In this document: piece after piece, positions 1-64,000 of the stretch
How the letters are laid out: every line of letters starts with the position of its first letter
How positions within the stretch are numbered: the first letter of the stretch is position 1
Assembly (NCBI RefSeq): GCF_017377715.1
Contig: NZ_JAFVMF010000005.1
Span: forward strand, 124,001-188,000
Source of the DNA: Acetobacter sacchari
GTDB taxonomy: Bacteria; Pseudomonadota; Alphaproteobacteria; Acetobacterales; Acetobacteraceae
Direction of reading: 5' to 3'
Length of the DNA: 64,000 nucleotides
The notes under the pieces: generated by a model
Database searches by the model: none
What the model saw: the letters and a program-made list of their open reading frames with translations, nothing else
Told to the model about the DNA's origin: nothing
Program-made: the position numbers and the translations under genes

Positions 1-142
1 TGACCAAGGGCCTCGTTGATCAGCACGAGATTTTATCCGTTCGCGCGTGGTTCACGGGCGAGTTTCTCTGCTACGCCCGGCATTGTTGCCGCGACCAGCT
101 TGAGTGTTTCCGTCTGGCCGGATGATGTTCTAAGCTGCAGAC

Positions 143-406
143 ATGCCGAACGAACCAAATTACGCCCGTCGTCTTGCAATCATCGCCGCGTCCATCATGG
201 GCGGGTTTGCGCTGATCGTCATCGATGGATGGACGCTGATCTATGATACAGGGTTGCTCGAAGGATGGGCAGTGTGGACACTGCATCGGTTGCCGCTGGT
301 CATAGGTGTAGCGTTGTTGCTTTACGGTTTCGCGCTGATGCGTAAACCGGTTGCCTATGACCCCTCACAGGGGCCGGACGATATCGACAATATCGATGGC
401 GCCTGA
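143..406 (+). CDS. Small two-helix membrane protein, unknown function
   Basis: This 87-residue protein has two hydrophobic segments, at about residues 9-33 and 50-66, with a basic N-terminus and an acidic, glycine-poor tail rich in Asp and Pro. This suggests a small inner-membrane protein with two helices. I do not recognise a family. Codon use, with G or C at third positions, looks like a real gene, and competing frames over the same bases give arginine- and serine-rich sequence. No strong Shine-Dalgarno precedes the ATG. Its neighbour downstream is a stretch without a convincing gene, so context says nothing about its role. Confidence 0.5.
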   Translation: MPNEPNYARRLAIIAASIMGGFALIVIDGWTLIYDTGLLEGWAVWTLHRLPLVIGVALLLYGFALMRKPVAYDPSQGPDDIDNIDGA

Positions 407-1222
407 CCAGCGTCTGTCGGGTTGATCTTATGCTGGCGGCGTTCAGGCGAGGACGACACTTTTTTGCACTGTATCCGACCGGGGCTCGCATGATAAGGCG
501 CGGGCCGGGACCGTTCTCCGGTCGTTCGGGATATCGGCGCGATATCTAGGCGCGGCAATATTTCCGACCAGACTGAGGTTGATATGTTTTCGTGCTCTTC
601 CTTCATGAGGCAGAGCGGAAAACCCCTTGTGAACACAATGACGCGTTCGTCTAGGCCGTGTTTACTGATTTCCGAATTCAGCAACACGGCACTGTCGTGA
701 GATCGATTGCCGATGCCTACCCTCACACTATTTCTGAGAGTCAAAGGATTTTTGATATCAGCCCAGAGGAACGCACGAAGTTTTTAGCTTTGCTAGGTTG
801 TTTCCAACGAGTTTGTCCGTGATCGGCTCAATTTCTTGCCCCTGAAGCGCGCCATGCTGCCCCGGCAGAATGACGAATTTCTTTTGTCCTCTCCCGACGA
901 GATTCTCGACAATGCTCGCCCGTGGCTCATCGTCGATGATATTCACACATCACCGAGCGCCGTGCAGGGGAAACATCAAACGAGCATTCTCCTTGCCCGA
1001 GCCTGGCCTATACCTGTTTTCGGATGAGGGGACTGTCTAGAGCAACATATTTCGTGATCGGTACGATGTTTCGTTCGCAGAGCGCACGCGGCCAGCGTCG
1101 AAAACCATGCTCGCCGGAGTCACTTCGGTTCGATATACGGACGAACCTCGTGCAAGGCCTGCGCGCGGCCGCTCCCGAAGCGCTGTTCGGAGATGGAGGC
1201 GGCAAGCAGGGTTTTCGTAAAA
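407..1222. other. 816-base stretch with no convincing gene; possible decayed coding sequence
   Basis: The stretch is visibly less G+C-rich than the flanks between about 540 and 1010. The minus strand shows two short open stretches with ordinary protein-like composition (about 946-758 and 744-550) in different frames, interrupted by stops. This could be the remains of a frameshifted gene, but I recognise no family. Nothing else is seen. Confidence 0.3.
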
Positions 1223-1867
1223 TTACGCCGCGAAAGGTAGCTTCTTGGCGAACGCCGACAGTTTGTGGCGCCTCAGTTCCGAGCGAGCTTTGGCTCCGGT
1301 TTCCATGTAGTTAAGCTGAATCGTATAGCGCGGGCCGACATAGCGGCGGTGACCGTGCCATGTGGTCGGACCATTCGGGAATACTAGCAACGTTCCATTA
1401 ACCGGCGGAACTTCGACTGCGTAATTCTCCACGTCGTCTGGGCCGCGCAGCAGGCGCAGGCACCCCTCCTGCCGTTCGAAAGCCGCGCTCGACGGGTTAA
1501 GGTACAAAAGTACGGTGACGCGTTTGGCGTCGGAATCGCGATGAATGCGACCGTCCTTCTCGCGAGTGCGTCCGCGCAGGGTGAGCATCGTCGGCGCGTC
1601 GGCAAGGTCGAGGCCGAATTTGGCGGCGATGGCGTCTCGCAGGACGTCGCCCTGCAACTGCTCGACCAGATTGTTCACCAGCGGCGCGAGGCTCAGTGAT
1701 TCTGGCGGGAATGAACCGCCGGACGACATCGCCGGCAGAGACGCGAACACGGCGTCCAGATCTTCCGGCCGGATGAAGTTTTTCACGACGACATGCGGAA
1801 ACGGCTGGTCGGAGACTGGCGTGGCGGCAAGGGCCGCAAAATCGGGCTGAACTGAAGCGACGACCAT
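1223..1867 (-). CDS. 2-oxoglutarate/Fe(II)-dependent oxygenase family protein
   Basis: The protein of 214 residues has the double-stranded beta-helix signature of 2OG-Fe(II) oxygenases. An HxD pair (H109, D111) lies in a segment that begins TREKDGRIHRD. A distal histidine (H171, or less likely H173) lies in a WHGH context. R180, nine residues after H171, would bind the 2-oxoglutarate carboxylate. The length fits single-domain prolyl-hydroxylase-like members. The substrate cannot be told from the sequence; relatives hydroxylate protein side chains or small molecules. It is on the same strand as tyrC and hpnL, about 190 bases downstream of tyrC, so it may be co-transcribed, but the gap makes that uncertain. 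Confidence 0.85.
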   Translation of the reverse strand: MVVASVQPDFAALAATPVSDQPFPHVVVKNFIRPEDLDAVFASLPAMSSGGSFPPESLSLAPLVNNLVEQLQGDVLRDAIAAKFGLDLADAPTMLTLRGRTREKDGRIHRDSDAKRVTVLLYLNPSSAAFERQEGCLRLLRGPDDVENYAVEVPPVNGTLLVFPNGPTTWHGHRRYVGPRYTIQLNYMETGAKARSELRRHKLSAFAKKLPFAA

Positions 1868-2059
1868 GATGCCTCTCTGTGCGACAGGGAGCGGGTCGAG
1901 CGAAGCCCGGCTGGCGCGTCCCTATATTGTCAGGCGCGGACCGGCGGAAACGCCGTCGTTGCGTCACGCCGACGATCATAAACCTGACGAAGGCGGCTGT
2001 CACATCGCCCCTCGCTCAGGACGACGCGCACGGCTTGTCCGGTTTGTTCTGGCAGTTTC

Positions 2060-2971
2060 TCAGGCCTGCTTGTTCTCGATCAGGCTCCGACGGATGCTGC
2101 GCCCGCGCTCGATCCTGTCGACGATGTAGCTCTCGTCGCCCCAGCGTATCGCGCGGGCCATCGCTTGCGCGTCCTCGGTGAAACGAGCCAGCATTTCGAG
2201 AATAGCGTCACGGTTAGACAGGAAAACATCCCGCCACATGACGGGATCGGAGGCGGCGATGCGCGTGAAGTCGCGGAAGCCGGACGCCGCGAAATCGAGC
2301 ACTTCGGAACGCGTTTCGTCGGCCAGATCGTCCGCCGTGCCGCAGATCGTGAACGCGAGCAGATGCGGCAGGTGGCTGACGATCGCACAGACCCGATCAT
2401 GATGTTCGGGGGTCATCGTCTTCGTGCGAGCGCCGCAAAGCCGCCACAACTCGGTGACGCGCGCTACCGCCTTCTCATCCGCGTCCGCCAGTGGGGTCAG
2501 CAGGCACCACCGGTTCTCGAACAAGGTCGCGAAGCCGGCGTCCGGGCCGGAATATTCCGTGCCAGCCATAGGATGGGCCGGAACATAGGCGACGTCGGGG
2601 CGCAGGAAAGGGCGTATCGCGTCGATGACCGACATCTTCGTCGAGCCTGTATCTGTCAGGATCGCGCCGGGGCGCATCGCGGGAAGGGCGGTCGCAGCGA
2701 CCTCGCCCATCGCGCCCACGGGCACGCACAGCATCACGCAATCGGCTTCGGACGCGGCCCAGGCGGCGTCTCCTGTCACCTCGTCCGCGATGCCGAGCGT
2801 CGTGACGCGTTCTCGAAACGCAGGATCGATCTCCACGGCGATCAAGCGCCGGGCGAGCGTCCCGGCCTGGCGCGCACGACGTAGCACCGATGAACCGATC
2901 AGGCCCGGCCCGATCACAGTGAGTGTGTCGAAGCACGGCTCGATCGCCTGAGGAAGTGAATCAGCCGACAC
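2060..2971 (-). CDS. tyrC: Prephenate/arogenate dehydrogenase (cyclohexadienyl dehydrogenase)
   Basis: This enzyme oxidatively decarboxylates prephenate or arogenate in tyrosine synthesis, using NAD(P)+. A Rossmann motif GPGLIG is at residues 21-26. The catalytic-region HPMAGTE has its histidine at about 133, and the helical C-terminal dimerisation domain contains the conserved SHLPHLLA stretch. The length of about 303 residues is normal. I chose the GTG at 2971 because it has GGAG eight bases upstream and overlaps the end of hpnL by 11 bases, which implies translational coupling. The frame stays open further upstream, but that part reads as arginine- and cysteine-rich noise. TyrC versus TyrA specificity for arogenate or prephenate is not decided by sequence alone. 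Confidence 0.9.
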   Translation of the reverse strand: MSADSLPQAIEPCFDTLTVIGPGLIGSSVLRRARQAGTLARRLIAVEIDPAFRERVTTLGIADEVTGDAAWAASEADCVMLCVPVGAMGEVAATALPAMRPGAILTDTGSTKMSVIDAIRPFLRPDVAYVPAHPMAGTEYSGPDAGFATLFENRWCLLTPLADADEKAVARVTELWRLCGARTKTMTPEHHDRVCAIVSHLPHLLAFTICGTADDLADETRSEVLDFAASGFRDFTRIAASDPVMWRDVFLSNRDAILEMLARFTEDAQAMARAIRWGDESYIVDRIERGRSIRRSLIENKQA

Positions 2972-4052
2972 GCGTCGTCTCCACTGAATTGGCCGGTTCG
3001 TTGGCTTGCAATGGCGCAGGAACGTCTGGCGCTGCGGCGACCGTCGCGCTTTCCCGACGCCGGAGCGCGCGCATTTCAAAACTCTGCCACAGCAGCAACA
3101 CGGGGACGCCGATGCACAGCTCGCGCCCCCGACGAAGCAGGGACAGGCCGAGCGACACAGACGGGTCAATACCGAACGCATGGCCTAGCGTCATGTAGGC
3201 TCCTTCCTGCACGCCAAGCCCGGCGGGCACGAGGAAGGAGGCTGACATGATGCCGCAGGTGACGCCCTCGATGGCGATGGAATCAGGAAAGTTGAGCTGC
3301 GCGCCGAGCAGACGATAGGTCAACCACAGAATTCCGGCGCTGCTGATCCAACCCAGCAGATGCAGGCTGGCGGAGGCCATGATCTGGCGCGGCTTCGACC
3401 ATGCCTCCTCCATCCGCTCCTGTATGGTGTCGGCGCCGTCCATCATGCTGTTCTGCCACTGTCCGGCGATGTGACGCCCGAGAAAACCAACGGCCTTTCG
3501 TACAGCGGCGCCGCCGCGCTGCTGCGTCCAGATGAAGCCGGCGACGCCGATCGTCAGCAGAAAGGCGCCGATCACGACAGGCTTAACCAGGGGATTCGCG
3601 CCGGCGCCGACGACCAGTAACGTCACGGCCAGCAATACGAAGACGATCTGCCCCAGAACCTCAGTCGTGATGTCCACGACATTGGCGCAGGCGGCTTCTG
3701 GCCATTCGACGACCGTGCGGCCCTTGCCGCCTGTGGAATGTTCGGGTGTGAGGCAGGTGGCGCGAATGCCCAGCACGATTCCGCCGAGCTGGGAGAAAGG
3801 CAGGCATGTCGCCGCCGCGTCTCGCACCAGGCGCGCCATCAGAAGATGTCTGTATGGCATCTTCGGGAAAGCGGCATTCCACGCGAGCGCCAGCAACGTG
3901 TCGACCAACAGTTGCGCGACCAGAGTCAGCACAAATCCGAGCACGCCGATCCGCGTCACAGCGTGCGCGACCGAGCCGAAGCCGCTCCATGCCATCGCGG
4001 CGGTGACGCCGGCCAGTCCCAGCAGGCTGAGCAGGATGGTAAGCTTCTTCAA
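2961..4052 (-). CDS. hpnL: HpnL-type integral membrane protein (UPF0104/lysylphosphatidylglycerol synthase TM domain family)
   Basis: The protein has about seven or eight hydrophobic segments and the family pattern seen in the flippase-like TM domain, including the late glycine-rich segment PAGLGVQEGAY. In hopanoid producers this family is the HpnL membrane protein, whose exact biochemical role is not settled. The start is uncertain. A TTG at 4052 gives LKKLTILLSLLG, a typical N-terminus of basic residues then hydrophobic, and it overlaps the stop of a short upstream frame as TTGA. An in-frame ATG at 4085 with GGGA about ten bases upstream is the alternative. The frame extends to 4319, but the extra sequence is arginine-rich and unlike coding sequence. 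It is divergent from hpnA and upstream of tyrC. Confidence 0.82.
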   Translation of the reverse strand: MKKLTILLSLLGLAGVTAAMAWSGFGSVAHAVTRIGVLGFVLTLVAQLLVDTLLALAWNAAFPKMPYRHLLMARLVRDAAATCLPFSQLGGIVLGIRATCLTPEHSTGGKGRTVVEWPEAACANVVDITTEVLGQIVFVLLAVTLLVVGAGANPLVKPVVIGAFLLTIGVAGFIWTQQRGGAAVRKAVGFLGRHIAGQWQNSMMDGADTIQERMEEAWSKPRQIMASASLHLLGWISSAGILWLTYRLLGAQLNFPDSIAIEGVTCGIMSASFLVPAGLGVQEGAYMTLGHAFGIDPSVSLGLSLLRRGRELCIGVPVLLLWQSFEMRALRRRESATVAAAPDVPAPLQANEPANSVETTRVG

Positions 4053-4273
4053 GGTTGGCAATCGTCCATCATGGCTGCAGCCCATCTCATGTCCCGCAGC
4101 GTGCGGCCAACCTCGTCGGGCGTGTCTGGGACGACGGATCGAAACGCAGCGTCGGTACCCGCGGGGCAGGCGCCGCCCCCGTCCAAAACCCGGCGAATTT
4201 CTCGGAGGGCGTCGGGTTCGGGGATAAAGCCGCATCGGATCGCCGATCCCGGTCGCCGGGCGGACTTCCGCGC
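4049..4273 (-). CDS. Possible short upstream coding sequence or gene fragment before hpnL
   Basis: A minus-strand frame of up to 74 residues, open after an in-frame TAA at 4276-4274, has ordinary protein composition: PEPDALREIRRV, and later PDTPDEVGRTLRDMRW. It stops at 4049-4051 in TTGA overlap with the hpnL TTG. There is no ATG or GTG near its beginning, only a TTG about 30 codons in, so it may be the tail of a frameshifted or truncated gene rather than a complete one. I do not recognise it. Confidence 0.25.
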   Translation of the reverse strand, partial: ARKSARRPGSAIRCGFIPEPDALREIRRVLDGGGACPAGTDAAFRSVVPDTPDEVGRTLRDMRWAAAMMDDCQP

Positions 4274-4566
4274 TTAAGGAGCCCAATATGGCGCCCGCAG
4301 GAAAAACTGGCACGCCCATTACACTACCCGCCTGCGGTGCGCCAGTCTCGGATAATTGGCGTCAGGTCGCCGTACTGACGAGGGTGCGGTCCAGAGCCTT
4401 GGCGCGCATCGGTGGCGTATCTCGCATGCGAAAAGGGCGGTCGTGGCCACTGGCGCACTTGCCGGAGATCGGGATAAGCATCGGGTCGCTGCATCAGTGC
4501 CGTGCGATGAACACGTACGGCCACGCGCACAAATAACCCACAATAACGCCCGGAGAGAAAGCGCTC

Positions 4567-5562
4567 ATGTCTCACCCAACTCTTGTGACGGGCGCCACGG
4601 GGTTCGTAGGCTCCGCCGTCGCCCGCAACCTGCTGGCGCGGGGCCACAACCTGCGTCTGATGGTCCGCGCGGGTAGCGACAGGCGGAATATAGACGGTCT
4701 TCAGGCTGAACTGGTCGAGGGCGATCTTTCCAATCCGGCGTCTTTCGTTCGCGCCGTCGACGGGTGTCGCTATGTCTTCCATGTCGCGGCGGATTATCGC
4801 CTGTGGGTGCCTGACCCTGCGCCGATGATGGCGGCCAACGTCGAGGGCACCCGGCTTTTGATGCTGGCTGCTTTGCGGGCGGGCGTCGAGCGGATCGTTT
4901 ACTGTTCGTCCGTCGCCGCGCTTGGCCTTATTGGGGACGGAACCAGCGCAGATGAGACGACGCCAGTGCATGAACACGGGGTCGTGGGCCTATATAAGAA
5001 GTCAAAATATCGTGCTGAACAGGAGGTGTTGCGTTTGACGCGCGACCGTGGCCTTCCTGCGGTGATCGTGAATCCGTCGACGCCGGTAGGCCCGCGCGAC
5101 GTCAAGCCGACTCCCACCGGGCAGATGATCCTCGACTGCGCGGCGGGACGGATGCCCGCCTATGTGGATACGGGCGTCAATATCGTCCACGTCGACGACG
5201 TGGCGGAGGGGCATGCGCTTGCGCTCGAACGCGGCGTCGTCGGCGAGAAATACATTCTTGGGGGCGAGAACTACCTTCTGGGCGATCTGTTTCGCATGGT
5301 GTCTGAGATCGCAGGCGTAAAGCCGCCCAGGATCAGTCTGCGGCAGGAAGTCATCTGGCCGGTTGCAGTCGTTTCGGAGTGGCTTTCGCGGCGCTTCGGG
5401 GTTGAGCCCCGCGTCACCCGCGAGATGCTGGCGATGTCGCGCAAGAAGATGTTCTTCTCGTCGGACAAGGCGATCCGGGATTTGGGTTACGCACCCCGTC
5501 CGGCTCGGGAGGCTGTGGCTGACGCCGTCGCATGGTTCCGGGAAGCTGGAATGCTTGGCTAG
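4567..5562 (+). CDS. hpnA: Hopanoid-associated sugar epimerase/NAD-dependent dehydratase HpnA
   Basis: HpnA belongs to the extended short-chain dehydrogenase (NAD-dependent epimerase/dehydratase) family. The NAD-binding motif TGATGFVG is at residues 8-15, and the catalytic YxxxK pair is Y143 and K147, preceded by the SSVAALG serine segment. The length of 331 residues is typical of the HpnA group. The ATG at 4567 follows a GGAGAG ribosome binding site. In hopanoid loci it is proposed to act on the sugar of the hopanoid head group; that role is from family context, not shown directly. It is the first gene of the plus-strand run hpnA-hpnB-hpnCD-hpnE-shc-hpnG, so the 250 bases upstream should hold the divergent promoters for it and hpnL. 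Confidence 0.93.
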   Translation: MSHPTLVTGATGFVGSAVARNLLARGHNLRLMVRAGSDRRNIDGLQAELVEGDLSNPASFVRAVDGCRYVFHVAADYRLWVPDPAPMMAANVEGTRLLMLAALRAGVERIVYCSSVAALGLIGDGTSADETTPVHEHGVVGLYKKSKYRAEQEVLRLTRDRGLPAVIVNPSTPVGPRDVKPTPTGQMILDCAAGRMPAYVDTGVNIVHVDDVAEGHALALERGVVGEKYILGGENYLLGDLFRMVSEIAGVKPPRISLRQEVIWPVAVVSEWLSRRFGVEPRVTREMLAMSRKKMFFSSDKAIRDLGYAPRPAREAVADAVAWFREAGMLG

Positions 5563-5736
5563 AAAATCGGCCATAACTAACCTTTGATCCTTACGTTTCC
5601 GAGTCCCCCGGACGGCGACATTCACGGTCATCTGATCGCGCTGCTCGGGGGCGTTCATGAAGCACGGATTCCGCCGAATCTCTGAAAGCTTCAGCATCGA
5701 GCTTTTCCACATAGCCCCTATCAAGGACAAAGTCCG

Positions 5737-6909
5737 ATGGCCACGATATTGGCTGCGGTGTGCGCGCTTGTTTGGATCGCGCTCATTTTCTTTCACGGAC
5801 GCTTCTGGCAGGCGGGACCGATTCTGCAACCGGCCTCACCCGACACGGGATCGCATGGAGCGCCTCCGGTCGTTGTGGTCGTACCTGCGCGTGATGAGGC
5901 TGAATCCATTCAGGCCTGTATCGCGTCTCTGCTGACTCAGGATTACGCAGGCTTCCTGCGCGTCGTGCTGACCGACGACAACAGCGCGGATGGAACAGGC
6001 GCTTTGGCCCGCGCGCTGCCTGACCCCGACGGGCGGCTGACCGTTGTGAACGGGCGACCCAGACCTGCAGGCTGGAGCGGTAAGCTTTGGGCGGTGGAGC
6101 AGGGCGTGTCGCGCGCGCAGGAAATCCTGCATGCGGCCAATCTGCCGACAGATGGTTACATCCTGCTGACCGATGCGGATATCGAGCATGATCCGATCCA
6201 CCTTGCGACCCTGGTCGCCAAAGCGGAGACGGAGAATCTCGACATGGTGTCGGAGATGGTGGAACTGAACTGCGAGAGCGCGGCTGAGCGTGCGTTGGTG
6301 CCTGCGTTCGTGTATTTTTTTGCGCTGCTCTACCCGTTCGCCCTCGTCAACGATCGACGCCACGCAATGGCGGCGGCGGCTGGGGGCACGATTCTGATTC
6401 GTCGTACGGCGCTCGATCGGATCGGCGGAATTACGGCGCTGCGCGGCGCACTGATCGACGATTGCACACTTGCGGCGCATGTGAAGCGGTCGGGCGGCGG
6501 GCTGTATCTTGGACACTCACGTATGGCCCGTTCGATTCGTCCCTATCCCAACGCGAGCGACGTCTGGCGAATGATCGCCCGCACGGCGTACGTGCAGCTT
6601 CGTTACTCGCCATGGCTTCTGGTCGGGACAGTGCTTGCGATGGTGGTGACGTGGATCGCGCCGATGGGGCTGGCGCTTTTCACGCATGGTGCGCCACGTT
6701 TCGTCGGGCTGATCGTATGGATCGTGCTGATGGCGTCGTTTCTGCCGACGCTTCGCCGTTTTCGCATATCGCCTCTATGGGCGCTGGCTTTGCCGTTCGT
6801 GTCGATCTTCTATACAGCCGCGACGATCGGGTCCGCGATCGATCATCATCGCGGACGCGGCGTGAGGTGGAAAAACCGCGCCTACACCGATGCTCAGCAT
6901 GATCGGTGA
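5737..6909 (+). CDS. hpnB: Hopanoid biosynthesis glycosyltransferase HpnB
   Basis: This is a family 2 glycosyltransferase of 390 residues. A short N-terminal hydrophobic helix is followed by the GT-A fold, with VVVVPARDEA at about residues 46-55, DDNSADGT at 80-87 and the metal-binding DAD at 146-148. Three hydrophobic segments near the C-terminus (about 288-310, 325-345 and 347-370) would anchor it in the inner membrane. Members of this group are called HpnB and always sit in hopanoid loci; they are thought to glycosylate the C35 hopanoid side chain, but the donor sugar is not evident here. It lies 174 bases after hpnA, a gap in which I see no gene. Confidence 0.92.
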   Translation: MATILAAVCALVWIALIFFHGRFWQAGPILQPASPDTGSHGAPPVVVVVPARDEAESIQACIASLLTQDYAGFLRVVLTDDNSADGTGALARALPDPDGRLTVVNGRPRPAGWSGKLWAVEQGVSRAQEILHAANLPTDGYILLTDADIEHDPIHLATLVAKAETENLDMVSEMVELNCESAAERALVPAFVYFFALLYPFALVNDRRHAMAAAAGGTILIRRTALDRIGGITALRGALIDDCTLAAHVKRSGGGLYLGHSRMARSIRPYPNASDVWRMIARTAYVQLRYSPWLLVGTVLAMVVTWIAPMGLALFTHGAPRFVGLIVWIVLMASFLPTLRRFRISPLWALALPFVSIFYTAATIGSAIDHHRGRGVRWKNRAYTDAQHDR

Positions 6910-6977
6910 CGTTCGAAACGTCTGTCGTCATAGCTGCGCTGTAGGCAGCGGCGCGGCGAGGGTGTAAAGCACCCGCG

Positions 6978-8861
6978 ATGTCGCACGAGCCCCAAAATTT
7001 TGAAAAAGAGAGCAGCGCTGGCGCCGAGCCGGTCGATCCGGCGGCGCCTGACGTAGCCATCGATCCTTGGCGCGCGCCGGACGTGTCGTCCGGCAAGGGC
7101 GAAGGCGACGAGAATTTTCCCGTAGGCTCGATCCTGTTCCCGAAGGTTCTTCGGGAGCATGTGCACGCCTATTACAAGTTCGCGCGAATCAGCGACGACG
7201 TGACCGACAGTTCTCTGCTCTCGCCGGAAGAGAAGGTCGCCCGTCTCGACGCGATGGAGGCGATCCTCCGCGGCGAAGCGGAGGCTCCGGATCGCGCGGA
7301 TTCCGGCTCCTGCGCCACACTTCGCGTGAGCCTGCTGCGAACGGGTCTGCCGTTCGAGGTCGCGACCGATCTGCTGGTCGCGTTTCGGCAGGACGCCACG
7401 AAGGCGCGTTACGACACCTTCGCGGAACTGCTGGATTACTGCCGTTACTCCGCGAATCCCGTTGGCCGCTTTCTTCTTCTTCTACACGGCGAGCACGAGC
7501 GGACTTTCCCTGCGTCCGACGCGCTTTGCACCTCGTTGCAAATCCTGAATCACTTGCAGGACTGCAAGGAAGATCTGCGGACGCTGAAGCGCAGCTACCT
7601 GCCGCTCGACTTTCTGGCGCTCCATGGCCTCGACGCAGACGCGGTTCTTGCGACGCACATGTCGCCGAAATTGCGCGCAGTGTTCGACGCGCTGCTCGAC
7701 GAGGTGGATGCGCTCAATGAAAAGGCGGCCGGGCTGGTTTCGCTCGTGCACGACCGGCGGATGCGTATGTATTGCGGCGCAGTCATCAATCTGGCCTTTC
7801 GCCTGGCTGCGCGACTGCGCAAGGGTGATCCGCTGGCCGATCGGGTGGCTCCGGGGCGGGCTGACTTCGCCCGCGCCGGTCTCGCGGCCGCAGCAGCCTG
7901 TCGTGCTGTGGCGAGCCGTAAGGGCGCTGGCGCCAGCTCTGCCGAAGGGAACGACATGAACGCAGCGAAGATGGCGCAGCCGCTTGGTTGCGGAGTGGGG
8001 GACCTCGCGCGGGTCGAGGGTATTGTGCTGCAGGCGGGAACGTCTTTTGCCGCTGGCATGCGCGTGCTTCCGGAAGAGCGACGTTTCGGCATGTACGCGG
8101 TCTACGCGTTCTGCCGCATCGTTGACGACATTGCGGACGGCGACGCCGCTCCGTCTCGCCCCGGAGCAGAGGGCGAAGCCGATCGGGTCGCGCAGCTCGA
8201 CGCGTGGAGGGCGCGCGTTGCGCGTCTGTTCGCGGAGCCTGAAGCTGGTGTGGCGGAAGACTCGTTGGACCGCGTCCTGCGCGCCACGATCCGGCGTTTC
8301 GATCTGCGGCAGGCTGATTTTGAAGCGATCATCGACGGCATGGCGATGGACGCGTGCGGACCGGTCGTGGCGCCGGATGAGGCGACCCTCGATCTGTATT
8401 GCGACCGTGTGGCGTCAGCTGTCGGCCGTCTGTCCGTCCGGGTGTTCGGAGATGCGTCCGAGATGGCGGACAAGGTCGCGTTCCATCTGGGACGTGCGCT
8501 GCAGTTGACCAACATCCTGCGCGACATCGAAGAAGACGCCCGTCTGGGCCGACTTTATCTGCCGCGTGAATTGTTGACCCGCTATGACGTGCCGCTGGAG
8601 CCGCGCAAGGCGCTGACGGCTCCGGGGCTTGCAGGCGTCGCGACAGTGCTTGCCTTTCGCGCGGACGACCATTTCCGTCAGGCCTTCGTCGCGATGGCGA
8701 AGTGTGATCGTCGCGCCATGATCCCGGCGCGAATGATGGGCGGCTCCTACGCCGCGATTCTCAAGGCGCTGCGTCAGCGGGGCTGGGCGGATATCGCGCG
8801 ACCCATCCGGGTCGGCAAGTTTCGCAAGATCGCCGGCATGGCGCGCGCGTTCGTCGCCTGA
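6978..8861 (+). CDS. hpnC-hpnD: Fused HpnC-HpnD: hydroxysqualene synthase plus presqualene diphosphate synthase
   Basis: One uninterrupted frame of 627 residues encodes two trans-isoprenyl diphosphate synthase (phytoene/squalene synthase) domains. Residues about 35-315 match HpnC, with aspartate motifs DDVTD at 73-77 and DCKED at 195-199. Residues about 335-627 match HpnD, with DDIAD at 383-387 and DIEED at 516-520. By family knowledge HpnD joins two farnesyl diphosphates to presqualene diphosphate and HpnC converts that to hydroxysqualene. In other bacteria these are normally two adjacent genes. The linker (about 316-334) is alanine/serine-rich and contains an internal ATG at 7956 that would start a normal-length 301-residue HpnD. 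Both aspartate motifs look intact in each half, so both activities are expected. hpnE follows two bases after the stop. Confidence 0.93.
   Translation: MSHEPQNFEKESSAGAEPVDPAAPDVAIDPWRAPDVSSGKGEGDENFPVGSILFPKVLREHVHAYYKFARISDDVTDSSLLSPEEKVARLDAMEAILRGEAEAPDRADSGSCATLRVSLLRTGLPFEVATDLLVAFRQDATKARYDTFAELLDYCRYSANPVGRFLLLLHGEHERTFPASDALCTSLQILNHLQDCKEDLRTLKRSYLPLDFLALHGLDADAVLATHMSPKLRAVFDALLDEVDALNEKAAGLVSLVHDRRMRMYCGAVINLAFRLAARLRKGDPLADRVAPGRADFARAGLAAAAACRAVASRKGAGASSAEGNDMNAAKMAQPLGCGVGDLARVEGIVLQAGTSFAAGMRVLPEERRFGMYAVYAFCRIVDDIADGDAAPSRPGAEGEADRVAQLDAWRARVARLFAEPEAGVAEDSLDRVLRATIRRFDLRQADFEAIIDGMAMDACGPVVAPDEATLDLYCDRVASAVGRLSVRVFGDASEMADKVAFHLGRALQLTNILRDIEEDARLGRLYLPRELLTRYDVPLEPRKALTAPGLAGVATVLAFRADDHFRQAFVAMAKCDRRAMIPARMMGGSYAAILKALRQRGWADIARPIRVGKFRKIAGMARAFVA
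7945..7958 (+). promoter_or_regulatory. Candidate internal ribosome binding site and start codon for separate HpnD
   Basis: An AAGGGA sequence lies five bases before an in-frame ATG (codon 327 of the fused gene). Translation from it would give a free HpnD of about 301 residues with its own N-terminus. Whether it is used cannot be told from sequence. Confidence 0.4.
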
Positions 8862-8863
8862 TC

Positions 8864-10183
8864 ATGGCGCGTAGAGTTCACATTGTCGGCGGCGGTCTGG
8901 CCGGGCTGTCCGCCGCTGTCGAGATCGCGGGCAGCGGGCAGCATGTGATCGTGCATGAGGCCGGTCCGGCATGCGGCGGCCGCGCGAGATCCTACGAGGA
9001 TCGCAAACTCGGACGACGCATTGACAACGGCAATCATCTTCTGCTGACAGCGAACGAGGCCGTGTTCCGCTACCTCGCGCTCGTCGGCGCGCACGATACG
9101 CTGACCGGGCCGGACCGACCGATCTTTCCGTTCGTCGATCTGGCGGAGTCCGGGAGGTGGACTCTCGATCTGTCGATGGGGCGCATTCCCTGGTGGACGC
9201 TCAGCCCCGGGCGCCGCGTCCCGGGGATGCGGCTCAGCGAACTGGCCAGCCTCAATCGCCTGATGAAAGCGGGGCCGGACCAGACGGTCGCCGAATGCCT
9301 GTCGCACGGAGCGTTCTCACGGCGTCTGCTGGAGCCGTTCTCCATCGCTGCCCTGAATACGATGAGCGACGAGGCGAGCGCCGCTCTGCTGGGCTATGTG
9401 GTGCGTGAGTCGTTGGCCAGGGGCGGGAGGGCCTGTCTGCCGCGTTTTCCGAAAATCGGCCTGTCGGAAAGTCTCGTCGATCCGGCGCTGGCGCATCTCG
9501 ACGTGCTCAAGGCGGAGGTCAGGACCGGCAGTCGCGTCACCGCGATTGACGTTGCCGATGGACGCGTGACAGCGCTGCGTTTTCCAGATGATGTCGTCGA
9601 TGTCGGGGATGACGACGTGGTCATCCTCGCTGTTCCGGCGCAGGTGGCGTCTTCTTTGCTGCGCGACGTTGTGCAGGATTTCGACGCGCCAGACCGGTTC
9701 GAGAGCATCCTGAACGCGCATTTCCGGCTGGACAGGCCCCCTGTGGCTCTGGGCTCGCTCGGCGAAGCCGGTTTCATCGGCGTGATCGGCGCGGTCACGG
9801 AGTGGGTGTTCCTCAAGAACGATATTGTGTCGGTGACAGTCAGCGCCGCCAACCGTTACGCCGACCGGGATCCGGAGGAACTGACCGCAGTCATCTGGAA
9901 CGAGGTGCGGCGCGCGCTGGACGCCATGCTCGACACGCCGTTGCCGCTCCAGCCCGCCGGAACGCGTCTGGTCTGGGAGAAGCGCGCGACGTTCGCGGCG
10001 ACGCCGGATCAACTGCGTCGAAGGCCTGAAGCGCGGACCTCTCTTGCAAATCTTGCGCTGGCCGGAGACTGGACGGCGACGCAATTGCCCGCCACGATTG
10101 ACGGCGCCATTCGTTCCGGCGTCGCTGCAGTCAAGGCTCTTGGCCTGCGTGGGCCATATTCGGAGAGCAGCGCGAGGCGCTGA
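8864..10183 (+). CDS. hpnE: Hydroxysqualene dehydroxylase HpnE
   Basis: HpnE is an FAD-dependent amine-oxidase-like enzyme that reduces hydroxysqualene to squalene. The dinucleotide-binding motif GGGLAG is at residues 9-14 with the acidic residue of the Rossmann fold about 20 positions later (HEAG). Further family marks are the RIDNGNH segment near residue 50 and the C-terminal FAD-contact segment LALAGDWTATQLPATIDGAI. The length of 439 residues is typical. The ATG is separated from the hpnCD stop by only two bases, so the genes are almost certainly translationally coupled. HpnC, HpnD and HpnE together replace the single eukaryotic-type squalene synthase. Confidence 0.94.
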   Translation: MARRVHIVGGGLAGLSAAVEIAGSGQHVIVHEAGPACGGRARSYEDRKLGRRIDNGNHLLLTANEAVFRYLALVGAHDTLTGPDRPIFPFVDLAESGRWTLDLSMGRIPWWTLSPGRRVPGMRLSELASLNRLMKAGPDQTVAECLSHGAFSRRLLEPFSIAALNTMSDEASAALLGYVVRESLARGGRACLPRFPKIGLSESLVDPALAHLDVLKAEVRTGSRVTAIDVADGRVTALRFPDDVVDVGDDDVVILAVPAQVASSLLRDVVQDFDAPDRFESILNAHFRLDRPPVALGSLGEAGFIGVIGAVTEWVFLKNDIVSVTVSAANRYADRDPEELTAVIWNEVRRALDAMLDTPLPLQPAGTRLVWEKRATFAATPDQLRRRPEARTSLANLALAGDWTATQLPATIDGAIRSGVAAVKALGLRGPYSESSARR

Positions 10184-10360
10184 TCGGTTTGGGTTTTACA
10201 GTCGTGCGTCGGTGCTGTTTTGCCTGCGCTGCGAGAGAATACGGGGCGGCCCAAGTGGTCGCCCGGAAGATTGATGTCCGGCGTCGAGTATCCCGTCCGT
10301 GAGCCTTGTTGGGCGACGCGTCCGGGGGTAGTCGGATTCGAGGAGGGATGACTGCAGATC

Positions 10361-12361
10361 ATGTTGGACGTCACGGATTCCGCTGCCGATACACTGCCGA
10401 CGGGTGTCGCGGCGCCAGCCGCTCCGGTGTTGGACCCCGGTGAACTCGACCGACTGGTCAGGAATGCGCACGCCGCTCTCTCCAGTCGGCAGCGTGACGA
10501 TGGCCACTGGGTGTTCGAGCTTGAATCGGATGCGACAATCCCGGCCGAATATGTGCTGCTGGAACACTTCCTTGATCGTATCGACGACGAACTTGAACAG
10601 AAGGTGGGTGTTTATCTGCGTCGTATTCAGGGCGCACATGGCGGTTGGCCGCTTTACCATGATGGCGACTTCAACATTTCTGCCACTGTGAAGGCGTATT
10701 TCGCGCTGAAATGTATCGGCGACGACATCGACGCGCCGCATATGCGGCGCGCGCGAGAAGCTATCCTTGCTCACGGCGGCGCGGAGCGCACCAACGTGTT
10801 TACGCGCTTCCAGCTCGCACTTTTCGGGGAGGTGCCATGGCGCGCGATGCCGGTCATGCCGGTCGAGCTGATGCTGCTGCCGCGTTCGGCGTTCTTTTCC
10901 GTGTGGAACATGTCTTACTGGTCGCGGACGGTCATCGCGCCGCTGCTGGTGCTCGCAGCGCTGAAACCCGTGGCGCTCAATCCCCGCGATGTGCATGTGC
11001 GAGAGCTTTTCGTCACGCCGCCGGAGAAGGTGAAGGACTGGATACGCGGCCCCTACCGCTCGACGTGGGGCAGGGCGTTCACCGTGCTCGACAAGGTGCT
11101 GCGCCCGGCGACGAAACTCATTCCTGCCTCGACGCATCGGCGTGCGCTTGATGCGGCAGTGCGGTTTATCGAGCCGCGTCTGAACGGACGTGACGGACTG
11201 GGCGCGATTTACCCGGCCATGGCGAATTCCGTGATGATGTATCGCGCGCTCGGCGTCCCCGACAGTGACCCGCGCGCCAGCACAGCCTGGGAGTCCGTCC
11301 GGGCGCTGGCGATTGATCATGGCGACGAGATTTACTTTCAGCCGTGCGTTTCCCCGATATGGGACACTGGGCTGGCCGGTCATGCGCTGATTGAGGCTGC
11401 GTCTGGTCAACAGGGCGTGGAGCCGGAGAAGACGAAGGCGGATCTCTCCAAAGCAGGAGAGTGGCTGCGGTCCAAACAGATTCTCGACGTGAAGGGCGAC
11501 TGGGCGATCAACCGTCCCGACTTGCCGCCCGGCGGCTGGGCGTTCCAGTACGGCAACGATTATTACCCGGACGTCGACGATACCGCGGTCGTCGGCATGT
11601 TGCTGCACCGCGAGGGCGACCCGGCTAGCGCCGAGGCGATCGAGCGGGCGCGCCAGTGGATTATCGGCATGCAGAGCAGCAACGGTGGCTGGGGCGCATT
11701 CGACGTCGATAACAACAAGGAGCTGCTGAACCACATTCCGTTTTCGGATCATGGAGCGTTGCTTGACCCGCCGACGGTCGATGTGGCGGCGCGCTGTATT
11801 TCCTTTCTTGCGCAACTCAAAAACCCCGAAGACCGGCCCGTCATCGAACGCGGGCTCGAGTATCTGCGTCGGGAGCAGGAGAAAGATGGCTCCTGGTTCG
11901 GGCGCTGGGGCACGAACTATATCTACGGCACGTGGTCGGCCCTGTGCGCCTTCAACATAGCTGGCGTCTCGCACGACGATCCGGCGGTGTCGCGTGCGGT
12001 GGAGTGGCTGCGCTCCGTGCAACGTCCGGACGGCGGCTGGGGTGAGGGGTGTGAGAGCTATGAAGATGGCCCGCGCGGCGCTTACAAGGAAAGCCTGCCG
12101 TCGCAAACCGCCTGGGCTGTGCTTGGCTTGATGGCGGTTGGCCGCAGGGACGACCCTGCGACGGCGCGTGGCGTGGCGTGGCTGGCCAGCCAGCAGGACG
12201 AAAACGGCGAGTGGCAGGAACAGCCCTATAACGCCGTCGGATTCCCGCGCGTGTTCTATCTTCGTTACCACGGGTACAGGATGTTCTTCCCTCTTTTGGC
12301 GCTGTCGCGTTATCGCAATCTGGAAAACAGCAACTCACGGCAGGTCGCCTTTGGCTTCTGA
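10361..12361 (+). CDS. shc: Squalene-hopene cyclase
   Basis: This enzyme (also called HpnF) cyclises squalene to hopene and hopanol on the inner membrane. At 666 residues it is the usual length. The catalytic acid motif DVDDTA is at residues 404-409, and several QW-type repeats can be read, such as GGWGAFD near residue 447, GSWFGRWG near 510 and GGWGEG near 559. An RBS-like GAGGAGGGATG stretch lies about 16 bases before the ATG at 10361. A 177-base gap separates it from hpnE; this may hold a secondary promoter. The last bases overlap the probable start of hpnG. Confidence 0.97.
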   Translation: MLDVTDSAADTLPTGVAAPAAPVLDPGELDRLVRNAHAALSSRQRDDGHWVFELESDATIPAEYVLLEHFLDRIDDELEQKVGVYLRRIQGAHGGWPLYHDGDFNISATVKAYFALKCIGDDIDAPHMRRAREAILAHGGAERTNVFTRFQLALFGEVPWRAMPVMPVELMLLPRSAFFSVWNMSYWSRTVIAPLLVLAALKPVALNPRDVHVRELFVTPPEKVKDWIRGPYRSTWGRAFTVLDKVLRPATKLIPASTHRRALDAAVRFIEPRLNGRDGLGAIYPAMANSVMMYRALGVPDSDPRASTAWESVRALAIDHGDEIYFQPCVSPIWDTGLAGHALIEAASGQQGVEPEKTKADLSKAGEWLRSKQILDVKGDWAINRPDLPPGGWAFQYGNDYYPDVDDTAVVGMLLHREGDPASAEAIERARQWIIGMQSSNGGWGAFDVDNNKELLNHIPFSDHGALLDPPTVDVAARCISFLAQLKNPEDRPVIERGLEYLRREQEKDGSWFGRWGTNYIYGTWSALCAFNIAGVSHDDPAVSRAVEWLRSVQRPDGGWGEGCESYEDGPRGAYKESLPSQTAWAVLGLMAVGRRDDPATARGVAWLASQQDENGEWQEQPYNAVGFPRVFYLRYHGYRMFFPLLALSRYRNLENSNSRQVAFGF

Positions 12362-13064
12362 CGCCGCACCCGGCGGCTCGCTCGCCGTGATCGACCGGAA
12401 TGTCGGTTTCCTTGTCGGCCTGAAAGCCGAAGCGGCTCTGTTGCGCCAGTTTTTTCCTGACGCGCCGATCGCGATCAGCGGCGCTACGCCGGAAGGAGCG
12501 CGACGAGGCGTCGACAGGCTGGTCGCGTCGGGGGCGTCGGGGTTGGTGTCTTTCGGGCTCGCGGCCGGACTCGATCCGGCGCTGGCGCCCGGAAGCATTA
12601 TTATTCCCGACGCAATTGCGGTGGACGGACGGGTCGTTCCGTGTGACCCGAGGCTAAGACGCGCGCTCGGGGCGAAGGATGGCGTAACTGTGGGCGGCGC
12701 TCTGCTGCACAGCGACACGGTCGTTCTGAAGGCGGAAGACAAACAGCGCCTGGGTCTCGAAAGCGGCTGTTGCGCTCTGGATATGGAAAGCGGCTTTGTC
12801 GCGCAGCGAGCGCGTGAGGCGCGCCTGCCGTTCGCCGCGTTGCGGGCGGTCTGTGATTCCGCGTCACGTACACTCCCGCCCGCGACGGCGTTCGCCCTCA
12901 GCCCCGAAGGGGGGGTGAAGATTGGTATGCTCTTGCAATCTCTGGCGCAGAACCCGGCCCAGATCGGCGGGCTCATAGCCATTGGTCTCGACGCGGGCCG
13001 AGCGCGCAAGGCGATGGCGCATTTCCTGAAAATTAACCGACCGTCCGTAAGGTTCTCGCGTTAA
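12351..13064 (+). CDS. hpnG: HpnG, adenosylhopane nucleosidase (phosphorylase superfamily)
   Basis: HpnG is a member of the PNP/MTA-SAH nucleosidase superfamily that removes adenine from adenosylhopane to give ribosylhopane. The chain has the ALDMESG motif, whose glutamate contacts the nucleoside ribose in the family, and the glycine-rich GLVSFGLAAGLD segment. I chose the TTG at 12351, which has AGG about seven bases upstream and overlaps the shc stop by 11 bases, giving 237 residues. A GTG at 12387 is another possible start. The frame extends to 12138 inside shc, but that part is a shadow. The radical SAM partner hpnH, which makes adenosylhopane, is not found in the window. Confidence 0.88.
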   Translation: MASDAAPGGSLAVIDRNVGFLVGLKAEAALLRQFFPDAPIAISGATPEGARRGVDRLVASGASGLVSFGLAAGLDPALAPGSIIIPDAIAVDGRVVPCDPRLRRALGAKDGVTVGGALLHSDTVVLKAEDKQRLGLESGCCALDMESGFVAQRAREARLPFAALRAVCDSASRTLPPATAFALSPEGGVKIGMLLQSLAQNPAQIGGLIAIGLDAGRARKAMAHFLKINRPSVRFSR

Positions 13065-13354
13065 GAGTTGCGCAGTGTTTGGGGGCCGCATTGTTGTCTG
13101 AGTGGCGGGAATGCGGCAGGGTGTGCTGTGAATTGAGCTGGCCGGTTTGACTGGCTGTGGGGAGAGCGCTCCGGCACATAAGAAGCGCTCGTCGTACGAG
13201 CGGACCAGGATTTTGTAATCGGAAGCGGTGAGCGCCATCCGCCTGATCTTTAATTTTCGCATGTTTTTTACACGCCGGGTTTGAACGCTTCGAGGTCACT
13301 CACCTCGTCCGGGCGGCAATGCTCCGGTGGCCATGTTGACGACGAGGATATTCG

Positions 13355-15859
13355 ATGAACGCTCCCCTGGCGACGACACGGCGCGTCGCTCAATTCGCCG
13401 GTTACTTCGATAGTCTCGATGGGCGCGAATTGAGGGGGTGGGCCTGCAATCTTGCGTCGCCACGTGAGCCTGTAAAATTGCACGTTCTGCTCGATGAGCA
13501 GGAAATAGGCACTGTCGTCTGCGACCAGCTCCGTCAGGATGTTCAGGCCAGTATCGGCGTCATGACGCCGCGTCTGGGATTCGCGTTCACTTTGCCGGAC
13601 TCCGTGGTCGACGGTCTCAAGCACCGGCTTGGCCTGCGTTTTCCTGACCGGTCGATCGTGCCATCTCTGGCGGCGAATGACGGGCAGATACGGCACGAAG
13701 ATATCGTTTTCATGCTGGCGCCACGGTTCAAGTTCGACTCGTTTGTCGATGGATTCCGGGCCGGCGCACTGCGCGGCTGGGTTCAGCGTGTCGATCCTGC
13801 CTCCGGGGCGAGGCTGGGGGCGTGCGACGTGGCGATCCATATGGACGGAGCGCCGTTCAAGCAGGTCAGGGCGGATCGGTTCCGTGGCGATGTCGCGGCG
13901 GCTATCGGCGGCGACCCGAATTGCGGGTTTGAGGTCGCGATTCCACGCAATCAGCGGCGTGCCGGAGCGCATCGCTTCAGCTTCCACGTCATCCCTGAAA
14001 ATGTCGAGCTGACTGGGAGTCCGGTCGTAACCAGCGTGGTCGATGACCAGTTGGAGGCGCGACTGCTTTTGTTGGGCGAAACCGTTGATCGCTTGCATCG
14101 CGAGATATCGGCGTTACGCACGCAGATCGCGGATCTTACGCCGAAGGCGCGTCATACGCTTGGTGATTATGACGCCTGGGCGCGTGAGTATTTCGATTTG
14201 CTACGCGCTCGCGTCGCGGAGCGCCGCGTGGCGTCTGGAGGCGGAGCTGGCGAGCAACCGTTGGTCAGTGTTATCTGTCCCACCTACAAGCCCGATATGG
14301 ACCACTTCATCGCGGCCGTGGAATCCGTGATCGCCCAGACCTGGACCAACTGGGAACTTATCGTCGTTGATGATGGGGGCAAGTCTCTTGAGGTCGCTGC
14401 ACGCCTGGCGGAATACTGTCGCTCCGACCCGCGCATCAAGTTGCTGCGTCTGCGCAAGAATGTCGGCATTGCCGGAGCTACGAACGCCGGGATAGCCGCG
14501 GCGAGGGGGAAATGGATCGCGTTTTTCGATCACGATGATCTGCTCGTGGATGTTGCGCTTGAGAGCATGTTCCAGGCGGGTCATGGGTCTGAGGCGAAAA
14601 TCATCTATTCCGATGAAGACAAGATAGATGACGCCGGCGTGTTTCAGGAACCGAACTTCAAGCCCGATTTTGATTACCGTTATCTTCTGGGATGCAATTA
14701 CATCTGTCATTTGACCCTCGTGAGGGCCGATATTTTGCGCGAGGCAGGGGACCTGCGTGCGCAATATGACGGGGCACAGGACCACGATCTCATGCTTCGG
14801 TTGACGGAAATCGTCCCGCGGGATGAGATTCTTCACGTTCCTGAAGTTCTGTATCACTGGCGCAAGACGCCAAATTCGACCGCCACGACGGTCGCTAACA
14901 AGCAATATGCGGTGCAGGCGGGCGTGCAGGCGGTCACCGATCATCTGAGAAGAATTGGTCACACGGCGGAAGTGAAAGCGCTTAATGAGATCACGATTTA
15001 TGATGTAAGGTGGTCCTTGCTGCGAACGCCGGACGTGACGATTATCATACCGTTCAAGGACCAGATCGATACGACGCGTGAATGCGTCGAGCGATTGCTT
15101 GAGAACACCGATTATAAGCATTTCAATATCGTGCTCGTCGATAATTGGTCTGCGACACAGGAAGCTGCGGATTTTTGTAAAGAGATCGTTCGCGACAAAC
15201 GCGTCAGCGTGATGTCCGTGCGAGAGGAATTCAATTATTCTCGCCTGAACAATCTGGCGGCTGCGAAAAGCCAGTCCGAATTTCTATTTTTCATGAACAA
15301 CGATCTGTTCATGCATGATCCGCAATGGCTGTCGATTGTGCTGTCCGAGGCTCTGGTGGGGGATGACATCGGTGCGGTCGGTGGCAAGTTCCTTTATCCA
15401 AGCGGCGCGGTGCAGCATGTCGGTGTCGCGGTCGGGCCGGACGGAGTGGCGACGCACGTGCATCGCGGCCTTCCGGGAAATGATTACGGTTATATTGGGC
15501 GGGCGGTGCTGTCGCACGAAACGACAGCGGTAACCGCGGCTGGCATGCTCGTTCGAGCCGAAGCGTTCCGCGAGGTCGATGGATTCGACGAAGTAAATCT
15601 GAAGGTCGCGTACAACGACGTCGATTTCTGCCTCAAACTGCGGGACGCCGGTTGGCGGATTATACAGTGCAACGATTTCGTGGCCGTGCACCACGAAGGA
15701 TTGTCGCGCGGCAGCGATGACCGACCGGAGCATGAGGCGCGCTTCCAGGAGGAGACACGACACATGCATGTAAAGTGGGGCAATAATCCGCTGTATCTTC
15801 GCGATCCAGCCTATTCGCCCCATTTTCGCCTTGAGCAGAGTTACTACGATCTTGCTTAA
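13355..15859 (+). CDS. Large bifunctional family 2 glycosyltransferase with duplicated N-terminal module
   Basis: This 834-residue protein has four parts. Residues 16-97 and 130-212 are two copies of one module, sharing LRGWA/LRGWV, a VxxD/MDG turn, QLRQDV/RFRGDV, GFxxxxP and a final G..HR strand. Residues about 232-262 look like a short coiled coil. Residues 303-540 are a first GT-A domain with ISVICPT-like start, VVDDGG and a DHDD metal site. Residues 560-834 are a second GT2 domain with MNNDL, GG and EVNLKVAYNDVDFC segments. Such double glycosyltransferases build rhamnan-type polysaccharide, O-antigen or S-layer glycan; the exact product is unknown. The ATG follows GAGGA at ten bases. It stands alone after the hopanoid genes with a 290-base leader. 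Confidence 0.88.
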   Translation: MNAPLATTRRVAQFAGYFDSLDGRELRGWACNLASPREPVKLHVLLDEQEIGTVVCDQLRQDVQASIGVMTPRLGFAFTLPDSVVDGLKHRLGLRFPDRSIVPSLAANDGQIRHEDIVFMLAPRFKFDSFVDGFRAGALRGWVQRVDPASGARLGACDVAIHMDGAPFKQVRADRFRGDVAAAIGGDPNCGFEVAIPRNQRRAGAHRFSFHVIPENVELTGSPVVTSVVDDQLEARLLLLGETVDRLHREISALRTQIADLTPKARHTLGDYDAWAREYFDLLRARVAERRVASGGGAGEQPLVSVICPTYKPDMDHFIAAVESVIAQTWTNWELIVVDDGGKSLEVAARLAEYCRSDPRIKLLRLRKNVGIAGATNAGIAAARGKWIAFFDHDDLLVDVALESMFQAGHGSEAKIIYSDEDKIDDAGVFQEPNFKPDFDYRYLLGCNYICHLTLVRADILREAGDLRAQYDGAQDHDLMLRLTEIVPRDEILHVPEVLYHWRKTPNSTATTVANKQYAVQAGVQAVTDHLRRIGHTAEVKALNEITIYDVRWSLLRTPDVTIIIPFKDQIDTTRECVERLLENTDYKHFNIVLVDNWSATQEAADFCKEIVRDKRVSVMSVREEFNYSRLNNLAAAKSQSEFLFFMNNDLFMHDPQWLSIVLSEALVGDDIGAVGGKFLYPSGAVQHVGVAVGPDGVATHVHRGLPGNDYGYIGRAVLSHETTAVTAAGMLVRAEAFREVDGFDEVNLKVAYNDVDFCLKLRDAGWRIIQCNDFVAVHHEGLSRGSDDRPEHEARFQEETRHMHVKWGNNPLYLRDPAYSPHFRLEQSYYDLA

Positions 15860-16173
15860 CCGGACGGCGCGAATTGATCTCGATCATGTTAAGTAGGATT
15901 CGATTGGCATAAGCTGACTGCGGTAGGGTAGACTGCTTTCGCTTGGTATCCGTTCATTGGTGTTACGCTGGATTGTCGACGTCTGGCGTCAACGCCCGGA
16001 GCGCTCCTGGGGGCGTCGGTTTAGCTATAACCCTATGGACTTCTGTGCTTCGCGAATAGCTTTGTTCATTCAAAAAACCTTACTCTGGCAGGGTTTATTC
16101 AAAAGGGTGTGGTCAGGCGGGGGCTCCCCAGTGGCGTTTTTCAGTCAATAAAGACACGGCAAGGGAGAGAAAC
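15860..16173 (+). other. Intergenic region upstream of ackA
   Basis: Just over 300 bases without a convincing gene. A 64-codon open stretch (15957-16151) has poor coding character and no ribosome binding site. A short imperfect AAACC/GGTTT inverted repeat occurs near 16076-16097. The last bases carry GGGAGAG, the ribosome binding site of ackA. The promoter of the ackA-xfp pair is presumably here, but I cannot assign it. Confidence 0.4.
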
Positions 16174-17415
16174 ATGGCCGAAGCCGTTGTCGCTCTGAAC
16201 GCCGGCTCATCGAATCTCAAATTCAGTGTCTATTCTGATGGACAAAATAGCGACCGCGCTTCAGAGGCGGCGCTAATAAGTGGATTCATCGAAGTTGACG
16301 GAACGCGCGTCCGTTTGCGCGCAACGGGAAGTCAGGGAGAGACGCTCGCGGACGAGGCCCTGGGTGGAGAGTCAAATGTGGAGGCCTCTTCGTCCGGTTG
16401 CTTCTCGGCGCGCACGCTAACGTCCCTCATTCACTGGATAGAGGCTCGCCTTGATGACGTTCGTCTGGTCGCAGCCGGGCACCGCATCGTGCATGGAGGC
16501 AGCCAATACGTCGAACCGGTTCGCATAACGCCTCAGGTTCTGAAAGACCTGGAGGCGCTGACGCCATTCGATCCGCTGCATCAGCCTGCGTCTCTGGCGC
16601 CAGTACGCGCGCTGGCGCAGGAGTGGCCGGAAATGCCGCAAATTGCCTGTTTTGACACAAGCTTTCATAGCGGCATGCCCGATGTGGCGACCCGTTTCGC
16701 GCTTCCCCGGCGCTATAGGGACGCGGGGGTCCGGCGTTACGGGTTTCATGGCCTTTCCTACGCCTATATCGCTCAACGCCTGCCGCAGATTGCATCGGAC
16801 ATCGCGGAGGGCAAGGTGATCGTAGCGCATCTGGGCAGCGGCGCGAGTCTGTGCGCCATGCGTGAACGAAGAAGCGTCGAGACCACGATGGGGTTTTCCT
16901 CGCTGGACGGCCTGATGATGGGCACGCGAACAGGGCTCATAGACCCGGGGGCGCTCCTTTATATGCTCGGAACGGAACAGCGCAGCTACGAAGACCTCGT
17001 CGATATCCTGTACCATCAGTCCGGTTTGCTCGGCGTTTCTGGTCTTTCAGCGGACATGCGCGCGTTACGGGTTGCGCAGGACAGCGAGCCGGTGCGGCAG
17101 GCGCTCGACCTGTTCACTTACAGGATCGTGCAGGAAATCGGCGCATTGACGGCGACTCTTGGTGGCCTTGACGCGCTGGTGTTCACTGCGGGCGTTGGAG
17201 AACATGACGCCGAGCTTCGTCAGGACGTCTGTAAGGCTCTGAACTGGCTCGGGGTCGAGCTTGACGACGCAGCGAACCGAGTGGGGAAGGGCGTTATTAC
17301 GACTTCTGGTAGTCGTGTTCGCGTTCTGGTGGAGCCGACCGATGAAGATGTCATGATCTTGCGCGCCGTGCGAGATCGTCTTCATGACGGAGACCCGGTC
17401 GGCGCGGGGCATTGA
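16174..17415 (+). CDS. ackA: Acetate kinase
   Basis: Acetate kinase interconverts acetyl phosphate plus ADP with acetate plus ATP in the cytosol. The N-terminal phosphate-binding signature [10 protein letters not shown] is at residues 8-17. The DTSFHSGMP segment holds the catalytic aspartate, and the second signature [10 protein letters not shown] and the HLGSGAS and GxRTGxxDPG stretches are intact. The length of 413 residues is normal. A GGGAGAG ribosome binding site precedes the ATG. xfp follows after 65 bases on the same strand, so the pair would turn phosphoketolase-made acetyl phosphate into acetate and ATP. No phosphotransacetylase is seen nearby. Confidence 0.96.
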
Positions 17416-17480
17416 AGAAAACAATCGAATCCGGCGCATTAAATCGTGATCGGGATAAAACGAATTCACAGGAGTCGACG

Positions 17481-19847
17481 ATGACAGAGACGCCGAAGAC
17501 ACCGTTGAGCCAACAGGAACTGGATGTATTCGAACGTTGGTGGCGCGCCGCCAATTATCTGTCCGTCGGACAAATCTATCTTATGGCGAACCCGCTGCTG
17601 CGTGAGCCGCTGACTCTGGAACATACGAAGCCGCGCCTGCTCGGGCATTGGGGAACCACTCCAGGGTTGAATTTTCTTTGGCTGCATCTGAGCAGAATCA
17701 TACGGGAGCAGGACCGGGATATTCTTTTCGTCGCAGGGCCCGGACATGGCGCGCCGGGCGTCGTCGCCAGCACCTATATGGAAGGCACGTATTCGGAATA
17801 TTTCCCGGAGGTGACCCGGGACGAGGCGGGCATAGGTCGGCTGTTCAAACAATTCTCGTTTCCGGGGGGGATTCCCAGCCACGCTGCCGCCACCACGCCG
17901 GGTTCAATCCATGAGGGTGGAGAACTGGGATACTCGTTGTCCCACGCCTATGGGGCGGCTTTCGATCATCCTGACCTTGTGGTCGCTTGCGTGATCGGAG
18001 ACGGGGAGGCTGAAACCGGGCCGCTAGCGGCGTCCTGGCACTCCAACAAGTTTCTCAATCCGACCCGGGACGGCGCCGTATTACCGATTCTTCATCTCAA
18101 CGGCTACAAGATCGCGAATCCCACGGTTCTTGCGCGTATTCCGAAGGGCGAGCTTGAGGCGCTGCTGCGTGGATACGGCCACGCCCCGATTTTCGTCGAG
18201 GGCGACGATCCCGAAACCATGCATCAGGCGATGGCGTCGGCGATGGATCAGGCTTTCGCCTCCATTCGTGAAATTCGGAATGCTGCCCGTGCCGGGGATA
18301 CTCCGTCTCGTCCGTGTTGGCCGATGATCGTTCTCCGCAGCCCGAAGGGTTGGACCGGACCAAAGACAGTTGACGGTCTGAAGACGGAGGGGTTTTGGCG
18401 CGCGCATCAGGTTCCCGTCGCGGATCTCGCCAAAGGCGATCATCTGGCGGTTCTTGACGCGTGGCTGCGTTCCTACAGACCGGAAGAATTGTTCGACGAG
18501 CAGGGCAGGCTGTACGACGATATCGCAGAGCTTGTGCCAAAAGCCGACAAGCGGATGAGCGCGTCGCCTTACGCTAATGGCGGCTTGTTGCGGCGCCCCC
18601 TGCGTCTCCCAGACTATGCAATGCACGCGGTAGCTGTCAGTGGGCCCGGGCAGGCGACGGCGGAGGCGACGCGCGTTCTTGGCGGCTGGCTGCGAGACGT
18701 CATGACGGCCAATCGGGATCAGGCCAATTTTCGCGTCTTGTCGCCGGATGAAAACAATTCGAACCGGTTGAATGCGGTGCTGGAGGCGACCGATCGTGCG
18801 TGGGAGGCCGCGCGATACGACTACGACGACCACCTGGCGCCCGATGGGCGGGTCATGGAAATCCTCAGCGAGCATACTTGTCAGGGGTGGCTTGAGGGCT
18901 ACCTGTTGACAGGGCGGCATGGTTTTTTTTCGTGCTACGAAGCGTTCATTCACATCGTTGATTCGATGGTGAATCAGCACGCAAAATGGCTGAAAACGTC
19001 TCGCGAGGTTCCGTGGCGGCAGCCGATCTCTTCATTGAATTACCTGATCACCTCGCATGTCTGGCGACAGGATCACAATGGATTCAGTCATCAGGATCCA
19101 GGATTCCTGAATCACGTTGCTACGAAAAAAGCCGATATCGCACGCATATATCTGCCGCCTGACGCCAATACGCTGCTGCATGTCGCCGATCACTGCCTTC
19201 GCACCCGTGACGTCATCAACGTGATTGTCGCTGGAAAGCAACCGGATTTGCAGTGGCTGGATATGGACGCGGCCATCAGTCATTGCAGCAAGGGCGTAGG
19301 CATATGGGAGTGGGCGAGCAATGATCGCGGCGAGGAACCGGATGCGGTGGTCGCCTGCGCGGGCGACGTGCCGACGCTTGAGGCTCTGGCTGCGGTGAAA
19401 ATCCTGCGTGAGCAGATGCCTGATCTGAAGCTGCGTTTTGTCAACGTCGTGGATCTGATGGCTTTACAGTCTCCGGAACAGCATCCTCACGGGCTTCCTG
19501 GCGAGACATTTGATGCGTTGTTTACGCTCGATAAGCCTGTGATTTTCGCTTTTCACGGGTATCCGTCTCTTATTCATACGCTGATCTACAAGCGCGCAAA
19601 CGCCGCCAATTTTCATGTCCATGGGTATCGAGAGGAAGGAACCACAACCACTCCGTTTGATATGACGGTTCTCAATCATCTGGACAGATTTCATCTGGTC
19701 TCGAACATTGTAAGACGTGTGCCACGTTTTGCGGCGCGCACGGCTTACGTTGAGCAGTCGGTCAGGGATAAGCTGGTGCAGCATACGCGGTACGTGCGCG
19801 AGTATGGCAAGGATATGCCAGAGATCAGTGAATGGCGGTGGGAGTGA
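17481..19847 (+). CDS. xfp: Xylulose-5-phosphate/fructose-6-phosphate phosphoketolase
   Basis: This thiamine-diphosphate enzyme cleaves xylulose 5-phosphate or fructose 6-phosphate with phosphate to acetyl phosphate and an aldose phosphate. The TPP-binding segment [10 protein letters not shown], the [15 protein letters not shown] histidine region and the long C-terminal domain are present. The chosen ATG gives 788 residues, the usual size. I prefer it to an in-frame ATG at 17412 because AGGAG lies seven bases upstream and the family N-terminus begins just here. It forms a unit with ackA; a strong hairpin follows the stop. Confidence 0.96.
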
Positions 19848-19859
19848 TCCGGTAGGGGA

Positions 19860-19893
19860 TAGTCAGATCGAATGAGCCCATTCGGTCTGACTA
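19860..19893 (+). terminator. Strong hairpin after xfp, probable terminator
   Basis: Two 15-base arms (19860-19874 and 19879-19893) pair at 14 Watson-Crick positions plus one G-U, around a four-base loop. It starts 12 bases after the xfp stop. No T-run follows, so it may act as an mRNA 3'-end stabiliser or a Rho-independent terminator of weak type. Confidence 0.7.
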
Positions 19894-20193
19894 TGCCAGC
19901 GTGGACAGAGAGTTGTGTCCTTGAACTCGACGCACATCACTCCTGTGAGTCGGCGCAATCGTGCCGCCCAATGCACCTTGCGCTATGACTATCCTGATGA
20001 TGCTCAATGTCGTGATCGTGTTTGTAGCGTGTAGTACGAAATATTGTTGATTTTCTTATGGAGTGTGCCCTCCAGTCCAGATCGTCAGGACAGATTAAAC
20101 GATATGCGTCGCGGGAGATTATGCAGCGGTCATTGACGAAAAACCTTTGTGTTGCAATCACCTTCGTGGAAGAAGAGAAAAAATTTCAATTCG
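19894..20193. other. Intergenic region between convergent xfp and the GT22 gene
   Basis: About 300 bases of mixed composition, more A+T-rich than the xfp side. Short open frames on both strands lack coding character and ribosome binding sites. Beyond the hairpin next to xfp I see nothing. Confidence 0.4.
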
Positions 20194-21660
20194 CTATATA
20201 TGGGGTGATTCGAGCGATCTCAGTTTTTTTGAAAACTGATCATAATCCGGAGTATCGTCGCAAGATGCTCCGGTTCTGTAGAGGCAAAATTGATCGTGAC
20301 ATGAAACGATCTTGAATCCGTTCTCGAATATAGAAACCGTTTTCTTTCCTAAAAGATAATCGTAGCGACCGGCATTGAGAGATACTTCTGCGGGTGTGGT
20401 AAAAAGATAAAGAGCCTTTCCCGAGCGCATATAGCTGTATCCGCCAAAAGTGCCCCATGTCTTGTCGGTGTTGAATATGGCAAGTCCACACATGTCTTTC
20501 TTCTTGTTGGCTAGCATCTGCAATTTTATCGGGTCGCTTTTTTCTTTCATGTGTGGCGCAAACGTGGAAATAAAAACGGAGACGCATGTGAAAATTTCCG
20601 CAGCGATTGCTCGCCGTAGGACAATGCGTCCCTCGACGCGAAGCATACGCGTCAAAGACGCGGCGGCGCAGAGTATAAGCAATGGCGTCGCCGGATATAT
20701 GAATGACGCTTCTTTGTGAGGAATAGCTGAGTGGTAAAGAATGAGGAATATCGCGGAAAGAAGTGGCGAGCGCGCCTCCGCTGGCGTTCTTGAGGCGAGA
20801 AAAAACACGGGAACGGTGGCCGCTCCCCAGTAAGTCGTTATTTTGTAAAGATAAAAAAATGGACTTCTGCATCCAAAAGTGTCGGCTACTCCCATGACGC
20901 TGTTGACGTAGTAGTTATGGAAAATGGATTGAAAAGGGTAGGAGAGAGTCAGTCCATCCACCAGGCCGAGCAGCGCGATCGGAGGAAGAAACCCCACCAC
21001 AAGAGGAAGGAAGCTACGCCGTAGCCCGAGTTGCCATGTAGTAAGGCCAATTGCGAATAACGCTGCAGGACCGAATTGAAATCGCACTGCAGTTGCTGCT
21101 CCAAGCAGCATGGATGACGACGCCAGCAAGATGAACACTCTTCGAGCGGATGCGTCTTTGTAAAAAACGGCTGTTATGTTGGCGAGTATGACGCCAGTGG
21201 CGAGAAAGTTTCCGCCGAGCGTCTCTCCAAGCGTTCGGAAACCGGCGCACGCGATGTCGGGCCATAGCGCCGCGGCAACACCGCATAGCCAGAGCCCTCT
21301 TTTCTGATCCTGAAGCCATCCGTGCAGCAAAAATACAGCCACGACCATAAGAGAGGCGATAGAAAATAATATGCGCACGATCAGCGGAGATTGTGCAAAA
21401 CCAAACGCGTCTTCGGCCTCTATGATTTTGGAGATGGCGCCAGGAACAAGCCAGGAACGTATGCCCTCGCGCCAATCCCAGGTCGTCACTGCGTGGTGCC
21501 CGGCGCGTCGAAGCGCCGGTTCCAGATACTGGAAGATCTCATCCGCTCTTGCGCCTCCTGGATACAGAACGGCCAGCAATATCCGGACTGCCAATGCGCT
21601 CGCGAGTAGGGTCAAGGATAGAGGTAGCGGACGGATGCCAGTACGCCCGACACAAAACAT
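20194..21660 (-). CDS. GT22-type (ALG9/PIG-B-like) integral membrane mannosyltransferase
   Basis: This 488-residue polytopic protein has about nine to ten hydrophobic segments. The first loop carries ADEIFQYLE (D40, E41), matching the catalytic H/A-DE motif of the GT-C family GT22. It is followed by TWDWREGIRSWLVPG, the counterpart of the eukaryotic TWEW-GIRS stretch. A later HKEASFIYP at H315 corresponds to the GT22 signature HKExRF. These enzymes transfer mannose from a polyprenyl phosphate donor; bacterial members are uncommon and their acceptors mostly unknown. Codon use is more A/T-rich than in neighbours, and a very A+T-rich segment lies just upstream, which suggests acquired DNA. It is the only gene between xfp and the tRNA-Gln gene. 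Confidence 0.82.
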   Translation of the reverse strand: MFCVGRTGIRPLPLSLTLLASALAVRILLAVLYPGGARADEIFQYLEPALRRAGHHAVTTWDWREGIRSWLVPGAISKIIEAEDAFGFAQSPLIVRILFSIASLMVVAVFLLHGWLQDQKRGLWLCGVAAALWPDIACAGFRTLGETLGGNFLATGVILANITAVFYKDASARRVFILLASSSMLLGAATAVRFQFGPAALFAIGLTTWQLGLRRSFLPLVVGFLPPIALLGLVDGLTLSYPFQSIFHNYYVNSVMGVADTFGCRSPFFYLYKITTYWGAATVPVFFLASRTPAEARSPLLSAIFLILYHSAIPHKEASFIYPATPLLILCAAASLTRMLRVEGRIVLRRAIAAEIFTCVSVFISTFAPHMKEKSDPIKLQMLANKKKDMCGLAIFNTDKTWGTFGGYSYMRSGKALYLFTTPAEVSLNAGRYDYLLGKKTVSIFENGFKIVSCHDQFCLYRTGASCDDTPDYDQFSKKLRSLESPHI

Positions 21661-22444
21661 CTTTATGATTTCCCAAACTTAAATGTTAGAAAAATTCTTA
21701 CATTATCTTGTGATTTAATAAATTACTTATATGAACAGAAAGATGACGGTATTCTGTCCAAAACATTAAAATTGCAACAAAATGAAATATATATTTTTTA
21801 CTGTATATATTTATCTCTTTTCAGAACTGTATGAATATTTTTGTATTTTCCCAACAAAAAACGATGTTTGAAACGACGATTGCCACGCTTCGATATGTGG
21901 GGCTGCGTGTTCAGCGATGTGACGATTGTTGAAAATACAGAATTAGGACCCTGAGGGGCTGCTCGGCTCCTCTCGGCTGCGATACCGCAATTTGTCGCTC
22001 GTGGAATGCCCGTATCGTCGAAGGGGAACGGTGATGGCAACGTAGGCATGGCTGGTCGGCAGATTGACCGCTGGACGACGCCATAATCGTGCGGGATCAC
22101 CGCTCGGATGGCGATACGATTGGTCGCCCTGAGGATACTTCGGACTCGTTTGAACTCATGAACTGGTCTGGAGTAACGTGCGCCTGTGGGGCGCTCGTTC
22201 TCCACTGTCATCACCGTGTGAAGCTATCGCGAAATTTTCTGTACATCATGTATCTGGCGTCGCGGGCTGAAATCGCTGCGACTAAGTGTCCTCTTAAACA
22301 TAGATAGCCGCCGCGTGTGCGCCGATGAACGTGGACCCCCCGGTTCATAGCGGGCGGCAAGCATAGCTCATCCGACGTTACGGGTGACTGTATGACAGCC
22401 ATCGTTACGATTGGAGTCATACGATTTCTGAGTAAGGAAATTTG
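21661..22444. other. A+T-rich intergenic region between the GT22 gene and tRNA-Gln
   Basis: Nearly 800 bases without a convincing gene. The part from about 21690 to 21850 is by far the most A+T-rich stretch in the window and probably includes the promoter of the GT22 gene. Small open frames at 21798-22214 and 22089-22307 have poor coding character. I found no copy of the tRNA 3' end that would mark an attachment site. Confidence 0.5.
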
Positions 22445-22518
22445 TGGCTGGGGGACCTGGATTCGAACCAGGGCTGACCGGGTCAGAGCCGGTAGTTCTA
22501 CCGCTAAACTATCCCCCA
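22445..22518 (-). tRNA. tRNA-Gln (anticodon CTG)
   Basis: The complement folds as a full cloverleaf. The acceptor stem pairs TGGGGGA (22518-22512) with TCCCCCA (22555-like partner at 22455-22449). The anticodon arm ACCGG/CCGGT encloses the loop CTCTGAC, so the anticodon is CTG, reading CAG glutamine codons. The T arm CTGGT/...CAGG contains GTTCGAATC. The discriminator base is G and the CCA end is encoded (22447-22445). The 5' U-G pair region is usual for glutamine tRNAs. Confidence 0.95.
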
Positions 22519-22699
22519 AGCGGGTCAAACATTAGGGCAGCTCAGGGCTGCCCGTTCGACGAGGAGGCTCGTAGCACCCCAAATTTTATTCCGCAACCCC
22601 CGACTGCGTGCGTTTGCAAGAGAGCGGAAATTTTCTCTTGCGGAACATCTTCGTTTCTTGAAATATTATTTTAGATTACGTCGTTCAGAGGACCAGGCG

Positions 22700-24013
22700 A
22701 TGGAGCAGTCCGACGCCAGGCTCCGTAGCCAGGCGCCAAATTTAGAATTTCCCTCCGGGTGCAACCGTCAGATTTATTCGACGGGGGGAAGGACGGGCTT
22801 CGAGCATGGCGGCCGTCACGCTACAAACCGGCGCGACGAAGCGGCTGTGAGTGATGGGTCGGCTCACGCGAAGCAGCCCGGCGCAGAGTGGGGGCAGGTT
22901 GGGGACCGACACTGTTCGGATCGACGCGGGGACCGTACGGCCGACGGCCTGTTCGCCGCCATTGACCTTGGGACTAATAACTGCCGCCTTATGATCGCGG
23001 CCCGGACCGCTGCCGGTTTCAGCGTGCTCGACAGTTATAGCCGCATGGTTCGGCTCGGTGAGGGGCTCCAGAAGTCGGGTGAACTGACCGATGAGGCGAT
23101 GGGGCGCACGATCGAGGCCGTGCGCGCCTGCGCGGTGCGCATCGAGAAACGGCGCCCGGTCCTGATTCGCGCCGTAGCGACGGAGGCATGCAGGCGCGCC
23201 GCCAATGGCCGCGCTTTCATTGACAGGATTAGACACGAAACCGGCGTCGCGATTGATATTATATCGAGCCGCGAGGAGGCCGAGCTTGCAGTCGAAAGCT
23301 GCGCGAGCCTTTTGTTGCAGGCCAGGGGCGGGCAGGGTGAGACAGCCGCTTCGCCTGCCGCCAATCGCGGCCTGTTGCTGGATATCGGCGGGGGTTCTAC
23401 GGAGATCGCCTGGGTCCGTCTCGATCCCGAACGCCGGATACATGAGGTGATCGGCTACGTCAGTATTCCTGCCGGAGTGATCACCCTGTCCGAAAAATTT
23501 TCCCGCCGTCGGCCCGGCGTCTATCGGGCGATGGTTTCATATGTGCGGAAATATCTGGAAAATTTTGAGGCGGTGCATCGCATTCGCGGCGAGTTGCAGC
23601 GTGGCAACGTGAGAATGGTCGGCACAAGCGGCACGGTGACGACGCTGGCCTGCCTCGATCTCGATCTGGCGCGCTATACGCGGTGGGCTGTTGACGGGCA
23701 TTACCTCGATCGTCAGGCTTCGCAGAAAGCGATTTCTCGTCTGCATCGGATGGGGATCTCAGGCATGCGGGCGCATCCATGCATCGGCCCGGAACGGGCG
23801 GCCTATGTCATGCCGGGTTGCGCCATCTTTGACGCTGTTCAATCGATGTGGCCTGGCGGCGTCATCGTCGCTGATCGCGGTCTGCGGGACGGCATGCTAA
23901 TACGCATGATGAAGGGGGCTGCTCAGGCGAACATGCGCCGGGACGGCCCCCACCGCGCCGCGTCGGCTGACGCGAGCGCCACCTCTGGCAGGGAAACGTT
24001 GTTTTCGATCTGA
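22700..24013 (+). CDS. Ppx/GppA family exopolyphosphatase or guanosine pentaphosphatase
   Basis: The core from about residue 85 has the ASKHA-fold phosphate-binding signature AAIDLGTNNCRLMIA, the later LLDIGGGSTEIAW loop and the GTSGTVTTLA adenosine-type segment, as in Ppx/GppA phosphatases that hydrolyse polyphosphate or pppGpp. The first 85 or so residues are an unusual polar extension rich in Arg, Gly and Asp without recognised domain. The ATG at 22700 gives 437 residues; an upstream ATG at 22658 is possible but lacks a site. The stop overlaps the ATG of rlmE (TGATG), so the two are coupled. Confidence 0.88.
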   Translation: MEQSDARLRSQAPNLEFPSGCNRQIYSTGGRTGFEHGGRHATNRRDEAAVSDGSAHAKQPGAEWGQVGDRHCSDRRGDRTADGLFAAIDLGTNNCRLMIAARTAAGFSVLDSYSRMVRLGEGLQKSGELTDEAMGRTIEAVRACAVRIEKRRPVLIRAVATEACRRAANGRAFIDRIRHETGVAIDIISSREEAELAVESCASLLLQARGGQGETAASPAANRGLLLDIGGGSTEIAWVRLDPERRIHEVIGYVSIPAGVITLSEKFSRRRPGVYRAMVSYVRKYLENFEAVHRIRGELQRGNVRMVGTSGTVTTLACLDLDLARYTRWAVDGHYLDRQASQKAISRLHRMGISGMRAHPCIGPERAAYVMPGCAIFDAVQSMWPGGVIVADRGLRDGMLIRMMKGAAQANMRRDGPHRAASADASATSGRETLFSI

Positions 24014-24834
24014 TGTCCAAATCTTCTTCTGATGGCGAAACGCCCACCGGCCGCAACCCCGGCCGAAAAAGCGATGTTCGCAAGGCGGCGCCGTCGCGCG
24101 TGCCGGGCCGGGGACAGGCGCGCAAGGCGGCGCCGGGCGCGCGCGACGGCGCCGCCGATGGCGCGGCCCCGACCAGTCTGCGCACGAAATCGGTGTCGCT
24201 CAAGAAAACCCGAGGCAAGACAACGGCCCAGCAACGTTGGCTGGCGCGTCAGCTCAATGACCCGTATGTGCAGGCCGCACAGAAACAGGGATGGCGGTCG
24301 CGCGCGGCGTTCAAGTTGATCGAACTTGACGATCGTTTTCACCTGATCAAGCCGGGGCAGCGCGTGCTCGATCTTGGCGCGGCGCCCGGTGGATGGACGC
24401 AGGTGGCTGTCAAACGCGGCGCCGCACGGGTCGTCGGCGTCGATCTTCTCCCTGTCGAGCCGGTGGCCGGGGCGGAGATCGTCGAGGGCGATTTTACCGA
24501 TCCGGACCTGCCAGCTCGTCTGATCGAGATGCTGGGCGGGAAGCCGAATGTCGTGCTCTCGGACATGGCGCCGAATACGACCGGCCACGCGCCGACGGAC
24601 CATCTGCGGATTATCGGGCTGGCCGAAAGCGCACTGGATTTTGCGATCGAGGTGCTCGCGGATGGCGGTTCGTTCGTCGCGAAGGTGTTTCAGGGTGGTT
24701 CCGAAAAGCAGATGCTGGAGCCGATGAAGAAGCTGTTCGAGACAGTTCGCCATGCGAAACCCCCCGCCAGTCGCAAAGATTCGAGCGAGCTTTATGTGGT
24801 CGCGACCGGGTTCAGGCCGAACCGGGGCGCCTGA
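24013..24834 (+). CDS. rlmE: 23S rRNA 2'-O-ribose U2552 methyltransferase
   Basis: RlmE (FtsJ/RrmJ) methylates the 2'-OH of U2552 in the A-loop during 50S assembly. The SAM-binding segment VLDLGAAPGGWTQVA is intact, and the K-D-K-E catalytic residues can be read in SRAAFKLIE, VLSDMAPN, VAKVFQGG and SSELYVVA. The first 70 or so residues are a Lys/Arg/Ala-rich extension; the E. coli enzyme is about 209 residues, this one 273. Its ATG overlaps the stop of the Ppx/GppA gene. Confidence 0.95.
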   Translation: MSKSSSDGETPTGRNPGRKSDVRKAAPSRVPGRGQARKAAPGARDGAADGAAPTSLRTKSVSLKKTRGKTTAQQRWLARQLNDPYVQAAQKQGWRSRAAFKLIELDDRFHLIKPGQRVLDLGAAPGGWTQVAVKRGAARVVGVDLLPVEPVAGAEIVEGDFTDPDLPARLIEMLGGKPNVVLSDMAPNTTGHAPTDHLRIIGLAESALDFAIEVLADGGSFVAKVFQGGSEKQMLEPMKKLFETVRHAKPPASRKDSSELYVVATGFRPNRGA

Positions 24835-24864
24835 AGCGCCACTCGGCGATCGCGGCGAACGGCG

Positions 24865-25833
24865 CTATGCGACCTGATTGATCAAATTCTCGCCCAGTGC
24901 AATGCGTCGCGCATTCTCGCGCAGGAGGTGCGCGACGCGCGCCTCGTATTCCGTCGTATCGCCAGCGCCGTGCGGAGAAATCACTACGTTCGGCATGTCC
25001 CAGAGCGGAGAGTCACCCGGCAGCGGTTCGCGCTCGAACGTATCGAGGCCCGCTCCCGCGATTTTTCCCTGAGCGAGAGCGGCGATCAGGTCTGCTTCAA
25101 CGATGATCTGCCCGCGCGCGACGTTGATCACAACGGCGCTCGGTTTCATCCTGTCCAGCACTGCTGCGTTCAACATTCCGATGGTCTCCGACGTCGCAGG
25201 ACAGGTCAGCAGCACATAATCGGCGCTGCTCGCCGCCTCGGCGAAGCGCTCGTGTGGCTCCACGCTGACATCCAGATCCGCTGGCGCTGCGGCGTTCTTA
25301 CGGACCACGGTCACGCGCATGCCGAAGGCCAGACACAGGGCGGCGAGACGCGAACCGATAGCGCCAAAACCGACGATCACCGCGTGGGCTCCGTCCAGTT
25401 CCCGCCGTCGTAACGCTCGATCCGCCGACAGGCGTCGCCATTGATGCGCCCGTTGCGCGTCACGATCAGCGGCGAGCTGACGGGACAGATTGAGCGTCAG
25501 GCCGATCGCATGTTCGGCCACGGCGGCGGCGTTGACCCCGCGGGCGCTGCACAGCGCAACGCCACGTTCTCTGAAATCGTCGAGATCGTATTGATTCACG
25601 CCGGAACTGATCGATTGCAGCAGCTTGAGCTTTGGAGCCAGCGCCAGAAAACGTCGCTCCCACAGCGTCACGGTCACAAGAATTTCCGCATCCGGAAGGT
25701 GTTCGAGCAATTCGGTCTTGTTGGCGACCTGCACGCAGGGAGGTGGGTCTTCCCAGGTTTCCACGATGGATTTTATGTCGAAAAACGGATGAGCGACGAC
25801 AATCTTCGGTTTGCCTTCAGCCCATAACGACAT
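24865..25833 (-). CDS. D-2-hydroxyacid dehydrogenase (glyoxylate/hydroxypyruvate reductase type)
   Basis: This 322-residue enzyme belongs to the NAD(P)-dependent D-isomer 2-hydroxyacid dehydrogenase family. The cofactor-binding GFGAIG is at residues 155-160, and the catalytic trio is R240 (NVARGQ), E269 (FEREP) and H288 (SPHGAG). After the first strand of the Rossmann fold the residues VVRKN contain basic positions, which favours NADPH, as in glyoxylate/hydroxypyruvate reductases. The true substrate cannot be told. It is convergent with rlmE, 30 bases apart, with no clear neighbour link. Confidence 0.88.
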   Translation of the reverse strand: MSLWAEGKPKIVVAHPFFDIKSIVETWEDPPPCVQVANKTELLEHLPDAEILVTVTLWERRFLALAPKLKLLQSISSGVNQYDLDDFRERGVALCSARGVNAAAVAEHAIGLTLNLSRQLAADRDAQRAHQWRRLSADRALRRRELDGAHAVIVGFGAIGSRLAALCLAFGMRVTVVRKNAAAPADLDVSVEPHERFAEAASSADYVLLTCPATSETIGMLNAAVLDRMKPSAVVINVARGQIIVEADLIAALAQGKIAGAGLDTFEREPLPGDSPLWDMPNVVISPHGAGDTTEYEARVAHLLRENARRIALGENLINQVA

Positions 25834-26267
25834 GTCTCTCTCCTGTTCGCGCCGATCAAATTACGGTCTTTGACTCTGTATCGGTATCGATTCAATCCAG
25901 CGAGCGTGTTTTTGCCGTCGCGATGGCGCCGCAAATGTCATCGGCACTGGCATTCGATCCGACCGGCGCCACGGACGGTCGCAAAGTGCGACTATTGTCA
26001 TTCGAAAACCGAAAATAAAATGAAATCCGGTTGATAGATGAATGAGGATATTAAAATGGCGAATAGCGGCCGCAGATAACGTGCGCCTGTAGCGGCGCCG
26101 GCCCGGCCAGAAAACGGTCGATCCGCAGGGCGAATCGCCACAAGGCGCCCGCCTTTGTTCGGGCGAATTCCCGCTATGCTCAGCCTTGTTCCTGAATGGG
26201 AAGACCTGTCCCGTCGCGTTGATCGGCACGGCGTCTGATGCGCGGCCGCCGACACGACAGTTCGGTT
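25834..26267. other. Intergenic region without recognised features
   Basis: About 430 bases. Open frames of 80-128 codons on both strands have shadow-like composition and no ribosome binding sites. The promoter of the 2-hydroxyacid dehydrogenase gene is presumably near 25840-25950. I see nothing else. Confidence 0.4.
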
Positions 26268-26678
26268 TTACATGGAGCGTGCGGCGATCGCGGACAGGGT
26301 GGCGCCGATCGCTGCAACAGCCATCAGGGCGATGCCATCGAAAATCAGGCCGGAGGGAGTCAGGATATGCGTTCCGACCACGATCTGATGCGGGATGGCG
26401 TCGGCGATGTGCGACATTACATCATGCGCCTGTGCGTCCACACTGCCTGCGCTGGAAGAGACGGCACCGACGACATGGGGCAGGGCGGCCCAGCCGACGC
26501 CAAGGATCAGCGCAAGAGGAGCCAGAAGCTCGGCGATCTGCTGAGCCATGTAGAAGGCGAAATAAACGACCGACCAGATCGCGATCCGCACGAGCGGCAG
26601 CCACCGCTGAAGATTGCCCCTTGCGTCGGCCGAATGAGATGTTCGGCGCGCACTCAATGAGTCGCGGCTGGCGTCCAT
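26268..26678 (-). CDS. Small membrane protein, unknown function
   Basis: The protein has 136 residues. A polar, serine- and arginine-rich N-terminus of about 27 residues is followed by hydrophobic segments at about 30-62 and 110-132, with a shorter hydrophobic piece at about 65-78. This predicts two to three membrane helices with a loop of about 30 residues containing several His and Asp. Codon use is normal for the window. I do not recognise the family; proteins of similar shape are annotated only as hypothetical in acetic acid bacteria, as far as I know. Confidence 0.65.
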   Translation of the reverse strand: MDASRDSLSARRTSHSADARGNLQRWLPLVRIAIWSVVYFAFYMAQQIAELLAPLALILGVGWAALPHVVGAVSSSAGSVDAQAHDVMSHIADAIPHQIVVGTHILTPSGLIFDGIALMAVAAIGATLSAIAARSM

Positions 26679-26955
26679 GGCTAACGTCTTTCTTTCATCG
26701 GAAGTGGTGCGGTCGTGACACTCAATCGCGGACCAATCGAAACGGCAGCCGCGCTATATCCCTTGGACCTAGCGCCCGTCTCCCTGAAAAGCAATTCCCA
26801 GACGCGTCTGATGCGAGAAATGCGCAGTCGGCTGTCAACAGGCCCAGCCTTCAGCCGCTTGTCGAAACGCGAATGGAAGGGCCTTTTCCTGCCGCACAGT
26901 GTCCGCGCAGAGCTTCAAAGCGCAACAGTCCGCCGACGCTTCAGCTCATGCAGCC

Positions 26956-27213
26956 TTACTTGAGATAGACGCGTCCGTAGGAAGCCGCGCCCAGACCGGG
27001 GCAACTGCAGGGCGCTCCCAGCGGCGTCGCGGTCGGAAGCTGGCACGTATAGAAACCTGCCTTGCATGTGCCGCCCAGCGGCGTGTTAGGCGGATATGAA
27101 CCGGGCGCCACCGGCGTGCCAGGCTGCCCCGTGCATGCCGCCAGTGCGAGGGCGGCAAAAACTGCGGCGGCCTTAACGGGACGAATCCGGCGAATGGACG
27201 GACGTGAAATCAT
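26956..27213 (-). CDS. Small cysteine-containing lipoprotein
   Basis: This 85-residue protein has a basic N-terminus, a hydrophobic segment and the lipobox LAAC at residues 24-27, so it should be exported and lipidated at C27. The mature part is short, proline- and glycine-rich, with four further cysteines in CKAGFYTC and CSCPG patterns, which could form disulfides or a small metal site. No known domain is recognised. It stands alone on the minus strand. Confidence 0.75.
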   Translation of the reverse strand: MISRPSIRRIRPVKAAAVFAALALAACTGQPGTPVAPGSYPPNTPLGGTCKAGFYTCQLPTATPLGAPCSCPGLGAASYGRVYLK

Positions 27214-27406
27214 CTGAACGCAAGCTCCCTGGCTTCGATAACGTCTTTCGTCTCTGACGGCATACGAGCGTGACCTCGCGCCGCCGCTTTCCGCTTAACG
27301 TTCGGCCAATAATGAAGATGCAGCTCGTAACGCTGCTTTGTAACTATGAGCGCCGTTCATGGCATGTTTGCGGCATGCTGTTGCGCTGCCGCGTCGGGCG
27401 TAGCCC

Positions 27407-27427
27407 GCTAGGCGCTAGGCGCTAGGC
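27407..27427. repeat. Three tandem copies of a 7-base unit
   Basis: GCTAGGC is repeated three times without interruption, overlapping the stop codon of the YhiN-type gene. The unit contains the palindrome CTAG. It may vary in copy number by slippage; here each shift would leave or create a TAG on the minus strand. Confidence 0.85.
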
Positions 27428-28623
27428 TCGTCTCGTTCTTCGGCGATGGCGAGACCCGCCGCGCGCCCACTCGCCCAGGCCCAATGAAAATTATATCCGC
27501 CCAGCCATCCGGTGACATCCACGGCTTCCCCGACGACATACAGCCCGGGAACGGAGTTGCACTCCATGCTCCGGGATGAGAGCGCGCGCGTATCGACGCC
27601 GCCGAGCGTCACTTCCGCTTTCGCATAGCCCTCGGTTCCCACCGGGGTCACGATCCAGTCATGGATCGCGGCGGCGGCCGGACGAATCAGACGATCGGAC
27701 CAGTCTGCGGCAGGCTTGTCGCCCAACAGGCGTGGCGCAAGCGCCTCGGCGAGCCGCCGGGGCAGCCAGTTCGCCAGTACGGCGGGCGCGTGGGCGCGTG
27801 GGCGTTCCCTTCGGGCGGTCTGAAGAAGAGAGAGCGGATCCTGGCCCGGCAGGAGATCGACGCCGAACGGTTCTCCTTCGCGCAAGTAGGACGAAATTTG
27901 CAGAATCGCCGGGCCGGACAGGCCGCGATGCGTGAACAGCATCGCCTCATCGAAATGCATTTTCCCGAACCGCGCCCGGACCGGCAGCGAAACCCCCGAC
28001 AGATCCTTCATCCATCCAAGGTCGTCGTTCCCGACCCGTAGCGGCACAAGACCCGGGCGCGGCGCAATGACAGGGACGCCAAAGCGGCGGGCGAGGTCAT
28101 AGGCGAAGCCGCTGGCGCCGATCTTGGGGATCGACGGGCCGCCCGTCGCCAGAACCAGCGCCGGAGCCTCCATCACTCCACGGCTGGTCGTGACGCGGAA
28201 CAGATCGCCGCGCGAGACGTCCGAGACGCTTTCGCCGAGACGCATGGCCACGTTCCCCGCCGCACACTCGTCCAGCAGCATGGAGAGGATGGCGGTGGCC
28301 GAACCGTCGCAGAATAGCTGGCCAAGTGTCTTTTCGTGCCACGCGATCCGATGGCGATCGACCATTGCGATGAAATCGGCTGGCGTGAACCGCGCCAGAG
28401 CCGACCGCGCGAAGTGCCTGTTGCCGGAAAGAAAACGATCGGGCGCGACGTGAAGGTTTGTAAAGTTGCAGCGACCGCCGCCGGAGATCAGGATTTTCCG
28501 TCCTGCCTGCGCGTTGTGGTCAATGACGGCGACGCGTTTGCCCCGCTGGGCCGCTGACAACGCGGTCATGAGGCCGGCCGCCCCGGCGCCGAGCACTATG
28601 GCGTCAAACGCCTCAGCTTTCAT
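27415..28623 (-). CDS. YhiN/HI0933-family FAD-dependent oxidoreductase
   Basis: The protein of 402 residues has the FAD motif GAGAAG at 12-17, followed by the family signature GRKILISGGGRCNFTN. The C-terminal end has VGEAVDVTGWLGGYNFHWAWASG, typed here in part only: the pieces GWLGGYN and NFHWAW are diagnostic. This family (HI0933/YhiN) is widespread and binds FAD; its reaction is not known. The stop lies inside a small tandem repeat. The FzlA-like GST lies upstream on the same strand, ending 23 bases before it, so both may be in one transcript. Confidence 0.88.
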   Translation of the reverse strand: MKAEAFDAIVLGAGAAGLMTALSAAQRGKRVAVIDHNAQAGRKILISGGGRCNFTNLHVAPDRFLSGNRHFARSALARFTPADFIAMVDRHRIAWHEKTLGQLFCDGSATAILSMLLDECAAGNVAMRLGESVSDVSRGDLFRVTTSRGVMEAPALVLATGGPSIPKIGASGFAYDLARRFGVPVIAPRPGLVPLRVGNDDLGWMKDLSGVSLPVRARFGKMHFDEAMLFTHRGLSGPAILQISSYLREGEPFGVDLLPGQDPLSLLQTARRERPRAHAPAVLANWLPRRLAEALAPRLLGDKPAADWSDRLIRPAAAAIHDWIVTPVGTEGYAKAEVTLGGVDTRALSSRSMECNSVPGLYVVGEAVDVTGWLGGYNFHWAWASGRAAGLAIAEERDEPSA

Positions 28624-28646
28624 GGTCGCGTTGCTTCTGTGCGCGG

Positions 28647-29315
28647 TCAGAAATCGAGATTGGCGTAATAGGCAGGGGGATTGATCCCGGAGACCCGGTC
28701 GTTGAGCAGGGGCCGGAAGCTGGGGCGGGACTTGATGCGCGCGTACCAGTCATGCGCGGCGGGCGTCTTGCTCCAGTCGATGTCGCCGATGAAATCGAGG
28801 CAGGACACATGGGCCGCCGCCGCGAAGTCGGCGAGCGACAATGCGCCGCCCGCGAGCCAGCTCCGTGATTCCGCGAGCTGCCCGATATAGTCGAGATGCG
28901 GCTTGATGTTGGCGTACCCGACGCGCAGCGCCGTTCCGTCGGGGTTGCCGCGACCGCTCAGGCGCTTGAACACCTTTTCGCCGAGCAGATTGTTGGTGAC
29001 GTCGCGCGCAAATTTCTGGTCGAACCACGCGACCAGCCGCCGTATCTCCACCCGCTCCGCGAGCGTGCGCCCGAGAAGGCACGGGTCCGGATATGCTTCC
29101 TCAAGATACTCGCAAATGACGTTCGAGTCCGGAATGACCAGCCCGTTCTCCTCCACGAGAACCGGAACCTCCCCGGCCGGGTTGAGGTTCGCGAACTCGC
29201 GACGCTGCTCCCAGACGCGTTCGGTGAGCGGCTCGAAAGGTAGTCTCTTTTCGCCCAGCATCAGCCGCACCTTGCGGCAGTAGGGCGACAGGGGGAAATG
29301 GTGAAGGATGCGCAT
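28647..29315 (-). CDS. fzlA: Glutathione S-transferase-like protein, FzlA type
   Basis: This 222-residue protein has an N-terminal thioredoxin-like domain starting HFPLSPYCRKVRL and containing NPAGEVPVLV and PDSNVICEYL, then an all-helical C-terminal domain with SLADFAAAAHVSCLDFIGD. The end, KSRPSFRPLLNDRVSG followed by a YxNLDF tail, resembles Caulobacter FzlA, a GST homologue that binds FtsZ through its conserved C-terminus and is needed for constriction. I chose the ATG at 29315, where the GST fold begins; the frame extends to 29426. It is divergent from minC, another FtsZ regulator, with about 275 bases between, which supports a cell-division role. A generic GST remains possible. Confidence 0.8.
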   Translation of the reverse strand: MRILHHFPLSPYCRKVRLMLGEKRLPFEPLTERVWEQRREFANLNPAGEVPVLVEENGLVIPDSNVICEYLEEAYPDPCLLGRTLAERVEIRRLVAWFDQKFARDVTNNLLGEKVFKRLSGRGNPDGTALRVGYANIKPHLDYIGQLAESRSWLAGGALSLADFAAAAHVSCLDFIGDIDWSKTPAAHDWYARIKSRPSFRPLLNDRVSGINPPAYYANLDF

Positions 29316-29590
29316 GACGCACGATTTACGGCATCGTGGGCAGCCGCGCCAGTGTGTAACCCGTGCGTGGCGCGCATGCTCGGGCGACGCAAGACGTATC
29401 GCACGCGAAACGCCGTCCCGCCTCACTTCGCCACTGCGATTGGCGTTTTTCGCTCCTCAATCGTGTTACGGGTGATGACGCGCACCCGCACGGGTTGTCT
29501 GGCGGAGGCTGTTTCGGGCTATACGCAATAGATGGTTCGACGCGGCGGTTCGCTGCGCGACGACGATTGAAGCGGAAAGACGACCAGATA

Positions 29591-30349
29591 GTGACAGCCC
29601 CGACTGCCTCCCAGTCCATCCCTCCATCGTCCGACGCGGCGTCTTCTTCCGCCTCCACCGCCGCGCCCCTGCGGATCAGGGCTGGGGGACGCTCGTTTCT
29701 GGCTCTCGTCCTGACGCCCGAGGCGCCGCTCGACGGCTGGCTGATTGCGCTGGACAGACAGATCGAACGTTCCGCAGGGTTTTTCGCGGGGAAGCCGATC
29801 ATCCTCGACCTGAGCCTTGCTCCCGCGGATGACCCCGGGTTGCCGTCTTTTCTTCCTGCCTTGCAGGAGAGGGGCGTCCGCGTCATCGGCATTGAGGGAG
29901 CAGATCGGTCCGAGAGCGCATTCGCCGGGTGGGACTGGCCGGAAGGCTTCATCGGCGGGCGGGATTCCGCAGCGGTTGACGTGCCCGACGAGACGGAAGA
30001 GCAGCCTCCGGCGCTTCCTCCTGGCGCGCTTGTCATTGAGCAGCCGGTTCGCTCCGGGCAGCAGATCGTGTGGCCGGAGGGCGACGTCGTCATTCTTGGA
30101 TCAGTCGCCTCCGGCGCCGAGATTTCGGCTGGCGGTTCAATCCATGTTTACGGCGCGCTTCGTGGTCGTGCGATCGCAGGGATCGTCGGACGACCGGACG
30201 CACGGGTTTTCGCCCGCGTGATGCAGGCCGAATTGGTGGCGATCGACGGGTTTTACTCGGTGGCGGACGAGTTTGACCCCGAACTAGTTGGCAAACCCGC
30301 TCAGGCCCTCCTTGAGGGCGAAAGCCTGATTTTGCGTCCTCTTCCGTAA
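29591..30349 (+). CDS. minC: Septum site-determining protein MinC
   Basis: MinC inhibits FtsZ polymerisation away from midcell together with MinD. An N-terminal domain (about residues 25-125) is followed by a linker rich in Glu and Pro and the C-terminal beta-helix domain with GDVVILGSVASGAEISAGG and HVYGALRGRAIAG, the MinD-binding part. The GTG at 29591 gives 252 residues. There is no good ribosome binding site close to it (GGAAAG lies about 13 bases upstream), so the start is uncertain. minD and minE follow on the same strand. Confidence 0.92.
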   Translation: MTAPTASQSIPPSSDAASSSASTAAPLRIRAGGRSFLALVLTPEAPLDGWLIALDRQIERSAGFFAGKPIILDLSLAPADDPGLPSFLPALQERGVRVIGIEGADRSESAFAGWDWPEGFIGGRDSAAVDVPDETEEQPPALPPGALVIEQPVRSGQQIVWPEGDVVILGSVASGAEISAGGSIHVYGALRGRAIAGIVGRPDARVFARVMQAELVAIDGFYSVADEFDPELVGKPAQALLEGESLILRPLP

Positions 30350-30464
30350 GAGTTTCGCCGTTCGTGGGGATTACCGTTGCCCGCGCGGACGCCTGTTCAT
30401 TAAAAAAACACATCGGACTCGTTTAACGGTGCGAGTCGACATGAAATAAAAAGGCGAATTCTAT

Positions 30465-31280
30465 ATGGCGCAGGTTCTCGTCGTCACATCCGGGAAAGGC
30501 GGCGTCGGTAAAACGACCACGACCGCAGCGCTCGGCGCGGCGCTCGCGAAAACGGGCAAGACCGTTGCGGTTGTCGACTTCGACGTCGGTCTGCGGAATC
30601 TCGATCTGGTGATGGGAGCCGAACGGCGGGTCGTCTTCGATCTGGTCAACGTCATCCAGGGCGACGCGAAGCTGGCGCAGGCCCTCATCAAGGACAAGCG
30701 CATCGACACGCTGTCGCTGCTGCCCGCATCCCAGACGCGCGACAAGGACGCGCTGACGTCCGAAGGCGTCGCGAAGGTGATGGAAGAACTTCGCGAGAAG
30801 TTCGACTGGGTCGTCTGCGATAGCCCGGCGGGTATCGAACGCGGCGCGCAACTGGCCATGTATCACGCTGACAAGGCGGTGATCGTGACCAACCCCGAAG
30901 TGTCTTCGGTCCGCGACAGCGACCGCATTATCGGGATGCTCGACAGCACGACCGAGAAAGCGAAAGCTGGCGAAAAGGTCGAGAAAAATCTGCTTCTCAC
31001 GCGTTACGATCCGGCCCGCGCCGCACGCGGAGAGATGCTGAGCGTCGATGACGTTCTGGAGATTCTCTCCATTCCGCTAATCGGCATTATCCCGGAAAGT
31101 CAGGACGTGCTGCGCGCTTCCAATCTGGGTTCCCCCGTCACTCTGGCGGCCCCGGAAAGTGGTCCCGCGCGGGCTTATTTCGACGCGGCCCGTCGTCTGT
31201 CGGGTGAGAAGGTCGATATCACCGTCCCGACCGAGCGGAAGGGACTTCTCGACTGGCTGTTCAAGCGGGGTGCGGCATGA
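30465..31280 (+). CDS. minD: Septum site-determining ATPase MinD
   Basis: MinD is a membrane-associated ATPase that recruits MinC and oscillates with MinE. The deviant Walker A motif GKGGVGKTT is at residues 10-18 with the signature lysine K11. The switch [12 protein letters not shown], Walker B VVCDSPAG and the C-terminal amphipathic helix [12 protein letters not shown], which binds lipid, are all present. The length of 271 residues is standard. Its last four bases overlap minE (ATGA). Confidence 0.97.
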
Positions 31281-31639
31281 GCTTTCTCGCAAATTTTTTC
31301 GGCAAACGCAGTTCCGCTCCGGTCGCCCGCGACAGGCTCCAGATTCTTCTGGCTCATGAACGCGCAAGTGTCGGGGAGGGGAAGTCGGATCTCCTCCTTC
31401 AGTTGCAACGCGAAATCATGGAAGTCATTCGCCGCCATGTGTCCGTTGATCAGGACAAGGTGCAGGTGAAGCTGGACCGTGGCGACAACTGTTCGACGCT
31501 GGAAATCGATATTGAGGTGCCGGGTCTGGAATCTGCCGTGAAAGCCGCCGAGGCCAAGACGGACGGAAAAGAGACCAAGGTTTCGTCAGAGGAAAAGACG
31601 CCCGAGAAAGCCAAGACGGACGCGACCGGAAAGGCCTGA
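31277..31639 (+). CDS. minE: Cell division topological specificity factor MinE, with a charged C-terminal tail
   Basis: MinE stimulates the MinD ATPase and drives the Min oscillation. The N-terminal membrane-targeting segment [10 protein letters not shown], the MinD-contact helix [14 protein letters not shown] and the beta-strand dimerisation region with QVKLDR and LEIDIEVP are present. The family is usually about 85-90 residues; here a tail of about 30 residues rich in Lys, Glu, Thr and Ala extends it to 120. The tail looks disordered. It overlaps the end of minD by four bases, completing minCDE. Confidence 0.95.
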
Positions 31640-31816
31640 AGCGTCGGAGCGGAATGCGGCCACCCCAGGCGCCGGATTCCGCTGGACGGACGGGCGGCGA
31701 TGTTCGTCGCCAGGGCGTGGCATAGATCGGCCCTGCGGCTTCTGATTCCTTGTGATGAATCGCGCTGCTTAAGCTGCGGGGGCGAAGGAAGGCTGGCTCA
31801 GCCTGTCCGTATCGCC

Positions 31817-31846
31817 GCCCGATCAGACCGGATCGTCTGATCGGGC
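31817..31846. terminator. Bidirectional hairpin terminator between minE and mqo
   Basis: A perfect 12-base stem (31817-31828 with 31835-31846) with a six-base loop lies between two convergent genes. It could end both transcripts, although it is not followed by a long T-run on either side. Confidence 0.75.
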
Positions 31847-31908
31847 GCGGCGTTTGCCGAATAACAATGCGAACAACTCCACCGACCTTATCGCCAGTGG
31901 AGGCTGCT

Positions 31909-33405
31909 TCAATCTTCGAGCTGAAGCGCTTCGGTCGTCGATTTGCGCAACTGCGCGCAGAGTTCTGGCTCATTCGCCAGCTTCTTGCCGTAAGACGGCA
32001 CGATTTCTTTCAGCTTGGGCTCCCATTCGGCGAGCTTTTCGCCGAAGCACTTCTGGATCACCGTCAGCATGATTGGCGCGGCTGTGGACGCGCCGGGCGA
32101 CGCGCCAAGCAGCGCCGCCACCGTACCGTTCGCCCCGGTAATGACTTCCGTGCCGAACTGCAGAACGCCGCCTTTCTTTGCGTCAGGCTTGATCACCTGC
32201 ACACGCTGACCCGCGACGACCAGTTCCCAGTCCTCGTCGCGTGCGTCTGGCACGAACTCGCGCAGCGCCGCCATTCGCGCCGACTGCGTCTGAAGCACCT
32301 GCTGAATCAGATATTTCGTGAGATCCCAGTTGTCGCGCGCCACGCCGAGAATCGAACGCAGGTTGCCGCTCTTTACCGATAGCGGAAGGTCAAACAGCGA
32401 GCCCTTCTTGAGGAAGCGCGTCGAGAACCCCGCATAGGGTCCGAACAGGAGCGCGGGCTTGCCGTCGATCATACGGGTGTCGAGGTGCGGCACGGACATC
32501 GGCGGCGCGCCGACCGAGGCCTTGCCGTAAACCTTGGCGCGATGCGCACGGATGACGTCCGGATTCTTGCAGCGGAGGAATTCGCCGCTCACCGGGAAAC
32601 CTCCGACGCCTTTTGCTTCTGGAACGCCGCTCTTCTGCAGCAACGGCAGGGCCGCGCCGCCCGCGCCGATGAACACGAAACGCGCGCTGACGGTGCGTGT
32701 CTGACCGGAACGAACGTCCTTGGTCTTGACCAGCCAACGGCCGTCGGCCTGACGCGTCAGGTCAGTGACCTCGGTGCTCGTGCGCAGCGATACGCCGGGC
32801 TTCGCCTTCAGCGCGCGGAACAGCAAGTGGGTCAGCGCGCCAAAATTGACGTCGGTGCCGGAAGAGATCCACGTCGCGGCAAGCTTCTGTCCGCCTGCGC
32901 GATTCTTCATGATCAGCGGCATCCACTGGCGCAATTGCTCCGGATCTTCGGAGTAGCGCATTCCTTCGAACAGAGGGTGGTCCTTCAACGCGTCATAGCG
33001 GCGGCGGAGGAAATCCGTGTTGGCGTTGCCCCAAACGAAGCTCATATGCGGGATCGGGGTGATGAAGTCGCGTGGGTTCGCGATCTGCCCTGTGGTCACG
33101 AGATAAGACCAGAACTGCCGCGAGATCTGGAACTGTTCGTTGACGTTGACCGCCTTGCTGATGTCGATGCCGCCGTCGGCGGTCTCCGACGTGTAGTTAA
33201 GCTCGCACAGAGCGGAATGGCCCGTGCCCGCGTTGTTCCACGGCATCGAGCTTTCGAGCGCGACATCGTCGAGACGCTCGTAAATGTCGATCGTCCAGTT
33301 CGGTTCAAGCGTCTTGAGGAACGTGCCGAGCGTGGCGCTCATGACGCCGCCGCCGATCAGAACTACGTCCGGCGTCGCTTGTGATTCGGCAGAGGCAGCG
33401 GTCAT
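31909..33405 (-). CDS. mqo: Malate:quinone oxidoreductase
   Basis: Mqo is an FAD-dependent peripheral membrane enzyme that oxidises malate to oxaloacetate and passes electrons to quinone, replacing or supplementing NAD-malate dehydrogenase. The FAD motif IGGGVMSATLG is at residues 17-27. Family stretches NNAGTGHSALCELNYT, FIGAGGAALPLLQKSG and GPYAGFST are present, and the 498-residue length is right. It is convergent with minE and divergent from the OsmC gene. Confidence 0.97.
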   Translation of the reverse strand: MTAASAESQATPDVVLIGGGVMSATLGTFLKTLEPNWTIDIYERLDDVALESSMPWNNAGTGHSALCELNYTSETADGGIDISKAVNVNEQFQISRQFWSYLVTTGQIANPRDFITPIPHMSFVWGNANTDFLRRRYDALKDHPLFEGMRYSEDPEQLRQWMPLIMKNRAGGQKLAATWISSGTDVNFGALTHLLFRALKAKPGVSLRTSTEVTDLTRQADGRWLVKTKDVRSGQTRTVSARFVFIGAGGAALPLLQKSGVPEAKGVGGFPVSGEFLRCKNPDVIRAHRAKVYGKASVGAPPMSVPHLDTRMIDGKPALLFGPYAGFSTRFLKKGSLFDLPLSVKSGNLRSILGVARDNWDLTKYLIQQVLQTQSARMAALREFVPDARDEDWELVVAGQRVQVIKPDAKKGGVLQFGTEVITGANGTVAALLGASPGASTAAPIMLTVIQKCFGEKLAEWEPKLKEIVPSYGKKLANEPELCAQLRKSTTEALQLED

Positions 33406-33861
33406 TGGGCACTCCTGACTGGACGCGCGCAGCTATCACGGCGCGGAAAGTTGGCCGGGCCGGAGAATGGCGCGTCGCAACGATGAGGGGAAGACGCCGG
33501 ACGCCGATTGGCCGGACTGGCGCACCGTCTGGCGCGCTTCGCCACTTGGCGCGGGATCGACGAACAGAGCATTGTTTTTCATATGAACGGAAATATGGCG
33601 TCGGGCGGCATCATCTCTTTGCGAGCGTGACGCAGGTCCGAACTGAACGCATACCCGCCATGTTGGCAGCGGACTGCGCCTCCGGCGATGAAAGCGTGCG
33701 AAATGACTTCGTGGCCCGATTGCCTGAACCGCTTTCTGGCGCTGGCAACCGCCTTGCGCGCTACAGACGCGCGCTCCACGTTTGCGGAGGCGGCGGTTAC
33801 GCCGTAGTGGCGCGACGTCCCTCGTCCGCCTGCGGCGTGCGTCAGGAATGAGGAGAGCGAC
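33406..33861. other. Intergenic region between divergent mqo and osmC-type genes
   Basis: About 450 bases that should hold two divergent promoters. Open frames across it (for example 33381-33851 plus) have arginine- and serine-rich, shadow-like translations. An AGGAGAG site sits just before the OsmC start. No operator could be recognised. Confidence 0.4.
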
Positions 33862-34293
33862 ATGACCATCAAGAAATTCGGTACGGCCCATTGGGAAGGT
33901 GGAATCAAGGACGGCAAGGGCCTGATTTCGACCGAAAGCGGGGCGCTGAAGGAACAGCCCTATGGCTTTAACACGCGCTTCGAAGGCAAGCCGGGTTCGA
34001 ATCCGGAAGAACTGATCGGGGCCGCCCATGCCGCGTGCTTCACCATGGCGCTGTCGCTGATTCTGGGTGAGGCTGGCTTCACGGCTACCGGGCTCGACAC
34101 GCGTGCGACGGTTTCTTTGGAAAAGCAGGATGGCGGCTTTGCGATTCCGGCGATTCATCTGGAACTGGCTGGCACGGTGCCGGGCGCGTCGCAGGAGCAG
34201 TTTCTCGAACTGGCGCAGAAGGCGAAGGCCGGCTGCCCGGTCTCCAAACTGTTCAAGGCCGACATTACGCTCGACGCAAAGCTTTCGGCGTAA
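33862..34293 (+). CDS. OsmC-family peroxide-reducing protein
   Basis: OsmC/Ohr proteins reduce organic hydroperoxides with a pair of cysteines. This 143-residue protein has them at C59 (AAHAACFTM) and C125 (KAGCPVSKL). The N-terminal AHWEGG and the NPEELIGAAHA segment are characteristic of OsmC rather than Ohr. A GGAGAG ribosome binding site precedes the ATG at 33862. It is a monocistronic gene bounded by a strong hairpin. Confidence 0.93.
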   Translation: MTIKKFGTAHWEGGIKDGKGLISTESGALKEQPYGFNTRFEGKPGSNPEELIGAAHAACFTMALSLILGEAGFTATGLDTRATVSLEKQDGGFAIPAIHLELAGTVPGASQEQFLELAQKAKAGCPVSKLFKADITLDAKLSA

Positions 34294-34303
34294 AGGAACG
34301 ACG

Positions 34304-34332
34304 TCAGGATCAGCCCCTCAGGCTGATCCTGA
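34304..34332. terminator. Hairpin terminator between the OsmC gene and the methyltransferase gene
   Basis: A perfect 12-base stem (34304-34315 with 34321-34332) and five-base loop lie 11 bases after the OsmC stop and 4 bases beyond the stop of the convergent methyltransferase gene, so it probably serves both. Confidence 0.75.
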
Positions 34333-34335
34333 TCG

Positions 34336-35259
34336 TTACCGGGCAGCGACAGGACCGATCTGAATCCCCTTACTGTCTGCGGGCGCGGCGGTGGAGGCGA
34401 CGACGACATGTGCTCCGGCTTCTTCGCCAGGAGCTGGCGGCTCCGTTCCGAAGCGTCGGGCCAGCCCGCCCTTGTTGTAGTCGATCGTCTGCGCGAAGCC
34501 GCGTTCTGCGAGCAGCGCGTGCATTTCGGACGGCTGGAACCGGCTACGCCACGGTTCCCCTCGGGTTTTCACGTTCTCGCTCCAGCCGGTAAGAAATTTT
34601 TGCGCCTGTGGCGGGTAGTTTTCCAGCGGCTCCGAGTAATCGAAGACGATGGTGGAGCGAGGCGTCTTCGCTACGACGTCCAATGTGGCCGAGATAGAGC
34701 CGCGGGTCAGGTAGATAGCGACGCCCAGCCAGACGAAAACTGTCGGCTCAGCAGGGTCGAAACCTGATTCCGCGAGGATGGCGGGCAGAGTCTTGCGTTC
34801 GAAATCGGCTTCAACGAAACGCAGAGTGGCTGGAATCTGAATTTCGGCCTCGACGATGCGTCGACGCTTGAAGTCCTGCATCGCTGCGCGATCAAGTTCG
34901 AACGTCGTCAGGTCGGGATACGGGTTGCGAAGTCCGAAGGTGTCGAGGCCTGCTCCCAGTATGACGGCCTGCCCCAGACCATCCCGCGTCGCGCGCTGGT
35001 CGATGACGTCGTTCGCGATTCGGCTGCGCGCGGCAATAAATCGCCGTATCGCGCCACGTCTCAGGTGTTCGTCGGACTGCGCCAGTTCTTCAGGATCGGG
35101 CGCCGCCGGCCCGAGTATCGGGACAGCCAGCGGATCTAAAAAAATTGACCCGCCGTCGATGATCTGGTGCTCGGCGCGCAGGCGGGCGACGCCGACCGCC
35201 GTTGAACGCCAGAGATCAGGCGCTTCCGAAGGAGACTCAGGCTCGCCTCTTTGGTTCAC
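34336..35259 (-). CDS. Class I SAM-dependent methyltransferase of the leucine carboxyl methyltransferase type
   Basis: The 307-residue protein fits the bacterial LCMT-like O-methyltransferase family. SAM-binding [14 protein letters not shown] is near residues 96-109. [12 protein letters not shown] follows, with an acidic residue expected to bind the SAM ribose, and [15 protein letters not shown] corresponds to the family EGVxxYL region. The substrate is unknown. Its ATG overlaps the bioB stop by four bases, so it is translated with bioB. It is not BioC-like in overall pattern, so a direct biotin role is not implied by family. Confidence 0.85.
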
Positions 35260-36263
35260 GCCTTCGCCATGCTCGTACGCATGCCAAGCCGGTCGATCAG
35301 CTTGCGATCGCGCGTGGCGGCCGGATTCGGCGTGGTGAGCAGACGCTCGCCGTAGAAGATCGAATTCGCGCCAGCCATGAAGCAGAGCGTCTGCGCCTCG
35401 TCCGTCATGTTTTCACGCCCTGCTGCAAGGCGCACGTGGCTCGACGGCATGGCGATACGCGCGGCGGCGATGACGCGGACGAAGTCGATGGGATCCACGG
35501 CTTCGGCTGAGGCGAGCGGCGTTCCCGCGACGCGAACGAGAAGGTTGATCGGCACGCTTTCCGGGTGCTTGGGCAGGGATGCGAGGGTGGCGAGCAGACC
35601 TGCTCGGTCGGACTCGTCCTCGCCCATGCCGACGATGCCGCCGCAGCATACGTTGATGCCTGCGTCACGAACGTTGGCGAGGGTGTCCAGACGCTCCTGA
35701 TACGTGCGGGTCGTGATGATCTCGCCGTAATATTCAGGGGAGGTGTCGAGGTTGTGGTTGTAGTAATCAAGGCCGGCGTCGCGCAGACGGGCGCTCTGTT
35801 CGGCGTCGAGCATGCCGAGGGTGACGCAGGTCTCGAGGCCCATAGCCTTCACGCCCTCAATCATCTGGCAGACGGTGTCGAGATCGCGCTCCTTGGGGGA
35901 GCGCCACGCCGCGCCCATGCAGAAGCGCGCGGCCCCTGCGTCGCGCGCGCGGCGCGCTTCGACCAGCACTTTCTCGACCGCCATCAGCTTTTCAGCCTTC
36001 ACGCTCTCCTCGTGGCGAGAGCTTTGCGGGCAATACGCACAGTCCTCCGGGCAGCCGCCTGTCTTGATGGACAGCAGCGTGGAGATCTGGATTTCCGTCG
36101 GGTCGAACCAGGCGCGATGCGTGGTCTGGGCGCGATACATCAGTTCCGGAAATGGCAGGGCCAGCAACTGCTCGATGTCCGCGCGGGTCCAGTCGTGGCG
36201 CGGCATGGGCCGCGATGCGTCGGAGGACGGAAGGGAAGAGCTGAAGGCGCCGCCATCGGCCAT
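35256..36263 (-). CDS. bioB: Biotin synthase
   Basis: BioB is a radical SAM enzyme that inserts sulfur into dethiobiotin. The 4Fe-4S cysteines C71, C75 and C78 are in [12 protein letters not shown], and the family stretches [13 protein letters not shown] and LVRVAGTPL follow. The length of 335 residues is normal. The other bio genes are not in the window. The methyltransferase gene overlaps its stop. Confidence 0.97.
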
Positions 36264-36432
36264 GCGTAAATTCCTGATTTGATCGTGTCTCTGCGGCCGG
36301 CCCGGGGATGAACGTCGCTCGCGCGAACAGGGACTGGCTTCGACGCGCGCGAAAGCGCGCCTCGGGGATCGCTTAAATCATCGTTATCCTCTGTGAGGCA
36401 AGGTCCGTGCAAACACTGTTCGCGCGGGGGGT

Positions 36433-38163
36433 ATGGAGACCGACAGGAAGAACGATGCGGCCGGAGAGCCTGACCGCCGCCTGGAGCGCCTTGCTGCGCT
36501 CGCCTTCGCTGCGGCCGACGTGCTGTTCGAGGTCGATCGGGCGTTGCGGATCCGCCATGTGGGCGGCGCGGCGGTCAGGCTCACCGGCCATAAGCCGAAG
36601 TCGCTCAAAAACCTGTCCCTGTTCGATCTTGTGTCGCTCAGCGACAGGCTGCTGCTGCGTCGCGCGATCGAGGAGTTTGAGGAGAAGGGGACGATCGCCC
36701 GCCTGACTCTCCGTTTTCTGCGGCCGGACGACGCTTCCGTTACAGCGATTTTGGGACTCGCCGCGCTCCCGGGGGCTCCGGGCGAGCGTCTGGTCACGGC
36801 CACTATCGTCGATCGCTCCTTTGTCGCCTGCGCGGATCAGGACGGCCTGATGAGCCGGAGCAGTTTCCTGGACTTCGCCAAGCGGCTCGTTTCCCAGCCG
36901 GGGGAGGCTACGCGCTATCGCGTCGTCATGCTCGCCCTGCCGGACCTCGTGCGCAGCGCGACCCTCAGGCAGACGGGCATAGGCAAAGCTTTCCAGGGAG
37001 AGGTGGAGGCGATTCTCCGGATGCACGCCGAAGGTGGCGGCGTCACCCGGCTTTCCGACGGTTCATTCGCCTATGTGGCGACGAGCGAGGACAGCGAACG
37101 CATCGTCGAGCGCAAGATACAGGAAGTGACGGAGTCTCTTCTTGCTTCTGTTCGCATCAGGGATCTGCCGCTCGATTCCAGTCTGATGGAGCAGAAGGAA
37201 GTCGAAACCGCGATGGATTTCGCGCTCTCCGCCTTTAACGAGGACATCGCCGACGCCTTCTCATTCAAGAGCCTGCCGGAATGTCTCGCCGCAGCGTCTC
37301 GCAACGATCGGGGACTGGCGAGCTCCTGCCGTAACATCATCGAGGACGAGACGTTTTTTCAGGTCCTGCAGCCGGTCATCGCTTTCAAGACTGGCCATGT
37401 GCAGCATTACGAGGTGCTCACCCGTTTTGCCGAAGGCGTCGCACGGGGGCTCGCCAATACGAGTGAGTTCGTGAAGGTCGCGGAGCGGATCGGCATGATC
37501 AACACGTTCGATCTGTTGAACTGCGTCAAGACATTGAAGTTGCTTGAAAAGCTTCCTGCAGGAGTCAAACTCGCGCTGAATCTCTCCGGCCGCTCCATGC
37601 AGTCTCCGGAATTCGGGGAGCGTCTTTTGAGCGTGCTGGACAGCGAGGGCAGGAACATCGCCGCCTCCCGCCTGCTGATCGAAATCACCGAAACGAGCGG
37701 GATCGTGGATTTCGACGCGCCTACAGAGCTTGTGCGCAAGTTGCACACGCGCGGCCACAACATATGCCTCGACGATTTTGGCGCCGGCGCCATGAGCTTC
37801 GAGTATTTAAGACGATTTCCCGTCAGCTATATCAAAATCGACGGGCAGTTCTTCCGGAGCGCGATGAGCAATTCCCGGGATCGTATCCTTGTCCGGGCCA
37901 TCGCGCGTTGCAGTTTCGACGTCGGCTGCCGCACCGTTGCGGAAATGATCGAAACGGAGATGGAGGCTGCTCTGGCTCGCGAACTGGGCATTGAATGCGG
38001 TCAGGGGTGGCTGTTCGGACGACCTGTCACAGCAGACGCCTTGCTGGCGGCCTCCACCAGGATGCCTGATATCGGGACGCCTGCCACGCCGCTGCAACAG
38101 GCTGTGACGCCTGTCGCAAATATTCAGCGCCAACGCCGTCCCGCCACGACGCCTGGTTCCTGA
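36433..38163 (+). CDS. PAS / degenerate GGDEF / EAL domain protein, probable cyclic-di-GMP phosphodiesterase
   Basis: Residues about 15-120 look like a PAS sensor domain. Residues about 130-240 resemble a GGDEF domain whose active site is degenerate (S208-D-G-S-F212). Residues about 320-560 are an EAL domain: the signature is E327-V-L, with N383, E417, D447-D448, K468 and an AEMIET glutamate in place. These are the residues expected for cyclic-di-GMP hydrolysis, so the enzyme is probably active. It has no membrane segment or signal peptide, so it would sense a cytosolic cue. It is divergent from bioB and apparently monocistronic, with a hairpin after the stop. Confidence 0.88.
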   Translation: METDRKNDAAGEPDRRLERLAALAFAAADVLFEVDRALRIRHVGGAAVRLTGHKPKSLKNLSLFDLVSLSDRLLLRRAIEEFEEKGTIARLTLRFLRPDDASVTAILGLAALPGAPGERLVTATIVDRSFVACADQDGLMSRSSFLDFAKRLVSQPGEATRYRVVMLALPDLVRSATLRQTGIGKAFQGEVEAILRMHAEGGGVTRLSDGSFAYVATSEDSERIVERKIQEVTESLLASVRIRDLPLDSSLMEQKEVETAMDFALSAFNEDIADAFSFKSLPECLAAASRNDRGLASSCRNIIEDETFFQVLQPVIAFKTGHVQHYEVLTRFAEGVARGLANTSEFVKVAERIGMINTFDLLNCVKTLKLLEKLPAGVKLALNLSGRSMQSPEFGERLLSVLDSEGRNIAASRLLIEITETSGIVDFDAPTELVRKLHTRGHNICLDDFGAGAMSFEYLRRFPVSYIKIDGQFFRSAMSNSRDRILVRAIARCSFDVGCRTVAEMIETEMEAALARELGIECGQGWLFGRPVTADALLAASTRMPDIGTPATPLQQAVTPVANIQRQRRPATTPGS

Positions 38164-38171
38164 CCGGTTTT

Positions 38172-38198
38172 CGCCTTCGTCACTTCGCCGCGAAGGCG
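38172..38198 (+). terminator. Hairpin after the EAL gene, possible terminator
   Basis: A perfect eight-base stem (38172-38179 with 38191-38198) and 11-base loop starts eight bases after the stop. There is no T-run. Confidence 0.5.
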
Positions 38199-38417
38199 CA
38201 GGAATCCGTCTCACAGGTTACGCAAGGTTTCTTGACGCATTGAAATTTTGGGCGCAGGCGAGGGGGTCAAGCCGCTGGCTGGCGCGTTCTATGACGGACG
38301 TGTCGCCGGTAGCCTGTATCCGCGTCAGGCGATGGTCTGACTCGACCCGCCCGGAGAAATGCGGAGGTCGGATAACGGCGGCGGCCGTGACTGAAGAGGA
38401 GCCGACACGGGGTTGGA

Positions 38418-39251
38418 ATGAAGCACTGGCGTATTGAACAAATGGACTGGGATAGCTTCCAGCCATCCCGTGTGGACCCTGATATTATCGCCGTCGTGAA
38501 GGCCGCTTCCGTCGTCGAACGGAACGGCGTGGACTACGCGGTCTATCTTAACGGCGTTTTTTCGGACGATGCGGATTTTCAGAAGGCCGCCGACAACTGG
38601 GCGGTTGAGGAAGTGCAGCATGGCGACGCGCTTGGTCGCTGGGCCATGCTCGCCGATCCGACCTGGAATTATCCGGAGGCGTTTGAGCGCTATCGTTCCA
38701 AATTTTCGATCGACCTGAACGCGACCTCCTCCGTTCGCGGCTCCCGAACCGGGGAACTGATCGCCCGGTGCATGGTGGAAACGGGCACGTCGTCCTTCTA
38801 CTCGGCGTTGGCCGACGCGACCGACGAACCGCTGCTCAAGGCGATCTGCAAGCAAATCGCGGCTGACGAGTACCGTCATTTCAAGCTGTTTTACGACCAT
38901 ATGCAACGCTACCTGAAGCGCGAGCGTCTGGGCGCGTGGACGCGTGCGCGCATCGCGCTTGGCCGTGTGACGGAAAGCGAGGACGACGAACTCGCCTCCG
39001 CCTACCACACCACGAACGAGCCCGAATCGATGTCCTATGACCGGAAACGCTGCATCGCGGCGTATATGTCCCGAGCGATGGGCGTTTATCGCCGCAAGCA
39101 TCTGGACCGGGTCACGGGCATGATCTTCAAGACAATCGGTTTTCGCCCCCATGGCCGCCTGCATTCTCTGGCCTGCTCGCTGACCTATGTGCTCGTGCGG
39201 ATGCGTCAGAAGAGCTTCGCCCGCGCGGCGTCGGCCACCGCCTCAGCCTGA
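38418..39251 (+). CDS. Ferritin-like di-iron family protein
   Basis: The 277-residue protein is mainly helical with pairs of E..EExxH-type motifs: AVEEVQHGD near residue 70 and AADEYRHFK near 150, with further glutamates such as MVETGTSS near 117. This fits the ferritin-like superfamily (rubrerythrin or acyl-ACP desaturase related). No signal peptide is seen. Function could be oxygenase, desaturase or hydroxylase; sequence does not decide. The next gene, an M13 peptidase, is on the same strand 75 bases on and is probably unrelated, since a GC-rich hairpin (about 39267-39289) lies between. Confidence 0.75.
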   Translation: MKHWRIEQMDWDSFQPSRVDPDIIAVVKAASVVERNGVDYAVYLNGVFSDDADFQKAADNWAVEEVQHGDALGRWAMLADPTWNYPEAFERYRSKFSIDLNATSSVRGSRTGELIARCMVETGTSSFYSALADATDEPLLKAICKQIAADEYRHFKLFYDHMQRYLKRERLGAWTRARIALGRVTESEDDELASAYHTTNEPESMSYDRKRCIAAYMSRAMGVYRRKHLDRVTGMIFKTIGFRPHGRLHSLACSLTYVLVRMRQKSFARAASATASA

Positions 39252-39326
39252 GGCGAGCATTTCCAACGGGAGGGGCCGACCCTCTCCCGAAACAGACGTC
39301 GTTCCAACAAAAAGAGGAAATCCCGA

Positions 39327-41480
39327 ATGGTACGTTCGATTGCGGCGTTTGGGGCTGCGAGCCTGCGCCCTGCCTCGCGCGATGCTTCGTCCTGCGCGAC
39401 GTTAGCGGGTGTCCCGCGTCGGCGCGTCTTCGCCACGCTGCTCGCGACATGCGCTTTCGGATCGCTTCTGGCCGCCGGGCAGGCAGGCGCCGCGACCCAG
39501 ACGAAGCAGCAGACAGCCTTCGGAACCTGGGGGTTCGATCTCGCGGGACGCGACACGGCAGTCAAACCGGGCGACAACTTCTTCGAATACGCCAACGGGA
39601 CGGAAGTGCGCGCCATCGTGATCCCACCCGATCGCACCTCTTTCGGTCCGTTCGACCGGCTGCGCGAGCTGTCGCGTGAGCGGGTGCGGACGATTCTGAC
39701 CGATCTGGCGAAGAAGCCGAGCGCCGATCCGAAAACCAGCGACGAGAAGCTGGCGACGTATTACACGACGCTGATGGACGCGGCGGCCATCGAGAAACTC
39801 GGCGCCGCCCCTCTTGCGGAAGATCTGGCGGCCAACCGCGCCGTGGCGACGCCCGCGGCTTTCGCTCACCTCACAGGCGCTGGCCAGAGTTCGTTCCAGT
39901 ATTCCGCCTTCGCGATGGGGATCCAGCCGGACGCGAAGGATCCGACGCACTTCGCCATCTATGTCGATCAGGGCGGCACGGGCCTGCCGGATCGGGATTA
40001 TTACCTGAAGCCGGAATTCGCCGCGAAGAAGCAGGCGTATCAGGCCTATATCGAGAAGATGCTCGGTCTGGTCGGGTGGCCCGATGCGAAGGCTCGTGCT
40101 GCCGATATCGTCGCCTTCGAGACGTCGATCGCGCAGGTCCAGTGGGCGCGCGCCGACATGCGCGACCCGGACAAGACTTATAACCCTCGCTCGGTGGCGG
40201 AACTGAAGGCTCAGGCCCCCGGCTTCGACTGGGATGCGTGGCTCGCCGGGGCTGGCATTACGACTGCGCAGGCGGATGCGGCGAAGCTGATTGTCGAAGA
40301 GCCGTCCGCAATTACGGGCGAAGCGAAGATCCTCGGGCAGACGCCGCTGCCGATCTTGCAGGCCTGGCTTGCATTCCATCTGGCGGACAACGCGGCGTCG
40401 GACCTGTCGGATGCTTTTGTGCAGGCGTCTTACGAGTTCAACAACAAGACGCTGGCCGGGCAGCCGCAACTCGCGGAGCGTTGGAAGCGTGTCACCGACG
40501 CGACCGATCACGCCATGGGCTGGGCGCTCGGGAAGATCTATGCCGATCGTTATTTCCCGCCCGAGAGTCGGGCGAAGATGCAAGCGCTGACGCAAAAGCT
40601 CAAAGCTGCGTTCCGCGTGCGCCTCGAGCATAATGCGTGGATGTCGGCGCAGACGCGTGAAGCGGCGATCCGCAAACTCGACAACTTCGAGATCCAGATC
40701 GGTTACCCGAAAAAATGGCGTGATTACGCGTCTCTCACCGTGCGTCCGGGAGACGCTTACGGCAACGCCGCTCGCGCCATTGGCTTCGAATGGAACTATT
40801 GGCTGGGGCATCTGGGTAAGCCGGTCGATCGTGACGAGTGGGATATGACCCCGCAGACGGTCAATGCCTACAACAACCCGGTGTTCAACGAAGTGGTCTT
40901 CCCGGCTTCCATTCTGCAAGCGCCGTTCTTCGATCCGAAGGCCGATCCCGCGATCAACTACGGCGCCATCGGCGGCGTGATCGGTCACGAAATGACGCAC
41001 GGCTTCGACGACGAGGGCCGGAAATTCGACGAGCATGGCCGCCTGAAGGATTGGTGGACCAAGGAGGACGCGGCGCGGTTCGACGCGCTCGGCGCGAAGT
41101 ATGGCGCGCAATACGACGCGTTCGAGGTGCTGCCGGGCGTGCACCTGAACGGCAAGCTGACGATGGGCGAGAACATCGCTGATCTTGGTGGAATCACCCT
41201 GGCGGTCGACGCCTACCGTGCGTCTCTGGGCGGCAAGGCGGCGCCGGTCGTCGCAGGCCTGACCGGCGACCAGCGGGTGTTCCTCGGCTGGGCGCAGGTC
41301 TGGCGGCAGAAGGTGCGCGACGATCGCGCGCGCCAGCTTGCGGTCGTGGACCCCCATTCGGCCCCTGCTGCGCGCGTGAACCTGCCGATGCACAATGTCG
41401 ACGCCTGGTATGATGCGTGGAATGTGCAGCCGGGAGAGAAGCTGTATCTGGCGCCGGACGCACGCGTTAAAATCTGGTAG
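39327..41480 (+). CDS. M13-family zinc metallopeptidase (PepO/neprilysin type), exported
   Basis: The 717-residue protein has an unusually long N-terminal leader, with a basic patch (RRR near 31) and hydrophobic core ending AGAA near 55, which fits export to the periplasm. The zinc motif HEMTH is at 554-558, the downstream ENIADLGG glutamate lies about 60 residues later, and the N-terminal domain of the M13 family precedes it. These enzymes cleave small peptides. AGAGGAAA precedes the start. A loose inverted repeat after the stop (about 41495-41526) may end the transcript. Confidence 0.93.
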   Translation: MVRSIAAFGAASLRPASRDASSCATLAGVPRRRVFATLLATCAFGSLLAAGQAGAATQTKQQTAFGTWGFDLAGRDTAVKPGDNFFEYANGTEVRAIVIPPDRTSFGPFDRLRELSRERVRTILTDLAKKPSADPKTSDEKLATYYTTLMDAAAIEKLGAAPLAEDLAANRAVATPAAFAHLTGAGQSSFQYSAFAMGIQPDAKDPTHFAIYVDQGGTGLPDRDYYLKPEFAAKKQAYQAYIEKMLGLVGWPDAKARAADIVAFETSIAQVQWARADMRDPDKTYNPRSVAELKAQAPGFDWDAWLAGAGITTAQADAAKLIVEEPSAITGEAKILGQTPLPILQAWLAFHLADNAASDLSDAFVQASYEFNNKTLAGQPQLAERWKRVTDATDHAMGWALGKIYADRYFPPESRAKMQALTQKLKAAFRVRLEHNAWMSAQTREAAIRKLDNFEIQIGYPKKWRDYASLTVRPGDAYGNAARAIGFEWNYWLGHLGKPVDRDEWDMTPQTVNAYNNPVFNEVVFPASILQAPFFDPKADPAINYGAIGGVIGHEMTHGFDDEGRKFDEHGRLKDWWTKEDAARFDALGAKYGAQYDAFEVLPGVHLNGKLTMGENIADLGGITLAVDAYRASLGGKAAPVVAGLTGDQRVFLGWAQVWRQKVRDDRARQLAVVDPHSAPAARVNLPMHNVDAWYDAWNVQPGEKLYLAPDARVKIW

Positions 41481-41605
41481 ACGGTCGCGCAGTCCCGCCC
41501 GTCGCCATTTGCGCGGGGTGGCGGGAAGCTGACACCGGTCCTGTTCTGGCGGGACGATGAACCCGACCTCCGGCCTCCGCTGGCGCGGTCGTGGAGGATG
41601 GTTTT

Positions 41606-42355
41606 ATGACGACATTGACCCTCGGTTATCGCAACGCTCCCGAGCACGCCGCTGTCGCAGCCGCCGTGGCGCGTGTGCTTGAAGCGCATGACATGGAGCC
41701 GGAATACGTCACCGGCCCCGATCAGGCGCTGACCGAGATGCTTGAAAGCGGTGAGCTCGACGTGTTCGCAACCGCGTGGTTGCCGAGCGTGGACGCCGCC
41801 TGGGTTTCGGAGACGGTGGAGGCGCGGGGCGATCTTTACCGTCCCACGTTCTGCTGTTGCGTCGCCGACACGCCGGAACTGGCGGGCGTCGCGTCTCTGT
41901 CGGATCTTGCCGCATCGTCCGCTTCGCGAAATCTGCTTGTGCCTGCTTCCGTCCTGCCGCGTGTGCGGCAGATGGTGGGAAGTTACGGGCTGACGGAAGC
42001 AGGGTTCACCATTGAGGCGCTGCCGGATGAGGAGGCGTTTGAGGCTCTGGCCGCCGCTTTCGCCGCAGGAGAGCCGGTCGTGGCGGCGTTGTTTGCGCCG
42101 AACTTCCTGTTGCATCGTTACGCGCTTCGGACGCTGAACGACCCGCGCGGCGCGCTGGGTGGGGAACAGACGGCGCAGCTTCTGATCAACCGTAGCCGGG
42201 CGGAGAGGCTGGACTCCGATCTGCTGGACGAACTCGACGAACTCACGCTGGGCAATCGCGTCGTCAGCGCGCTGGACGACGCCGTGCGCCATGGCGGCAT
42301 GACAGCCGATGACGCAGCCGAAGCGTGGCAACGGGGACGCCTGCTGCCACGCTGA
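41606..42355 (+). CDS. Glycine betaine/proline-binding (OpuAC-like) protein lacking a signal peptide
   Basis: The chain of 249 residues matches the substrate-binding domain of glycine betaine/choline ABC transporters: ELDVFATAWLPSVDAAWV corresponds to the family DVFxxxWLP region. There is no signal peptide or lipobox, so it should stay in the cytosol, and no permease or ATPase gene is nearby. I chose the ATG at 41606 because GGAGG lies eight bases before it, while the GTG at 41591 sits on the Shine-Dalgarno itself. It may be a cytosolic sensor or a relic. The next gene begins 37 bases on. Confidence 0.72.
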   Translation: MTTLTLGYRNAPEHAAVAAAVARVLEAHDMEPEYVTGPDQALTEMLESGELDVFATAWLPSVDAAWVSETVEARGDLYRPTFCCCVADTPELAGVASLSDLAASSASRNLLVPASVLPRVRQMVGSYGLTEAGFTIEALPDEEAFEALAAAFAAGEPVVAALFAPNFLLHRYALRTLNDPRGALGGEQTAQLLINRSRAERLDSDLLDELDELTLGNRVVSALDDAVRHGGMTADDAAEAWQRGRLLPR

Positions 42356-42392
42356 CGCATGACGCGTCTTCACGCGGATACTGGAGGCGCCG

Positions 42393-43427
42393 ATGGTCGT
42401 TGATGTGGCGAGGCTGCGGACACTGATAGTTGGCGCTGCGGCCGGGCCCCCGTCCTGGGTCGCCGATGCGGTCACTCTCTGGCGTGACGACGTGATAAAC
42501 GTCTGGGAAGAGGCGTCGCGTAGCGATGCGGGGACATGCCTCGATACACTCCCGATCGATGACGACGCCGGTTTCGATCTGATTCTATGCGCTGCCCCGC
42601 TCGACGCGCCGAACGGGGCGCAGCGGCTGCTTGAGCGGCTGTCCGGACTGCTGAGCGTCAACGGCGTAATTCTGGCTGCCGCACGTGTTGGCGAGCCCGC
42701 GAACGAAGACGCCGTGCTGAGCGGTCTTTTCGAAAAGGCGCCGGCCGCGTCGAAGGAAGACGTTGCCGGGTGTTTTGCTCGACTTCGGGAGCCCCCTTCA
42801 CGTGCTGCGGCGGTCGTCGCGACGCCGCCCGTCATGCCTGACGACGGTGGCCCCCGTTACACGATCCCGGAGCTTTCGGCGCTGGTCGAAGCCGCAGGGC
42901 TCACAATCGACGATCCATATCCGCGCGCCTGCTACGACATCGCGCTTCTACTGGAAAGTCAGCCGTTTCTGCTTGATTGTGCAGCCAACCTGTCCGCTTC
43001 GGAGCGTCGGGCGGCGGCGTTCGCATTATGCGTCCCCGAGGTTCCGCCCGGCGAAACCCTGCTGCATGTCGTCTCACTTCGTCCTGCCTCAGCTCCGGCG
43101 CGATCGTATGACGCTTCGGCGATTCCCGTGCTGTTTGGCTGCACCGGCATCGCTCTCTCCATGTCGATGACGGACGATCATTTCCTGCCGGTTCGGATCG
43201 GGGCTACGGCGACGATGCTGCCGTTACCGCCGCAAGCGCGTGGAATTGCGCCGCTTATCGACGGACGGCGTGAGATCGCCGACCTTGCCCGCATGCTCGC
43301 CACGCGCGGCGTAAATCAGGCCCAGTTCGATGGCGTGTGGGGCGAGATGGCGGCGACCCTGCAGGCCCTCGGGGCGCTCGGCTTTCGGAGCCGTGTATCG
43401 TCCGATGGCGACCCACGGACGTCGTGA
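42393..43427 (+). CDS. Methyltransferase-like protein with a degenerate SAM site, unknown function
   Basis: The 344-residue protein has a Rossmann-like pattern, FDLILCAAPLDAPNGAQRLLERL near residues 54-76 and IPELSALVEAAGLTI near 158, which recalls SAM methyltransferases. The glycine-rich SAM loop is not recognisable at the start (LIVGAAAGPPSW). The C-terminal 80 residues contain LIDGRREIADLARML, similar to a winged-helix segment. It has a GGAGG ribosome binding site. Its stop overlaps the GTG of the next gene. I could not assign a reaction; it may be a scaffold or an inactive enzyme. Confidence 0.55.
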   Translation: MVVDVARLRTLIVGAAAGPPSWVADAVTLWRDDVINVWEEASRSDAGTCLDTLPIDDDAGFDLILCAAPLDAPNGAQRLLERLSGLLSVNGVILAAARVGEPANEDAVLSGLFEKAPAASKEDVAGCFARLREPPSRAAAVVATPPVMPDDGGPRYTIPELSALVEAAGLTIDDPYPRACYDIALLLESQPFLLDCAANLSASERRAAAFALCVPEVPPGETLLHVVSLRPASAPARSYDASAIPVLFGCTGIALSMSMTDDHFLPVRIGATATMLPLPPQARGIAPLIDGRREIADLARMLATRGVNQAQFDGVWGEMAATLQALGALGFRSRVSSDGDPRTS

Positions 43428-43930
43428 CGCCTGTCATAATTTTCGGCGCGGCCTTGCGTCCCGATGGAAGCGCGACGGAGACGTTGCGTCGCAGGATCGC
43501 TGCCGCTGTGGCTCATGGTCGCCGGATCGGCGACGCGCTCTATCTGCCTACAGGCGGCGTCCCACGGTCGGGCGTCACCGAGGCTCAGGTGATGACCGCT
43601 CTGCTGCTGGACGCAGGAATCGCGCGATCCGCGATTCTTCCGGAAGATCGCGCGCGCGACACCTGCGATTCGGTTCTGATCTGTTCGGATATGTTGCGCG
43701 AACTGGGGCATCGTGGGGCGGTGTCCATCGTGACCAGCGATTTTCACATGATGCGTTGCGCGGCGATGGCGCTGTTCGCCGGTTGGAATATCACGCGCGT
43801 TCCCGCCACCGCGCTGCACCCGCGCGGCCGCGCGTGGCGGATGTGGGTTTGGGCGCGCGAATTCCCGGCTACAGCGTGGGATGTGGCGCTCGTCGCCCTG
43901 TGGCGCGCTGGGGTGATGAAGACGCCCTGA
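43424..43930 (+). CDS. YdcF/DUF218-family protein
   Basis: The protein of 168 residues matches the DUF218 (YdcF/SanA/ElyC) family: IIFGAALRPDG at the start, PTGGVPRSGVTEAQVM, ARDTCDSVLICSDML and IVTSDFHMMRCAAMA. Members bind nucleotides or act in envelope integrity; no membrane helix is predicted at the N-terminus here. The GTG start overlaps the stop of the upstream gene (GTGA), so the pair is coupled. Confidence 0.82.
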   Translation: MTPVIIFGAALRPDGSATETLRRRIAAAVAHGRRIGDALYLPTGGVPRSGVTEAQVMTALLLDAGIARSAILPEDRARDTCDSVLICSDMLRELGHRGAVSIVTSDFHMMRCAAMALFAGWNITRVPATALHPRGRAWRMWVWAREFPATAWDVALVALWRAGVMKTP

Positions 43931-44195
43931 GCCATGCGTGGGGCGGTCGGCCCGGTTGACACAGGGTGCGGATTTTCTTCATCAGGACGCGCGACGCTGT
44001 AATGGCGGCGTCGCTGAGGCAGGTTGGGCGTCTTTTTCGATAGCCGCATTGTTCTGCGGCGTGTCGCGAAATCGGATGAAACGCCAGCTGTCTCCTTCGT
44101 CGCGCCCGACGTAACGGGCTTGCGGCCAATTCATCATCTGACAGGACGTCTCGAGGGCTCAGCGGGCGCCTTGTTGCGTCGCTCTGGAGTGGTTC

Positions 44196-45167
44196 ATGCC
44201 CGTTTTTGCTTTCGTATTTCCCGGTCAGGGAAGCCAGTTTCCCGGTATGGGAGCCGATCTTGCCGAGGCTTTCCCGATCGCCCGCGAGGTTTTCCAGGAA
44301 GTCGACGACGCCCTGAACCAGCATCTGTCGAAGATCGTTTTCGAGGGACCGGCTGACGCGCTGACCAGTACGGAAAACACACAGCCAGCGTTGATGGCCG
44401 TGTCTATGGCGGTGCTGCGGGTTCTGGAGAAGGAGGGCGGCTTCACTCTGGGGCAAAAAGCGACGTTGGTCGCGGGCCACTCGCTCGGTGAATATGCGGC
44501 GCTCGCCGCCGCCGGGGCGTTCGGTGTGGCGCAGGCCGCACGCCTGTTGCGCCTGCGCGGCGAGGCGATGCAGCGCGCGGTTCCGGCCGGAGAGGGCGGC
44601 ATGGCGGCGTTGATTGGCGTGGACGCCGAACAGGCCCGCGCGATCTGCGAAGGCGCTGCAATCGTTTCCGAAGAGGGCAAGCCGGACCGTCTCGAGACGA
44701 TCGAACTCGCCAACGACAACGGTGGCGGCCAGATTGTCATTTCCGGGCGGATCGGGGCGATCGAGCGCTCTCTGGTCATCGCCAAGGAGAAGGGCGCCAA
44801 ACGAGCGGTGAAGCTTCCCGTGTCGGCGCCGTTCCACTCCTCGCTGATGCGTCCTGCGGCCGACGCCATGGGTGAAGCGCTGGAGCGCGAGACGATCGCG
44901 GCGCCCGTCGTGCCTCTGGTCGCCAATGTGACGGCGGCCAAGGTCACGGCCCCTGACACGATCCGCGATCTGCTGGTGCGTCAGGTGACCGGAACGGTGC
45001 GCTGGCGCGAAAGCGTCGAGGCGATGGCAGGCATGGGCGTGGACACGTTCGTCGAAATTGGCGCGGGCAAGGTCCTTTCGGGGCTTATCCGCCGCATTGC
45101 GCCTGATGCGGCTGCGCGTTCGGTGGGAAGTGTGGCGGATGTCGAGGCGTTTTTGAAAGGCGTCTAA
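44196..45167 (+). CDS. fabD: Malonyl-CoA:ACP transacylase
   Basis: FabD transfers malonyl from CoA to the acyl carrier protein. The N-terminal FPGQGSQFPGMG, the active serine S96 in GHSLGEY, and the later APFHSSLM histidine segment are all intact. The length of 323 residues is normal. The order fabD-fabG-acpP-fabF matches the classic fatty acid gene cluster. Confidence 0.97.
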   Translation: MPVFAFVFPGQGSQFPGMGADLAEAFPIAREVFQEVDDALNQHLSKIVFEGPADALTSTENTQPALMAVSMAVLRVLEKEGGFTLGQKATLVAGHSLGEYAALAAAGAFGVAQAARLLRLRGEAMQRAVPAGEGGMAALIGVDAEQARAICEGAAIVSEEGKPDRLETIELANDNGGGQIVISGRIGAIERSLVIAKEKGAKRAVKLPVSAPFHSSLMRPAADAMGEALERETIAAPVVPLVANVTAAKVTAPDTIRDLLVRQVTGTVRWRESVEAMAGMGVDTFVEIGAGKVLSGLIRRIAPDAAARSVGSVADVEAFLKGV

Positions 45168-45586
45168 AACAGATTATTTTCCGCTGAATTCTGGCTCAGT
45201 GGAAATATTATGACTGATTGTTTGAACGAGCATCGGGTCCTGGTGAACTCACTCAAGTTGAACAGGATCTGCTTCAGGGGTTTCGACGCCACAACATCCG
45301 CCTGATGCGGGTGGGCGCGTTTCTTTATTGCGTTCGTGGCGTCGCAACGGCGTCATCGCCCGGATTTAGGTCTGGCCTTGTCTGTAGATTCGTTGTGGGC
45401 GGCTGTCGCCGACGACGGCAGGCTGTCCTATAGGGGCAGGGAGAAAGAGGCGGGTCGTCCCCAAACCCAGAGGAGTTTCTTCTGCGTGGCGGTGCGGCTG
45501 GCTTCGGCTGCATTGGTTTAGCGTGAACGTTGGATGGGCGGTTCGCCTCCAATACATTCGGGCGCGCGACAGATACGGAAAACGGA
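45168..45586. other. Intergenic region between fabD and fabG
   Basis: About 420 bases, unusually long inside a fab cluster. Small open frames (45218-45433, 45325-46026 minus) look like shadows. The region may hold a separate fabG promoter, which I cannot localise. Confidence 0.4.
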
Positions 45587-46327
45587 ATGTTCGATCTTAC
45601 CAAGAAAATCGCGCTCGTGACTGGCGCTTCCGGCGGCATCGGCGCTGCGATCGCTCGGCGCCTGCACGAGCAGGGGGCGACTGTCGTCCTCTCGGGCACG
45701 CGCGAATCGGCTTTGACCGAACTGGCGACGGAGTTGGGCGAGCGCGCGCATGTTGTTGCGGCGGATCTGTCCGACCCGGCGGCGGCCGACCAACTTGTGG
45801 CGCGGGCGGAGGCGGCGGCGGGCGCGCCGCTCGACATTCTGGTCAATAACGCCGGACTGACCCGCGACATGTTGGCCATTCGTATGAAGGACGAGGACTG
45901 GTCGAAGGTTCTCGACGTCGATCTGGCCTCGCCGTTTCGTCTGTGCCGCGCCGCCCTCAAGGGCATGCTGCGCCGCCGCGCCGGGCGGATCGTCAACATC
46001 TCTTCCATTGTGGCGGCGACGGGCAATGGCGGGCAGGCGAACTACTCCGCAGCCAAGGCCGGTCTGGTCGGTATGACCAAATCTTTGGCGCAGGAAGTCG
46101 GTTCGCGTGGAATCACGGTGAATGTCGTGGCGCCCGGATTCGTGGCGACCGCGATGACCGATGTGCTTCCCGACGCGCAGAAGGAGAAACTGTCGGACGC
46201 GATTCCTCTCGGGCGTATGGGCGCTCCTGACGATATCGCCGCCGCGGTCGTGTATCTGGCCTCCGACGAAGCTGGCTGGGTGACGGGCAGCACGCTGCAC
46301 GTCAACGGCGGCATGGCGATGATCTGA
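45587..46327 (+). CDS. fabG: 3-oxoacyl-ACP reductase
   Basis: FabG reduces 3-ketoacyl-ACP with NADPH in each elongation cycle. The cofactor motif TGASGGIG lies at residues 12-19, NNAG near 87, and the catalytic Tyr153 and Lys157 are in NYSAAKAG. The length of 246 residues is usual. I chose the ATG at 45587 because the family N-terminus MFDLTKKIALVTG begins here; the frame opens 57 bases earlier. Confidence 0.96.
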   Translation: MFDLTKKIALVTGASGGIGAAIARRLHEQGATVVLSGTRESALTELATELGERAHVVAADLSDPAAADQLVARAEAAAGAPLDILVNNAGLTRDMLAIRMKDEDWSKVLDVDLASPFRLCRAALKGMLRRRAGRIVNISSIVAATGNGGQANYSAAKAGLVGMTKSLAQEVGSRGITVNVVAPGFVATAMTDVLPDAQKEKLSDAIPLGRMGAPDDIAAAVVYLASDEAGWVTGSTLHVNGGMAMI

Positions 46328-46691
46328 ACGCGACGACGGTCTCAACGTTACGTGGATGACCGTCATGCGCTGGGGCCTGTATCGAGGAAACACCAAGCTC
46401 CAGGCCGGGGTGTTGGGGGGAAATTCGAGACGCAAGGAGAGGGCGGAGAGAGGCGATCGTGAAGTCTGGCCGAAGGCGCAAGCATCGCGTCAGACGCATC
46501 GCCGAAGGCTTCGCTGAGCCGGTTCTCCGCAATCGCCTTGGCGAGGGTAAGAAAACCATGCTAATCGCCCCCTGCCTCGTTGGTATAGACATGGGTTGAG
46601 CCGTTCGGCCGCCCGGCCCGGCGGGTAGTCAGGCAGAACGAGCGCCTAGCAATCGCCCGCATCCCTTTGGGCACACAGGAAGCAGAGACAC
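46328..46691. other. Intergenic region between fabG and acpP
   Basis: About 360 bases with no convincing gene; the minus-strand frame 46302-46592 is arginine- and serine-rich. It probably contains the strong promoter usual for acpP, but I cannot place it. Confidence 0.4.
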
Positions 46692-46931
46692 ATGAGCGAA
46701 ATCGCTGACAAGGTTAAGAAGATCGTGGTCGAGCATCTCGGCGTCGAAGAGAGCAAGGTCACGCCGGAAGCGTCGTTCATCGACGATCTGGGCGCCGACA
46801 GCCTCGACACGGTCGAGCTGGTGATGGCCTTCGAAGAGGCGTTCAACGTCGAGATTCCGGAAGATGCGGCCGAGAAGATCGCGACCGTCAAGGACGCCAT
46901 CGACTACATCGAGAAGCAGAAGGCGGCCTGA
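46692..46931 (+). CDS. acpP: Acyl carrier protein
   Basis: The acidic 79-residue protein carries the phosphopantetheine serine S37 in the GADSLDTVE motif and the expected four-helix pattern. It shuttles acyl chains in fatty acid synthesis. A hairpin with T-run lies 18 bases after the stop, which would allow excess acpP message relative to fabF. Confidence 0.98.
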
Positions 46932-46949
46932 GGCCCCAAGGCTTACGGC

Positions 46950-46981
46950 GGGCTCCGGTTATAGGCGGAGCCCCCTTTTTC
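46950..46981 (+). terminator. Rho-independent terminator after acpP
   Basis: An eight-base G+C-rich stem (46950-46957 with 46966-46973) and eight-base loop is followed by CC and a run of Ts. It lies between acpP and fabF and should reduce read-through. Confidence 0.85.
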
Positions 46982-47006
46982 ACGCTGGAATGAGGAGCGG
47001 ACTAGC

Positions 47007-48293
47007 TTGCTGCAGTCGGCTGGATCTGATTTGGGCCGGAGACGCGTCGTCGTCACAGGCATGGGCATGGTGACGCCGCTGGGCGTCGGCGTCGAGAACG
47101 TCTGGGGGCGTCTTGTCGCTGGCGAGAGCGGAATCGGCCGTATCCGGTCTTTCGATCCGAGCGAACTCGCCGCGCATGTCGCGGGCGAGGTTCCCGAAGG
47201 ACCGACGGCCGAAGGCAAACTGACGCTCGACGAGTGGGTCGCTCCAAAAGATCAGCGGAAAATGGACCGCTTCATCCATCTCGGCCTTGTGGCTGCGACT
47301 GAAGCTGTTCTGGATTCGGGATGGATGCCGGAGGCGGAGGAAGACCGTTGCGCCACAGGCGTGATGATCGGCTCCGGCATCGGCGGCCTCCAGACCATTT
47401 ATGACGCCTCGATTACGGTGCACGAGGGGCGGGCGAAGCGTCTTTCGCCGTTCTTCATCCCGTCGGCCCTGACGAATCTCGTATCAGGTCATCTCTCGAT
47501 CAAATACGGCTTCAAGGGTCCGAACCATTCAGCCGTCACCGCATGCGCTACTGGCGTTCATGCGATTGGCGATGCGGCCCGCCTGATCATGCTTGGCGAC
47601 GCCGACGTCATGATCGCAGGCGGGGCTGAGGCGGCCGTGTGCAAACTCGGTATCGCCGGGTTCTGTTCGGCTCGCGCGCTGGCCACCAGTTTCAACGAAA
47701 CGCCCGAGCGCGCTTCACGTCCGTGGGACAAGGACCGCGATGGTTTCGTCATGGGCGAAGGCGCAGGCATCGTCGTGCTCGAGGAATACGAGCACGCAAA
47801 AGCGCGTGGCGCGAAAATTTACGGCGAGATAATCGGCTACGGCATGTCCGGAGACGCCCATCACATTACGGCTCCGGCCGAGGGACATGAGGGCGCGTTC
47901 CGGGCGATGAAGGCGGCGCTGAAAAGCGGGGGCGTCACGCCCGGCGAAATCGGCTACGTCAATGCTCACGGCACGTCGACGATGGCCGACGATCTGGAGC
48001 TTGAGGCGGTCGAGCGTCTGTTCGGCGATGATGCCTCCAAGGTGGCGATGTCCTCGACGAAATCCGCCATCGGGCATCTGCTCGGTGCGGCGGGCGCAGT
48101 CGAGACGATGTTCTCCCTGCTTGCGATTCGCGATCAGGTCGCTCCGCCGACGCTCAACCTCGACAACCCATCGCGCGAAAGCGCCATCGACCGTGTCGCG
48201 CATGAGTCGCAGGCCCGCAAGGTGAACGTCGCGCTGTCGAACAGCTTCGGCTTCGGCGGCACCAACGCCAGCATCCTGGTGCGCGGCGTCTGA
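47007..48293 (+). CDS. fabF: 3-oxoacyl-ACP synthase II
   Basis: FabF condenses malonyl-ACP with acyl-ACP. The catalytic cysteine C180 lies in VTACATGVHA, and the two histidines in NAHGTSTMADD and KSAIGHLLGAAG complete the Cys-His-His triad. The length is 428 residues. The start is a TTG with GGAG nine bases upstream; a later start is possible since the conserved part begins at RRRVVVTG. Confidence 0.95.
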   Translation: MLQSAGSDLGRRRVVVTGMGMVTPLGVGVENVWGRLVAGESGIGRIRSFDPSELAAHVAGEVPEGPTAEGKLTLDEWVAPKDQRKMDRFIHLGLVAATEAVLDSGWMPEAEEDRCATGVMIGSGIGGLQTIYDASITVHEGRAKRLSPFFIPSALTNLVSGHLSIKYGFKGPNHSAVTACATGVHAIGDAARLIMLGDADVMIAGGAEAAVCKLGIAGFCSARALATSFNETPERASRPWDKDRDGFVMGEGAGIVVLEEYEHAKARGAKIYGEIIGYGMSGDAHHITAPAEGHEGAFRAMKAALKSGGVTPGEIGYVNAHGTSTMADDLELEAVERLFGDDASKVAMSSTKSAIGHLLGAAGAVETMFSLLAIRDQVAPPTLNLDNPSRESAIDRVAHESQARKVNVALSNSFGFGGTNASILVRGV

Positions 48294-48380
48294 CGCGCAG
48301 CCGATCGCAGTTCACGCGAGGTCCCAAAGCCTGGCCGTCACGCCATGGCGCGGTTCCTCGGGTAGCCTTACAGGACCAAC

Positions 48381-48629
48381 ATGACCGACACTCCCTCCCA
48401 GACCGTTCCGGATCGTCTTTCGGTCCACCCTTCGAGCCCGTTCTACAACGAGGCACTGCTTGAGCGCGGGATCGGCATTCGGTTCAAGGGCGTTGAGAAG
48501 ACCAACGTTGAAGAATACTGCATCAGCGAAGGTTGGGTTCGCGTCGCGGTCGGCAAGACGCTCGACCGACGCGGCAATCCCATGACCATGAAGCTGAGTG
48601 GTCCGGTTGAGGCGTGGATCAAGGACTGA
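48381..48629 (+). CDS. DUF3297-family small protein
   Basis: This 82-residue protein matches DUF3297, with RLSVHPSSPFYNEALLERG, GVEKTNVEEYCISEGW and GNPMTMKLSGPVE. The family has no known function and is common in proteobacteria. It is a free-standing gene with its own terminator. Confidence 0.85.
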   Translation: MTDTPSQTVPDRLSVHPSSPFYNEALLERGIGIRFKGVEKTNVEEYCISEGWVRVAVGKTLDRRGNPMTMKLSGPVEAWIKD

Positions 48630-48638
48630 TCCACTGCC

Positions 48639-48671
48639 AAGGGCGTCGATCTATATGGTCGGCGCCTTTTT
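48639..48671 (+). terminator. Hairpin with T-run after the DUF3297 gene
   Basis: An imperfect stem (about 48639-48649 with 48659-48668, one bulged base) is followed by a T-run, ten bases after the stop. Confidence 0.65.
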
Positions 48672-48979
48672 GATTCCGGGAGAGTTCTCGTCTCGGCGTT
48701 CTCGTCGGGTTGTCATTGAGAAATTTTCTGGCGACCGCTCAGGAGCCGAGTTACCTGTCCTGTGTGTGCCAATGACTGCGCAGGATCGCTTCGTTTTATC
48801 TGACCTCGCTATCCTGCGACCCTTGTCCCTCTTGCTGACGTTTATGTAGCGCCGCCTGAACGGAGCTATTCCGACCGTGCGTGGCTGGCGTCTTGCGAAT
48901 TGGCGGCGAAGGGCGCACGGTCCGAGACTTTCAAGCGCCTGCTCGACGTGGCGGCTACATTGAAAGCGGAGCATCGCAG

Positions 48980-50239
48980 ATGACAGATTCGGAAACCGTG
49001 GCTCAGCCTGACCAACAATTCACCGTCCTGATCGTCGGCGGCGGCGCGGCGGGAATCGGGGTGGCGGCCAAACTCCGTCGTGAACGTCCGTCACTGTCGA
49101 TCGCAATCATCGAACCAGCGACGACGCACGCTTATCAGCCCGGTTGGACGCTTGTCGGCGCAGGCGCGATGACGTTGAAGCAGACGCTGCGGCAGGAGGG
49201 AGGACTCATCCCGTCTGGCGTGACATGGCTTCGCGCTGCTGCGGCGTCTTTCCAGCCCGAGAATAATATCGTCACGCTGGAAGACGGGCGTCGGATCGGC
49301 TACCGCCGTCTGGTGGTTTGCCCCGGCTTGCAACTGGACTGGAACAAGATCGAAGGGCTTGTGGACACGCTGGGCAAGAACGGCGTGTGCAGCAATTACT
49401 CCGCCGCCAGCGTCGATTACACGTGGACGTGCATCCAGACGCTGAACGGCGGCACGGCGTTGTTCACGCAACCTCCGATGCCGATCAAATGCGCAGGCGC
49501 ACCGCAGAAAATTGCTTATCTGGCGTCCGATTTCTGGCGCAAGGAAGGGACGTTGAACCGGACGAACGTCGATTTCCTTCTGGCTGGCGACGCCCTGTTC
49601 GGCGTCGGGTATTACTTGCCGTCGTTGCAGTTCGCCGTCGACTATTACGGGATCAACCTGCGATTCAAACATAATCTGGTCGCAGTGGACGGCCCCGCAC
49701 GTACGGCGGTGTTCGACGTCATCGGCCCGGACGGCGCAACCTCGCGCGTAACGCGCCAGTTCGACATGCTGCACGTCACGCCGCCTCAGAGTGCGCCAGA
49801 TTTCGTCAAGGCCAGCCCGCTTGCCGGACCCGGAGGCTGGGTGGAGGTCGATCCGGCTACATTGCGACATGTGCGGTATGACACGGTGTTCAGTCTGGGC
49901 GACGTGGCGGGAACCAGCAACGCCAAGACGGCGGCGGCGGTGCGGGCGCAGACGCCGATAGTCGTCGCCAATCTTCTGGCGTCTCTGGATGGGCGTCCGG
50001 TCACCGGAACATATGACGGATACGGCGCGTGCCCGCTGACCGTCGGCTATGGCAAGGTGGTTTTGGCTGAGTTCCTGTACGGCGGCAAACCCGCGCCAAG
50101 TTTCCCGTATGACCAGCGGGAGCCAAGCAGTTTTGCATGGTTTATGAAGACCAAGGTTTTCCCGCGGGTCTATTGGAACATGTTGTTGACTGGACGTGAC
50201 ATTAACGTTCCGCACCATCCGAATTGGGTGAAGCAGTAA
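48980..50239 (+). CDS. sqr: Sulfide:quinone oxidoreductase
   Basis: Sqr oxidises sulfide at the membrane and passes electrons to quinone. The FAD motif IVGGGAAGIG begins near residue 16. The redox cysteine pair is likely C171 (PIKCAGAPQK) and C351 (YGACPLTVGYG); the KCAGAP context is that of the type II, mitochondrial-like group. C114 and C137 are further cysteines. I chose the ATG at 48980 (419 residues), where a GCGGAG site precedes and the family N-terminus begins; the frame is open from 48881. No persulfide dioxygenase or rhodanese gene is adjacent. Confidence 0.9.
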   Translation: MTDSETVAQPDQQFTVLIVGGGAAGIGVAAKLRRERPSLSIAIIEPATTHAYQPGWTLVGAGAMTLKQTLRQEGGLIPSGVTWLRAAAASFQPENNIVTLEDGRRIGYRRLVVCPGLQLDWNKIEGLVDTLGKNGVCSNYSAASVDYTWTCIQTLNGGTALFTQPPMPIKCAGAPQKIAYLASDFWRKEGTLNRTNVDFLLAGDALFGVGYYLPSLQFAVDYYGINLRFKHNLVAVDGPARTAVFDVIGPDGATSRVTRQFDMLHVTPPQSAPDFVKASPLAGPGGWVEVDPATLRHVRYDTVFSLGDVAGTSNAKTAAAVRAQTPIVVANLLASLDGRPVTGTYDGYGACPLTVGYGKVVLAEFLYGGKPAPSFPYDQREPSSFAWFMKTKVFPRVYWNMLLTGRDINVPHHPNWVKQ

Positions 50240-50389
50240 GGCTTCCCAGAGTAATCGTCCGCTGCGCAGGCGAGGGGGGCTGATACGGCCGCCCCTAGCT
50301 TCGATTCTGTTCCAGATATATGCCGATAGAGGCTGCTAGTTTTTGGGCCGATGGCCTGTGTTGGCATTCGAGCCTGATTTTCTGTGTGT

Positions 50390-50424
50390 CCCTGCTCCAG
50401 CCAGTCGCGGCGTTGGGAGCAGGG
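50390..50424. terminator. Hairpin between convergent sqr and the secreted protein gene
   Basis: A perfect nine-base stem (50390-50398 with 50416-50424) lies between two convergent genes, near the stop of the minus-strand gene. It probably terminates one or both. Confidence 0.55.
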
Positions 50425-50440
50425 AAAATCCTGGCGTCGG

Positions 50441-50905
50441 TTACTCGTATTTTGCCCCGTTGACGATTACGTACCCTGGCAGACCCCAGGACGACCCGGT
50501 GCCGTGATGCGTCCAGTCCACGCCCTGACTACGCGGAGAATCGTAGTAGTAACGGCCCACAACCTCGACATTGTCGCCCTTGTTGACCCAAGGCCATTGC
50601 GGTGCGTTCATTCGGTCCAGATCGGATACGATCCTGATCGAAACTCCGTCACCTACTGACATGTAGAAATATCCGTGCCAACCGCTGCGAGTTTTCTTTG
50701 CTCTGTGTGACACGGCGACCACCTTCCCGCAGATGTGGACAGGCTGATCCGCCTTGTCCCCGCCGTTTTCAAATTGCTGCTGATCGGCCAGGAAGTTGCT
50801 GTTGTCGCAATTGGGTGAGACCGTTTGCGCCAAAGCGGGGATCGAAGGCGCCGCCAACAATAAGGTGATGGCGGCTGTGGCGAGCGAATGTCTGGATATG
50901 CGCAT
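50441..50905 (-). CDS. Secreted DUF3465-like protein
   Basis: The 154-residue protein begins with a signal peptide cleaved after ALA at about residue 26. The mature part looks like a small beta-barrel: HICGKVVAVSHRAKK, GDGVSIRIVSDL, VNKGDNVEVVGRYYYD and a final DWTHHGTGSSWGLPGYV. The order of strands and the WTHH motif recall DUF3465, an uncharacterised OB-fold-like family. Two cysteines could form a disulfide. Confidence 0.75.
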   Translation of the reverse strand: MRISRHSLATAAITLLLAAPSIPALAQTVSPNCDNSNFLADQQQFENGGDKADQPVHICGKVVAVSHRAKKTRSGWHGYFYMSVGDGVSIRIVSDLDRMNAPQWPWVNKGDNVEVVGRYYYDSPRSQGVDWTHHGTGSSWGLPGYVIVNGAKYE

Positions 50906-51007
50906 ATACTATTTCTCCTGCATCGGTTTTCTGCTGTGGCACATACAGGCGATCGCCTCGACGCGCCTTGAAGCCGCGCACGTCGCGCCTTCGTCGCAGC
51001 TCTTCAC

Positions 51008-51919
51008 TTAAGAAACAAACACAATCGTTTTCCGTTCGTTTATGATGACGCGTTGTTCGACGAAGCAGCGAACTGCGCGAGCCAGTACCTGTCGCTCGAT
51101 ATCGCGCCCCTTGCGGATAAGATCTTCGGGCGTGTCCGAGTGGCTGATGCGCTCGACATCCTGTTCAATAATCGGCCCTTCATCGAGGTCGCTGGTCACG
51201 AAATGCGCTGTGGCGCCAATAAGCTTTACGCCTCTCGCGAACGCCTGATGGTAGGGGCGGGCGCCTTTGAAGCCCGGCAAAAAAGAGTGATGGATGTTGA
51301 TGCAGCGTCCCGAAAGCTTTAGCGCCGTTTCGTTCGAGAGAATCTGCATATAGCGAGCCAGAACAACAAGATCGGCCTTTGTCTCATCGACGATGCTGAG
51401 AAGCCGGGCTTCGGATTCCTCTTTGCCGCTTTTCGTGACGGGCAGATAGTGAAAGGGAATATCTCCGAAATCGATCCCTGCGTGAGCGTCAACGGGATGG
51501 TTGGAGACGATGCCGACGGGATCGATCTCGAGTTCGCCGACTCTCCAGCGATAGAGCAGGTCAACCAGACAATGGTCGAACCGAGACACCAGCAGCAGAA
51601 CGCGCGTCCTGTGCCTGTTGTCCCGCAGCGACCAGGTCATACCGAACTTGTCCGCTAGTGCTTCGAGCGCCGTGTCCAGTCCTTCGGGCTCCTTCCCGGA
51701 GACCTGGTTGAAGACGACGCGCATGAAGAAACGTTCGCTTTCGGTGTCGTCGAATTGCTGCGCTTCCGTGATGTTCGCGCCCAGTTCGAACAGCGCCTGT
51801 GCGATCGCAGCGACGATTCCGGGACGGTTGCGGCAGCTGAAGGTCAGCGTATGAGATGCGCGTCCCATATCGGCCTGTGCGGGCGAGCGCGCCGCATCGT
51901 TTCTCTGCACTACGTTCAT
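51008..51919 (-). CDS. purU: Formyltetrahydrofolate deformylase
   Basis: PurU hydrolyses 10-formyl-tetrahydrofolate to formate and tetrahydrofolate, balancing one-carbon pools. An N-terminal ACT domain (about residues 20-100) is followed by the formyltransferase-like domain with catalytic Asn in NIHHS, His in ATAHFV and Asp in DLDEGPII. The length of 303 residues is slightly above normal because of a 20-residue N-terminal lead. Confidence 0.95.
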
Positions 51920-52030
51920 CGCCGATTTTCTCCGCCGGGCCGAATTGTCCTCGTTCGCCTGACAGACCGAGCGGAAAAAGGAAAGGGGGGACCGTCTCCA
52001 GAAGCTCAGGGCGTGGCTTGCACGGCGATA

Positions 52031-52408
52031 TTACCTGATACGGCGGGAGGCGCGGGTCACTTCATCGACGACCTGCTTGAGCAGGCCGGCGATGGGGACT
52101 GATTTATCATAAACGGCCGCAAACAATCCGCTATGCGCGAATTTCGGAGCGGTCTTGTGGGCGCTTCTGAGAATGATCGGCGGGACGGATTTCTTGTAAT
52201 GATGGTGGATCGCCTGAGCGAGTTCTATGCCGTTCATCACGGGCATCTTAAAATCGGTGACGACAAGCGCAGGTTTGAGTCGACGTGCGACTTCCAGAGC
52301 GTCAAACCCATCGTCGGCGTGCAGCACTTCGAAGCCGATATCTTCAAGCGCCTCAGCAAGTTCCTGCCGAATGAGGGGTTCGTCATCCACCACGAGAATC
52401 GTAGCCAT
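52031..52408 (-). CDS. Single-domain response regulator
   Basis: This 125-residue CheY/DivK-like receiver has the acidic pair D8-D9, the phospho-acceptor D52 in TDFKMP, S82 at the switch position and K102. No output domain or histidine kinase gene is nearby, so its partner is unknown. I chose the ATG at 52408 with GGAG upstream; the frame begins at 52456. Confidence 0.9.
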   Translation of the reverse strand: MATILVVDDEPLIRQELAEALEDIGFEVLHADDGFDALEVARRLKPALVVTDFKMPVMNGIELAQAIHHHYKKSVPPIILRSAHKTAPKFAHSGLFAAVYDKSVPIAGLLKQVVDEVTRASRRIR

Positions 52409-52675
52409 CGCTCTTTCTCCGCGCCAAACTGCGGGGATTTTCGACCCTTCCCGCACATACCAAGGGCATCAGGAAGCAGGAAAGCGGTCTACGATGTGTT
52501 CATCTGAACAGTTCGACGACGAAATATCCGCGCTTTTCAACTTACGTAATTGAAAACAATTAACGGCGACTGAAGTTCATTTTGAGAGGTGCGACGCTAT
52601 GCGCCTGAAGCATGCGTCAGGCTCGCCATAGGACGAACCTGCATGGTGCGGCTTTGCTCCTACCGACGCTAAATC

Positions 52676-53644
52676 CTACTCGCCATCCGCTTTCGGAGAT
52701 GTTGTGGCCTCGCCCGAGCTTGTGGGCGGACGGACCCGTACCTTGCGGATGTGGCGGGCATCCGAATCCAGCACACGAAACACAAACCCGCCCTCGTGAG
52801 TCAGAACCTCTCCCCGCGTAGGCACATGCCCGGCGAGACGAAACACCAATCCGCCGATCGTTTCGATCTCGGCCTCTCGTTCGCTCTCCGTAAGGATCTG
52901 ACCGAGACGCCGTTCGAATTTTTCAACCGGACAGCGCGCATCGACGTCATAAGATCCGTCAGGCCGCTCTATGATCATCATCGCGGTCGGTTCGTCATGC
53001 TCGTCGGAGATGTCGCCGACGATCGTCTCAACCAGATCCTCGATCGTCACCAGACCGTCGATGCCGCCATATTCGTCGATGACCAGCGCCAGATGCATAC
53101 GCCGTTGCCGCATCATCAACAGCAGGTCGAGCACGGGCATCTGCGGCGCGATCATCAGTGGTTGGCGCAGAAGAGGCTCCAGGCTGAACGCGTCGCTTGT
53201 TCCGACATAGGCGATCAGATCCTTCACGTGGATCATGCCGACTATGTCGTCCAGCTGTCCTCTGTAGACCGGCATGCGCGAATGGTTTTCCCGACGCATC
53301 ATCGCCAATGCGTCGTCGAGACTGATGTCGGCCGACATCGCCACGATATCGGCGCGTGGAATCATCACGTCGTCCGCGCTGGTCCCTCGCAAGCGAAGGA
53401 CGTTTGCGATCAGGGCGCGCTCCTGCCGGTCGAGTTCTGGCGCCTCTTCGCCCGAATCGCCCGCGTCAGCGGCTTCCTGAACCAGGGCGGCTATCGAATG
53501 ACGAAGACCTTGCTCACGTTTGCGGCCGAAGAGCGACAGAAGTCCGCGTTTGCCGCGACCGTTCTCCCGACGCTGGGGCTCCGGGGCGCTGCTGGCGTCT
53601 TTACCGGATGCTTCGCTGGACGCGCTCATACGCGCGGTTTCCAT
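52676..53644 (-). CDS. CBS-domain protein of the HlyC/CorC type
   Basis: The 322-residue protein has two CBS domains (about residues 95-210, with [12 protein letters not shown] and [15 protein letters not shown]) and a C-terminal CorC_HlyC transporter-associated domain. It matches the soluble CorC/YbeX group, found next to ybeY and ybeZ in many bacteria and linked to ion homeostasis and ribosome maturation. It is the last gene of the minus-strand series, overlapping ybeY by 19 bases. A second ATG at 53629 is possible. Confidence 0.9.
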
Positions 53645-54213
53645 GGGTTGGGAACGCCAAGTCCCGCAAGTATGCGGGCTTCTTCCATCTCCATGCGGCG
53701 GGCTTCTCCGGCCAGATGATGGTCGTGCCCATCGAGATGCAGGACGCCGTGCACGACAAGATGCGCGAGATGCTGCAGCGGTGAGCGTCCGGCCGCATGC
53801 GCTTCGCGGCGCACGGTCTCGAACGCCAGCACGATGTCGCCGCCAGCGTATCCACCCGAAACCTCAAACGTCAGCACGTTGGTTGGCTTGTTGCGGCCCC
53901 GGTGACGCGCGTTGAGGCGCTTCACGACGCGGTCGCTGGACAGGACTATGGTGTCGGGGCAGGGGGACGAGCCCTCCCCAAGCGCGGCGGAGCGCCGTGC
54001 GACTGCGCTGACGGCGCGGCGAATCGTGCGCTCGATATTCGATGCGCACCCACGCCAGCGGGCGTCTTCGATAATGATTTCGAACTCGCCCTCGGCCTGA
54101 GCGGAAAACCATCCGCTCAGGTCCGGGGCGCCCAGAGATCGGTCGCCAGCTAAAGGCGGGCCGTTATCCGCCGCGTCGTCAAGGACGCGGCTGTCGCTAC
54201 TTCGCGGTTCCAT
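53626..54213 (-). CDS. ybeY: Endoribonuclease YbeY
   Basis: YbeY is a metal-dependent RNase for 16S rRNA 3'-end maturation. The HxxxHxxxxxH metal motif lies in [15 protein letters not shown]. The chosen ATG at 54213 gives 195 residues, overlapping the end of phoH by 17 bases; the first 40 or so residues are a poorly conserved acidic lead. It lies in the conserved order phoH-ybeY-corC. Confidence 0.93.
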
Positions 54214-55375
54214 CGTGCTCCCGGCGGTCCCTGCTGCGGGAGGTGTCCCGTTCCGCCGCCGTTCTCTGATCATACGCGTCGACGATGCGCGCCACCAGCC
54301 TGTGACGCACGACATCGCGTGCGTCGAAGCGATTCACGACGATTCCGGAGACGCCTTCGAGCGTGTCGAGCGCGTCCTGCAGCCCCGACACCATGCCACG
54401 GGGCAGGTCGACCTGACTGAGATCGCCTGTGACCACCATGCGCGTGCCGTTGCCCATGCGGGTCAGGAACATCTTCATCTGCGCGGGAGTGGTGTTCTGC
54501 GCCTCGTCGAGAATGACATAGGCGTGGGCCAGAGTACGCCCGCGCATGAACGCCAGAGGGGCCACCTCGATCTCGCCAGTCGCCATGCGCCGGAGCACCT
54601 GATCGCCCGGCATCATGTCATGCAGCGCGTCGTAAAGCGGCCGGAGGTAGGGGTCGATCTTGTCCTTCATATCGCCGGGCAGGAAGCCGAGACGCTCTCC
54701 GGCCTCCACGGCAGGACGGGAAAGCACAATGCGGTCGACCTGTCCCGCCTGCAGCATTGCTACGGCCTGCGCGACGGCGAGGTAGGTCTTGCCCGTGCCC
54801 GCCGGGCCGACGCCAAACACCATTTCCTTTCGGGCCAGCATATCCATGTAGGTGGCCTGCCCAGCGGAACGCGGTTCAATCGCGCCACGCTTGGTTCGGA
54901 TCGCAGGCAGATCGTTCAGCGGCAGGCGCGGTCCTTCCGGATCCACGACCGGTGCGCGCGTGGCGGCGGAAGGCGGAGCGCCGGGCGAGCTTTCGCGGAG
55001 CGCTGCGTGGATGTCGGACAGTCGGATGGCGGCGTCGATTTCCGAGGTGTCGATCACGCCGCCACGTTCCAGCTTGCGATACAGGGCGGTCAGCGCCGAG
55101 TGGGCGAGCGCCACCCGCCCCGGATCGCCGGAAATCGATATGCGGTTGCCGCGATGAGCCAGTCTGACGCCCAGCCCCTCTTCCATGTGGTGTAGGTGTC
55201 GATCCCTGTCGCCGACCAGACGCGCCAGAAGCGCATTGTCGCCGAACTGCAGCGTCGTCGGCTTGCGGGCGCCGTCGTGCGCGTTCGCAGGAGCCGGGCT
55301 GGCGAGGGAGGGAGAGCCGGCTGGGCCGGCGCGGAAGGGGGCTGGGGTCGCTATCTGGGTCAAGTGGGCGCGCAC
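54197..55375 (-). CDS. phoH: PhoH-like ATPase (YbeZ)
   Basis: This 392-residue P-loop protein has Walker [12 protein letters not shown], Walker [11 protein letters not shown] and the GDLSQVDLP sensor. PhoH/YbeZ is thought to act with YbeY in RNA metabolism. The N-terminal 140 residues include a KH-like part with [13 protein letters not shown]. It overlaps miaB (16 bases) and ybeY (17 bases). Confidence 0.95.
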
Positions 55376-56856
55376 TCCTTGACGAGGGTTCCTGCCAGAG
55401 AATTGCTGAATCGGGCGTCGAGCCTCACCGGGCGCTCGACGCCGATCAGGGTGTCCGGTCCGTCAACATGGACGGGCTGGAGCCATGGGGACCTGCCGAC
55501 CATCTGGCCGGGCTTGCGCCCGCGCCCGGTGAACAGGACAGGCGCCGTCAATCCGACGACCGAGGCGTTGAAGGCGTCCTGCTGCTCGCGCAGCAGAGCC
55601 TGCAGGGCCTGCAGCCGATCGTCCTTCACCGCCTCGGCGATCTGGCGCGGCGCGCCTGCCGCCGGGGTGCCTGGGCGGATCGAGTATTTGAAGGAATACG
55701 CCTGAGCGAACCCGACGTCGCGGATCAGGGCCATGGTGGCCTCGAAATCCTCGTCGGTCTCTCCCGGATGCCCGACGATGAAATCAGAGGACAGCGCAAT
55801 ATCCGGCCGCGCCGTGCGGAGCTTCTCGACGAGGCTCCGATATTCGTCCGCCGTATGTCCCCGGTTCATCGCCTTCAGGATCGTGTCCGAACCCGACTGC
55901 ACCGGAAGATGCAGGAACGGCATCAGAGCGGGCAGGTCGCGATGGGCTGCGATCAGATCGTCGCCCATGTCGCGCGGATGGGACGTCGTGTAGCGGATGC
56001 GCGCCAGGCCGGGGATCGAGGACAGTGCTTCCGCCAGGCGCGCGAGGCCCCATATGCGGCCGTCCGGCCCCTCGCCGTGATAGGCGTTGACGTTCTGGCC
56101 GAGCAGGGTGATTTCGCGCACCCCGCTTTCCGCCATCCGTCGCGCTTCCGCCAGAACGGACGCCACGGCGCGACTGGCCTCTGCGCCGCGCGTGTAGGGA
56201 ACGACGCAGAAGGAGCAGAACTTGTCACAGCCTTCCTGCACCGTCAGGAACGCGGTGACGTTGCCTTGAGTCTGCGGCGCCGCGACTTCTGGCAGGAAAT
56301 CGAATTTCTGCTCGGCGGGAAAATCCGTGTCGATGACCGAGCCGCCCGCGCGGGCGGCGCGCGCCACCATTTCCGGCAGACGGTGATAGGTTTGCGGGCC
56401 GAGCACGATATCGACGTAAGGCGCCCGTTTGAGGATTTGCTCGCCTTCCGCCTGCGCCACGCATCCTGCAACGGCCAGCACGGTCGGTCGTCCGTCGGCC
56501 TTGCGCTCTTCCTTGATCAGCCGCAGCCGCCCGAGTTCGGAGAAGACTTTCTCAGCCGCGCGATCGCGGATGTGGCAGGTGTTGAGAATGATCATGTCCG
56601 CGTCGGAAGCGGACTCGACCGGCGCGTAACCGAGGGGACGCAACACGTCAGTCATCCGCGCGCTGTCGTACACGTTCATCTGGCAGCCCCAGGTGATCAT
56701 GTGCAGTCCGCGAGTGGGCGCATGCGCCGGGCCGATTTCCGCCCCGCCAGCCTGCGGGGATTCGGACCCATATGTCCGGGCATCCGCGTTGTGGGTGAGG
56801 GGGGGGAGTAGGTCAGTCGTCACAGTCGCGCTCGTTCCGGCAAGCCGCCGGACCAT
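55360..56856 (-). CDS. miaB: tRNA-2-methylthio-N6-dimethylallyladenosine synthase
   Basis: MiaB is a radical SAM methylthiotransferase that modifies A37 of tRNAs reading UNN codons. The N-terminal cluster cysteines are in [14 protein letters not shown] and VAGCVAQ, and the radical SAM cysteines in CDKFCSFC; a TRAM domain closes the C-terminus. The length of 498 residues is slightly long because of an N-terminal lead of about 50 residues, so the start could be later. It heads the miaB-phoH-ybeY-corC series. Confidence 0.96.
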
Positions 56857-57099
56857 TCCGTGCGACCAGTCGAAGAAATCGTTTGGCCGCGCGCTTCGGT
56901 CAAGACCCTCGGCCTGTCAGACCGACGAATTTGGCCGTCTCGGGATGCATCGACATGGTGGACGTCAGAATGTCTCTCCGCCGCAATGTGATACGCTGAG
57001 GCTCCTCGCGATTCCCATCACGCCAGAAGCCGCTACGTCATCAGGCAAAAGATGAGCCCGCCTTGTCAAGAGAAGCTTGCGTTACAGCCTCGGTCCCGG

Positions 57100-58137
57100 T
57101 CACGCCACTTCAGTGGCTGATGCGGCTTTCGCCACACCCGAGGGCAGGGTCCATTCGGGGGCTTGCGGGATGTCGTTCTGCCTCAGGCGCGCGGCGCCGT
57201 CGCTCACGGCTTTCCACGCGGCCTGCGCCAGCGCCTTGCGGCTCGAGAAATCTTCAGGGTCGAGAGGCTCATGGAGCAACACGCTCGCGCGCATCGAACG
57301 CCAGTGCACGAGCTGCCATACATGGGGGCCCAGATCCATGTCGCCGTACCACGCGAACACATTGCGTTTCGCGCGGCCAATCGGCATGCCGTCGAGCCGA
57401 TCGAACACCACCGAAACCGGCTGGATCAACGGCGTCATGCCGGGCGGAAACTCCGCCTGCGCCGCGTCGTCGCCTTCAAGCGTCGCGCGCGCTTTCGCCG
57501 AAAGTCGGGGCGGCTTCGCGATTGCGAAGAAGGCGGACATGAACGGCAGGACGCGCGACCCGTCCGAGGACGTTCCCTCCGGGAACAGGATCAGATTGTC
57601 GCCTCCAGCCAGACGGGAGACCATTTCGTCGCGCTCCCGCCCGGTCGTGTTGCGTTGCCTGCTGACGAAAATGGTTCTGCCGATATGGGAAATTGTGCCC
57701 ATGACCGGCCATTTTTCGATGTCGCCTTTCGCCACGAACACGGATGGCAGAAGTGCGCCGAGCACCGGCACGTCCAGCCAGGTGGAGTGGTTCGCAACAT
57801 AGATAACCGGGCGATCGCCTCGGGCTCTTGCTCTGGCGCCGCCGACAGTTCCTGCGCGCCGTCCGATCACATTGATATCCAGCGAGAGCAGGATGCACAG
57901 CCCGCGCCAGATCACCCGTGTCCATCGTATTTTGGCGGTGCCGGGCACTGGCAGAAGGCAGGCCTCGAAACCGACGGACGACAACACCCACACGACGATC
58001 GCAGACAGACGCATGATCGCCCGCACACGCTTGAATACTCCCTTAGTGGGGGGAGGCGGAGAGCGGTCCTGCTCCGGATCGTGCGGGTCTATCCGGTAAG
58101 GGGGCGCCGCGCGTCGGCCAGCCGGTCGGGACGTCAT
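57100..58137 (-). CDS. 1-acyl-sn-glycerol-3-phosphate acyltransferase (PlsC-type)
   Basis: The catalytic NHSTWLD (HX4D) and the acceptor-binding FPEGTSSDGSR motifs are clear. One hydrophobic segment (about residues 45-65) anchors it in the membrane. The family adds the second acyl chain of phosphatidic acid; close relatives act on ornithine lipid. The 345 residues include a proline-rich N-terminal lead, so a later start is possible. It is on the same strand as miaB, about 240 bases upstream of it. Confidence 0.88.
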   Translation of the reverse strand: MTSRPAGRRAAPPYRIDPHDPEQDRSPPPPTKGVFKRVRAIMRLSAIVVWVLSSVGFEACLLPVPGTAKIRWTRVIWRGLCILLSLDINVIGRRAGTVGGARARARGDRPVIYVANHSTWLDVPVLGALLPSVFVAKGDIEKWPVMGTISHIGRTIFVSRQRNTTGRERDEMVSRLAGGDNLILFPEGTSSDGSRVLPFMSAFFAIAKPPRLSAKARATLEGDDAAQAEFPPGMTPLIQPVSVVFDRLDGMPIGRAKRNVFAWYGDMDLGPHVWQLVHWRSMRASVLLHEPLDPEDFSSRKALAQAAWKAVSDGAARLRQNDIPQAPEWTLPSGVAKAASATEVA

Positions 58138-58362
58138 GGCGCGGAGCCTGCAAACGTCGCGAAAAGAGGGGAAGCGGCCCGGCGGCGGCGGTGAACCGAA
58201 ATCATGCGCTTCTCATAGCCCCAAACGTGCTGAAGGGACAACGAGAGGCAACATGCAGGACGCAGGCGCGTTTGGTTTGCTCGACCTTTGTCCCAATTTG
58301 GCCCCGATTGTGTCAGTAAGGACTTGGTATAGAGCGAATCGTTTCGGGGCGCGGCGGATCAG

Positions 58363-60390
58363 GTGGGAGAGGCATTGCAGGGGGTAGGGTTTGAAGCGGC
58401 GTGCGGAAGGTCGGTCGGCAGGGGGGGGCGCTCCCGGCGTCGCAAACGCTGGATCGTAAGGGCGCTGACGTGCGCGGGCGTGGCTGTCGTATGCACGGCG
58501 TTCAACGCTGTGGCCAGCTCTGGCGCGAAGCCTGCAGCCTCGGCGCCGGTCGGGCAGACGATTCCGTACGCCACCAAGATCGCCGCATCAGGCGATGGTG
58601 ATCTGGATGCGGCGATCAACGCGTCTTCCGATCTTCTCAGTTTGCAAAAAACGCAGGCAGTCGGGCCGTTTGCGTTGGCCGGGCGCATTCGCAGCGATTA
58701 CGGGCGCGTGAAGACTGCGCTCGAGAGTTTCGGTTATTACGATGGCGCTGCGACGATCACCGTACAGCGCCCAAAATCCGCTCAAAATCCTCAGGAATCC
58801 AATATTCAGGGCAACGACATCGGCTTGCCGCAATGGCTCGCGGATACGCCCAAGGGCGTGACGCTGAAAATCTCGATCTCGGTCAAAAGAGGTCCGCAAT
58901 ATTCAATCGGCGCGATCTCCATGACCGCTGCTGACGGCGAAGGTCAGGTCACGCTTTCTGACAGCGAAAGACAGGCGTTCGGCCTCAAGACGGGCAACCC
59001 GGCGATCGCGGCGACGGTGCTCTCCGCGGGAGGTTCTCTCGAGACCCGCCTGAAGGAGGAAGGGCATCCGCTCGCCGCCGTGGCGACGCCGACCGCCTAT
59101 CTTCGGCCAACGACCCGAACGCTCGACCTGCGGTTCCCGGTGACGATCGGCCCGCGAGCCAATATCGGCGCCATCTCTCTGGATGGGCTGCAACGTACGC
59201 ATCCGGCCTTCATCAGACGCGCCATGACCGTGGCGCCGGGTCAGTTGTATCAGCCGTCGAAAATCGAGGACGCAAGGCAAGGGTTGGCTTCGCTCGGCGT
59301 CTTTTCGACCGTCGGCGTGAAGGACGCGCCCAAGTTGGCCCCCGATGGCACGATGCCCCTGACGTTCAATTTTCAGGAGGCCAAACGCCATTCGATCGGC
59401 GCCGAAGTCGCCTATTCCACCGACCTTGGCGGTCGGGTCGGAACGACGTGGACGCATTACAACCTGTTCGGCAACGCCGAGCGCCTGCGCCTTACGGCGC
59501 TGGTGACGGGACTGGGCGGGTCCGCGCAGCAGGGGCTGGGTTACGACGTCTACGCCGATCTTTTCAAACCGGATTTTCCGGGGAAGAACCAGAACGCCAG
59601 CTTTCGCGTCGAAGGCCTGCGCCAGCTTTTCTATTCTTACCGCCAGACTGCGTTGCTCGCGCGCGCCGGCATCGTGCGTCGTTTGAACAAATACTGGAAC
59701 GTGAACTACGGAGTGGCCGCCGAACAGGAAAGCATCAACCAGTTCGGCGTCACGCGCGATTACACGCTGGTGTTCGCCCCGCTGACCGCCACGTTCGACA
59801 ACACCGAAGTCTCCTCGCCGCTTGTGCCTGCGACGCATGGTTTCCGCGTCTCCCTGAGCGCCACGCCATCGGCTTCGGTCATCAACCACACATCCTTCTT
59901 CGCGTTGCTGCAGGCGAACGCATCCACATATTTCGATCTCGCCCGCTTTGGGCTGAGCAAGGAGGGGCGCAGCGTCTTCGCCTTTCGGGCCATCGTCGGC
60001 AGCGTTCAGGGCGCGTCGACTTACGATATCCCGCCCGACCAGCGTCTGTATGGCGGCGGCAGCGCCACGATCCGTGGCTTTCGATATCAGGGCGTCGGTC
60101 CCCAGTTTGCGGGCACAAAATACGCCATCGGCGGCACATCTCTCGATGCAGGCACGGTCGAATTCCGACAACGCATCCTGAGCAGCTTCGGCGCGGCCGC
60201 GTTCGTCGACGCCGGGCAGGTCGGGTCGGGCAGTTCGCCTTTCACCGGCACGTTGCGCGTCGGGGCTGGCGGCGGCGTTCGTTATTACACCCCCATAGGA
60301 CCCATCCGTCTTGATATCGCCGTGCCACTCAACCGGCCGCCGCGTGGCGACAAATGGGAATTGTACATCGGTCTCGGGGAGACGTTCTGA
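58363..60390 (+). CDS. tamA: Outer membrane assembly factor TamA (Omp85 family)
   Basis: TamA is the outer-membrane part of the translocation and assembly module. The 675 residues comprise a hydrophobic leader (residues about 30-50), POTRA-like domains up to about residue 335 and a C-terminal 16-strand beta-barrel with the Omp85 loop motif RGFRYQG and a terminal phenylalanine. The GTG at 58363 gives an atypically long, Arg/Gly-rich start before the leader, so a later start is likely. The stop overlaps the ATG of tamB. Confidence 0.92.
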   Translation: MGEALQGVGFEAACGRSVGRGGRSRRRKRWIVRALTCAGVAVVCTAFNAVASSGAKPAASAPVGQTIPYATKIAASGDGDLDAAINASSDLLSLQKTQAVGPFALAGRIRSDYGRVKTALESFGYYDGAATITVQRPKSAQNPQESNIQGNDIGLPQWLADTPKGVTLKISISVKRGPQYSIGAISMTAADGEGQVTLSDSERQAFGLKTGNPAIAATVLSAGGSLETRLKEEGHPLAAVATPTAYLRPTTRTLDLRFPVTIGPRANIGAISLDGLQRTHPAFIRRAMTVAPGQLYQPSKIEDARQGLASLGVFSTVGVKDAPKLAPDGTMPLTFNFQEAKRHSIGAEVAYSTDLGGRVGTTWTHYNLFGNAERLRLTALVTGLGGSAQQGLGYDVYADLFKPDFPGKNQNASFRVEGLRQLFYSYRQTALLARAGIVRRLNKYWNVNYGVAAEQESINQFGVTRDYTLVFAPLTATFDNTEVSSPLVPATHGFRVSLSATPSASVINHTSFFALLQANASTYFDLARFGLSKEGRSVFAFRAIVGSVQGASTYDIPPDQRLYGGGSATIRGFRYQGVGPQFAGTKYAIGGTSLDAGTVEFRQRILSSFGAAAFVDAGQVGSGSSPFTGTLRVGAGGGVRYYTPIGPIRLDIAVPLNRPPRGDKWELYIGLGETF

Positions 60391-63300
60391 TGGTTGACGC
60401 TCCCCGCGAATCTCTTCGTCCTCAAGATGAGTCGCTCGAAACGCCCCCGCGGCGTTCGCTGACACGGCGGATCCTGCGCGGCGCCGGTTTCACCGCCGCG
60501 GGTCTGCTAGGCTTCGTCGTGCTGACGCTCGTGCTTGCGCTTGTCGGCGCGAATGTCGACCCCGGGCGGCGCTTCATAGAGCGGCAGGCTCTTTCGCTGA
60601 CGGGCGGTATGGTGAAAATCACCGGCCTGTCAGGGCGTTTTCCGGACGCGTTGCATATCCAGAAGATAGAGTTGCACGACGCGAAGGGCGCGTGGCTGAC
60701 GCTCGACAATCTTGTCCTAGACTGGTCGCCGCTCGCGCTGGTCGGGCGCAGCACGCATGTTGAAAAGCTCGCCTTTGATCGTCTGGCTATTCCGCGTCTG
60801 CCTGCGACGGATGCGTCCAGCACGGCGCAGGCGACTAAATCTTCGCCCACCCACACGGGACTTTCCATCAGACTGGATCAGGTCGATGGACGAAGGATCG
60901 AGGTCGGCGCGCCGGTCGCAGGTGTCGCAGCGGCGCTGTCGCTGTCCGGTCATGCCCGCATCGGCGACCTGGACGGTCTTTTGAACGGTGTGTCGTTCGC
61001 GAAGTTGCCGCCCGCAGATGTCGCTATTGACGTGAACCGTCTTGACGCTGCGGGTCGCCTTACCATTGCGGCTCGTACGGAAGCGACGCATCTGGCCATC
61101 AGGTTGTCGGCGCAGGACGGTAAGGACGGGTTCGTCGCCAGCATGGCGAAAATGCCGGAATTGACCCCGCTCGCCATGAACATGACGCTCTCCGGTCCGA
61201 CAGATCATGCTGCCCTTGACGTGCACGCGACGGCGGGGGCCGTGACGGCGTCCGTGACAGGGGCGCTGAACCTGCTGAAGAACGTCGCAGATATCAACGC
61301 CAGCGTAAGAGCCCCGGCGATGACGCCGATGACTGGCGTCAGCTGGAATTCGGTTGCGCTCGACGCGAAACTGAACGGCGCGATGAGTGCGCCCTCGGGT
61401 AACGCCACGCTCGCCATAGACAGTCTCGTTGCGGGATCGGCTCAGGTCGGCTCTCTTGCAGCGCAGTTCGACGGGCTTGGAACAGGGCAATCGCCCGATG
61501 TGCTTCATCTGCACGCCACGGCGAACGGTCTGCGTATTCCCGGCGGCAATCCGACCCTTCTGGCGGCGGCGCCGGTCCAGATCGATGCGACGTTCGCGCC
61601 CGGTCAGACGACGAAACCCGCGACGCTGGACGTATCTCATCCTCTTCTGCATGTGACCGCGCAGGCCGATACAGCGCCTGCGGTTAAGGGGCGTGCGACC
61701 GCGGATCTGCCTGATCTCGCGCCATTGGCGGCGATGGGAGGGCAGAAGCTCGGAGGCCATGCGGCTTTCGATGCGACGTTCGCTTTGCCGCCGTCTGCGT
61801 CGTCCAGCAGCCCGGACGCAGTAACGACGCTCGCCCTGAACGGCACGCTGGCCGCGAAAAGCGGTCTGCCGCAGGCGGTCGCGCTCATAGGCGACGTCGG
61901 CAAGCTTGCCGCCCGTGTGACGATGCGCCCTGAGGGCGCAGGCAAGGTCGTGCATATCGACACGCTGACTCTCGACGGACGCGCTTTGCACCTTTCCGCC
62001 AGCGGCGACGCCACGCAGAAGGACGCCGCGACGACGGTCGACGTCAAAGCTGCGCTGGCCCTGCCGGACCTTTCTGCGGCTGCGCCCAGTCTGCGCGGTT
62101 CGGCCAAACTCGACCTTGCGGCGAGTGGCCCCACGGACGATCTTGCGGCCACGGCGCATCTGGCCACAGATTTTGGCACGGCGACGATGCCCAAAGGCCC
62201 GCTGACGCTCGATGCGGCGCTTGCCCATTTGCCGGGTGCCCCGAGTGGCCACGTTACGGCCAAGGGAACGCTCGACAAGGCGCCTCTCGCGCTCGATCTG
62301 GCTCTGGCGCAGGACCAGGCGGGCACGCGCCACGTGTCTCTGAACAAATTCGACTGGAACAGCGCGCATGGCGAAGGCGCTCTCGACCTGCCTGCCGGCC
62401 GCAAGATTCCGCTGGGGACGATTGATCTGCGTGTGGCGCGTCTCGCCGATCTGCGCAACCTGATCGGACAGCCGATTGCGGGCGCGCTCTCGGCCTCTGT
62501 CCACACGACGGAGGCCACGGCCAACGCACCGGTGCAGGCGGCGATCAAGATCGATGGTAATGCAGCGCTTGCGCCATACAGCGTGGGTAAACTGTTGCTT
62601 TCGGGTGTCGTCACGGATCCAGAAAACGCGCCGTCCGCCAATTTGACGCTCGCGCTGGACAAGGTTGCGGCGCCGTCGGTGGCCGGGTCTTTGAACGCGA
62701 CGGTCAAGGGCCCGCAGACAGCGCTCGCCACGACCGCGCAGGCGCGTTTCAGCGAGCTTTACGGTGCCCCCGGTCAGCTGGATCTCTCTGCGTTGGTCGA
62801 TGTTCCGGGGAAACAGGTGCGGATCGACCGCCTTGCTGCGACGGCGAAAGGTGAGGCGTTGAAGCTTCTGGCGCCCGCAAAGGTCAGCTACGGCGAAAAG
62901 ATGGGCGTCGATCATCTGCGCCTGACTCTCGCGCCGCCGGGCGTTGCGCCTGCGACGATCGACGTCGCCGGAACGATGAAACCCGCGCTCGCCGTGACGG
63001 CTTCCGTGCGTAATCTCACGCCCGCGCTTGCTCGTCCGTTCGCGCCGACGCTGCACGCGGCAGGAAGCATCTCGGCGGACGCAGCGCTCAGCGGCGCGCT
63101 CGCCGCGCCGCGCGGTAAGGTTACGGTGCAAGCGCGCGATTTGCGTATGCTGGACGGAGACGCGGCGTCGCTTCCGCCTGCCCGTATCGACGCATCGGCC
63201 AATCTTGCGGGCGCCAACGCCGCCATCGACGCGCGGATTGGGGCAGGGCCGAAGCTCGATCTGTCTGCGTCCGGCACTGTTCCGCTTTCGGCGACTGGTC

Positions 63301-64000
63301 CGCTCAACGTGCGAAGCACAGGCGCGCTCGATCTCTCGCTGGCGAACGCAGTGTTGGGGGCGAGTGGACGCCAGGCGCTCGGCGAATTGCGCTTCGCGTT
63401 GAACGTAGCCGGCACGGCGGCCAAACCTGACGCGAGTGGAACGGTCACGCTTCACGGCGGAGACGTGCAGGATTTCGCTCAGGGCGTGCATATCCAGAAC
63501 ATAGAGGCGTCGATCGCGGCCCAGCACGATACGATTGCGATCCAGTCCTTCACGGCGAAGGCGGGCGCCGGAACGATCGCGTTGGCCGGAACTGTCGGCG
63601 CGTTCGCGCCGGGCATGCCGGTGAACCTGCATTTCACGGCGAACAAGGCGCAGCCTGTCGCGAGCGATCTTCTGACGGCCATCATCAATTCGGACATCGT
63701 AGTGAAAGGGCAGGCAGATACGCGGATCGACGTCGCTGGATCGATCGATTTGCCTAACGTAGAGATCAATATCCCGAATTCGATGCCTGGCTCCGTCGCC
63801 ACGCTCAACGTCGTGCGGCCCGGAGATAAGCCGCCGGCGCCCGAAACAACGTCCACTGGCTCCCGGGTCATTGCTCTGGACATAGCGGTCAAATCGCCGG
63901 GATCGTTCTTCGTTCGCGGTCACGGTCTCGATGCGGAAATGGCGGGCAAGCTGCATGTGGGCGGCGTCGCTTCCGCACCACAGATCAGCGGCGGGTTCGA
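60390..64000 (+). CDS. tamB: Inner membrane component TamB (DUF490), N-terminal part, cut by the window end
   Basis: The frame is open from the ATG at 60390 to the end of the window, more than 1200 codons. An N-terminal transmembrane helix at about residues 32-55 is followed by a very long run of beta-strand repeats in which small and hydrophobic residues alternate, as in AsmA/TamB proteins that bridge the periplasm and probably carry lipid. The last readable part, RGHGLDAEMAGKLHV, is typical of the DUF490 start. It overlaps the tamA stop by one base. A 1079-residue frame on the opposite strand covers it but is a shadow. Confidence 0.93.
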   Translation, partial: MVDAPRESLRPQDESLETPPRRSLTRRILRGAGFTAAGLLGFVVLTLVLALVGANVDPGRRFIERQALSLTGGMVKITGLSGRFPDALHIQKIELHDAKGAWLTLDNLVLDWSPLALVGRSTHVEKLAFDRLAIPRLPATDASSTAQATKSSPTHTGLSIRLDQVDGRRIEVGAPVAGVAAALSLSGHARIGDLDGLLNGVSFAKLPPADVAIDVNRLDAAGRLTIAARTEATHLAIRLSAQDGKDGFVASMAKMPELTPLAMNMTLSGPTDHAALDVHATAGAVTASVTGALNLLKNVADINASVRAPAMTPMTGVSWNSVALDAKLNGAMSAPSGNATLAIDSLVAGSAQVGSLAAQFDGLGTGQSPDVLHLHATANGLRIPGGNPTLLAAAPVQIDATFAPGQTTKPATLDVSHPLLHVTAQADTAPAVKGRATADLPDLAPLAAMGGQKLGGHAAFDATFALPPSASSSSPDAVTTLALNGTLAAKSGLPQAVALIGDVGKLAARVTMRPEGAGKVVHIDTLTLDGRALHLSASGDATQKDAATTVDVKAALALPDLSAAAPSLRGSAKLDLAASGPTDDLAATAHLATDFGTATMPKGPLTLDAALAHLPGAPSGHVTAKGTLDKAPLALDLALAQDQAGTRHVSLNKFDWNSAHGEGALDLPAGRKIPLGTIDLRVARLADLRNLIGQPIAGALSASVHTTEATANAPVQAAIKIDGNAALAPYSVGKLLLSGVVTDPENAPSANLTLALDKVAAPSVAGSLNATVKGPQTALATTAQARFSELYGAPGQLDLSALVDVPGKQVRIDRLAATAKGEALKLLAPAKVSYGEKMGVDHLRLTLAPPGVAPATIDVAGTMKPALAVTASVRNLTPALARPFAPTLHAAGSISADAALSGALAAPRGKVTVQARDLRMLDGDAASLPPARIDASANLAGANAAIDARIGAGPKLDLSASGTVPLSATGPLNVRSTGALDLSLANAVLGASGRQALGELRFALNVAGTAAKPDASGTVTLHGGDVQDFAQGVHIQNIEASIAAQHDTIAIQSFTAKAGAGTIALAGTVGAFAPGMPVNLHFTANKAQPVASDLLTAIINSDIVVKGQADTRIDVAGSIDLPNVEINIPNSMPGSVATLNVVRPGDKPPAPETTSTGSRVIALDIAVKSPGSFFVRGHGLDAEMAGKLHVGGVASAPQISGGF

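Follow-up and report, generated by a model that had tools for sequence, protein, structure and literature searches.

In bacterial squalene synthesis, HpnD makes presqualene diphosphate from farnesyl diphosphate, HpnC converts this intermediate into hydroxysqualene, and HpnE yields squalene, as summarized in PMC5462960 with reference to Pan et al. 2015. PMC5462960 also describes fused hpnCD genes in subdivision 2 Acidobacteria, some Actinobacteria, and Rhodospirillum centenum, and names Actinopolyspora and Blastococcus saxobsidens as carriers. The acidobacterial hpnCD, as described there, is a single gene of about twice the usual size, with HpnC followed by HpnD, located in a hopanoid gene cluster, and its sequences have been annotated as HpnC. 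We found no report of an hpnCD fusion in Acetobacter in the open-licence literature, where one could be missed.

We analyzed a 64,000-nucleotide stretch of Acetobacter sacchari DNA, hereafter the window, in which hpnC and hpnD had been predicted from the sequence to be fused into one reading frame (Table 1). This frame, on the plus strand, contains zero internal stops and translates into 627 residues, in which Pfam SQS_PSY matches two stretches. When scanned alone, the HpnC half (residues 1-326) scores 260.4 bits, just 10 bits above the TIGR03464 equivalog cut-off of 250.45, and the HpnD half (residues 327-627) scores 297.9 bits, above the TIGR03465 equivalog cut-off of 278.6. The open translation and the two halves, each above its own cut-off, thus bear out the predicted fusion. 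HpnC and HpnD are each defined by two aspartate-rich motifs, and both domains keep theirs, as had been proposed: SDDVTD and DCKED in HpnC (D73/D74/D77 and D195/D199), VDDIAD and DIEED in HpnD (D383/D384/D387 and D516/D520), with all motif Asp residues invariant in a 12-row alignment. The 627-residue protein is the sole match at E <= 0.001 in its own genome assembly (4.55 Mb, 166 contigs, 99.68% complete), so both domains should work if the strain makes squalene by the HpnC/HpnD route. The features of fused HpnCD given in PMC5462960, that is one frame, HpnC first, and a position within the hopanoid gene cluster, are all found here.

Table 1. Features of the fused hpnC-hpnD gene and its surroundings (positions in the window).
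Feature	Position	Strand	Basis
hpnA	4567..5562	+	TIGR03466, above cut-off
hpnB	5737..6909	+	TIGR03469, above cut-off
Fused hpnC-hpnD reading frame	6978..8861	+	627 codons plus stop; open-frame translation, Pfam and NCBIfam matches
HpnC domain, residues 41-304	7098..7889	+	TIGR03464
TGT (Cys308), fusion point	7899..7901	+	aligns with HpnC's TGA stop in sibling Acetobacter (junction alignment)
19-codon linker, former intergenic spacer now in frame	7899..7955	+	junction alignment; pLDDT <50 at residues 313-332
Moderate Shine-Dalgarno-like stretch gaaggg	7944..7949	+	computed pairing -5.6 kcal/mol; sequence prediction
Ancestral hpnD start ATG (Met327), now internal	7956..7958	+	aligns with siblings' hpnD ATG
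HpnD domain, residues 352-624	8031..8849	+	TIGR03465
hpnE	8864..10183	+	TIGR03467, above cut-off; begins 2 nt past the stop of the fused gene
shc (squalene-hopene cyclase)	10361..12361	+	TIGR01507, above cut-off

The gene order in the cluster is hpnA-hpnB-hpnCD-hpnE-shc. Around the junction with hpnE (window 8859-8866, TGATCATG), the hpnE start follows the stop of the fused gene by 2 nt and lacks a Shine-Dalgarno sequence (computed pairing +1.2 kcal/mol), which suggests that hpnE is translationally coupled to the fused gene. A promoter scan of positions 4000-13500 found no sigma-70-like site, and terminator-like sites in the same interval are near chance (10 versus a mean of 7.8, sd 2.9). The only Rfam match is a tRNA, and tRNA-Gln (CTG) at window positions 22445-22518 on the minus strand is the only tRNA found in the window.

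An open frame of this kind could also arise from a sequencing or assembly error that removed a stop or a frameshift, a possibility raised with the original prediction. A second, independent genome, that of Acetobacter nitrogenifigens DSM 23921 (records L058 and G168, identical by coordinates and counted once), carries the same fusion in the same frame with no stop between the domains, and its protein shares 94% identity across residues 1-627. Both linkers are open, and 11 of their 57 bases differ between the two species. This second genome, with its diverged linker, rules out an assembly error as the origin of the fusion; we found no support for an error, and consider it vanishingly improbable.

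Comparing the two fused species gives dN/dS values of 0.071 (HpnC domain) and 0.066 (HpnD domain), from which both domains are judged to be maintained. In the linker, the 11 base differences cause 4 amino-acid differences, compared to a random mean of 7.0 (P = 0.027, one species pair), which hints, in a single small comparison of 11 differences, that the linker is constrained as protein. The open linker alone is no sign of selection, because 90% of the random simulations of linker changes were also stop-free.

The origin of the fusion can be traced by comparison with sibling species. In A. fallax, A. musti, and A. estunensis (L059, L060, L062, L063), hpnC and hpnD lie side by side in the same frame, and their sequences are 62-66% identical to the fused protein over the whole aligned length. 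In A. fallax, A. musti, an Acetobacter MAG (UBA5411), and two A. estunensis loci, HpnC and HpnD occupy one frame interrupted by a single TGA. In the junction alignment, this TGA, with which the siblings' HpnC ends at the position of Cys308, aligns with the TGT of the fused species. The sibling spacer is a multiple of three with no further stop in the frame of HpnC in 7 of the 10 loci examined, several of which are close kin, so that one base change would be enough for fusion. A change of TGA to TGT is the simplest reading of this comparison, not proof, because the junction alignment is gappy and the sequences are approximately 65% identical.

The phylogeny points in the same direction. In a 51-row tree of the joined HpnC and HpnD domains, the fused pair (support 100/100) groups with 11 separate-gene rows (99/96), two more separate rows join next (100/97), and all remaining rows, including three outgroup rows, are separate. 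Since all rows around the fused pair, outgroup included, are separate, these sequences place separate hpnC and hpnD genes as ancestral in Acetobacter and the fusion as derived. Unlike the acidobacterial hpnCD, compared here by description only, the A. sacchari fusion appears derived inside Acetobacter from separate genes, with a linker recognizable as the old spacer and the hpnD start still in place. This derivation within Acetobacter argues for an origin separate from that of the acidobacterial fusion, in trees (this one and the 184-row tree below) whose rows did not include acidobacterial sequences.

We consider it very probable that a stop-to-sense change joined hpnC to hpnD in an ancestor of the two species, yielding one two-domain chain. 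In the common ancestor of the A. sacchari strain and A. nitrogenifigens, the final TGA of hpnC would have become TGT, and with this stop lost the frame would have continued across a short spacer into hpnD, its existing downstream neighbor. Translation from 6978 would then produce a single chain of 68 kDa (68.1 kDa computed, compared to 32.8 kDa for HpnD from Met327), in which a linker connects two squalene/phytoene-synthase-type domains that fold separately. Judging from family membership, the HpnD half would convert two farnesyl diphosphates into presqualene diphosphate and the HpnC half would convert presqualene diphosphate into hydroxysqualene, while HpnE and Shc, encoded next in the operon, would finish the route to hopene.

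Initiation at the old ATG may continue to supply some free HpnD, the fused product and any free HpnD being predictions from the DNA. The proposal of an in-frame ATG with a candidate ribosome binding site at the junction holds, the site being moderate: ATG 7956 (Met327) is in frame and preceded by gaagggaacgac, with a computed anti-Shine-Dalgarno pairing of -5.6 kcal/mol through gaaggg. Elsewhere in the window, gene starts pair at -6.6 (hpnA), -4.9 (hpnB), -6.1 (fused gene), -10.3 (shc), and +1.2 kcal/mol (hpnE). The old hpnD ATG is kept in both fused species (-5.3 kcal/mol in A. nitrogenifigens) and has its equivalent in the 10 nearest sibling loci with ATG at the hpnD start (-5.4 to -8.1 kcal/mol), with GTG there in A. 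oeni (-8.6 kcal/mol). Production of free HpnD from ATG 7956 is therefore plausible, and because this ATG and its moderate ribosome site are still present, the fused chain may be neither the only nor the main source of HpnD. This conservation would also fit a fusion that is largely nominal, in which HpnD is made mainly from 7956 and HpnC with its HpnD tail is a tolerated by-product. We regard this as unlikely, given that 8 of 88 other in-frame ATGs located inside eight genes of the window also reach -5.6 kcal/mol and that, with no stop left, every ribosome completing hpnC also makes HpnD. Furthermore, 6 of 14 fused loci (L004, L006, L203, L229, L230, and L231, with L229 and L231 from one genus) have no in-frame ATG around the junction, so that these loci probably obtain HpnD from the fused chain alone, unless GTG or TTG serves as a start.

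The fused architecture was then sought beyond the two species. In the genus Acetobacter, 49 genomes were searched, one had no match, and 48 were classified: 2 fused, 18 with both domains in one frame separated by at least one stop, and 28 with the domains in different frames. Among the 104 Acetobacteraceae genomes outside Acetobacter with a locus examined, 4 are fused, belonging to three other genera (G001, G029, G116, and G071), 90 have separate neighboring genes, and 10 have no adjacent pair in the DNA examined. In a search of the order (395 genomes), the single stop-free rows spanning both domains among the matches listed came from A. sacchari (G000), A. nitrogenifigens, G001, G116, and G029. 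A search of the class covered 192 genomes, of which 105 had a match, and revealed the fusion in at least eight genomes from six other alphaproteobacterial families (G532, G573, G597, G454, G563, G441, G555, and G542), a minimum and not a rate because fused cases were picked among the matches listed by open-frame length. Within this set, the frame of G597 is cut by the contig end within HpnD, G454 and G563 are weak matches accepted at 90 bits, and in G555 (L231) the DNA upstream of the HpnC match showed neither an ATG nor a GTG start. The rarity implied by the original prediction was thus overstated, given the fusions published in other bacteria and the 12 further alphaproteobacterial genomes in which we read one.

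Matches were accepted at 120 bits in the earlier junction readings and at 90 bits in the fused-locus inspection and the final counts, in which 17 genomes have no adjacent pair in the DNA examined, a class that does not imply absence for short loci. Candidate fusions in G150, G184, G188, G042, G060, and others with a shared open-frame length were rejected, as their DNA shows a stop between the domains (L047-L049, L010, L013), and for this reason junctions were classed from the DNA and not from open-frame length. Some loci depart from the common arrangement. In L172 (G179, an Acetobacter), hpnC is split over two frames (residues 22-241 and 242-321), by a frameshift or an assembly error. In L120 (G071), approximately 390 further codons of the stop-to-stop frame precede the HpnC match, and the frame stays open to the locus end; this could reflect chance or an additional fusion. 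Adjacency of hpnC and hpnD is not required, as some Acetobacteraceae have them unlinked or separated by kilobases (G085:C15, as well as G025, where they lie at C1:1619450-1620304 and 2528216-2529058, 0.9 Mb apart).

A 184-row tree places 11 fused rows in separate places, requiring 8 label changes, 7 of them forced by well-supported branches, in a FastTree-only analysis that carries a long-branch warning (L200 and L230 among the rows concerned) and in which the changes could include losses. Six repeat loci (L031, L206, L232, and L234-L236) were left out before classing; 10 identical rows, the partial L203, the weak fused L227 and L228, and all loci without a pair were dropped after it. Because the fusion is rare, its repeated gain is the simpler reading of these sequences.

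Such recurrence, in four Acetobacteraceae genera and six other families, is what would be expected if selection favored the fusion for channeling presqualene diphosphate between HpnD and HpnC or for holding the two at a 1:1 ratio at the membrane; according to a review (PMC6439483), squalene also rose in Rhodopseudomonas palustris when a different pair, CrtE and HpnD, was fused by engineering. We nevertheless find selection of this kind quite improbable. Where the spacer preserves the frame, as in the 7 sibling loci, one base change is all that fusion takes, which makes repeated neutral fusion plausible, and 46 of 48 Acetobacter genomes do without the fusion. Linkers also vary widely among lineages, from 27 to 234 nt between the matched domains. 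All fused cases have HpnC first, the only order searched, since the query and junction classing cover HpnC upstream of HpnD and would miss HpnD-HpnC fusions. The original prediction was correct that HpnC comes first although it acts second; this is no oddity, because neighboring separate genes have the same order and stop loss yields it.

The structure model agrees with two domains joined by a low-confidence stretch. AlphaFold2, run with the 12-row alignment, gives two helical domains with a mean pLDDT of 80.5 and a pTM of 0.50; most 10-residue blocks score 84-96, some 62-79, and residues 1-25 and 313-332 fall below 50. With this pTM and the low-confidence linker, the model gives no defined placement of the HpnC and HpnD domains relative to each other, and nothing in it suggests a tunnel. 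Apart from two related carbazole prenyltransferases, the 50 Foldseek matches listed are squalene or dehydrosqualene synthases, with HpnC 4HD1 among them. By sequence, the closest solved relative of the HpnC half is HpnC of Alicyclobacillus acidocaldarius (PDB 4HD1, E 1.1e-29), and its fold resembles a domain of the predicted model (TM 0.85 on target), but it is a stand-alone protein, unlike the fused protein. The CrtM-like dehydrosqualene synthases 8IS6 and 2ZCO share the fold of a domain of the predicted model and are sequence relatives of the HpnD half, but they make a different product and are not HpnD.

The proposal that the fusion channels the intermediate thus found no support, the linker being the old spacer modeled at low confidence, and channeling is not needed to explain the fusion. 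A broader version, in which alphaproteobacteria gained the fusion repeatedly as tethering helps to hold or hand over presqualene diphosphate, and in which A. sacchari and A. nitrogenifigens are a recent case that makes both fused and free HpnD from one gene, appears just as doubtful; within it, the siblings of this recent pair differ by the lost stop and ordinary divergence.

We conclude that the HpnC-HpnD fusion of A. sacchari is real but of an already known kind, and that the Acetobacter case appears new within the open-licence literature and has an unusually clear origin. It provides a clear example of a gene fusion for which a single stop-codon change is enough, and it has close siblings in which the two genes are still separate. 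It is also a warning to annotators that HpnD can be mislabeled when fused to HpnC, as in the Acidobacteria according to PMC5462960. The fusion sits in the three-enzyme bacterial squalene pathway, whose known chemistry it leaves unchanged.
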